DNA of 34,286 nucleotides, taken from positions 1 through 34,286 of the forward strand of contig PABA01000073.1 of NCBI GenBank assembly GCA_002699025.1, written 5' to 3'. This document shows positions 1 through 34,286 of this stretch, one piece after another. Position 1 is the stretch's first letter. Each line of letters begins with the position of its first letter. The notes under the pieces were generated by a model. It was not told where the DNA came from. It did not search any database and saw nothing but the letters and a program-made list of their open reading frames with translations. The position numbers and the translations under genes are program-made. This stretch comes from Sandaracinus sp. (GTDB lineage: Bacteria > Myxococcota_A > Polyangia > Polyangiales > Houyiibacteriaceae).

Positions 1-101
1 CGCTCGCGCTGGTGCTGCCGCTCGCGCTGGTGCTGCCGCTCGCGCTGGTGCTGCCGCTCGCGCTGGTGCTGCCGCTCGCGCTGGTGCTCCCGCTCGCGCT
101 C
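1..101. repeat. 18-bp tandem repeat, about 5.5 copies, cut by the window edge
   Basis: Copies of CGCTCGCGCTGGTGCTGC start at 1, 19, 37, 55 and 73. The fifth differs by one base (CTCC for CTGC) and a degenerate sixth begins at 91. The unit is a multiple of three, so all frames stay open: plus strand gives a Leu/Ala/Val/Pro repeat, minus strand a QHQRER- or STSASG-type repeat. On the minus strand a GTG at 122 would open a low-complexity frame that runs off the window. I cannot tell whether any frame is translated, so I call only the DNA repeat. Confidence 0.9.
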
Positions 102-229
102 AGGCTCGCGCTCTCCGCTCACGAGCTCGCGCGCCACCAGCTCGCGCTTCCTCCCTCCCGCTCCACCGCCCCCGCCGCTCTCCCGCCTTCCCGTCGCGCT
201 CTTTGGCTCTCGGTGGTACACCCGGCGCG

Positions 230-1588
230 ATGAGTCGCAAGTACTTCGGGACGGACGGGATTCGGGGGCTGGCCAACGCGGGGGCGATGACGCCGGAGAT
301 GGCGTTTCGCATCGGGCTCGCCGTGACCTACCAGGCGAAGCAGACGGCTTCGCACGCGCCCCGCGTCGTCATCGGGAAGGACACGCGGCTCTCGGGCTAT
401 CTCTTCGAGACGGCCCTCGCGAGCGGGGTCTGCGCGATGGGCGGGCGGGTCCTCCTGAGCGGGCCGCTGCCGACGCCGGCCATCGCGCATCTCACGACGA
501 GCATGCGGGCGGACGTCGGCGTGGTGATCAGCGCCTCGCACAACGCCTACCAGGACAACGGCATCAAGCTCTTCGGGGCGGATGGCTTCAAGCTCCCGGA
601 CGTGTCGGAGGAGGCGCTCGAGGCGCTGATCGACGGCGACGAGCTGGACGAGAAGCGGCCCACGGGGACGCGCATCGGCCGGGCGGAGCGGCTCGACGAC
701 GCGCCGGGGCGCTACGTGGCCTTCGTGAAGGCGACTTTCCCCTCGGACCGAACCCTCGACGGAGTGAAGATCGTCGTCGACGCGGCCCACGGCGCGGCCT
801 ACCGCACGGCGCCCCTGGTCTTCTCGGAGCTCGGCGCGGACGTGCACGCCATCGGCGTCAAGCCGGACGGGAAGAACATCAACAAGCGCGTCGGCGCGCT
901 CCACCCGGAGGCCTGCGCGCGCGAGGTGAAGAAGCGGAAGGCGCACATGGGCCTCGCCCTCGACGGCGACGCGGACCGGGTCATCGTCCTCGACGAGAAG
1001 GGCCAGGTCATCGACGGGGACGTCGTCATGGCCCTCTGCGCGACGCACATGCTCCGGGCGCGGAAGCTGCGGAAGAAGACGCTCGTGGCCACGGTGATGA
1101 GCAACCTCGGCCTCGAGCACGCCATGCAGCGCGCCGGCGGCAAGCTCCGGCGCTGCGCCGTGGGGGACCGCTACGTGGTGGAGACGCTGAAGAAGCACGG
1201 GCTGAGCTTCGGCGGCGAGCAGAGCGGCCACCTCATCTTCCTCGACCACGCGACCACCGGCGACGGGCTGGTCGCGGCGCTCCAGGTGCTCGCCATCGTC
1301 ACGGCGGAGCAGCGGCCCCTCTCGGAGATCGCGGCCGAGGTCATGGAGCGCGTGCCCCAGGTGCTGGTGAACGGGCGCTTCGACGATCGCAAGCCGCTGA
1401 AGCTGATGGGGCACACGAAGAAGGCCATCGCCGCCGTCGAGGAGAAGCTCGGCGCCGATGGGCGCGTGCTGGTCCGCTGGAGCGGCACGGAGCCGAAGCT
1501 CCGGGTGATGGTCGAGGGGCCCGACGAGAAGAAGATCGACGCCATGGCGCGGCAGATCCTCTCGGCGGCCGAGAAGGACATGAAGTAG
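230..1588 (+). CDS. glmM: Phosphoglucosamine mutase GlmM
   Basis: Interconverts glucosamine-6-phosphate and glucosamine-1-phosphate, the cytoplasmic step before UDP-GlcNAc for peptidoglycan and LPS. The 452-residue product has every GlmM landmark in order: N-terminal KYFGTDGIRG, the phosphoserine loop SASHNAYQDNGIK (catalytic Ser), the metal loop DGDADR, the sugar-binding GGEQSGH, and the C-terminal phosphate-binding RWSGTEPKLRVMVEG. The usual SASHNP is SASHNA here, a minor variation. I chose the ATG at 230, giving MSRKYFGTDG, over a TTG at 203, because family members start a few residues before the KYFGTDG motif. It is transcribed alone, facing the tamB operon, and a hairpin follows the stop. 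Confidence 0.97.
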   Translation: MSRKYFGTDGIRGLANAGAMTPEMAFRIGLAVTYQAKQTASHAPRVVIGKDTRLSGYLFETALASGVCAMGGRVLLSGPLPTPAIAHLTTSMRADVGVVISASHNAYQDNGIKLFGADGFKLPDVSEEALEALIDGDELDEKRPTGTRIGRAERLDDAPGRYVAFVKATFPSDRTLDGVKIVVDAAHGAAYRTAPLVFSELGADVHAIGVKPDGKNINKRVGALHPEACAREVKKRKAHMGLALDGDADRVIVLDEKGQVIDGDVVMALCATHMLRARKLRKKTLVATVMSNLGLEHAMQRAGGKLRRCAVGDRYVVETLKKHGLSFGGEQSGHLIFLDHATTGDGLVAALQVLAIVTAEQRPLSEIAAEVMERVPQVLVNGRFDDRKPLKLMGHTKKAIAAVEEKLGADGRVLVRWSGTEPKLRVMVEGPDEKKIDAMARQILSAAEKDMK

Positions 1589-1626
1589 CCCGGCCTCGGC
1601 CCCGCCCCGCGCGTTCCCACCTCGCC

Positions 1627-1651
1627 GCTCGGCCGTTTCGTTCGGCCGAGC
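1627..1651. terminator. Stem-loop between convergent glmM and tamB
   Basis: GCTCGGCCG (1627-1635) pairs perfectly with CGGCCGAGC (1643-1651) around a TTTCGTT loop, 38 bases after the glmM stop. No T-tract follows on either strand, so a classical intrinsic terminator is not certain. Its place between converging genes makes a two-way transcription stop the likeliest role. Confidence 0.45.
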
Positions 1652-1710
1652 CGCCGGGCCGCCGCGCCGCCGAGCCGCCCAGCCGCCGGGCCGCCGCGCC
1701 TTCCGAGCCG

Positions 1711-1775
1711 CTGCCGCCCGCGCCCTGCCGCCCGCGCCCTGCCGCCCGCGCCCTGCCGCCCGCGCCCTGCCGCCC
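1711..1775. repeat. 14-bp tandem repeat downstream of glmM
   Basis: CTGCCGCCCGCGCC occurs four times without change at 1711, 1725, 1739 and 1753, followed by a decayed partial copy. The rest of the 1589-1827 gap is also low-complexity GCCGCC-rich sequence. A 14-bp period shifts frame with each copy and there is no supported gene here. Confidence 0.85.
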
Positions 1776-1827
1776 CCTCAGCCGCCCGTGCCGCCCCTGA
1801 GTCGCCCGTGCCGCCCGTGCGTGTTCC

Positions 1828-4800
1828 TCAGGGCTGCCAGGTGACGTCGAAGCTGAAGTTGTTCGGCGGCGCGAAGGTGTTCGTGTTCACCACGTTCCGC
1901 GGGAAGGCGAGCTCGAGCAGGAAGCCGTAGTCCTGGACCTGGCCGCCGAAGGTGCGCTGCGCGTCCTCGCCGCCGGTGTTGAAGAACCCCTCGATGTAGA
2001 AGCCCTGGATGATCCGCCGGATCGGGTCCGGCAGGAGATCCCCGAGGCGCCAGCCGCCGCGCACGCGCGTCCCGCCCCGCGCGTTCGACTCGATGCCGAT
2101 GCTCGGGATGATCGCCCCGAACTCCTCCCGCAGGGAGAGCGTGAGCACGCCTGCCGCGATGCCCGCCAGGAAGTCGGTCGGCGCCCGCTCGGCCTCGATG
2201 TCGGTCTCGCGCCGCACGTCGCCGCTCACGAGGAGCGCGATGATCTCGGCCCGGTCGTTCGTCAGCGTCGAGGAGAAGCGGATGACGGGGTTGCTCAGCC
2301 GCCCGCTCGCGGTGACGGTGACGGTCTCCCCGGAGCGGCTCCGCAGCTCGTGCACGGCGACCAGGTTCACCTGCGGATCGAGGTCCGTGCTCTCCTCGTT
2401 GAAGGTCAGCGCGCCCCGCTCGACGTCGAAGCGCTTGCCGAAGACGTCGAAGTAGCCGGAGAGCAGCTCGACGGCCCCCCCGATGCGGAGCTCCTCGCCC
2501 CAGCTGACGTGGAGGTCGGCCTCGAGGTCGGCGTCGAAGTCCTGCGCCTTCACCTCGATGGGCTCGTCCACGCCGATGCGGAAGTCGACCATGTAGGGCT
2601 CGCCGAGGGGCTCGCCGGGCTCCTCGCCGAGCACGATCACGTCCGGGTGGGGCGCGAGCTCCTGCGGCGAGCGGCCGGCGTCCTCGGCGACGGCCACGGC
2701 CATCTCCTCCACCTGCACGCGCCCGCGGAGGCCGTTGTCGAGGAAGCTCGCCTCGATGCGCGCGGTCCCGTCGAGGCCGGCGAGCACGCTGCCCTCCTGG
2801 CGCACGGGGAAGCGCTGGGCGGCGACGCGGAGCTCGGCGCGCTCCGGCGCGAGGCCGCGGAGCGTGAGGTCGCCGGCGAGCTGCGCGATCCCCTCGCCGT
2901 CGCGGGCGGCGAAGCTCTGGAGCACGATGCGATCGTCCTCGAAGAGGAACCGGCCTTCCACGTCCTCGAGGCGCTGGCCGAGGGAGGGCAGCTGGAAGCG
3001 CCCCTCGACGAGCTCGACCTCCCCGGAGAAGCTCGGCGTGCGCCACGGGCCCTGGGCGATGACGTGGCCGTAGAGCCCGCCGGCCGCCTGGCCCACCTCG
3101 GCCAACCAGGCGAGGGTCGTGGCCACGGGCATGTCGAGGAGGTCGGCCGTCGCGAAGAGCTCGGCGTCGTCGGCCACGGTCGGCAGGAGGCCGGCTTCGC
3201 CTCCCCAGCGCACGGGCAGGTCGCCCGCCAGCCGCGTGGTGCCGCCGTTGAACCAGTCGATGGTTCCATCGAGCGTCGCGACGCCGTTGGCGACCTCGGA
3301 CTTCAGGCGGATGGCCGAGGGGGGCGTCCGCTCGCGCACGGCGACGCGGCGGCGCTCGCCCCGGCCGCGGAGCTCGAGGCGGCGGGCGGCGATGGAGTCG
3401 CCGTAGAGCTGGATGGAGGCGCTCGGCTGGTCCGTGAAGAGCCCCTGGAGGTGCGCGGCGACGGTCAGCGGGCCCTCGGCGTAGCGGCAGGCCTCGGGGA
3501 TCTCGGCGAGCTCGGCGTTCGTGACGAAGGCGTCGACGCTGGCCGCCGGCGGGCGGAAGCGCTCGGGGTGGCGCAGCCAGTCGGCGAGCGGCGTCTGGGC
3601 CCGCCCGGTCGCGTGGAGCACGCGCCGGTCCCCGAGGAAGCCCGCGACCTCTCCGCGGGTCTCGCCGTTCGCCAGCTGGGCGCGCAGCCAGGCGCGCGGG
3701 CGGGCGCCGTCCCCGCAGACGGGCGGCTCGTCGTAGAAGGCGCCGTACTCGACGTGGGCGAGCAGGTCGGCGTGCGGTCGGTAGGCGCCGCCGCGGAGCG
3801 AGAGCGTGGCCGAGCCGCGGAGCCCTTCGCTGAGCGGCAGGAGCGCGCGGAGGGGCTCGGGGAGGGTGCCGAGATCCCGGGGCGGGAAGCGGAGCGCCAG
3901 CCGCCAGGGCGCGACGTCGAGGAGCATCGGGAGGAGCGAGGGGTCCTCCAGGACGCCCAGGAGATCGAGGAGCGCGGCGGCCTCGGCCTCGATGAGCGCG
4001 CCGCCGTCGTCGCGGGTGAGCGCGCGCAGGATCAGCGCGCCCTCCCGGTAGCCCACGTTCGCCGCGAGGCCGATCGCGGGCAGGTCGCCGACCTGGAGCC
4101 GGGGCACCTCCGCGCGCAGGTCGAAGTCGAAGGCGTCGATGCCGCCGGAGAACGTGAGCAGGCCCCCCGCGTGGCCTTCGAGGGGCGGGACCGCGTCGGT
4201 GACGGTCCGGATGCGGGCGAGGTTCAGGTGGCGGACCTGGAGCGTGCCGGCGTAGGCGGCGGTGGAGAGGGCGTCGAGGAAGGGCGAGCCGGTGTCGAGC
4301 GTGCCCTCGAGGTCCAGGTCGACGGCGGTCCCGGAGGCGTGCGTGAGGCCCCAGTCGACCTCGAGGTGGCCCGCCCGGTAGCGCGCGAGGACCGAGCTCT
4401 GAAAGCCCATGTTCTCGGCGAGGCGGAGGTCGGCGATGGTCGCGTCCACGTCGATGGCCGGCTGGCCCTCGAGGTCCCCGGTGAGCTCGGCGGTGCCGTC
4501 GACGCGCCCGTCGAGGTCGAGCTCCGGCACCTGGAGGAGCGCGAGGACGTCGCCGATCTGGACGTTCCAGGCCTCGGCGCGGAGCGCGTCGTCCCGCCCC
4601 CGCCCGCGTCGCCAGCGGCCCGAGAGGGTGATGCGCTGCTCTCCGTCGCGGAGCGCGAGCGTGGCGACCTCGAGATCGCTGCCGCGGGCTACGAGCCCGT
4701 CGACCCGCCCGGTCCAGGTCTGCCCGGCGGCGCGGAGCTCGACCGCCTCGGCGTCGACGCGGAGCGCCTCCCCGATCCGCAGCTCGGCCCCCTCGATGAC

Positions 4801-6549
4801 GATGCGCCGCTGCGGCGTGGCCAGCGCGAGCCGCGCCCGGTACGCGCCCGCGTCGCCGTCGATGCGCCCGTCGCCGTCACCGAGCGGGGCGCCGCCGACG
4901 CGGACGCCCTCGAAGCCGAGGTCGAGCCCGAGCGCCGGCGAGGCGAGGTCGCCGCCCACCGTCCCGATGGCCACCAGGCGCCGCACCTCGAGGGGCGGGT
5001 AGCGGAGGTTCCGGAAGACCCAGCGCCCGCGGAGCGCGAGCTCGCCCTCGGCGCCCGCTTCGACGCGCATGCGGAAGCCGACCCCGCCCCGGAGGTCGGG
5101 CGCGAGCCGGGCGACGGTCGGGTCGTCCTGCAGCCGGCGCACGTCCCCCTCCACCTCGAGCTCCGCCGAGCCGTCGTAGCCGACCGTGCCGCGGAGGATC
5201 ACGTCGTCCCCGGCGATCCGCGCGCGGGCCCGCTCGACGGTGACGCCTTCCTCGCCGAGCACTCCCTCGGCCTCCACCGCCGGGACCTCGAGCTCGCCGA
5301 AGGTGAAGGGCTCGAGGTCCACCCGGACGCGCGGATCGGCCTCGCCCTCGGCCTCGAGCTCGAAGCGGCCCCGCACGGCCACCGGCGGCGCGTCGTCGAG
5401 CACCCGGTCGAGGCGCAGCCCCGCCTCGCCCTCCGTGTCGACGCGGATGCGAGTGGCGCCTTCGACGGGGAGCGCACCCTCGAGCCGGACGCGCCCGCCC
5501 TCGGTCTCGAGGCGGCCGTCGATGCGGAGCGCGTCGGGCGGGCCGTGGAGTCGGAGGTGGCCGCGCGCCTCGCCCTGGAGCACCTCGGCCCACTCGAAGC
5601 CGGCCTCCTCGAGGGTCTCCGCGCGCACGGGATCGACGTGGAGGCGGAGGTCGAGCTCGTCCTCGCTCGCGCCCTCCGGGAGCGCGTAGACGAGGTTCGC
5701 GGCGGCGGCCTCCTCTCCACGAGCGACCCGGGCCCAGAAGCGCGCGCCTTCGGCCGGGTCGTCGGTCGTGTGGCCGACCACGCGCTGGATGCGCGCCTCG
5801 AAGGGGAAGGGCGCGACGAGGCGGCCGCGCGCGTCGAAGAAGCGCATCTCGAAGCCGTGCTCGGCGTCGCCGTCGTAGCGCAGCTGGGCGTGGGCGCGGG
5901 CGTCCTCGACGCGGAGGCCCTCGAGGCCGAGGAGGTCGCCGTGCACGGTGACGCCCTCGAGCTTCATCTCGTCGACCAGGGCGCTCAGCCCGCCGGGCTC
6001 GCTCGGCTCCTCGTCGGGATCGGGCGAGGCGAAGGCGCGCAGGAAGGAGGGGCTTCCGTCCGGGTCCTCGTAGAGGATCAGCTCGCCGCCCTGGAGGTGC
6101 GCGGTGGGGAAGCGGAGCAGGCCGTCGGCCATGGCGGGCCAGTCGAAGCCGAGGCGCACGCGGGCGCCGCGGATCACCGCGCGGCCCTCCGGGTCGTAGA
6201 CGGTCGTGTCGAGGGCGACGGCATGCCAGGGGCTGAGCTCCTCGATGGCGCCGATCTCGAGGCGCCCGGCGAGCAGCATGCTCACGTACTCGTTCACGGC
6301 CTCCTTGGTGGCCTGCCGCGCGACCGGGGTGTGCACGTGGAAGGCGACGCTCGCGATGAGCGCGGCGGCGAAGACCAGGACCCAGGTCAGGCTCATGCCC
6401 GAGGCGCGGGCGAAGCGCGCCGCGAAGCCGCGCGGGGCGTCCTCCTCGGGCGGCGTCGGCGGCTCCGGCGCGGCGGTCTCCTCCGGCGCGGCGGCCTCCT
6501 CCGGCGTGGCGGCCTCGTCGGGGGGCCTCTCCTCGGGCGGCGGCGCCAT
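1828..6549 (-). CDS. tamB: TamB-like translocation and assembly module protein (DUF490)
   Basis: Predicted inner-membrane-anchored, periplasm-spanning protein that works with an Omp85 partner (TamA) in outer-membrane biogenesis; TamB-family proteins are also implicated in phospholipid transport between membranes. The 1573-residue product has a Pro/Glu/Ala-rich cytoplasmic N-terminus with PEEAAAPEE-type repeats (about 1-37) and one membrane helix at about 52-71. A long beta-rich AsmA/TamB repeat body follows, full of short alternating strands. It ends in the conserved DUF490 C-terminal region, with RLSNPVIRFSS, the EIIALLVSGD segment and the terminal FYIEGFFNTGGE and FSFDVTWQP strands. The ATG at 6549 shares its A with the tamA stop (TGATG), so translation is probably coupled. 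Length is near that of well-studied TamB proteins (about 1250) but somewhat longer. Confidence 0.92.
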   Translation of the reverse strand: MAPPPEERPPDEAATPEEAAAPEETAAPEPPTPPEEDAPRGFAARFARASGMSLTWVLVFAAALIASVAFHVHTPVARQATKEAVNEYVSMLLAGRLEIGAIEELSPWHAVALDTTVYDPEGRAVIRGARVRLGFDWPAMADGLLRFPTAHLQGGELILYEDPDGSPSFLRAFASPDPDEEPSEPGGLSALVDEMKLEGVTVHGDLLGLEGLRVEDARAHAQLRYDGDAEHGFEMRFFDARGRLVAPFPFEARIQRVVGHTTDDPAEGARFWARVARGEEAAAANLVYALPEGASEDELDLRLHVDPVRAETLEEAGFEWAEVLQGEARGHLRLHGPPDALRIDGRLETEGGRVRLEGALPVEGATRIRVDTEGEAGLRLDRVLDDAPPVAVRGRFELEAEGEADPRVRVDLEPFTFGELEVPAVEAEGVLGEEGVTVERARARIAGDDVILRGTVGYDGSAELEVEGDVRRLQDDPTVARLAPDLRGGVGFRMRVEAGAEGELALRGRWVFRNLRYPPLEVRRLVAIGTVGGDLASPALGLDLGFEGVRVGGAPLGDGDGRIDGDAGAYRARLALATPQRRIVIEGAELRIGEALRVDAEAVELRAAGQTWTGRVDGLVARGSDLEVATLALRDGEQRITLSGRWRRGRGRDDALRAEAWNVQIGDVLALLQVPELDLDGRVDGTAELTGDLEGQPAIDVDATIADLRLAENMGFQSSVLARYRAGHLEVDWGLTHASGTAVDLDLEGTLDTGSPFLDALSTAAYAGTLQVRHLNLARIRTVTDAVPPLEGHAGGLLTFSGGIDAFDFDLRAEVPRLQVGDLPAIGLAANVGYREGALILRALTRDDGGALIEAEAAALLDLLGVLEDPSLLPMLLDVAPWRLALRFPPRDLGTLPEPLRALLPLSEGLRGSATLSLRGGAYRPHADLLAHVEYGAFYDEPPVCGDGARPRAWLRAQLANGETRGEVAGFLGDRRVLHATGRAQTPLADWLRHPERFRPPAASVDAFVTNAELAEIPEACRYAEGPLTVAAHLQGLFTDQPSASIQLYGDSIAARRLELRGRGERRRVAVRERTPPSAIRLKSEVANGVATLDGTIDWFNGGTTRLAGDLPVRWGGEAGLLPTVADDAELFATADLLDMPVATTLAWLAEVGQAAGGLYGHVIAQGPWRTPSFSGEVELVEGRFQLPSLGQRLEDVEGRFLFEDDRIVLQSFAARDGEGIAQLAGDLTLRGLAPERAELRVAAQRFPVRQEGSVLAGLDGTARIEASFLDNGLRGRVQVEEMAVAVAEDAGRSPQELAPHPDVIVLGEEPGEPLGEPYMVDFRIGVDEPIEVKAQDFDADLEADLHVSWGEELRIGGAVELLSGYFDVFGKRFDVERGALTFNEESTDLDPQVNLVAVHELRSRSGETVTVTASGRLSNPVIRFSSTLTNDRAEIIALLVSGDVRRETDIEAERAPTDFLAGIAAGVLTLSLREEFGAIIPSIGIESNARGGTRVRGGWRLGDLLPDPIRRIIQGFYIEGFFNTGGEDAQRTFGGQVQDYGFLLELAFPRNVVNTNTFAPPNNFSFDVTWQP

Positions 6550-8834
6550 CAGAAGGCCTCGCCGATCGTGAGGTGGAAGGCGCCGTTCAGGGGCAGGCCG
6601 AAGAGGCGGACGCTGGTGCCGCTGTCCGGGTCGGCCTCGCCGAGGACCTGGGCGCCCGGGACGCGCACGCCGATGTCGAAGCGCACCGGGCCGATGATCG
6701 TGTCGTAGCGGAGGCCCCCACCGACGGCGAGGCGGATGTGGTCGAAGCGGAAGCCGGGATCGCGGATCAGCTCGCCGCCCTCGAAGGTGACGCCGCGGTT
6801 CACGTCGCCCATGTCGCCGAAGAAGACGAGGCCGAAGTCCTCGGAGACGGCGACGCGGAGCTCGAGGGAGGCTTCCCAGCGGCGCGTGCCGCCGCTGTTG
6901 CGCCGGAAGGGAAAGTCCGGGTCGCTGGTGGCCTGGGGCGCGTCGCCGAGGAAGCCCGGGAGGAAGCCCCGATGGCTCGAGGCGCCGCCGGAGCGGAGCC
7001 GGTAGAGCTGCGGGCCGAGCGCCTGGCTGACGGGGTCGAGATCCGGGTCGACCTCCCAGATGTGCATGATGCCGAGGCGGAAGCGGCCGGCGAGGACGAG
7101 CCGGCCGCCGAGCGGGGCGTAGGCGCGGACGTCGGGGACGAGGCGCACGTAGCGCCAGGTGTCGATGTTCTTCCGGTCCGGATCGAGGAGCGAGGTGTGC
7201 ATCTCGAGGGAGAGGAAGAGGCCCTTCGTCGGGCGGCGGTTGTTGTCGCGGAGGTCGAGCTGCCCGCGGACGTCGGCGAAGAGGAGCTCGAAGTCCGAGG
7301 TGGTGGTCTGCACCTCGTCGGCGACCAGGAAGATGTTGCCGTGGACGCCCACGCTCGCGGAGAAGCGGCCGTCCCAGAAGGTGCGCTGGAGCGCGAGGGA
7401 CGAGTCGAGGACGTGGCGGAAGAAGCGGTCGTTCGGATCCGGCCCGAAGTCGTAGCGGGTCTCGCCGACCAGATCCGTGCGCCGCTCGAGGAAGGCCGGC
7501 TGGCGGAGCAGGACGCGGAGATCGATGCCGAAGCGCGGGGGCGGGAAGGGGTTCGTCTCGGGCTGGAAGACGAGCTTGGGGCGGGCCTCGAGGCGGATGC
7601 GGCGGAGGCCCCCGAGGAAGTTGCGGTGCTCGACGAAGGCGAGGAGGTGGATGTCCCACTGGCGGACGTCCTGCTGCTGCGTGCCGCTCGTGTAAGTGCC
7701 GGCGAGGACGCCGCCGCCTACGCCGTAGCGGAGCCGGCGCCCGGGGGTGACGCGGATCTCGACGTCGACGACGCCGGTGCAGGCGCCCTCCTCGTCGCGG
7801 CGGGGGCGGGAGACGACCTCCACGGAGGCGAAGGCGCCGAGCGAGTAGACGAAGTGCTGGGCTTCGTCGAGGAGCGCGTCGGTGTAGCGGTCGCCGGGGG
7901 AGAGGTCGGCGGAGGCGCGGATGACGCGCTCGCTGAGGTCTTCGTGGCCGGTGACCGTGATGTCGCCCAGCACGCAGGTGGGCCCCGGGTCGACGCGCAC
8001 GGCCACGGCCGCCGTGCGCGCTTCGGGGTCGACCTCGACCTGACCCTCCACGGCGGCGCAGCCGTAGGCCGCGTCCCGGAGCACGCGGAGCATGCGCGCC
8101 TTGCTGCGGTCGTAGTAGGCTTCGTCGAAGCGCTCGCCGACCTCGAGCTGCCAGGCGCCCTCGAGCGCGTCGCGCGTGTCCTCGTCGAGCTCCTCGTGGC
8201 CGCGGAGCGAGAGCGAGGCGGTCTGGACCGGCTCACCCTCCTCCACGGTGATGGCGATGCGCAGCCGGCACCCCTCGCCCTCGTCCTCGCGCTCGCAGAG
8301 GGCTTCCCCCTCGTCGCTCTCCACCCGGTCGCGTTCGGCGGCCACGGGCGGGTCGAAGGTCGCGCTCACGACCTCCGCGTCGTAGTAGCCGCGCGCCCGG
8401 TACCAGCGCTCGATGCGCTGGAGGTCGCGCTCGAAGACGTTGCGGTCGTAGACGGGCCAGTCGGCCCAGGGCCAGCGCCAGAGCCCGAGCTGGAGGTTGC
8501 GCGCGTCGAAGGGAGGCTGACCGCAGCTCGGGGAGGCGCCTGCGCCGAAGTTGATGCGGAAGCGCTCGCGGGCGCTGGTCGCGAGGCAAGCGCGGAGGGC
8601 GCGGTGATCCATCTCCTCGGTGCCCTCGAAGCGGAGCCGGTCGACGCCGTAGCGGTCCTCGGGGATGTGCGCGCAGGCGCCGAGGAGGGCGAGGGCGGCG
8701 GCCGCGCGGAGCACGGGGCGAGACGGCGGCCGGCGCGATGGCGGACGGCGCGGGGCGCGGCGGGGGCATGCCGCGGGGCGGGCGGGAGGCCGGGGGGCCT
8801 CCCGCGGCCTGCGAGGCGACCGGGCGGGGATCAC
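6549..8834 (-). CDS. tamA: TamA/BamA-like Omp85 outer-membrane protein, predicted lipoprotein
   Basis: Outer-membrane beta-barrel assembly protein of the Omp85 superfamily, with POTRA-like segments (about residues 60-370, including GDITVTGHEDLSERVIRASADLSPGD-type strand-helix units) before a C-terminal 16-strand barrel (about 380-761). The barrel holds RLRSGGASSHRGFLPG, which corresponds to the conserved Omp85 loop carrying an (V/I)RG(F/Y)-like motif, and ends in a strand finishing with Phe, as usual for OMPs. The GTG at 8834 overlaps the upstream stop (GTGA). From it the first 40 residues are Arg/Pro-rich, followed by AAAALALLGAC, a lipobox with Cys54. An internal in-frame GTG at 8714 would give a compact lipoprotein signal (MLRAAAALALLGAC) and may be the true start (721 residues). 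A lipidated N-terminus is not usual for TamA. I assign TamA rather than BamA because tamB follows directly. Confidence 0.88.
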   Translation of the reverse strand: MIPARSPRRPREAPRPPARPAACPRRAPRRPPSRRPPSRPVLRAAAALALLGACAHIPEDRYGVDRLRFEGTEEMDHRALRACLATSARERFRINFGAGASPSCGQPPFDARNLQLGLWRWPWADWPVYDRNVFERDLQRIERWYRARGYYDAEVVSATFDPPVAAERDRVESDEGEALCEREDEGEGCRLRIAITVEEGEPVQTASLSLRGHEELDEDTRDALEGAWQLEVGERFDEAYYDRSKARMLRVLRDAAYGCAAVEGQVEVDPEARTAAVAVRVDPGPTCVLGDITVTGHEDLSERVIRASADLSPGDRYTDALLDEAQHFVYSLGAFASVEVVSRPRRDEEGACTGVVDVEIRVTPGRRLRYGVGGGVLAGTYTSGTQQQDVRQWDIHLLAFVEHRNFLGGLRRIRLEARPKLVFQPETNPFPPPRFGIDLRVLLRQPAFLERRTDLVGETRYDFGPDPNDRFFRHVLDSSLALQRTFWDGRFSASVGVHGNIFLVADEVQTTTSDFELLFADVRGQLDLRDNNRRPTKGLFLSLEMHTSLLDPDRKNIDTWRYVRLVPDVRAYAPLGGRLVLAGRFRLGIMHIWEVDPDLDPVSQALGPQLYRLRSGGASSHRGFLPGFLGDAPQATSDPDFPFRRNSGGTRRWEASLELRVAVSEDFGLVFFGDMGDVNRGVTFEGGELIRDPGFRFDHIRLAVGGGLRYDTIIGPVRFDIGVRVPGAQVLGEADPDSGTSVRLFGLPLNGAFHLTIGEAF

Positions 8835-11353
8835 GGCTGCAGCGGGATGCGAAGCGGGTCGTCCAGCGACATCGGGCCGCGGGGCGCCCGGGGCCAGCGC
8901 AGATGACCCGCCGCGTCGGTATGGGCCGGGAGCGCCGTGCCGTCCGCGAAGCGGAGCGCGACCAGGTGGCCGCGCAGGAGCGACTCGCCGTCGCCCGCGT
9001 AGGCGTAGACGTCGGCCGCTTCACCCCGGGGCGGGAGCGTGGGCCGGGCGCAGGCCCGGGCGACCTCGGGGGCGAGCTCCTCGACGGCGCAGCGCGCGAG
9101 CCGCGCCTCGGCGTCCCGCCCGCCGAGGCGGCCGAGCCAGCGGGCGGCGGCGGCGCGCACGGGCGGGGCGTGGGCGGCGCCGAGGTAGGTCTCCGGGCCC
9201 CGGTCCGCGCAGCGGGCCCCGAGGGCCGCGAGGCCGACGAGCGCGTTGGCGCGGGTGTGGGCGTCCCGGCGGGAGAGCACGGCGCAGAGCCCCTCGGCGA
9301 GCCCCTCCGGGCGCACCTCGCGGCGGGCGAGGCGGGCGAGGGCGAAGGCCGCGCCGGCCGAGGCCGGCCAGGCGCCTTCGCGGGCGAGGTCGATCAGCGC
9401 GGGCACGTCCGTCTCGCGCCCCACCTCGCCGAGCGCCGTCGCCGCTGCCAGGCGCACTTCGGTGCGCTCGTCCCCGAGGGCCTCGCGCAGCCGGGCGCGG
9501 GCGTCGTCGTCGTCGAAGGCAGCCAGCGCGCGAAGCGCCGGGAGCCGCCGGTGGGCCGGCCCGGGCCCGGCGAGCGCGAGCACGACCGGCCGGGCGTGCT
9601 CACCGCCCGCACCTCCCCAGCGCGCGAGCGCGTCGATGGCGCGGGCCGCGAGCGGGCGGTCCGGGCCCCGCGCGGCGCGCTCGAGGCGGGCCGCCAGGGT
9701 CGCCGGATCGCCGGGCTCGATGCCGCGCGCGAGGGCCCCGCCCAGGGCCTCGAGGACCGCGGCGCGGTCGACGGGCTCGCGGGCCTCGAGCCGCTCGCCG
9801 AGGGCCTCGACCATGGCCGGCGAGGCCGCCTCCCCGAGCGCCCGGGCCGCCTCGAAGCGGAGCCGCGGCTCCTCGGCGTCCAGCAGCTCGATCAGCGCCG
9901 TGGCGCCCTCCGGGTCGCCGATGGCGCCGATGGCCTCCACGGCGGCGAGGCGGAGCGCGTCGTCGTCGGCGCTGGCGAGCGGCCGGAGCGCGGGGAGGGC
10001 GCGCCGCGCGCCGATGTGTCCGAGGAGGCGCACGACGCGGCGGCGCTGGGCGTCGTCGACCTCGCCGAGGGCGGCGAGGAGGGGGTCGGCCGCCCGTCCG
10101 TCGCCCGGATGCAACTCGAAGTAGCGCTCGAGGGCCACCAGCCCGGGCTCGGGGGCGCCGGGATCGAAGCGCTCGAGGAGCGGGACGAGGACCTCCGGCT
10201 CCCCGGAGGCGGCGAGCGCGCGCATCAGCACGGCCTCGTCGCCCCGTCGCGCCTCGAAGGTCTCGAGGAGCGGGCCCGCCGTCGCCGGCGTGGGCTGCGC
10301 CTCGAGGCGCCGGGCCAGCACGGCGGCGAGCGCCGTGACGTGGTCGGGATCGCGGAGCGTGGCGAGCTCACGGCCGAGCTCCTCCGTGCGCTCCGCTCCG
10401 GCGAGACCCACGAGCACCTCCGCGGCCGTCTCGCGCAGCTCCGAGATGCCGAGCGCCTGGACCACCGCCGCCCGGGCCGCGGCACCGCCGATCGCGCCGA
10501 GGGCCACGACCGCCGCCCGGGCCGCGCGCGCGTCCCGGTCGCGGAGGAGATCGACGAGGGGCTCCACGGCGCGGGGGGCGCCGAGCCGGCCGAGGGCCGC
10601 GATGGCGGCGAGGCGCGCGCTCTGGTTCTCGTCGCGGAGCGCCTGGACCAGCGCGGCGCTCGCCCGCGGATCGCCGAGGGCGCCGAGGGCGCCGTAGACC
10701 GCCTGGCGGACGTCCGGGGACTCGTCCCGGGCGCGCCCCACGAGCGGCACGACGGCCCGGGGATCGCCGAGGGCGCCGAGCGCGTGCGCCGCCTCGACGC
10801 GCACCTCCGGATCGTCGTCGTCGAGGCGCCCGAGGAGCGGCACGACCACCTCGACGCCCTCCTCGTCGCCCATGGCCGCCAGGGCCACCACGGCGGCGCG
10901 ACGGACGGCTGCGCTGGCGTCGCCGAGGGCGCGCACCAGGGAGGGGACGGGGCGCGGATCGCCGATGCGCCCCAGGGCGCGGGCGGCACCGGCGCGGACA
11001 TCCGGATCGGGATCCTCGAGCCACTCGGCGAGGAGCGGGCCGGCGGCGCGGAGGCGGACGGCACCGGCAGCGTCGGCGGCCTCGCGGCGCACGGCCGGAT
11101 CGGGGTCGCGGAGCGCGCGGAGCAGTGGCTCGCGGACCTCCTCGGCGGGGTAGTGGGTGAGGAGCCGGACGACCTCGCGGCGCTGGCGCACGTCCCCGGT
11201 CTCGAGCTGGCGCTCGAGGCGTCCGAGCCGGCCCTCCCACTCGAAGCCCATGCTCAGCGCCAGGGCCCCGACGAGGAGCAGGCGCGCCCCGCCCCGGGCC
11301 GCCCTCCACCGGCGGCGCCTCGCCCTCTCCCGCGCTCTGTCTCGCCGCCGCAT
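8831..11353 (-). CDS. Membrane-anchored HEAT-repeat protein
   Basis: 840 residues. A very basic N-terminus (about 1-20, mostly Arg) precedes one hydrophobic segment (about 24-36), giving a predicted inside-positive anchor with the rest outside the cytoplasm. From about residue 50 to 750 it is a continuous array of PBS-lyase-type HEAT repeats with a period of about 31 residues. Typical units are DPDPDVRAGAARALGRIGD and DPRAVVPLV. The last about 90 residues are non-repetitive. HEAT arrays are protein-binding scaffolds; no catalytic motif is visible. The ATG at 11353 was chosen because it places the basic segment directly before the hydrophobic one; an upstream GTG at 11494 would add 47 unconvincing residues. 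Its stop overlaps the tamA start (GTGA), so it is the first gene of a coupled tam operon. A role as a periplasmic TAM accessory is inference. Confidence 0.85.
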   Translation of the reverse strand: MRRRDRARERARRRRWRAARGGARLLLVGALALSMGFEWEGRLGRLERQLETGDVRQRREVVRLLTHYPAEEVREPLLRALRDPDPAVRREAADAAGAVRLRAAGPLLAEWLEDPDPDVRAGAARALGRIGDPRPVPSLVRALGDASAAVRRAAVVALAAMGDEEGVEVVVPLLGRLDDDDPEVRVEAAHALGALGDPRAVVPLVGRARDESPDVRQAVYGALGALGDPRASAALVQALRDENQSARLAAIAALGRLGAPRAVEPLVDLLRDRDARAARAAVVALGAIGGAAARAAVVQALGISELRETAAEVLVGLAGAERTEELGRELATLRDPDHVTALAAVLARRLEAQPTPATAGPLLETFEARRGDEAVLMRALAASGEPEVLVPLLERFDPGAPEPGLVALERYFELHPGDGRAADPLLAALGEVDDAQRRRVVRLLGHIGARRALPALRPLASADDDALRLAAVEAIGAIGDPEGATALIELLDAEEPRLRFEAARALGEAASPAMVEALGERLEAREPVDRAAVLEALGGALARGIEPGDPATLAARLERAARGPDRPLAARAIDALARWGGAGGEHARPVVLALAGPGPAHRRLPALRALAAFDDDDARARLREALGDERTEVRLAAATALGEVGRETDVPALIDLAREGAWPASAGAAFALARLARREVRPEGLAEGLCAVLSRRDAHTRANALVGLAALGARCADRGPETYLGAAHAPPVRAAAARWLGRLGGRDAEARLARCAVEELAPEVARACARPTLPPRGEAADVYAYAGDGESLLRGHLVALRFADGTALPAHTDAAGHLRWPRAPRGPMSLDDPLRIPLQP

Positions 11354-11466
11354 GGTCTTCGGGTTCGGGAGCGCGTCTCGGAGGCCGGGCCCGGCTTCGG
11401 GCAACGGGGTGGGTGTCCGGGCCCCGACCGGCGCGAGCGCGCCCCGCGGTCCGCCCCGGCAGGCGC

Positions 11467-11472
11467 ACGGTA
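11467..11472 (-). promoter_or_regulatory. Candidate -10 element for the HEAT-tamA-tamB operon
   Basis: On the minus strand the sequence reads GCTACCGTGC, containing TACCGT (TANNNT form). It lies in the 226-base divergent gap shared with miaB and would give a leader of about 105 bases before the ATG at 11353. No convincing -35 box is seen. Confidence 0.35.
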
Positions 11473-11579
11473 GCACGGCGCCGCTCCGAGCCAACGCCCC
11501 GCCGCGAGGGCCGATTCCCGGCCGAATCCAGGCCGCCGTCGAGGTGTTCCGCCGCCGATCCGGTGCTAAGGCTGCACCC

Positions 11580-13007
11580 GTGGCCCGTCGTTACATCGTC
11601 CAGACCTTCGGCTGCCAGATGAACGTGCACGACTCCCGTCGCATCGAGGAGGTGCTGCACGGCGAGGGCTACGCGCCGACCGAGGACGCCGCGCTCGCGG
11701 ACCTGATCGTCGTCAACACGTGCAGCGTCCGCGAGAAGGCCGAGCACAAGCTGATGAGCCTCCTGGGCACGCTCCGCCCCTACAAGGAGACGGAGCGCGA
11801 GGTGCGCATCGCCGTCGCCGGCTGCGTGGCCCAGCAGGAGGGCGAGCGGCTCCTGAAGAAGGCGCCGCTCATCGACCTGGTCCTCGGGCCGGACAACATC
11901 CCCGAGCTGCCGCGCCTGCTCCGGGAGCTCGACGGCGGCGCCCCCCCGGCCGTGCGCACCGAGTTCGATCTCGCCGATCCGCAATTCCTGGTGGCGCGCC
12001 CGCGCGGCGGCGGCGAAGTCACGAGCTTCGTGACCGTCATGAAGGGCTGCGACGAGCGCTGCACCTTCTGCATCGTCCCGACGACCCGCGGCTCCGAGCG
12101 CTACCGGCCCGCGGACGCGATCGTGGGCGAGGTCGCCGAGATGGCCGCGGGCGGCGTGCGCGAGGTGACGCTCCTCGGCCAGACCGTGAACAGCTGGTTC
12201 GACCCGAGCGAGCTCGAGGCCAAGCCGCGCTCGAAGGCGGCCCCGAGCGGCTCGCAGTTCGCCGACCTCCTCCGGCGCATCGCCCGCGAGGTCCCCGAGC
12301 TCGCTCGGCTCCGCTACACCTCCCCGCACCCGCGCCACCTCACGGACGCGCTCATCGCGGCCCATGCGGAGCTGCCTCTGCTCCCCCGGCACGTGCACCT
12401 GCCCGTCCAGTCGGGCTCGGATCGGGTCCTCAAGCGCATGTCCCGGCGCTACACGCGGCGCCTCTACGCGGAGCGCACGGCGAAGCTGAAGGAGGCCGCG
12501 CCGGGGCTGACCCTCTCGACGGACATCATCGTCGGCTTCCCCGGCGAGACCGAGGAGGACTTCGAGGAGACGCTCTCGCTCGTCCGCGAGGTCGGCTTCG
12601 TCTCCGCGTTCTGCTTCAAGTACTCGCCGCGCCCCTCGACGCCGGCGCTGAAGCTCGGGGACGACGTGCCGGAGGCGGTGAAGGACGAGCGGCTCCAGCG
12701 CCTCTTCGAGGTGGTCGAGGGGCAGCAGCGCGTGCACCTGAAGAGCCTCGTCGGGACGCGCCAGGAGGTCCTCGTGGAGGGGCCGAACGACGCGAGCGTG
12801 AACCGCTACAGCGGGCGGAGCGGGCGGCACGAGATCGTGCACCTCGAGGCGCCGGAGGGCATCGATCCGACGGGGCAGCTCGTCGAGGTGACGATCGAGA
12901 AGGCGTTCCGGCACAGCCTCCTCGGGCGCATGGACGGGGCGACCTTGCCCGAGCGGCCCGTGCGCCGGCCGCGAAAGAAGCTGCCGCTGCTCGGAGCCGA
13001 CGCGTGA
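11580..13007 (+). CDS. miaB: tRNA-2-methylthio-N6-dimethylallyladenosine synthase MiaB
   Basis: Radical-SAM methylthiotransferase that adds the 2-methylthio group at A37 of tRNAs reading UNN codons. Residues follow the family closely. The N-terminal UPF0004 domain has the auxiliary-cluster cysteines Cys12 (TFGCQMN), Cys48 (NTCSVRE) and Cys82 (AGCVAQQEG). The radical-SAM triad is Cys157, Cys161 and Cys164 (GCDERCTFCIVPTTRG). HVHLPVQSGSDRVLKRMSR and DIIVGFPGETEEDF follow, and a C-terminal TRAM domain spans about 390-460. The length (475) is normal. The GTG at 11580 gives MARRYIVQTFGC, the expected start; frames opening earlier add unrelated residues. It is first in a chain with the VanZ-like gene and the carbonic anhydrase, coupled by 4-base overlaps. 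Confidence 0.97.
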   Translation: MARRYIVQTFGCQMNVHDSRRIEEVLHGEGYAPTEDAALADLIVVNTCSVREKAEHKLMSLLGTLRPYKETEREVRIAVAGCVAQQEGERLLKKAPLIDLVLGPDNIPELPRLLRELDGGAPPAVRTEFDLADPQFLVARPRGGGEVTSFVTVMKGCDERCTFCIVPTTRGSERYRPADAIVGEVAEMAAGGVREVTLLGQTVNSWFDPSELEAKPRSKAAPSGSQFADLLRRIAREVPELARLRYTSPHPRHLTDALIAAHAELPLLPRHVHLPVQSGSDRVLKRMSRRYTRRLYAERTAKLKEAAPGLTLSTDIIVGFPGETEEDFEETLSLVREVGFVSAFCFKYSPRPSTPALKLGDDVPEAVKDERLQRLFEVVEGQQRVHLKSLVGTRQEVLVEGPNDASVNRYSGRSGRHEIVHLEAPEGIDPTGQLVEVTIEKAFRHSLLGRMDGATLPERPVRRPRKKLPLLGADA

Positions 13008-13546
13008 GCGAGCGGGGGCGAGCCTCGCGTCCGTCGCAGTCGTCGCAGCCACCGCAGCCGCCGCGCGACTCGCGTCCGTCGCGACCGTCGCGTCCGTCGC
13101 ACCCGAGGCGCGCCTCGCGGCCTTCGCAGCCGCCGCGGGTCGCGGGCGTGTGGGTCCACTGGCTCCCCGCCTTCGCCTACATGGCGCTGATCTTCGCCGT
13201 GAGCTCCATCGCCGTCGTCGCGCCGATGATCGACTCCTTCCCCTTGAAGGACAAAGGCGTGCACTTCCTCGAGTACGCCGTGCTCGGCTTCCTCTGCGCG
13301 CATGCCGCGCTCCGCACCTGGCCCGACCGCGCGCCGCTCCGCACGCTCGCCCTCGGCGCCTTCCTCGCCACCGCCTGGGGCCTCTCCGACGAGCTGCACC
13401 AGGCCTTCGTGCCCGGCCGCTCCGCCGAGGTCGCCGACCTCGTCGCCGACGCCATCGGCGCGCTGGCGGGCGCGGGGCTCCGCGGCGTCGTCCGCCAATT
13501 CGCCACCCGCCGGGCTCCCCGCCCGCAGCAGGAGACCTCCTCGTGA
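13004..13546 (+). CDS. VanZ-like family membrane protein
   Basis: 180 residues. The first about 45 are a low-complexity Ser/Arg/Pro tail made of SRPSQ/SRPSRPS repeats. Four membrane segments follow (about 48-66, 87-102, 108-125 and 145-160). The VanZ fold signature is present: HFLEYAVLGFL in the second helix and LSDELHQAFVPGRSAEVADLVAD near the end. VanZ-like proteins are widespread; the namesake contributes to teicoplanin resistance, but the role of chromosomal members is unknown, so resistance should not be inferred. The GTG at 13004 overlaps the miaB stop (GTGA), and the stop overlaps the next start the same way. The tail may be partly an expanded repeat, or translation may start later, but no ATG lies before the first helix. 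Confidence 0.85.
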   Translation: MSERGRASRPSQSSQPPQPPRDSRPSRPSRPSHPRRASRPSQPPRVAGVWVHWLPAFAYMALIFAVSSIAVVAPMIDSFPLKDKGVHFLEYAVLGFLCAHAALRTWPDRAPLRTLALGAFLATAWGLSDELHQAFVPGRSAEVADLVADAIGALAGAGLRGVVRQFATRRAPRPQQETSS

Positions 13547-14070
13547 AGCCCGTCATCCTCCCCTACGGCGAGCACGTCCCGCGCGTCGCCGAGGACGCCT
13601 TCGTCGCTCCGAACACCAGCCTCATCGGTGACGTGGAGGTCGGCGCGGAGGCGTCGATCTGGTTCGGCAGCACGCTCCGCGGCGACGTGATGCCCATCCG
13701 CATCGGCGCGCGCACGTCCATCCAGGACAACTCCGTCGTCCACGCCACGGACGGCTGGGCGCCGACGATCGTCGGCGAGGACTGCGTCGTGGGCCACGGC
13801 GTCATCCTTCACGGCTGCACGCTCGGCGACCGGGTGCTGGTCGGCATGGGGACGGTCATCCTCGACGCCGCGAAGATCGGCGACGACTGCCTCATCGGCG
13901 CGGGCTCGCTCGTCACGGCGCGCACGGAGATCCCGCCCGGCAGCCTCGTGCTCGGGCGCCCGGCGAAGGTGAGGCGCCCGCTCACGGAGCTGGAGCGCGC
14001 GTCGATCGTCGAGGGCGCCGCGCACTACGTGAAGAAGACGCGCGACTACCGCGCCATCGTCGGCGGGTAG
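13543..14070 (+). CDS. Gamma-class carbonic anhydrase-like hexapeptide-repeat protein (YrdA/PaaY family)
   Basis: 175-residue left-handed beta-helix protein. Hexapeptide repeats run from about residue 26 to 150 (for example IGDVEVGAEA and IGDDCLIGAGSLV). The three metal-binding histidines of gamma-carbonic anhydrases are in place: His67 (NSVVHATDG), His85 and His90 (VGHGVILHGC). A C-terminal helix (ASIVEGAAHYVKKTRDYRAI) packs the trimer in this family. Predicted to hydrate CO2 or to act as a metal-binding acyltransferase-like protein; many YrdA-type members have weak or no measured activity. The GTG at 13543 overlaps the VanZ-like stop, and an AGGAG at 13530-13534 sits 8 bases upstream, which supports this start. 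Confidence 0.93.
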   Translation: MKPVILPYGEHVPRVAEDAFVAPNTSLIGDVEVGAEASIWFGSTLRGDVMPIRIGARTSIQDNSVVHATDGWAPTIVGEDCVVGHGVILHGCTLGDRVLVGMGTVILDAAKIGDDCLIGAGSLVTARTEIPPGSLVLGRPAKVRRPLTELERASIVEGAAHYVKKTRDYRAIVGG

Positions 14071-14186
14071 GGCAGGGGCGCAGGGCGCGTCGGCGCCGGC
14101 GACCGCGAGTCGGCGCCCTCGATCGGGGGAGGGTGTGATCCGATGAGATCATTGCGTGTCGCGCGGGGCCGTGCTCGGATTCCCCC

Positions 14187-15242
14187 ATGCGACGACGGGG
14201 GAGGGCGCCAGCCCGAGCGGTGGAGCGGCGGTCCGGGCGGGCCGGGGGGCGACGGGCGAGCCGGTGGGCGCGCGAGGGGGCCGCGTCGGGCGTCTCCGGC
14301 GCTCGCAGCGCGCTCCTCCTCGGTGCGCTCCTGCTCGGCGCGCTCGCGGGCTGCGGCTCCGAGCCCGCGCCCTACTACGTGCCCTCGGGAGACGCGGACG
14401 TTCGGGGGAGGGACGGTGGCCTCCCGGGACCGGGGCCGATGCCCGGGCCCGCGCCGACCCCGGAGCCGACGCCGCCGGTCCTGGACCCGAGCCGCGTCTA
14501 CGTGCTGGGCACCCTGGACGAGGAGCGCTGCGATCGGGACGTCATCGTCGACGTCGAGCGGCCCGACGCCCCGTGGTTCGGCCTCCCCTGCGGCCACCGC
14601 CTCCCCACGCTGCGCCAGGACGGGCAGCTCGTCTATCTGCACGAGGGCGCCCTCCGGCTCTTCGTCGCGGACGGCTCCGGCTTCGAGGGCTACCCCGCGG
14701 AGCCCATGGCGAACGATCTCGCGCTGCGCAGCGCCCCGTGCGATCGGGTGCTCACCTTCGCCCTCGAGCCGGACACGGGCGCCCACGTCTACGCCTGCGG
14801 TGGCTGGTTCCGTGCGGGGGCGTCCTACCTCACCCCCTCGACGGCCCAGTTCCTCCCCGGCGCCGCGGACCACGCGCTGACGCTCGACGGCGCCTCCTTC
14901 GGCGTGGCCCGGCGGGGCGCCCCCGTCGGCGCGGCCAGCGTCGTGCCCGGGATCCCCTTCCACGTGCGGCCCCACGCGGATGGCTTCCGGCTCTTGATGC
15001 GCGCCGGGACGCTCGTCCGGCTCTACGACATGAGCCTCGAGGGAACGCTGAGCGAGCTGGGCGACTACGCGGGGGCGTCCGGCTACGCGGTGCGCGGCTG
15101 CCGCGTGGACGGGGAGGACGTCGCCTTCTGCGTCGCCGACCACGAAGGGCGCGAGGTCGTGCTCCGGCTCACGCTGGCGGGCGCGCATCGGGTGGTCTTC
15201 GAGGCCGGGCGCGTTCGGAGCCTCGGTCTGCTCGCGATGTGA
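14187..15242 (+). CDS. Hypothetical lipoprotein
   Basis: 351 residues, function not recognised. An Arg-rich N-region (about 40 residues, longer than usual) leads to the hydrophobic stretch SALLLGALLLGALAGC, a clear lipobox with the lipidated Cys at about 56. A Gly/Pro-rich linker (PGPGPMPGPAPTPEPTPP) follows, then a beta-rich body with six or so cysteines that could form disulphides (for example EERCDRDV, LPCGHR, SAPCDRV, YACGG, RGCRVDG and AFCVADHEG). Short repeated strands such as LVYLHEGALRLFVADG resemble a propeller-like fold, but I cannot assign a family. It stands alone: a 116-base gap separates it from the carbonic anhydrase gene, and it converges with the kinase gene after lepA. Confidence 0.8.
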   Translation: MRRRGRAPARAVERRSGRAGGRRASRWAREGAASGVSGARSALLLGALLLGALAGCGSEPAPYYVPSGDADVRGRDGGLPGPGPMPGPAPTPEPTPPVLDPSRVYVLGTLDEERCDRDVIVDVERPDAPWFGLPCGHRLPTLRQDGQLVYLHEGALRLFVADGSGFEGYPAEPMANDLALRSAPCDRVLTFALEPDTGAHVYACGGWFRAGASYLTPSTAQFLPGAADHALTLDGASFGVARRGAPVGAASVVPGIPFHVRPHADGFRLLMRAGTLVRLYDMSLEGTLSELGDYAGASGYAVRGCRVDGEDVAFCVADHEGREVVLRLTLAGAHRVVFEAGRVRSLGLLAM

Positions 15243-15275
15243 GCGCGTGCCAGCGCCATGAGCGCGGGGAGCGGG

Positions 15276-15850
15276 TCAGGCTCGCGCGAGCCGAGTGGGC
15301 CAGTCGCCGTCCGCGTCGCGCGGGTGGCGGAGGTGCACCAGGCGGAGGTGCGGGTGGCGGGCGAGGAGGGCGGCGGTCTGAACGCGGCGCTCGGGGTGCC
15401 GGAGCCAGGCGTTAAGGATCGGGTTGGCGTCCGGGTCCGGGGAGAGCAGCTGCCCGAGCCGCTCGCGGTTCCCCGCCCAGAGGCGCTCGCCCCGGAGCAT
15501 GCGGCGGAGGCTCCGCGGCACGATGCGCCGCATGATCAGGCTGCGCGGGTAGTCGAGCCAGACGAGGTGCGTCGCCCGCCCCCAGACCGTCCCGGCGACC
15601 GTGAAGTAGTTCCCGTCGACGACCCAGCGCGGCGCGGCCGTCGCCTCCTCCACGCGGGCCTCGAAGTCCGGCCGCCGGGTCCAGCCCGGGCCGTGATGCA
15701 GCGCGTCGAGCTCCACGTGGGGCGCGCCGAGCACCCGGGCGATGTGGGCGGCGAGCGTGGACTTCCCGGCGCCGGAGCTGCCGACGACGGCGACGCGGGG
15801 GCCGTCCGTCGCGTCAGCCGACGCTCGGTCCGTCCCGCCCGTCGCCGAGC

Positions 15851-15854
<4 letters not shown>
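15276..15854 (-). CDS. Small P-loop kinase (topology modulation/adenylate-kinase-like)
   Basis: 192 residues from the proposed start. It carries a Walker A motif GSSGAGKST (25-33), DALHHGPGW after the second strand and VVDGNYFTV, then [27 protein letters not shown], which holds the Arg-rich lid. This layout matches topology-modulation (FlaR-type) proteins, nucleotide kinase relatives of about 170-190 residues with unclear substrates. There is no ATG, GTG or TTG between the lepA stop and the P-loop. The only conventional in-frame start is a GTG at 15986 deep inside lepA. I prefer the CTG at 15854, which overlaps the lepA stop as CTGA, with AAGGT about 6 bases upstream. Confidence 0.78.
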
Positions 15855-17659
<1,805 letters not shown>

Positions 17660-18080
17660 GGTGGGCTCGGGCCTCGGCGCGGCGGGGGCGCGGGCGGGCA
17701 GGTAGCAGGAGCCGGGGAGCGGGGCCACGCGAGGCGGCGCGCCCGGCGCGCGTCTCCCGTTGTACGATGGGTGGAGGCGGACGGCACGCCGGAGCGGTCT
17801 GGAGGGCCTGGTGTTGCTCGCGGCGCGGGGCCAGCAGGCGCCCATTCGGCGCAGCCGATCCGCTCCGGACCCGAAGGATGCTGCGGCCCCGGAGGATCGG
17901 GCGAGGGCGCGTCGACGGGTGTCGAACCCGGGCGGGGGCCTCGGGCCTGCGACCGGGGTCCGACCGGAGCGGGTGGGATCGGGTGGGATCCGCTCGTGGG
18001 CCCGATCCGCTCGCGGGCCGTATCCGACGACCCGGCGTCGTCCGCGACGAGCGAGAACGCCGGAACGAAGGAGCCCCCGG
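17660..18080. other. 421-base intergenic region upstream of lepA with short direct repeats
   Basis: No gene is supported here. It must hold the lepA promoter; a GCTACC stretch near 17701-17706 (minus strand) is the only vague -10-like candidate. It also lies just after the stop of the CopG-like gene, so read-through from that gene into lepA is possible. Direct repeats are GGGTGGGATC twice at 17971-17990, and a GATCCGCTCGNGGGCC unit at 17987-18003 and 18004-18020, with a shorter GATCCGCTC copy at 17857-17865. Confidence 0.6.
17971..18020. repeat. Short direct repeats upstream of lepA
   Basis: GGGTGGGATC is repeated back to back (17971-17980 and 17981-17990). It is followed by two nearly identical 16-17-base units starting GATCCGCTCG (17987 and 18004), each ending in GGGCC. 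The paired units could bind a repeated factor or simply be slippage products. Confidence 0.6.
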
Positions 18081-18266
18081 TCAGTCGCCGCTCGTATCGA
18101 GCGTGAGCTGCCCTGGGAGCTCGTCCCGGTGCTTGGCGAGCACGAGGTCGATCCCCTCCCGGATGTAGACCGCGACGGGAACCTTGGTCCGCTCGTGCAG
18201 CAGCTTGAGCTGCTCGTTCTGCTCGGGCGTGATGTAGACGGTGGTCGAAATCTTCTTGCGCGCCAT
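18081..18266 (-). CDS. Ribbon-helix-helix (CopG-like) DNA-binding protein
   Basis: 61 residues. The N-terminal [13 protein letters not shown] is the DNA-contacting beta-strand plus turn. It is followed by two helices (about 15-26 and 31-46: [12 protein letters not shown] then [17 protein letters not shown]), the standard RHH fold that dimerises to insert a two-stranded ribbon into the major groove. Small proteins of this exact type are common in deltaproteobacterial genomes and mostly uncharacterised. No toxin gene is adjacent, so this is not an obvious antitoxin. The ATG at 18266 is the only sensible start. A sigma-70-like promoter with an embedded palindrome lies 45-75 bases upstream, pointing to autoregulation. 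Confidence 0.9.
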
Positions 18267-18310
18267 CTCTCGCTCGCCTCGCGCGCCGGGGGAGCCGCCG
18301 CGTTCGAGTG

Positions 18311-18339
18311 AACCTACATGGCACCATGTATACGGTCAA
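18311..18339 (-). promoter_or_regulatory. Sigma-70-type promoter of the CopG-like gene
   Basis: Read on the minus strand: TTGACC (18339-18334), exactly 17 bases, then TAGGTT (18316-18311). The -35 matches TTGACA at five of six bases; the -10 keeps the T, A and final T. This is an AT-rich island in very GC-rich DNA. The start site would lie near 18304, leaving a leader of about 38 bases. Confidence 0.6.
18315..18330. promoter_or_regulatory. Palindromic operator candidate inside the promoter
   Basis: TACATGG (18315-18321) and CCATGTA (18324-18330) are perfect inverted arms around a 2-base centre. The palindrome fills the spacer and touches the -10 box of the CopG-like gene's promoter, so a bound dimer would block polymerase. 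RHH repressors commonly bind such short palindromes in their own promoters; that this one does is inference. Confidence 0.5.
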
Positions 18340-18369
18340 TCTCCCGGCGCACCTCCGCGGGGCGCCGCC

Positions 18370-18399
18370 TTGCCGCGCTGCGGGCCGCGGCAGTAAGCT
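18370..18399 (+). promoter_or_regulatory. Candidate promoter for the tandem lipoprotein genes
   Basis: TTGCCG (18370-18375), 18 bases, TAAGCT (18394-18399). The start site would be near 18406, with a leader of about 107 bases to the ATG at 18513. It is divergent from the CopG-like promoter; the palindrome lies about 40 bases upstream of the -35, close enough for shared control. Confidence 0.4.
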
Positions 18400-18512
18400 G
18401 CGCTCGCTGAGGGAGGGGCGTGTCCGGGTGCCGGGCGCGCGCGCCGCCCCGTTTCGTGAGCCGCCGCGAGCGCGCCGAGACACGCCAAGTGAGACCGGAG
18501 CTGGATTCGACC

Positions 18513-19481
18513 ATGCGAAATCACTCGCGATTCCGTTCGCGCGCGCTCCTCGCCGCCTGCGCCCTCTCCCTCGCCGCCTGCGGTGGGGCGAGCGAAGGCG
18601 CGGGGGTGGGCGAGCAGAGCACCGTGCCCGAGGGCAGCCGGGGCGACGAGACGGTGCGTGAGCAGTGCGTCGGTGAGGGCGCGGCCGTGTCGGCCGTGGA
18701 CGTCAACAACGACGGTCGCCCCGACATCCGGCACGTCCGCGCCGACGGCGGGGGCCGGCGCTGCTCCGAGTACGACATGAACTTCGACGGGCAGACGGAC
18801 GTCACCCGCTTCTACGGCCCCGACGGCCGCTCGCCGGTGCGCGAGGAGCACGACTTCGACTTCGACGGGCGCATGGACCAGATCGCCTACTTCGAGGGCG
18901 GGGAGATCGTGCGCAAGGAGCTCGACACCAACTTCAACAACCGCATCGACACCTGGATGTGGTGCGAGGGCGGGCGCGTCGTGCGCGCCGAGCGCGACCG
19001 CACGAACGACGGCGACGTGGACACCTGGGAGGTCTACGACCGCGGGCTGCTCACGGAGGCGCGCTACGACGACAACAACGACGGCGAGCCGGAGAAGTGG
19101 GAGGTCTTCCAGGACGGCCTGCTCACGGAGGTGCGCTACGACACCAACCGGGACGGGCAGCCGGACCGGGCGGACGAGATCCCGCGGGAGGACGCCGGCC
19201 AGCCCGACGAGCGGCTCTTCTGCACCGTCCAGCCCGAGGGCGAGGACGAGGAGGAGGCCGGCTCCGGCTCCGGCTCCGGCGAAGCCCAGGATGGCACGGT
19301 CCAGGACGGCACCGTCCAGGACGGCACCGTCGACGAAGGCGACGCGGACGGCGGCGAGGGCGAGCCCTCGGACGAGGCCGGCGACGCGGGCGAGGGCGGC
19401 GACTCGGATGCGCCCTGGGCCGGCGCGAGCGACGTGGCCCCCGAGGACGAGACGGACGGCGAAGGCGAGGGCGAGGAATGA
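18513..19481 (+). CDS. Lipoprotein with tandem 24-residue calcium-loop repeats, copy 1
   Basis: 322 residues. Signal peptide with lipobox LSLAAC, so the lipidated Cys is at about 23. From about residue 60 to 230 there are seven DxNxDGxxD loops of the dockerin/EF-hand/thrombospondin-3 type, for example DVNNDGRPD, DMNFDGQTD, DFDFDGRMD, DTNFNNRID, DRTNDGDVD, DDNNDGEPE and DTNRDGQPD. The last four intervals are exactly 24 residues: an acidic loop, an aromatic strand (WEVY, WEVF, IAYF), a Gly turn, then a charged strand (IVRKEL, VVRAER). Two copies have imperfect loops (NN for DG; Glu for the last Asp). The C-terminal 85 residues are acidic and low-complexity, with GTVQD repeats. The ATG at 18513 is chosen because the signal peptide starts there. 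Surface, Ca2+-stabilised and probably structural; the exact role is unknown. Confidence 0.85.
   Translation: MRNHSRFRSRALLAACALSLAACGGASEGAGVGEQSTVPEGSRGDETVREQCVGEGAAVSAVDVNNDGRPDIRHVRADGGGRRCSEYDMNFDGQTDVTRFYGPDGRSPVREEHDFDFDGRMDQIAYFEGGEIVRKELDTNFNNRIDTWMWCEGGRVVRAERDRTNDGDVDTWEVYDRGLLTEARYDDNNDGEPEKWEVFQDGLLTEVRYDTNRDGQPDRADEIPREDAGQPDERLFCTVQPEGEDEEEAGSGSGSGEAQDGTVQDGTVQDGTVDEGDADGGEGEPSDEAGDAGEGGDSDAPWAGASDVAPEDETDGEGEGEE
19287..19331 (+). repeat. 15-bp coding tandem repeat (QDGTV), three copies
   Basis: Units CAGGATGGCACGGTC (19287), CAGGACGGCACCGTC (19302) and the same again (19317), encoding QDGTV three times in the acidic tail of the first lipoprotein. The last two copies are identical, consistent with recent slippage. 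Confidence 0.85.
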
Positions 19482-20212
19482 GGCACGCGACGAAGCTCTT
19501 CACGCTCGCCCTCGGGCTCCTGCTCGCCCTCGGCTGCGGAGACGAGGCCGATGAGCGCGCCGAGCGCCCGAGCCGCTCGCGCCCCGCACAGACCTCCGGT
19601 GGGGAGCGCCCCGCGGACGACGGCGGCCGCTGCGAGGCCGACGCGCCGAACCGCGAGGTGAGCGAGTACGACACCTCCGGCGACGACTACCCCGACGTCC
19701 GCAAGGTCTTCATGACCGTCGGCGAAGGGCGGCTGGCGCGCCTCATCCTGATCTGCCGCGAGGCCGATCTGAACGGCGACGGCACCAAGGACGTGGTCCG
19801 CTACTACAACGACGAGGGGCGCCCGCTCCGCGAGGAAGCGGACCGCGACTTCGACGGCCAGATGGACGAGATCACCTTCTTCGAGCGTGGCCGGATCGTG
19901 CGCAAGGAGATGGACACGAACGGCGACGGCCGAGTCGACTCGAAGGTCTTCTACGAGAACGGGCGGCCGCTCCGCGCCGAGCGCGACATGGCGGGCCGCA
20001 GCACGGCCCAGCAGTGGTCGCCCGATCGCTGGGAGTACTACGAGGACGGGCGCATGGTGCGCATGGGCACGGACCTCGACGGCGACGGGCGCGTGGATCG
20101 CTGGGATCGCGACGCGGCCTGGCAGCGGGCCCGTGAGGAAGAGGCGGCGCGGGAGGCGGCCGAAGAGGTCGCCGAGGACGCCGAGGTCGCCGAAGACGAA
20201 GCCGAGGGCTGA
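19478..20212 (+). CDS. Lipoprotein with tandem 24-residue calcium-loop repeats, copy 2
   Basis: 244 residues. Start ATG at 19478 overlaps the first lipoprotein's stop (ATGA). Signal peptide LFTLALGLLLALGC gives lipid-Cys at about 19. The repeat region (about 65-220) has the same build as its neighbour: DLNGDGTKD, DRDFDGQMD, DTNGDGRVD and DLDGDGRVD loops, each followed by an aromatic strand (VRYY, ITFF, KVFY, WEYY) and a GRIVRKEM-like strand. One unit carries a short insertion (around QQWSPDR) and has lost its loop acids. The C-terminus is a charged Ala/Glu helix, unlike the Gly/Asp tail of copy 1. The stretch DFDG(R/Q)MD...IVRKE(L/M)DTN is nearly the same in both proteins, so they are paralogues by tandem duplication. 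Function unknown. Confidence 0.85.
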   Translation: MRHATKLFTLALGLLLALGCGDEADERAERPSRSRPAQTSGGERPADDGGRCEADAPNREVSEYDTSGDDYPDVRKVFMTVGEGRLARLILICREADLNGDGTKDVVRYYNDEGRPLREEADRDFDGQMDEITFFERGRIVRKEMDTNGDGRVDSKVFYENGRPLRAERDMAGRSTAQQWSPDRWEYYEDGRMVRMGTDLDGDGRVDRWDRDAAWQRAREEEAAREAAEEVAEDAEVAEDEAEG

Positions 20213-20359
20213 GGGGCGATGAGACGTCTGCACCCCGCTGGGCACCGCGCTGGCCGGCGCCAGGCCGCCGCGCGCGCTCGCCGCGCCTCGAGCGTGCGGC
20301 CTCCGACGCGCCTCGCGTCGAACGAGCGCCGCGCGTCGGGCGTGGCGGAAGGCTGAGCC

Positions 20360-21148
20360 GTGGCGCGTGAGCGACTGCAGAAGGTGATCGCGGCGGCGGG
20401 GATCGCGTCGCGGCGGAAGGCCGAGGGGCTGATCGAGGCCGGGCGCGTGCGCGTGAACGGCAAGGTCGTCACCGAGCTCGGCGTCAAGGTCGACCCGCAC
20501 AAGGACAAGGTCGAGGTCGACGGGAAGCGCATCGTGCGCGAGAAGCCGGCCTACTACGTGGTGCACAAGCCGCGTGGGATGGTCTCGACGCTCGACGATC
20601 CGCGGGGGCGGCCCTCGCTCCGGGAGATCTGCGACCGCATGAAGGAGGGCGTGCACCCGGTGGGGCGCCTCGACTTCCACACGAGCGGCGTGCTCCTCGT
20701 GACGAACGACGGCGAGATGACACAGGCCCTGCTCCGGCCGCGGAGCGGCGTGCCGAAGGTGTACCTGGCGAAGATGCACGGGATCATCGGCGTGGACGAG
20801 CTCGACCGGCTGCGGAACGGCGTCGAGCTGGACGACGGCTACGTCACGAAGAAGGCCGAGGTCTTCGTCGAGCGGCAGGAGGACCGGAACACCTGGGTGC
20901 AGATCACGCTGCACGAGGGGAAGAACCGGCAGATCCACCGCATGGGCGACGCGATCGGGCATCGCGTGATGCGGCTCGTGCGGCTGAGCTTCGCCGGGAT
21001 CACGGCCGAGGGGCTGAAGCCCGGGGAGTTCCGGCGGGTCCACGGCAAGGAGCTCGAGCGCTTGCAGAAGCGCTTCCTGAACCCGTTCAAGAAGCGGAAG
21101 GCGAAGCGCATGGCCGAGCAGCGGCGGGCGCGGAACGCCAACGATTGA
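20360..21148 (+). CDS. RluB/RsuA-family ribosomal RNA pseudouridine synthase
   Basis: 262 residues. N-terminal S4 RNA-binding domain (about 1-60: LQKVIAAAGIASRRKAEGLI...GRVRVNG), then the RsuA/RluB/RluE catalytic domain with YYVVHKPRGMVSTLDDPRGR, the catalytic Asp in GRLDFHTSGVLLVTNDG, and the late family motif LHEGKNRQIHRM. Predicted to isomerise a single uridine in 23S rRNA (RluB-type, position 2605 in E. coli numbering) or an equivalent site; subfamily assignment rests on overall similarity. The C-terminus is Lys/Arg-rich. The GTG at 20360 gives MARERLQKVIAAAG, with GGAAGG 7 bases upstream. The next gene starts inside its stop codon. Confidence 0.93.
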   Translation: MARERLQKVIAAAGIASRRKAEGLIEAGRVRVNGKVVTELGVKVDPHKDKVEVDGKRIVREKPAYYVVHKPRGMVSTLDDPRGRPSLREICDRMKEGVHPVGRLDFHTSGVLLVTNDGEMTQALLRPRSGVPKVYLAKMHGIIGVDELDRLRNGVELDDGYVTKKAEVFVERQEDRNTWVQITLHEGKNRQIHRMGDAIGHRVMRLVRLSFAGITAEGLKPGEFRRVHGKELERLQKRFLNPFKKRKAKRMAEQRRARNAND

Positions 21149-22140
21149 TGGAGGGCGCGCTGCGGTCGCGCGGTCGGGGGCGGCGGGAGCGGCTGGTCGC
21201 GATCGAGGACTGGCCCGTGGCCGGGGTGTTCCGGACGGCGCGGGTGGCGCGGCGGCACACGCGGGTGGTGCGGCTCGAGGTGCGCGCGGAGGGGCAGGTG
21301 GGGCGCGGGGAGTGTGTGCCCTATGCGCGCTACGGCGAGAGCGCGGAGGGGGTCGCGCGGACGCTCCGGTCGGCGCCGCTGCGGCTCGAGCGGGTCCGGG
21401 AGCTGCCGGCGGGGGCGGCCCGGGACGCGCTGGACGCGGCGCTCCTGGACCTCGAGGCGAAGCTGCGCGGGGTCGCGGTGCACGCGCTGCTCGGCCTGCC
21501 GGCGCCTCGGCCGGTGGCCACCGCGTTCAGCGTCGGGGTGGACGCGCCGGCGGCGATGGAGGCGGCGGCCCGGCGGCGGCGCGGGTGGCCCTGGCTGAAG
21601 CTGAAGGCGGATCCGGACGCGGTGCTGGCGCGGGTGGACGCGGTGCGGCGCGGGGCCGGGGTGGGGGCGCGGCTCATCGTGGACGCGAACGAGTCCTGGT
21701 CGCCGGAGGCGTGGCGGGAGCTGGCGCCGGCGCTCCGGGAGCGTGGCGTGGTGCTGGTGGAGCAGCCGCTGCCGGTGGGGGAGGACGCGGTGCTGCGCGA
21801 GGGGCGGGCCGTGCCGGTCTGCGCGGACGAGAGCGCGCACGAGGCGGCGGACGTGGGGCGGCTGGCGGAGCGCTACGACCTGGTGAACGTGAAGCTGGGC
21901 AAGGCCGGGGGGCTGCGGGGGGCGCTCGCGGTGGCGGCGGCGGCGCGGCGGCGGGGGCTCGGGGTGATGGTCGGGTGCATGGTGAGCACCTCGCTGGCGA
22001 TCGCGCCGGCGATGCTGGTCGCGGGCGGGGCGGACGTGGTGGACCTCGACGGGGCGCTCCTCTTGGCGCGGGACCGGGTGGGAGGCCTGGCGTGTCGGGG
22101 CCCGTGGCTGCGGCCGGCGCCGCGGAGCTTCTGGGGGTAG
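21148..22140 (+). CDS. Dipeptide epimerase (L-Ala-D/L-Glu epimerase family, enolase superfamily)
   Basis: 330 residues. The muconate-lactonizing subgroup catalytic set is complete: KxK at Lys151/Lys153 (WLKLKADPD), metal ligands Asp179 (VDANES), Glu205 (VEQPLP) and Asp227 (ADES), and the opposing lysine in NVKLGKAGG (249-252). The N-terminal capping domain has GRGECVPYARYGES, typical of dipeptide epimerases such as YcjG/YkfB and of DgcA. Predicted to epimerise the D-Glu residue of L-Ala-D-Glu released from peptidoglycan, allowing its reuse; substrate may differ. The ATG at 21148 shares its A with the rluB stop (TGATG), and I prefer it to a TTG one codon earlier. Confidence 0.9.
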   Translation: MEGALRSRGRGRRERLVAIEDWPVAGVFRTARVARRHTRVVRLEVRAEGQVGRGECVPYARYGESAEGVARTLRSAPLRLERVRELPAGAARDALDAALLDLEAKLRGVAVHALLGLPAPRPVATAFSVGVDAPAAMEAAARRRRGWPWLKLKADPDAVLARVDAVRRGAGVGARLIVDANESWSPEAWRELAPALRERGVVLVEQPLPVGEDAVLREGRAVPVCADESAHEAADVGRLAERYDLVNVKLGKAGGLRGALAVAAAARRRGLGVMVGCMVSTSLAIAPAMLVAGGADVVDLDGALLLARDRVGGLACRGPWLRPAPRSFWG

Positions 22141-22158
22141 GGCGGCCGGGGGGCCGTC
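22141..22158 (+). terminator. GC-rich hairpin directly after the epimerase stop
   Basis: GGCGGCC (22141-22147) pairs with GGCCGTC (22152-22158), with one G-U pair, around a GGGG loop. It begins immediately after the stop codon. No T-run follows, so terminator activity is uncertain. Confidence 0.35.
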
Positions 22159-22279
22159 GCGCTGGCGGGAGTCGGGGAACCCGCGGGGGAGGGCGAGCGC
22201 GGCGGAGCTGGGGCAGGCGCTCGGCGGTCGTCGGGGGAGCCGAAGTGGGTGGCGCGGAATGCTTTTCGGCGTGGGGGCG

Positions 22280-22285
22280 TAGAAT
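22280..22285 (+). promoter_or_regulatory. -10 element TAGAAT for a probably leaderless gene
   Basis: TAGAAT differs from TATAAT at one base and lies only 5 bases before the GTG at 22291. A transcript would start at or next to the start codon. No good -35 box is visible 16-18 bases upstream. Confidence 0.55.
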
Positions 22286-22290
22286 GAGGC

Positions 22291-23016
22291 GTGACCTCCG
22301 CCGCCTCCGATGACGCCCCGCCTTCTCCCCTCGAGCGCGGCGCCGCCGCCGTCGCCCTCCTCCTGGCCGGCGGAGCGGGCACCCTGACGGCGGGCATGTG
22401 GCCGGACAACGTGGTCTGGCTCCCGGCCTGGATCGCCGCGACCGCCGTCTACGTCGCGCTGGCCTGGGGGCTCTGGCAGGGCCGGGCCTGGGCGAGGGCG
22501 CTCGGCCTCGGCGTGGCGCTCTTCGGGCTCGCGGGCTGGATCGAGGCCTGGATCGTCGCCGGCACCTCGCCGACCACGGTCGCCGCCTCGCTCGCCCATT
22601 GTGCCTTCGCGCCGCTCCTCTTCTGGGCGCCGCGGCGCGTCGGCGGGCGGCATGGCTTCGCGCTCCTGGCCGCCGGGGCCGCGCTGCAGCCGGCCCTCGG
22701 CTTCGCCCTCGCGCCCGCCCAGAGCGGGGGCACCATGGCTGCCGTGCTCGCCGGCGCGGGCCTGGTGGTGCTCGGGGCCATCGGCGTCGCGCGAGGGCGG
22801 ACCTGGGGGCTGCTCGGAGCGCTCCTCGGCGCCCCCGTCCTCGCCGCCGCGGTCTTCTACGCGCCCTCCCTGGGCTTTCTGACGGCGCCGCACCCGCACC
22901 TGCCCGCCAACCCGGTGATGCTCGACCTGCTCGGCGCGCTGGCGGCCGGCTTCGCCGCGCTCTCGGTCGCCCCCTGGGTCGCGCCCATGGTCGGCTTCCT
23001 GCGCGGCGGCCGCTGA
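22291..23016 (+). CDS. Multi-pass membrane protein of unknown function
   Basis: 241 residues, about six or seven hydrophobic segments (roughly 18-36, 42-60, 68-88, 98-112, 118-140, 150-168, 172-190 and 205-230). Short Arg-containing loops (WQGRAWARALG, RGRTWG) suggest inside loops. Two GRxWxRALG-like stretches suggest an internal repeat in which a membrane pair is used twice. I recognise no family. The GTG at 22291 is the first codon after a strong -10-like hexamer, which suggests a leaderless message. It precedes another unknown gene by 59 bases. Confidence 0.75.
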   Translation: MTSAASDDAPPSPLERGAAAVALLLAGGAGTLTAGMWPDNVVWLPAWIAATAVYVALAWGLWQGRAWARALGLGVALFGLAGWIEAWIVAGTSPTTVAASLAHCAFAPLLFWAPRRVGGRHGFALLAAGAALQPALGFALAPAQSGGTMAAVLAGAGLVVLGAIGVARGRTWGLLGALLGAPVLAAAVFYAPSLGFLTAPHPHLPANPVMLDLLGALAAGFAALSVAPWVAPMVGFLRGGR

Positions 23017-23075
23017 GCGGATCGCCGTCAGCGGGCTTCAGCGCGCGCCGGGCTCGCACCCCGCATGCTGCGCCC

Positions 23076-23891
23076 ATGACCTCTGCCTGGCCCGCCTCCC
23101 CCTCGCTCGTCTTCGCGGTGCGCGCGGCCGTCGGCGAGACGGCGCTCCGCCGGGCGAAGCTCGATCGCCTCGGTCGCACGGCGCGCGGCCTGGTCGACGG
23201 GGCCGAGCGGACGCGTCGCCTCGCCCGCCTCGAGGCGCGCGGCTACGTCCCCGGCCGCCCCACGCTCCTCCAGCTCGCCTTCGGCGCCTGGGACATGTAC
23301 CGCTTCTGTCTCGTCCCGAGCGCCCACCTCCGGAACGGCCTCCTCGGCGCCGCCTTCTGGCGTCACCAGGCCCTCCGCGTGCTCGAGGATCCGGCGTCCA
23401 TGCTCGATCCGGTCGGCCTGCTCTCCGAGCGCGACACGATCGTCGGCCACCTCCTCCAGGTCGTGCACTTCGACCCGACCTACGATCTCCAGCTCCTCGA
23501 GATGTTCGAGGACGGCCTCGACGCCTTGGCCCGCGAGCTCGCGCTCTTCCGCGCGGGGCGGCACCCGCGGCAGCGTACGCTCGCGACGACGCTCGAGGAC
23601 CCTGCCTACCCGGCGCGCCTCGAGGCCTGGCTCGCGGGCTTCCTCGTGGAGGGGCCGGCCTTCGAGGTGGGGACGGCCCCGGTGGGCGACCCCGACTTCC
23701 TCCGCGCCGAGCGCACCTTCGGCTCTCTCTCCGGCTACCTCCGCGACTGCCTCGCGCTCCCGCCCGATCCCGCCGCGCTCGTCGCTCGCGCCCATCGCGT
23801 CCGCGCCATGCCCGGACTCCTTCGCCCGAGCTCGCCGCGAGCTCGCCGCCCGAGCTGCCCGCGCGGGCTCCGTCGCGACGCCGGGGTCTAG
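23076..23891 (+). CDS. Hypothetical protein, probably cytoplasmic
   Basis: 271 residues, no family recognised. No signal peptide or membrane helix. Rich in Arg, Leu and Ala with long helical stretches. Conserved-looking core motifs include GYVPGRPTLLQLAFGAWDMYRF, HLLQVVHFDPTYDLQLLEMF and EDPAYPARLEAWL; the alternation of aromatic and charged residues looks like a folded enzyme or binding domain rather than a spurious frame. The last about 25 residues are Arg/Pro/Ser-rich. The ATG at 23076 is the first start after the upstream gene's stop. It lies between the membrane protein and the di-heme cluster, all on the same strand. Confidence 0.72.
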   Translation: MTSAWPASPSLVFAVRAAVGETALRRAKLDRLGRTARGLVDGAERTRRLARLEARGYVPGRPTLLQLAFGAWDMYRFCLVPSAHLRNGLLGAAFWRHQALRVLEDPASMLDPVGLLSERDTIVGHLLQVVHFDPTYDLQLLEMFEDGLDALARELALFRAGRHPRQRTLATTLEDPAYPARLEAWLAGFLVEGPAFEVGTAPVGDPDFLRAERTFGSLSGYLRDCLALPPDPAALVARAHRVRAMPGLLRPSSPRARRPSCPRGLRRDAGV

Positions 23892-23941
23892 GAGCGGGTA
23901 TCGCGTAGTCGCCCTCGGCCGCCCGCCATGCGGGAGCCGGC

Positions 23942-26236
23942 GTGCGCTATCGTGGCCCGCGCGTGTCCCCGCGCTCGCCCAGCCCCCTCTCACCCAGGCC
24001 CGTCTCGCCGCAGCTCCTCGTGCTCGCGGGCGCCCTCGCCGTCTGGTCGGTCTGGGGCGAGGCGAGCTTCGTCGCGCTGCTCGGCGCCTACGCGCTCGCC
24101 TGGCTGCTCCTCCAGGTCGTGGCCCTCCGCTTCCCCGCCGCGCTTCGGCTCCGCCTCGCCTCCGCGCAGCGGCTCGGCGTCCTCGCGCTCCTCGCCCTCG
24201 TGAGCGCCGTCGCGCTCTGGCGCGCGGCGCCCGAGCTCCGGGAGTCGGAGCGCCTCGACGCCCTCGTCGTGCAGACGCGCGACCGGCTCCGGCTCGAGGC
24301 CACGCCCTCGATCGCCCCGCCGGTTCTGCTCGCCGATCAGCCGCAGGTCTTCTTCGTGCACGCGCCCTCCGCCGAGCGGGTGCGGGCGCGCCTCGCGGAC
24401 GCGTTCGTGGACGCCCAGGCGCTCGGCCATGGCCTCTTCCGCCTCGCCTACGATCCGCGGCGTGACGGCCGGCCCGCGCGGGATGGAGACCACGCGGTGG
24501 CGCTCGAGGTGGACGGGGAGCGCGTCGGCCGAACGCTCCGGGCGGTCGTCCCCCAGCCCCGCCCCCGCTGGCTCCGGCCGGCGCCCGATCGGCGCTTCGC
24601 CGTGGGCACGAGCGAGGAGACGGACCAGGTCTTCGCCGTGGCACCGGAGGGGCTCCGCTGGCAGGTCGAGGTGGGCGACGGACCGACCGACGCCCTGCCC
24701 GTCGGTGCGCGCGTGGTGGTCGCCCATCGCTTCGAGGACGCGCTCCGCTGGCTCGACGGGGGAGGGCGGGCGCTCGGAGCGACGCCGCTCCCCGGCCGGC
24801 ACCGGCACCTCGCCGCCTCCCCGGCGGCGCGAACCCTCGCCGTGAGCGTCGACGGTCCGCGCCGAGGCGTCGCCTTCCTCGAGCCCGCGAGCCCGTCGGC
24901 CCGCGAGGTCGCCTTCGTGCCCCTCGACGCGGAGCCGGAGTGGCTCGCCTTCGGCCCGGACGACGACACGCTCGTGGTCTCCACGCGGCGGCCGGCGGCG
25001 CTCCTCCGCCTGCGCCGCCGCCCCGCCGGCTGGGCGGAGGAGGACGCTCGCCTCCTCGCCCGGCCCGCCGCGAGCCTCGCCCGCAGCCCGGCCGGCGACG
25101 CCGTGCTGATCGCCGCCACGGACCACCGCGCGGACGGCGACCACGCCCACCTCGGCAACCACTTCGTGCAGGACCAGCTCCTCGTCTGGGGCGTCGCCGA
25201 CCTCCGCCTCCGGGAGCAGCGCCTCACGGCGCGCCGCACGCCGCGCCAGGGCAACGCCGGCGCCGTCGATCGGGGCCTCTCGCCGATGGGCCTCGACTGG
25301 GTCGACGCGGGGGAGTGGCGCGTGGCCTTCGCCGGATCGGACGAGGCCTGGAGCTGGGGCCCGGCCGGGGAGCCGCCGCGCGTACACGCCGCCGACGACG
25401 TCCCGCTCGCCGCGCCCCACGGCGTCGCCGCGTTCGCCGGGGGCGGCTTCGCGCTCGCCTCACCCGTCGACGGAACGGTCGGGCTCTTCGGCGCAGATGG
25501 GCGGCTCGACCGGCTGGTGCGGCTCGCCCCCGAGGACGACCGGCTCCTCGTCCAGGCGCCGCGCGCGCTCCAGCGGCGCCTCGGCGGCCACGGCTTCTAC
25601 GAGGGCACGCGCTCGGGCGTCTCCTGCCAGAGCTGCCACCTCCACGGCGACACGGACGGGGCGCTCCGCAACATCGGCGGCCGGCGCCTCGGGCCGACGC
25701 TCCCTCTCGGCGGCGTCGCGGGCACGGCCCCCTATCTCCGCGACGCCTCGTACCCGCGCGTCGCGGATCTGCACCGGCACCTCGCCGCGACCCTCCTCGG
25801 CGGCTACCGGCGTCGCGCCCCGGCCCGCGCGCTGAACCTCGAAGCCTTCGTCGAGGACCTCCCGCGCCGCCCGCCGCCGCTCCCGCGCGCCTGGCTCGCC
25901 GGGCCGCTCCCCGCGGACGCGCTCGCCCGGGCCCGCGCCGGCGTGGACGCCTTCGCGAAGGCGCGCTGCCCCACCTGCCACGCCTTCCCGGCCTTCACGC
26001 ACCTCGGCGCGCACCCCGCAGGGGCGCTCTTCCCGGAGGGGCCGCTCGCCCCCGACGAGCTCCTCGACACCCCGTCGCTCCTCTCGGTCGCGACGCACCC
26101 GCCCTTCCTCGCGGACGGCCGCGCCCCCACGCTCCGGGCGGTGCTCGAAGACCATGGCGTCGGCCGCCACGGCCACGCCGACGCGCTCGAGCCGGCCGAG
26201 CTCGACGCCCTGCTCGCCTTCCTGGAGATCCTGTGA
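23942..26236 (+). CDS. Membrane-anchored beta-propeller/di-heme cytochrome c protein (MauG/CcpA-like C-terminus)
   Basis: 764 residues. Three hydrophobic segments near the N-terminus (about 24-38, 42-60 and 76-92) anchor it; the rest should be periplasmic. Residues about 110-545 are beta-rich propeller-like repeats (for example LAASPAARTLAVSVDGP, WLAFGPDDDTLVVSTRRP and GVAAFAGGGFALASPVDG). Then come two c-type haem sites: CQSCH (562-566) followed by DTDG, and CPTCH (676-680). The C-terminus has LDTPSLLSVATHPPFLADGRAPTLRAVL, the segment after the second haem in di-heme peroxidase/MauG proteins. Predicted electron-transfer or oxidising enzyme of the periplasm; whether it is a peroxidase cannot be told. 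GGGAG 5 bases before the GTG at 23942 supports this start, but a GTG at 23963 preceded by TATCGT is possible. Its stop overlaps the next start (GTGA). Confidence 0.88.
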   Translation: MRYRGPRVSPRSPSPLSPRPVSPQLLVLAGALAVWSVWGEASFVALLGAYALAWLLLQVVALRFPAALRLRLASAQRLGVLALLALVSAVALWRAAPELRESERLDALVVQTRDRLRLEATPSIAPPVLLADQPQVFFVHAPSAERVRARLADAFVDAQALGHGLFRLAYDPRRDGRPARDGDHAVALEVDGERVGRTLRAVVPQPRPRWLRPAPDRRFAVGTSEETDQVFAVAPEGLRWQVEVGDGPTDALPVGARVVVAHRFEDALRWLDGGGRALGATPLPGRHRHLAASPAARTLAVSVDGPRRGVAFLEPASPSAREVAFVPLDAEPEWLAFGPDDDTLVVSTRRPAALLRLRRRPAGWAEEDARLLARPAASLARSPAGDAVLIAATDHRADGDHAHLGNHFVQDQLLVWGVADLRLREQRLTARRTPRQGNAGAVDRGLSPMGLDWVDAGEWRVAFAGSDEAWSWGPAGEPPRVHAADDVPLAAPHGVAAFAGGGFALASPVDGTVGLFGADGRLDRLVRLAPEDDRLLVQAPRALQRRLGGHGFYEGTRSGVSCQSCHLHGDTDGALRNIGGRRLGPTLPLGGVAGTAPYLRDASYPRVADLHRHLAATLLGGYRRRAPARALNLEAFVEDLPRRPPPLPRAWLAGPLPADALARARAGVDAFAKARCPTCHAFPAFTHLGAHPAGALFPEGPLAPDELLDTPSLLSVATHPPFLADGRAPTLRAVLEDHGVGRHGHADALEPAELDALLAFLEIL

Positions 26237-27672
26237 CCGCGACCGAACGACCGACCCTCGCCCTCGCCGGCGCCTCCGGCTTCGTGGGGAGCGCCCTCCG
26301 CCGCGCCCTCGCCGACGAGTACCGGCTCGTCGGCCTGAGCCGCCGCCCGCGCCGGAGCCCGGACACCGAGTGGCGCGTCTGCGACCTCTACTCGCTCCTC
26401 GACGTGGAGCAGGCCCTCGCGGGCTGCGACGTCGCGCTCTACCTCGTTCACTCGATGCTCCCCTCGGCGCGCCTCACGCAGGGGAGCTTCGCCGACCTCG
26501 ACCTGGTGCTCGCCGACAACTTCGCCCGGGCCGCCGCGAAGGCCGGCGTGAAGCACATCGTGTACCTCGGCGGGCTGGTCCCGGACCTGCCCGAGGCGGA
26601 GCTCTCCGCGCACCTGCGCAGCCGGCTCGAGGTGGAGCGGGCGCTCGGGGCGCATGGCGTGCCCGTGACGGCGCTCCGGGCCGGGCTGGTCGTCGGCGCG
26701 GGAGGCTCCTCGCTCCACATCATGGTCTCGCTCGTGAAGCGGCTCCCGGCGATGGTGACGCCGGCCTGGACCGCGTCGCCGACGCAGCCGATCGCGCTCG
26801 AGGACGTCATCCGGGCCGTGCGCCACGCGCTGCCGCGCCCCGAAGAGGCGGGCGTCTACGACATCGGCGGGCCGGACGTGATGAGCTACCGGGAGATGAT
26901 GGCGCGGACGGCGCGCGTGCTCGGCAAGCGGCGGCCCACGCTGCCCGTGCCCCTCTTCACGCCCGAGCTCTCGACGCTCTGGGTCACGCTCGTCACGGGC
27001 GCGCCGCGGGCGCTCGTCGGGCCCCTGGTGCAGAGCCTCCGGCACGCGATGGTCGCGCGGCCCAACCCGCTCCTCGCCTCGCTCTTGGAGGACGCGCAGG
27101 GCTTCGAGGAGGCGCTCCGCGCGGCCCTGGACGAGGAGGCGCGCGCCTCGGCCACGCCGCGGGTCGCCGATCGGGCGGCGGAGCGCCGCGAGCACCGGCC
27201 GGCGCGGACCGTGCGCTCGGTGCAGCGGCTGCCGCGGCCGGCGGGGCTCGACGCGGACGACGTGGCGCGCGCGTACCTCGACTGGCTGCCGCGGCACCTC
27301 TGGCCGGTGCTGCGCGCCGAGCGCGATGGGGACGTGGTCTCCCTCGGCTTCTGGGGCCTGCCGAGGCCGCTCCTCGAGCTCACGCTCAGCGCGGAGCGGA
27401 GCACGCCGGACCGGGCGCTCTTCTACGTCACCGGGGGCCTGCTCGCGCGGACCGACGGGCCGCGGCCGGGGCGGCTCGAGTTCCGCCGCGTCATGGGGGA
27501 CGCCGTGCTGGCGGCGATCCACGACTTCCAGCCGGCGCTCCCCTGGCCCGTGTACAAGGCGACGCAGGCCCTCGCGCACCTCGAGGTCATGCACGCCTTC
27601 GGGCGGCACCTCCGCGCGCTCGAGCGGGCGCCGACGTCGGCGGCGGGGAAGCTGGTCGAGGCGCGCCCATGA
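26233..27672 (+). CDS. SDR-type NAD(P)-binding oxidoreductase with DUF2867 C-terminus (YbjT-like)
   Basis: 479 residues. N-terminal Rossmann fold of the atypical SDR/NmrA type with the nucleotide-binding GASGFVG at 13-19, LYLVHSM in place of a typical active-site strand, and HIVYLGGLVPD. The Tyr-x3-Lys catalytic pair of classical SDRs is not apparent. The C-terminal about 150 residues (from about 325: YLDWLPRHLWPVLRAERDGD to HAFGRHLRALE) match the DUF2867 domain that follows the SDR part in YbjT-like proteins. Substrate unknown. The GTG at 26233 overlaps the cytochrome gene stop (GTGA) and the stop overlaps a 13-codon ORF, so it is the middle gene of a coupled redox operon. NAD(P)H supply or quinone-linked electron flow to the haem proteins is inference. 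Confidence 0.88.
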   Translation: MTATERPTLALAGASGFVGSALRRALADEYRLVGLSRRPRRSPDTEWRVCDLYSLLDVEQALAGCDVALYLVHSMLPSARLTQGSFADLDLVLADNFARAAAKAGVKHIVYLGGLVPDLPEAELSAHLRSRLEVERALGAHGVPVTALRAGLVVGAGGSSLHIMVSLVKRLPAMVTPAWTASPTQPIALEDVIRAVRHALPRPEEAGVYDIGGPDVMSYREMMARTARVLGKRRPTLPVPLFTPELSTLWVTLVTGAPRALVGPLVQSLRHAMVARPNPLLASLLEDAQGFEEALRAALDEEARASATPRVADRAAERREHRPARTVRSVQRLPRPAGLDADDVARAYLDWLPRHLWPVLRAERDGDVVSLGFWGLPRPLLELTLSAERSTPDRALFYVTGGLLARTDGPRPGRLEFRRVMGDAVLAAIHDFQPALPWPVYKATQALAHLEVMHAFGRHLRALERAPTSAAGKLVEARP

Positions 27673-27710
27673 GCATGCGGGTCTTGGCGGCGGTGAGGGA
27701 GCGCGCATGA
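27669..27710 (+). CDS. 13-codon mini-ORF bridging two genes
   Basis: ATG at 27669 overlaps the SDR stop as ATGA and reads MSMRVLAAVRERA, ending in TGA at 27708-27710, which in turn overlaps the ATG of the next gene as ATGA. Both junctions are perfect 4-base overlaps. A ribosome could therefore pass from the SDR gene to the haem membrane gene in one step each. It may only relay ribosomes rather than make a functional peptide; the next gene also has its own GAGGGA site inside the mini-ORF. Confidence 0.4.
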   Translation: MSMRVLAAVRERA

Positions 27711-28336
27711 GCGAGGGGGAGCCGTCTTCGCGGTCCCGGGGGCGACGGCGCCCGAACGCGCTCGTGGCCGGCCTCGCGCTCGCGCTCCTCGCCGGGGTCG
27801 GCGTGGCCGCGGCCGGGGAGAGCTGGGCGTGGGGGCGCGGGCTCGTGCTCGCGCGCGGCGCCGGTTGGGGGGCCCTCGGCGCGCTGGCGCTCGCGCTCGG
27901 CGCCACGCCGATCGGGCGGCTCGGGCGCGCGCTCGGTCGGCGCTGGAGGGTCGCTCCCGCGCGCCGGGCCCTCGGGCTCGCCGCCGCGGCGCTCGCCACG
28001 CTCCACGCCGGGGCGGCGCTCTGGGGCCCACTGGCAGGCGCGTGGGACGCGCTCTTCGGCTGGCCCTACCTCCGCGCCGGCGCGCTCGCGCTGGCTGTCC
28101 TCCTGGCGCTCGCGCTCACATCCTTTCCGCGGGCGGTGAAGGCGCTCCGCGTGCGCCACTGGAAGGCGCTCCATCGGCTCGCCTACCCGGCCGCCGGGCT
28201 CGCCTTCGTGCACGTCCTCCTCGGGCCCTTCGCCCCGCGCCGCTGGGCGCTCGGCCTCCTCGGGGCCCTCCTCGTGACGCAGCTCCTTCGGGCGTTGCCG
28301 GAGCGGCCGCGGGGCGAAACCGCGCCGAGCGCCTGA
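27707..28336 (+). CDS. MsrQ-like haem-binding membrane protein (ferric reductase-like domain)
   Basis: 209 residues, five or six membrane helices. The haem-ligand histidines fit MsrQ: His100 (LATLHAGAAL), His156 (WKALHRLAYPAAG) and His169 (LAFVHVLLG), with the last two 13 residues apart as in the family. ALGATPIGRLGRALG and PRAVKALRVRHWKALHRL are also family-like. MsrQ passes electrons from quinol to the methionine-sulfoxide reductase MsrP; no msrP is in this window, so the partner may be the di-heme protein two genes upstream (inference). The ATG at 27707 is preceded by GAGGGA at 27695-27700, a 6-base spacing, and overlaps the mini-ORF stop. Confidence 0.85.
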   Translation: MSEGEPSSRSRGRRRPNALVAGLALALLAGVGVAAAGESWAWGRGLVLARGAGWGALGALALALGATPIGRLGRALGRRWRVAPARRALGLAAAALATLHAGAALWGPLAGAWDALFGWPYLRAGALALAVLLALALTSFPRAVKALRVRHWKALHRLAYPAAGLAFVHVLLGPFAPRRWALGLLGALLVTQLLRALPERPRGETAPSA

Positions 28337-28342
28337 GGCTGG

Positions 28343-28356
28343 CCCCGGTCCCGGGG
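28343..28356 (+). terminator. Hairpin after the MsrQ-like gene
   Basis: CCCCG (28343-28347) pairs with CGGGG (28352-28356) around GTCC, 6 bases after the stop. A second inverted repeat, GCGTCG/CGACGC at 28370-28375 and 28388-28393, follows. No T-tract. The 28337-28568 gap lies between convergent genes and contains no other supported feature apart from a 12-base direct repeat, GAGAGGGCGATC, twice near 28500-28525. Confidence 0.35.
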
Positions 28357-28568
28357 GCGCGGAGCCCTCGCGTCGTTCCGGGGGCAGCGACGCCCGGGGG
28401 AGTGGCCGCGTCGCAGGTGGACGGCTGCACCGAGCAGAAGGCGCCGCGCGGAAGGCGCCGGTCGCGTCGGGCGCGGGCGGGACTCGAGAACGAGCTCGAG
28501 AGGGCGATCGAGAGGGCGATCGACATCGAGGCGGCGCGCGCCGTCGTCCGCGCCGTCGGTCCCAGCCC

Positions 28569-29264
28569 TCAGTCCCAGCCGATGCCGGGTTTCGCGCGGC
28601 CGGCGTCGTGGTCCCACTCGTCGGCGAGCACCGCGAAGAGGTAGGTGTCGTGGTAGCCCGGCGCCGCGTCCGGCGGGTAGCCGAGGTAGCGCTCGGCGCG
28701 CATGTGGCCCTCGAGGCGAAGGCCGAGCTTCTCGCAGACGCGCCGCGAGGCGACGTTCTCCGTGGCCACGTAGACGATCAGGCGCCGGAGCCCCCAGCCC
28801 CCGGCCGAGCTGGGCGTGAGCGCGGCGCCCATGAGCGCGCCGATGGCCTCCGTGCAGAGCCCCCGCCCCGTGGCGTCGCGCCGGATCCAGTAGCCGACCT
28901 CCGCCTGGCGGAGCATCGGGCGGATGTCGTGGAGCCCGGTCGCGCCGAGGAGGCGTCCGCTCCGGCGTTCGAAGATGCCCATGGGGAAGTCGCAGGCGTC
29001 CCCGCGGGCGGCGGCCCGGCGCACGCGCTCGACGTAGTGGATCGAGTGCTCGACGCGTTGGTGGTCCGTCGAGGCCCAGGTCATCCAGGGGAGGATGGCG
29101 TCCCGGCTCGCGTCGATGGCCTCGAAGAGGGCCGGGCCGTCGCCGAAGCGGTAGAGGCGCACGAGGGCGCGCTCGGTCTCGGCGCCTTCCGGGCGTGGGT
29201 CGGGGGCGCGCCAGGGGGCCGGGTCGCGCAGGTAGGCCAGCCAGCTGTCGGGATCGTCCTGCAT
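28569..29264 (-). CDS. GNAT-family N-acetyltransferase (RimJ/RimL-like)
   Basis: 231 residues. The RimJ/RimL-type GNAT fold is seen in VRLYRFGDGPALFEAI, ILPWMTW, the strand IFERRSGRLLGATGLHDI, EVGYWIRRDATGRGLCTEAI (the acetyl-CoA loop, in the place of the R/Q-x2-G-x-G/A motif) and the C-terminal NVASRRVCEKLGLRLEG. Transfers acetyl to an amino group on a protein N-terminus or small molecule; the target cannot be told. The ATG at 29264 is chosen because family homology begins soon after. It follows the AgmX-domain lipoprotein by 14 bases on the same strand, so they are probably co-transcribed. Confidence 0.9.
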   Translation of the reverse strand: MQDDPDSWLAYLRDPAPWRAPDPRPEGAETERALVRLYRFGDGPALFEAIDASRDAILPWMTWASTDHQRVEHSIHYVERVRRAAARGDACDFPMGIFERRSGRLLGATGLHDIRPMLRQAEVGYWIRRDATGRGLCTEAIGALMGAALTPSSAGGWGLRRLIVYVATENVASRRVCEKLGLRLEGHMRAERYLGYPPDAAPGYHDTYLFAVLADEWDHDAGRAKPGIGWD

Positions 29265-29278
29265 CTCAGACCACGATC

Positions 29279-30805
29279 TCAGCCGCCGGCCGTGAGCTGG
29301 AAGGGGTACTCGACGACGGCCACGCCCCCGCCCTCGGGCTCGGGGAGGGTCCAGCGGCGGATCGCGCGGGCCACGCAGCTCTCGACGTGCTGGTTCTCGA
29401 GCGTCGAGCGGTGCACCACTGCCGACTGCACGGCGCCCGTGGGGGCGACGACGAAGCGGACGACGACCTCGCCCTCGAGGTCCGGGCGCTGGTTCAGCTG
29501 CTGCTCGTAGCAGAAGCGGAGCTCGTTGATGTGACCGTGGGCGACCCGGCGCACGACCGCTTCCGGGAGGCGGCCGCGGACCTGGACGCGGCCCGGGCGC
29601 ACGCGGGGGACGCGCGGCCTCGGGGGCGCCCGCACGACGACCCGGTGGTGACGCTGCGGGAGGGCCGGCTCGTCCTCGAGGGAGAGGGCGAGGACCCGGA
29701 CGCGCTCCCGGGGTGCGGGCGTGGCTTCGAGGGGGAGGAGGGCGTCGACGGCGGATGGATCGAGGATGGCGAAGGCGCGCCAGGGCAGCGGGTCGGCGAG
29801 CACGTCGGGCTCCCAGGCGCGGACGAAGTCGCCCGCGCTCTCGAGCCCCATCGCCTCGAGGGCGCGCCCGACGCGGCGACGCATCTCGCCGGCGAGGAGC
29901 CCGAGCTCGTTGGGGTCCGGTTGAAGGTCGCGGGTGCCGTAGCCGCTGCGTCGGCGGCGGGGGGCGCGGACGCGCTCGCCTCGCTCGGGGCGCGCGCCCG
30001 GGGCGAGGTCGGCCGCGTGGTGGAGGCGCTCCCCGTCGAACCACCAGAGGTGCGCCAGGGCGTGCTCTCCGACGCGGGGGCCGTCCTCGTCCATCTCGAG
30101 GATGGCGCGGGCGCTGCCGGGGAGCGTGCCGTTGTACAGGAGGACCGGGGTGCGCGTCTCGCCGACCTGGATACAGGGGCGTGGGTCGCGGACGTAGTGA
30201 TCGATCTCGGCCGCTTCGCAGACGCCGCCGTGCTCGCGTAGGAGGCTCGCGCAGTGGGGGGAGGAAGCGTCGGGGGCGCGCGCGCCGTCGCAGCGGCCGT
30301 CGATCCGGGCGGTCCAGGCGAAGCCGGCGTCGTCGCGGGAGGTCGGCGCGGGCCAGGCCTCGTGGAGGCCAGGGAAGGCGACGCGGAGCGTGATCGGTGT
30401 CGTCGGGTCCCAGCGCTCGCCCGGGCTGAGGTAGAGGATGGGCTTGCGGACGCCCAGGCCCGGATCGACGACGACGTGGGGGGTGGTCTCGAGGGCGTCG
30501 AGGCGCCGCTCGCCGGTCGCGACGCCGGAGGTCGCGAGCTCGGCGCCCTCGGCGAAGACGCGCACCAGGCCCCACTCCTCGAGTCGGTAGTCGGCGGGGG
30601 CGTCGGGGGCGTCGGTGGGCGCGTCGGGCTCGGAGCCGGGCGACTCGGTCTGCTCGGCTCGCTCGGTCGGCTCGGTCGGCTCGGGCTGGGGGCCGGGGGG
30701 CGTGTCCGCGGTGGGAGTCGCGGGGGGCGGCACGTCGGTCGTGGCTCGGTCCTCGGGTGGGCCCGAGCAGGCCGCGAGGAGAATCAGCAGGACCAGGCGC
30801 CGCAC
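29279..30805 (-). CDS. Lipoprotein with AgmX/PglI-type C-terminal domain
   Basis: 508 residues. Signal LVLLILLAAC puts the lipidated Cys at 13. Pro/Glu/Thr-rich linker (about 15-75), then an unassigned central region (about 75-400) with ILYLSPGERWD and several cysteines, and a C-terminal 95-residue domain (about 410-505). That last domain has LPEAVVRRVAHGHINELRFCYEQQL, then EGEVVVRFVVAPTGAVQSAVV and CVARAIRRWTLPEP. This is the TonB-like fold of the AgmX/PglI C-terminus of myxobacterial gliding-related proteins. Here it is joined to a lipoprotein, not to a membrane protein with a cytoplasmic FHA domain. The GTG at 30805 has a TACCCT hexamer 6 bases upstream. A role in envelope or motility complexes is inference. 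Confidence 0.85.
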   Translation of the reverse strand: MRRLVLLILLAACSGPPEDRATTDVPPPATPTADTPPGPQPEPTEPTERAEQTESPGSEPDAPTDAPDAPADYRLEEWGLVRVFAEGAELATSGVATGERRLDALETTPHVVVDPGLGVRKPILYLSPGERWDPTTPITLRVAFPGLHEAWPAPTSRDDAGFAWTARIDGRCDGARAPDASSPHCASLLREHGGVCEAAEIDHYVRDPRPCIQVGETRTPVLLYNGTLPGSARAILEMDEDGPRVGEHALAHLWWFDGERLHHAADLAPGARPERGERVRAPRRRRSGYGTRDLQPDPNELGLLAGEMRRRVGRALEAMGLESAGDFVRAWEPDVLADPLPWRAFAILDPSAVDALLPLEATPAPRERVRVLALSLEDEPALPQRHHRVVVRAPPRPRVPRVRPGRVQVRGRLPEAVVRRVAHGHINELRFCYEQQLNQRPDLEGEVVVRFVVAPTGAVQSAVVHRSTLENQHVESCVARAIRRWTLPEPEGGGVAVVEYPFQLTAGG

Positions 30806-30811
30806 GCCCCG

Positions 30812-30817
30812 AGGGTA
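30812..30817 (-). promoter_or_regulatory. -10 element TACCCT, leaderless start candidate
   Basis: On the minus strand TACCCT is followed by six bases and then the GTG start at 30805. The same hexamer precedes the RNase D gene. Confidence 0.5.
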
Positions 30818-30874
30818 TCAGAGCGCGAGTGTTTCCTCGGGGGGGGTGGTATCGGGGGCGGAGGGGGGCGCGCG

Positions 30875-31999
30875 CTACTCGCCGGCTTCGACTGGCTCGC
30901 CCGGTGGGGAGGCGTGCCCGTCCCTCGGCTGCTTCGCGCCACCGGTCTCCGCGCTGGTGTCGGCGTCGGCTTCGCGGGCCTTCGGCGCCGGTCCGAGGAG
31001 CACGGCGACCCAGCCGAGGTCCTCCGTGTTCTCGAGCCAGGTCTTCACCGCCATGGTCAGGGGGCCCGAGAGGAGCGCGCCGACCGGGCCGAGGAGGAAG
31101 GCCCAGACGAGCATGGAGAGGAAGACGACCAGCGGCGAGAGGCCGAGCGCGTCGCCCATGAGGCGCGGCTCCAGGAGGCTGCCGATGAGCATGTTCACGA
31201 CCAGGTAGCCGCCCATGACCGCGAGGGCGATGCCGGGGCCGTGGAGGATGAGCGCGAGGATGGTCGGCGGGATGGCCGCGAGGATCGAGCCGACGGTCGG
31301 GATGAAGTTCAGGAGGAAGGCGAGGAGGCCCCAGAGGAGCGGCAGGTCGACGTCGAGCACGTGGCACCAGACGCCCACGACGACGCCGGTCGCGAGGCTC
31401 GTGCCCAGCTTCACGACGAGGAAGCCCTTCACCTCGCGGCCGGCCTCGTTGAGCGCCTCGAGGTCGGCGTTGTCCGTGACGACGCGGAGGATCTTCCGCT
31501 TCAGGGTGGTCGCCTCGATGAGCATGAAGGCGACGACGAAGAGGACGAGCACCGTGCGGGAGACGACGGAGACGACGCTCTGGAAGGCCATGCCGAAGGC
31601 GTCCATGAGCGTCTTCGGATCGGCCAGGCCCCGGAGCGACTCGCCGCTGACCTCGACGCCGTGCGCGACGAGCCAGGTGCGCGTGCCCTCGAGCAGATCC
31701 GTGAAGCGCTCGATGTAGAAGCCCTTGCGGGTGGCGAGCTCGGCGGCGGCGCTGCCGATGACGACGCCGAGGGCGCCGAGGGCGAGGGCGTCGACGAGGA
31801 GGCCGGCGAGGACGGCGAGGAAGCTCGGTACGCGCTTGTCGCGCAGCCAGAGGACCAGCGGCGCGGTGACGGCGGCGATGAAGCCTGCGAGGAGGACGAT
31901 GGAGAAGACGGGGCGGCCGAAGTAGAGCGCGGCCGCCACGATGGCGATCGAGGCGGCGGTGCTGGCGGCGTTCTTCGCGCGGCGCGGGCCCACGGGCAC
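30875..31999 (-). CDS. AI-2E family transporter (PerM/YdiK-like)
   Basis: 374 residues with seven or eight membrane segments. The paired N-terminal helices (about 10-45) and LVLWLRDKRVPSFLAVLAGLL are followed by a soluble insertion (about 85-150). The conserved C-terminal half has FLLNFIPTVGSILAAIPPTILALI and LEPRLMGDALGLSPLVVFLSMLVWAFLLG, hallmark motifs of the UPF0118/AI-2E exporter family. Family members have been linked to AI-2 export or Na+/H+ antiport; the substrate here is unknown. The C-terminal 40 residues are an unstructured polar tail. Start GTG at 31999 has an ideal GGAGG six bases upstream (32006-32010 on the minus strand). Confidence 0.93.
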   Translation of the reverse strand: MPVGPRRAKNAASTAASIAIVAAALYFGRPVFSIVLLAGFIAAVTAPLVLWLRDKRVPSFLAVLAGLLVDALALGALGVVIGSAAAELATRKGFYIERFTDLLEGTRTWLVAHGVEVSGESLRGLADPKTLMDAFGMAFQSVVSVVSRTVLVLFVVAFMLIEATTLKRKILRVVTDNADLEALNEAGREVKGFLVVKLGTSLATGVVVGVWCHVLDVDLPLLWGLLAFLLNFIPTVGSILAAIPPTILALILHGPGIALAVMGGYLVVNMLIGSLLEPRLMGDALGLSPLVVFLSMLVWAFLLGPVGALLSGPLTMAVKTWLENTEDLGWVAVLLGPAPKAREADADTSAETGGAKQPRDGHASPPGEPVEAGE

Positions 32000-32058
32000 A
32001 AGCTACCTCCGGGTCCGAGAACGCGCGAGAAGGCGTCTGGATTTCGGGGGGCTGCGGA

Positions 32059-33207
32059 TCAGCGCGGGACGAGCACGAGGCCCTGGCCCTCGAAGGCCAG
32101 CGCGCGTTCGCCGGCGAGGAGCGCCTTCACGTCGGCGCCCACGAGCGCGTGGCGCCAGCCTTCGTCGAGTCGGCTCGGGGCTCCGCGTACCAGGGAGGAG
32201 ACGTCGTCGCGCGTCGCGAGGACGGCCGGGTCGAGGTTCTCGCGGCTCGCGACCTCGCTGAGCCAGGCCTGGCAGAGGGCCACGGCGGCGCCGTTCGCCT
32301 TCGGGCCGCTGGCCTTCGGGGGAATCTCGACGGCGTCGTCGGGGAGGTCGAGGCCTGCGCGGGCGGCTTCGAGGATGCCCTTCGTCGTCGCGTCGTCGAG
32401 GCGTCGGCGGTCGAGGCCGCGGGTGCGTTTCAGGTCGCCCGGGCTCTTCGGTGGGCGGTGCGCGAGGGCGAGGAGGGAGAGGTCGTTCAGGACCGAGCGG
32501 ACGGGGCGGTCGCGGCGGGCGGCCTCGCGTTCGCGCCAGGCGGCGAGGGTCTGGGCGACGCGCCGGGCGCGGCCTTTGAGCTTGTTCTTGCCCTTCAGGC
32601 GCCACCAGGCGCGCTCGGGCTGGCGTGGCGAGCGGTCCTTGGCGCGGGCGCGCTCGCACTCCTCCTCGGCCCAGGCGAGGCGGCCGGCGTTCGCCAGGCG
32701 CTCGCGGAGGACGTCGTGGAGCGAGAGGAGGTGGGCGACGTCGTTGGCGGCGTAGCGGCGTGCGTCGTCGCCGAGGGGGCGGCGGGTCCAGTCGGCGAGC
32801 TGGGAGGCCTTGGGGAGGGAGACGTCGAGGAGGGCTTCGAGGAGGTGGCCGAGGGAGGCTTGCTTGAAGCCGAGGAAGGCGGCGGCGATCTGGGGGTCGA
32901 AGAGGCGCGTGGGCGTGGTGCCGCACTCGCGCTCGAGGATTTCGAGGTCCTGGCTGCAGGCGTGGAGGAGGGCCACGCCCGGCCCTTCGAGCACGGCGCG
33001 GAGCGGGCGGACGTCGACGGCGAGTGGGTCGACGAGGGCGATGTGCTCGCGGTCGTCGTCGGCCCAGGCGAGCTGCACGAGCGCGAGGTGCGGCCAGTAG
33101 GTGCGCTCGCGATGGAACTCGGTGTCGAGGGCGTAGCGGGGGGCGTCGCGCAGCCGCTCGATGGCGTCGGCGAGGGCGGCGTCGGTGTCGATCCACTCGG
33201 GCTTCAC
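32059..33207 (-). CDS. rnd: Ribonuclease D
   Basis: 382 residues, the usual length. 3'-to-5' exoribonuclease for tRNA and other stable RNA maturation. DEDDy catalytic residues: Asp28 and Glu30 (YALDTEFHRE), Asp87 (HACSQDLEIL), and Tyr152/Asp156 (YAANDVAHLL). An HRDC domain follows (about 205-280: RAWWRLKGKNKLKGRARRVAQ, VLNDLSLLALA, LKRTRGLDRRRLD). A second HRDC-like region occupies the end. The GTG at 33207 gives MKPEWIDTD and is the first start in frame before the exonuclease domain. A TACCCT hexamer lies 8 bases before it. A 59-base gap separates it from the transporter gene downstream. Confidence 0.95.
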   Translation of the reverse strand: MKPEWIDTDAALADAIERLRDAPRYALDTEFHRERTYWPHLALVQLAWADDDREHIALVDPLAVDVRPLRAVLEGPGVALLHACSQDLEILERECGTTPTRLFDPQIAAAFLGFKQASLGHLLEALLDVSLPKASQLADWTRRPLGDDARRYAANDVAHLLSLHDVLRERLANAGRLAWAEEECERARAKDRSPRQPERAWWRLKGKNKLKGRARRVAQTLAAWREREAARRDRPVRSVLNDLSLLALAHRPPKSPGDLKRTRGLDRRRLDDATTKGILEAARAGLDLPDDAVEIPPKASGPKANGAAVALCQAWLSEVASRENLDPAVLATRDDVSSLVRGAPSRLDEGWRHALVGADVKALLAGERALAFEGQGLVLVPR

Positions 33208-33215
33208 GGGGCGGC

Positions 33216-33221
33216 AGGGTA
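33216..33221 (-). promoter_or_regulatory. -10 element TACCCT for rnd
   Basis: Minus-strand GCTACCCTGC with TACCCT ending 8 bases before the GTG at 33207, so the transcript would have little or no leader. The 82-base gap to the thioesterase gene leaves room for a separate promoter. Confidence 0.45.
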
Positions 33222-33289
33222 GCACCGCGGCGGTCGGTGGCCTGTGCTCGTTCGCGGTCGGGGGGTCGGGCTCGGGGAGCCGGCCCGGT

Positions 33290-33715
33290 TCAGCCGATCG
33301 CGCGCAGGGCCTTCGCCACGGCCCCCGGGATGGGGGCCTTCTTCCCCTCGCGGTAGGCGTAGGAGATGACGCGCCCGTCGCCTTCGGCGACCAGCTCGCC
33401 GGCCGAGACGACGCGGTAGAGGGTCGTGAAGCGGTCATCGGCGACGTCCTCGACGCGGACGGCGACGACGAGGTCGGCGGGCCAAGCGAGCGGGCGTCGG
33501 AAGACGGCTCGAGTGTGGGCGAGGATGGGGCCGACGCCGGTCTCTTCCATGGTGGAGAGCCAGCCGACTTCGTGGAAGAGCGCGAGGCGGGCGTCCTCGA
33601 ACCAGCGGAAGTAGACCGTGTTGTTGACGTGTCCGAAGGCGTCCATCTGTCCCCAGGAGACTTCGCGCGGGACACGGATGGGCCAGCCCCGGAGGAGCTC
33701 CTCGTTCGTCGGCAT
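33290..33715 (-). CDS. Acyl-CoA thioesterase, 4HBT/YbgC-like hotdog fold
   Basis: 141 residues, single hotdog domain. The catalytic/substrate loop MDAFGHVNNTVYFRWFEDAR (acidic residue Asp25, then GHVNN-x-Y) is diagnostic of the 4-hydroxybenzoyl-CoA thioesterase group. ILAHTRAVFRRPLAWPADLVV then supplies the central strands. Hydrolyses short- or medium-chain acyl-CoA or hydroxybenzoyl-CoA; the exact substrate is unknown. The ATG at 33715 is six bases after a TATCGT hexamer on the same strand, which suggests a leaderless transcript; longer frames running upstream enter the tandem repeat and are not coding. Confidence 0.92.
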   Translation of the reverse strand: MPTNEELLRGWPIRVPREVSWGQMDAFGHVNNTVYFRWFEDARLALFHEVGWLSTMEETGVGPILAHTRAVFRRPLAWPADLVVAVRVEDVADDRFTTLYRVVSAGELVAEGDGRVISYAYREGKKAPIPGAVAKALRAIG

Positions 33716-33721
33716 GGCGGC

Positions 33722-33727
33722 ACGATA
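33722..33727 (-). promoter_or_regulatory. -10 element TATCGT for the thioesterase gene
   Basis: Minus-strand GCTATCGTGC; TATCGT ends 6 bases before the ATG at 33715. No clear Shine-Dalgarno sequence is present, which fits a leaderless start. Confidence 0.5.
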
Positions 33728-33831
33728 GCGCGTGCCTCGTCGCGCCCGGCCGGTCGACGGGGCTCGCCTCCGCGCCGGCTCCGACGCCCTCGCCGAGCCA
33801 CCGCCCGCCCGTCCGGGAGGGAAGCCGGACC

Positions 33832-33920
33832 GTCCCAGGTACGCGCCTCCGTCCCGGGTACGGCGCCTCCGTCCCAGGTACGGCGCCTCCGTCCCGGGTA
33901 CGGCGCCTCCGTCCCGGGTA
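33832..33920. repeat. 20-bp tandem repeat, about 4.5 copies
   Basis: Unit GTCCCRGGTACGGCGCCTCC starts at 33832 (one base short), 33851, 33871 and 33891, with a half copy at 33911. R alternates A, G, A, G, which suggests duplication of a 40-base pair of units. Each G-type copy contains CCCGGG, and every full-length copy contains GGCGCC, so single strands can fold. Confidence 0.9.
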
Positions 33921-34286
33921 GGGCCTGACCCCGGGGGACCCACGGCGGGCCGAAACCTCGCGGAAGGGCCTCCGGCCTCCAGGCGCGTGAGCCTCGGCAC
34001 GGCACGAGGCAGGCGACGGGGGGTCGAAAGGGCGGATTCTCGCGGGGAGAGTGGCGCCGCGGACGCACGACTGCGCCGCTCGGGCCGGGTGCCGGGCGAC
34101 GCGGGCGCCTGGGGGGCGCTCTGAGGTCAGTCCGGTGGGTCGGAGCCGTGGCGTCCGCGGTGGCGGCAGCGTGGCTGGGGGCGCGAGGGGTCGCCGTGGC
34201 GCGGAATGGCGTGGCGGGACTGGCCAGGCGGGCGGGGTGCGCGAGGCCCGAGACCATGCGGAGCGTCGGGGGCGCCGTGCTTCGGC

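Follow-up and report, generated by a model that had tools for sequence, protein, structure and literature searches.

In the ferric-reductase-domain (FRD) proteins reviewed to date, electrons move from the cytoplasmic side of the membrane to an outer haem, i.e. outward, and among prokaryotic FRD proteins, only MsrQ was considered to have a clearly identified physiological role (PMC11031084). YedZ (MsrQ) and the STEAP proteins share a signature in which an Arg replaces the first His of transmembrane (TM) helix 3, next to equivalents of His115, His209 and His222 (PMC3591440). Among di-haem c-type proteins, MauG carries an inter-haem Trp (W93) and an acid-base Gln/Glu pair (Q103/E113) (PMC6405878). 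In hydrazine synthase (HZS), haem γ-II is ligated by two His residues, and fused βγ-like homologues of this enzyme are common and uncharacterised (PMC12758564). A literature search for MsrQ in combination with cytochrome c peroxidase or MauG returned no mention of MsrQ among the best 15 of 51 matches. Here, we analysed a locus that encodes an MsrQ-like membrane cytochrome b together with a membrane-anchored propeller/di-haem cytochrome c, a real and conserved two-gene pairing of known folds that is apparently undescribed. Judging from sequence comparisons, we consider it probable that the pair forms an undescribed two-component envelope redox unit, in which the FRD cytochrome b would pass electrons across the inner membrane to the di-haem protein.

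The locus lies in a stretch of 34,286 nt from Sandaracinus sp. (hereafter the window; Table 1). Re-reading of the coordinates and junction letters confirmed the four frames and the 4-base overlaps of the original prediction, namely GTGA between the di-haem and SDR genes, ATGA between the SDR gene and the mini-ORF, and ATGA between the mini-ORF and the MsrQ-like gene. Promoter/terminator and Rfam scans found nothing. Just upstream of the di-haem gene, a 497-aa frame on the + strand (22398-23891), possibly a gene, has no Pfam or NCBIfam match. Further upstream (20360-22140, + strand), a pseudouridine synthase gene overlaps by 4 bases with a gene resembling N-acetyl-D-Glu racemase DgcA / L-Ala-D/L-Glu epimerase (360 bits against a cut-off of 400).

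Table 1. Genes and frames of the locus, in window coordinates
Feature	Position	Strand	Remarks
Membrane-anchored propeller/di-haem cytochrome c gene	23942..26236	+	GTG start, 764 aa
SDR-type NAD(P)-binding protein gene	26233..27672	+	GTG start, 479 aa; lies between the pair genes in this genome only
Mini-ORF	27669..27710	+	ATG start, 13 codons, product MSMRVLAAVRERA
MsrQ-like (ferric-reductase-domain) membrane cytochrome b gene	27707..28336	+	ATG start, 209 aa

The predicted wiring of the MsrQ-like protein to the di-haem protein gained strong support from conservation, as 15 genomes of the order Polyangiales, from 10 genera and 4 families, and one gammaproteobacterial MAG keep the two overlapping genes together, at 31-50% identity. 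Eight other genomes among 57 relatives hold full-length or contig-split di-haem homologues (38-50% identity), and in each of them an MsrQ-like gene adjoins the di-haem homologue or sits at a contig edge. In an order-wide survey of 183 genomes, all 14 with the full-length di-haem family also carry a Ferric_reduct gene (Fisher p=3e-6), the surveyed pair genomes being mostly MAGs and some of them closely related to one another; a fifteenth match, in G015, was divergent. In G068, a contig edge truncates a further pair, of which the tail of the di-haem gene and an ATGA overlap are visible. Outside the window, with the start codon placed at the overlap wherever homology and frame permitted, stop and start overlap by 4 bases at 13 of 14 checkable loci and by 1 base at the other (G048); G037, whose two pair genes lie on different contigs, was left out of this count.

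Beyond the order, a phylum-wide survey of 377 genomes yielded no full-length member of the di-haem family, and a match in G077 was rejected as such, being an ordinary HZS-βγ-like protein. A scan of GTDB species genomes identified the pair in the gammaproteobacterial MAG NORP56, with the same gene order, an ATGA overlap and 34% identity, which suggests horizontal transfer. In this MAG, which is labelled Kangiella, the pair (L061, 5977-8855) is located between xanthine-dehydrogenase-type genes and an M23 peptidase/lpxC/ftsZ/ftsA region. An all-against-all comparison of flanking ORFs revealed no further conserved neighbours of the pair beyond close relatives, among the matches listed.

The MsrQ-like protein matched Ferric_reduct (PF01794) with 45 bits, above the cut-off of 28, and scored 53.4 bits against the MsrQ equivalog NF003831, below the cut-off of 130; three pair-type homologues reached 40-47 bits against the latter. 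Four residues, R86, H100, H156 and H169, are invariant in 13 pair-type sequences and reproduce the YedZ/STEAP pattern with identical FRD spacing (14 and 13 residues), which places the protein with YedZ/STEAP. Its AF2 model (pLDDT 86.6, six predicted TM helices) matched the folds of STEAP1 (Z 15.4), STEAP4 (14.9) and NOX5 (14.6), as well as STEAP2 (Z about 14-15). In a maximum-likelihood tree, MsrP-linked MsrQ proteins formed a clade (97/99) that excluded all 13 pair-type proteins, 12 of which grouped separately together with the G068 protein (96/96), with G048 unresolved. The same division was visible directly after the TM5 His, where 28 of 29 MsrP-linked MsrQ proteins carry R[VAE]K, usually followed by xDxxxP (the RVKxDxxxP motif), versus none of the 13 pair-type proteins, all of which have a different sequence there, typically LLxPFA. 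Since the TM5 His is an outer-haem ligand, this segment would be expected at the periplasmic face, where a partner would dock.

That a single protein joins membrane helices, a propeller and two haem sites was borne out: we found about three hydrophobic N-terminal TM helices (residues 23-102), a propeller (about 130-527) and a di-haem C-terminus with CxxCH motifs at C562-H566 and C676-H680. Against PF03150 (di-haem peroxidase/MauG), the protein scored 15.5 bits, below the cut-off of 25.6, and all single-sequence matches of the haem part to Pfam and NCBIfam were likewise below cut-off. A profile built from 12 di-haem sequences was more informative, matching YVTN propellers (1.2e-16), hydrazine synthase γ (2.7e-14, both halves), a di-haem peroxidase (1iqc, 1.4e-8), an MbnH/MauG-type enzyme (6e1c, 6.7e-6) and hydrazine synthase β (7.5e-6). 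The propeller was modelled confidently by AF2, and its top match, HZS β (Z 30.9, rmsd 2.9, 297 aligned), shared first place with WD40 proteins. The di-haem domain was modelled with low confidence (pLDDT mostly under 50), so we set the haem geometry of the model aside and based the haem roles on sequence alignment.

In this alignment, all 12 pair proteins have an Arg (R600) where peroxidases and MauG have the inter-haem Trp; the HZS γ residue at this position is His144, according to the profile alignment, and the Trp is kept by nearly all of the 17 unlinked paralogues compared within the order. Where these paralogues have the His of the second-domain PYxHDG motif, the pair proteins have A, N, V, F or Q. 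H743, within an RHG motif, is invariant (12/12) and aligns, by HZS-γ residue numbering, with His332, which we take to be the distal ligand of haem γ-II. Within the propeller, the loops LGNHFVQDQ and RxTxRQxxxGxxDRG are the best-conserved part of the pair proteins, and the LGNH motif is missing from the unlinked paralogues, except for the G015 homologue. The latter (L081, G015:C418, - strand, about 9863-12016) is a divergent full-length homologue with the propeller motifs, which has lost the H743 equivalent and the DGRA motif and whose second CxxCH is preceded by a low-complexity insertion. No Ferric_reduct gene was detected in its genome, which is 89% complete. As one natural case, the loss of H743 in G015 fits a role of haem II as the putative FRD port. 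Many unlinked propeller/di-haem proteins are encoded per genome in the order (loci L010-L030), most of them with the inter-haem Trp; they make up a large uncharacterised HZS-βγ-like/peroxidase set.

The homology of the di-haem domain to bacterial cytochrome c peroxidases, as in the match to 1iqc, and the outward electron flow typical of FRD proteins (PMC11031084) would both suit a membrane-bound, quinol- or flavin-driven H2O2 reductase, in which the FRD protein feeds a di-haem peroxidase. However, a classical peroxidase is disfavoured because the inter-haem residue is altered, as described above, and the Gln/Glu at +10/+20 are not conserved in the pair proteins, although the paralogues lack them too. 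Loss of the Trp alone would not be fatal to this explanation, since BthA functions without it (PMC6405878). Overall, we regard an H2O2 reductase as unlikely. It is conceivable, if tentative, that the FRD cytochrome b instead drives a derived HZS-βγ-like propeller/di-haem enzyme that reduces a non-peroxide substrate, with the Arg substituted for the inter-haem Trp, a bis-His second haem and the invariant LGNHFVQDQ and RxTxRQ loops forming the pocket of haem I. Such an enzyme would represent a new class.

For the two-component unit that we favour, we infer a direction of flow, haem roles, a physical complex and delivery to a substrate as follows. By analogy with MsrQ, STEAP and NOX proteins, the MsrQ-like protein would take electrons at the cytoplasmic or membrane side, from quinol or reduced flavin, and according to the FRD ligand pattern they would leave via the outer haem b held by H100 and H169. 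They would enter the di-haem protein at haem II (C676-H680), with H743 as probable sixth ligand, and move on to haem I (C562-H566), which would sit below the propeller as the terminal or active haem and hand them to a substrate or partner. The flow could also run inward, with haem I oxidising a periplasmic substrate or modifying a protein in the manner of MauG, and the MsrQ-like protein passing the electrons to the quinone pool. MauG does act oxidatively on a partner protein (PMC6405878), and MsrQ has been described as a quinone-binding subunit (PMC8238504). We nevertheless think inward flow quite unlikely: the FRD proteins reviewed move electrons outward (PMC11031084), and no conserved substrate-protein gene adjoins the pair, among the matches listed.

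MsrQ normally feeds MsrP, which had been noted as absent. This holds within the window, but the same genome encodes a clear MsrP on another contig (G000:C190:18763-19740, - strand; L053), with 400 bits against a cut-off of 207. No MsrQ gene adjoins it, and the only Ferric_reduct protein of the genome is the MsrQ-like protein of the window, which could therefore be a plain MsrQ that serves this MsrP, its di-haem neighbourhood being incidental. Across the order, MsrP is present in 36 of 183 genomes, 34 of which also have a Ferric_reduct gene. Among the 14 surveyed pair genomes, MsrP occurs in one, there on another contig, and is missing from 13, so the MsrP on C190 does not explain this locus, and msrP is not constantly paired with an msrQ-like gene of this type. 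The low NF003831 score, the lack of the RVKxD motif and the position outside the MsrP-linked clade also speak against a plain MsrQ. Moreover, G006 and G009, from the window's own family, keep MsrP with no Ferric_reduct gene detected, and MsrP there must therefore use another electron donor. Taken together, these data make a plain MsrQ improbable. The pair is not dependent on MsrP, and MsrP in this lineage seems not to depend on an FRD partner; the MsrQ-like protein may work with MsrP in this one genome. In the same family, G002, which has neither pair nor MsrP, contains a different Ferric_reduct frame (L161, G002:C120:6064-6447) of ~517 aa with an unusual insertion.

The SDR gene that separates the two genes in the window was predicted to be of the DUF2867 type, yet neither the SDR itself nor its C-terminal part nor one orthologue gave a PF11066 match at E<=1. 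Likewise, the proposed three-gene order was seen in no other genome examined: elsewhere, the di-haem and MsrQ-like genes overlap each other directly, and tblastn found no SDR homologue near the pair in any of the neighbourhoods examined. The best SDR relatives (45-65% identity) are encoded away from the pair and also in genomes without it, and the orthologues in G053 and G048 sit on other contigs than the pair. Because it is absent beside every other pair examined, the SDR does not belong to the conserved unit; its membership was rejected on the strength of these neighbourhoods, and it is a local insertion, a passenger at this locus. Although genes that overlap this tightly hint at co-translation in this genome, a three-protein unit in which NAD(P)H enters through the SDR is thus hardly credible.

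The mini-ORF fared no better as a connecting gene. It contains a GAGGGAG stretch, a plausible Shine-Dalgarno sequence, shortly before the ATG of the MsrQ-like gene, and at 77% GC a short frame is open by default. With 58 ATG-started frames of 10-20 codons in the window, its occurrence is no more than expected by chance, and we rejected it as a small protein. Most likely, the interposed junction simply holds the ribosome-binding site of the MsrQ-like gene here. The frame exists only because of the SDR insertion, and since this junction is unique to the genome, no homologue of it is to be expected.

Such a second, conserved cytochrome partner would illustrate how FRD membrane cytochromes are re-used. 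As a defined two-gene system, the pair allows the passage of electrons from a haem b to a di-haem cytochrome c to be measured directly. It would also provide a redox connection for one branch of the propeller/di-haem relatives of HZS βγ, which are abundant and uncharacterised.

Among known systems, the MsrQ-like protein is closest to MsrQ (YedZ), the haem subunit of MsrPQ, with which it shares the FRD fold, the six TM helices and the R/H/H/H signature. In contrast to MsrQ, whose partner is the molybdoenzyme MsrP, it is paired with a di-haem cytochrome, lacks RVKxDxxxP after the TM5 His, falls into a separate group of the tree and scores 53 bits against the MsrQ equivalog, whose cut-off is 130. 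The combination of a modular FRD protein with an extracytosolic redox partner is also found in MsrQ-like/FRD systems with ApbE-flavinylated partners (PMC8238504). Here, however, the partner is a propeller/di-haem cytochrome c, and there is no conserved flavinylation gene beside the pair, since no third gene is conserved among the matches listed. The di-haem protein has the two CxxCH haem domains and PYxxDG-type motifs of bacterial di-haem cytochrome c peroxidases, MauG and MbnH, but differs from them by the invariant Arg for the inter-haem Trp, the absence of the acid-base Gln/Glu and the apparent replacement of the second-haem Met/Tyr ligand by His. The pair is thus distinct from canonical MsrQ and from peroxidase/MauG. 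HZS βγ and its fused homologues (PMC12758564) likewise hold a propeller and a two-CxxCH domain in one chain. The pair protein classifies as HZS-βγ-like: HZS γ is the best sequence match of its haem domain, HZS β the top fold match of its propeller (with the tie noted above), and one of its His residues aligns with the distal ligand of the second haem. Compared with true HZS, the equivalents of γ-Cys165, γ-Asp168 and γ-His144 are absent (A, not D, and R in the pair protein), and the pair protein has, in addition, three TM helices and a partner of the FRD type.
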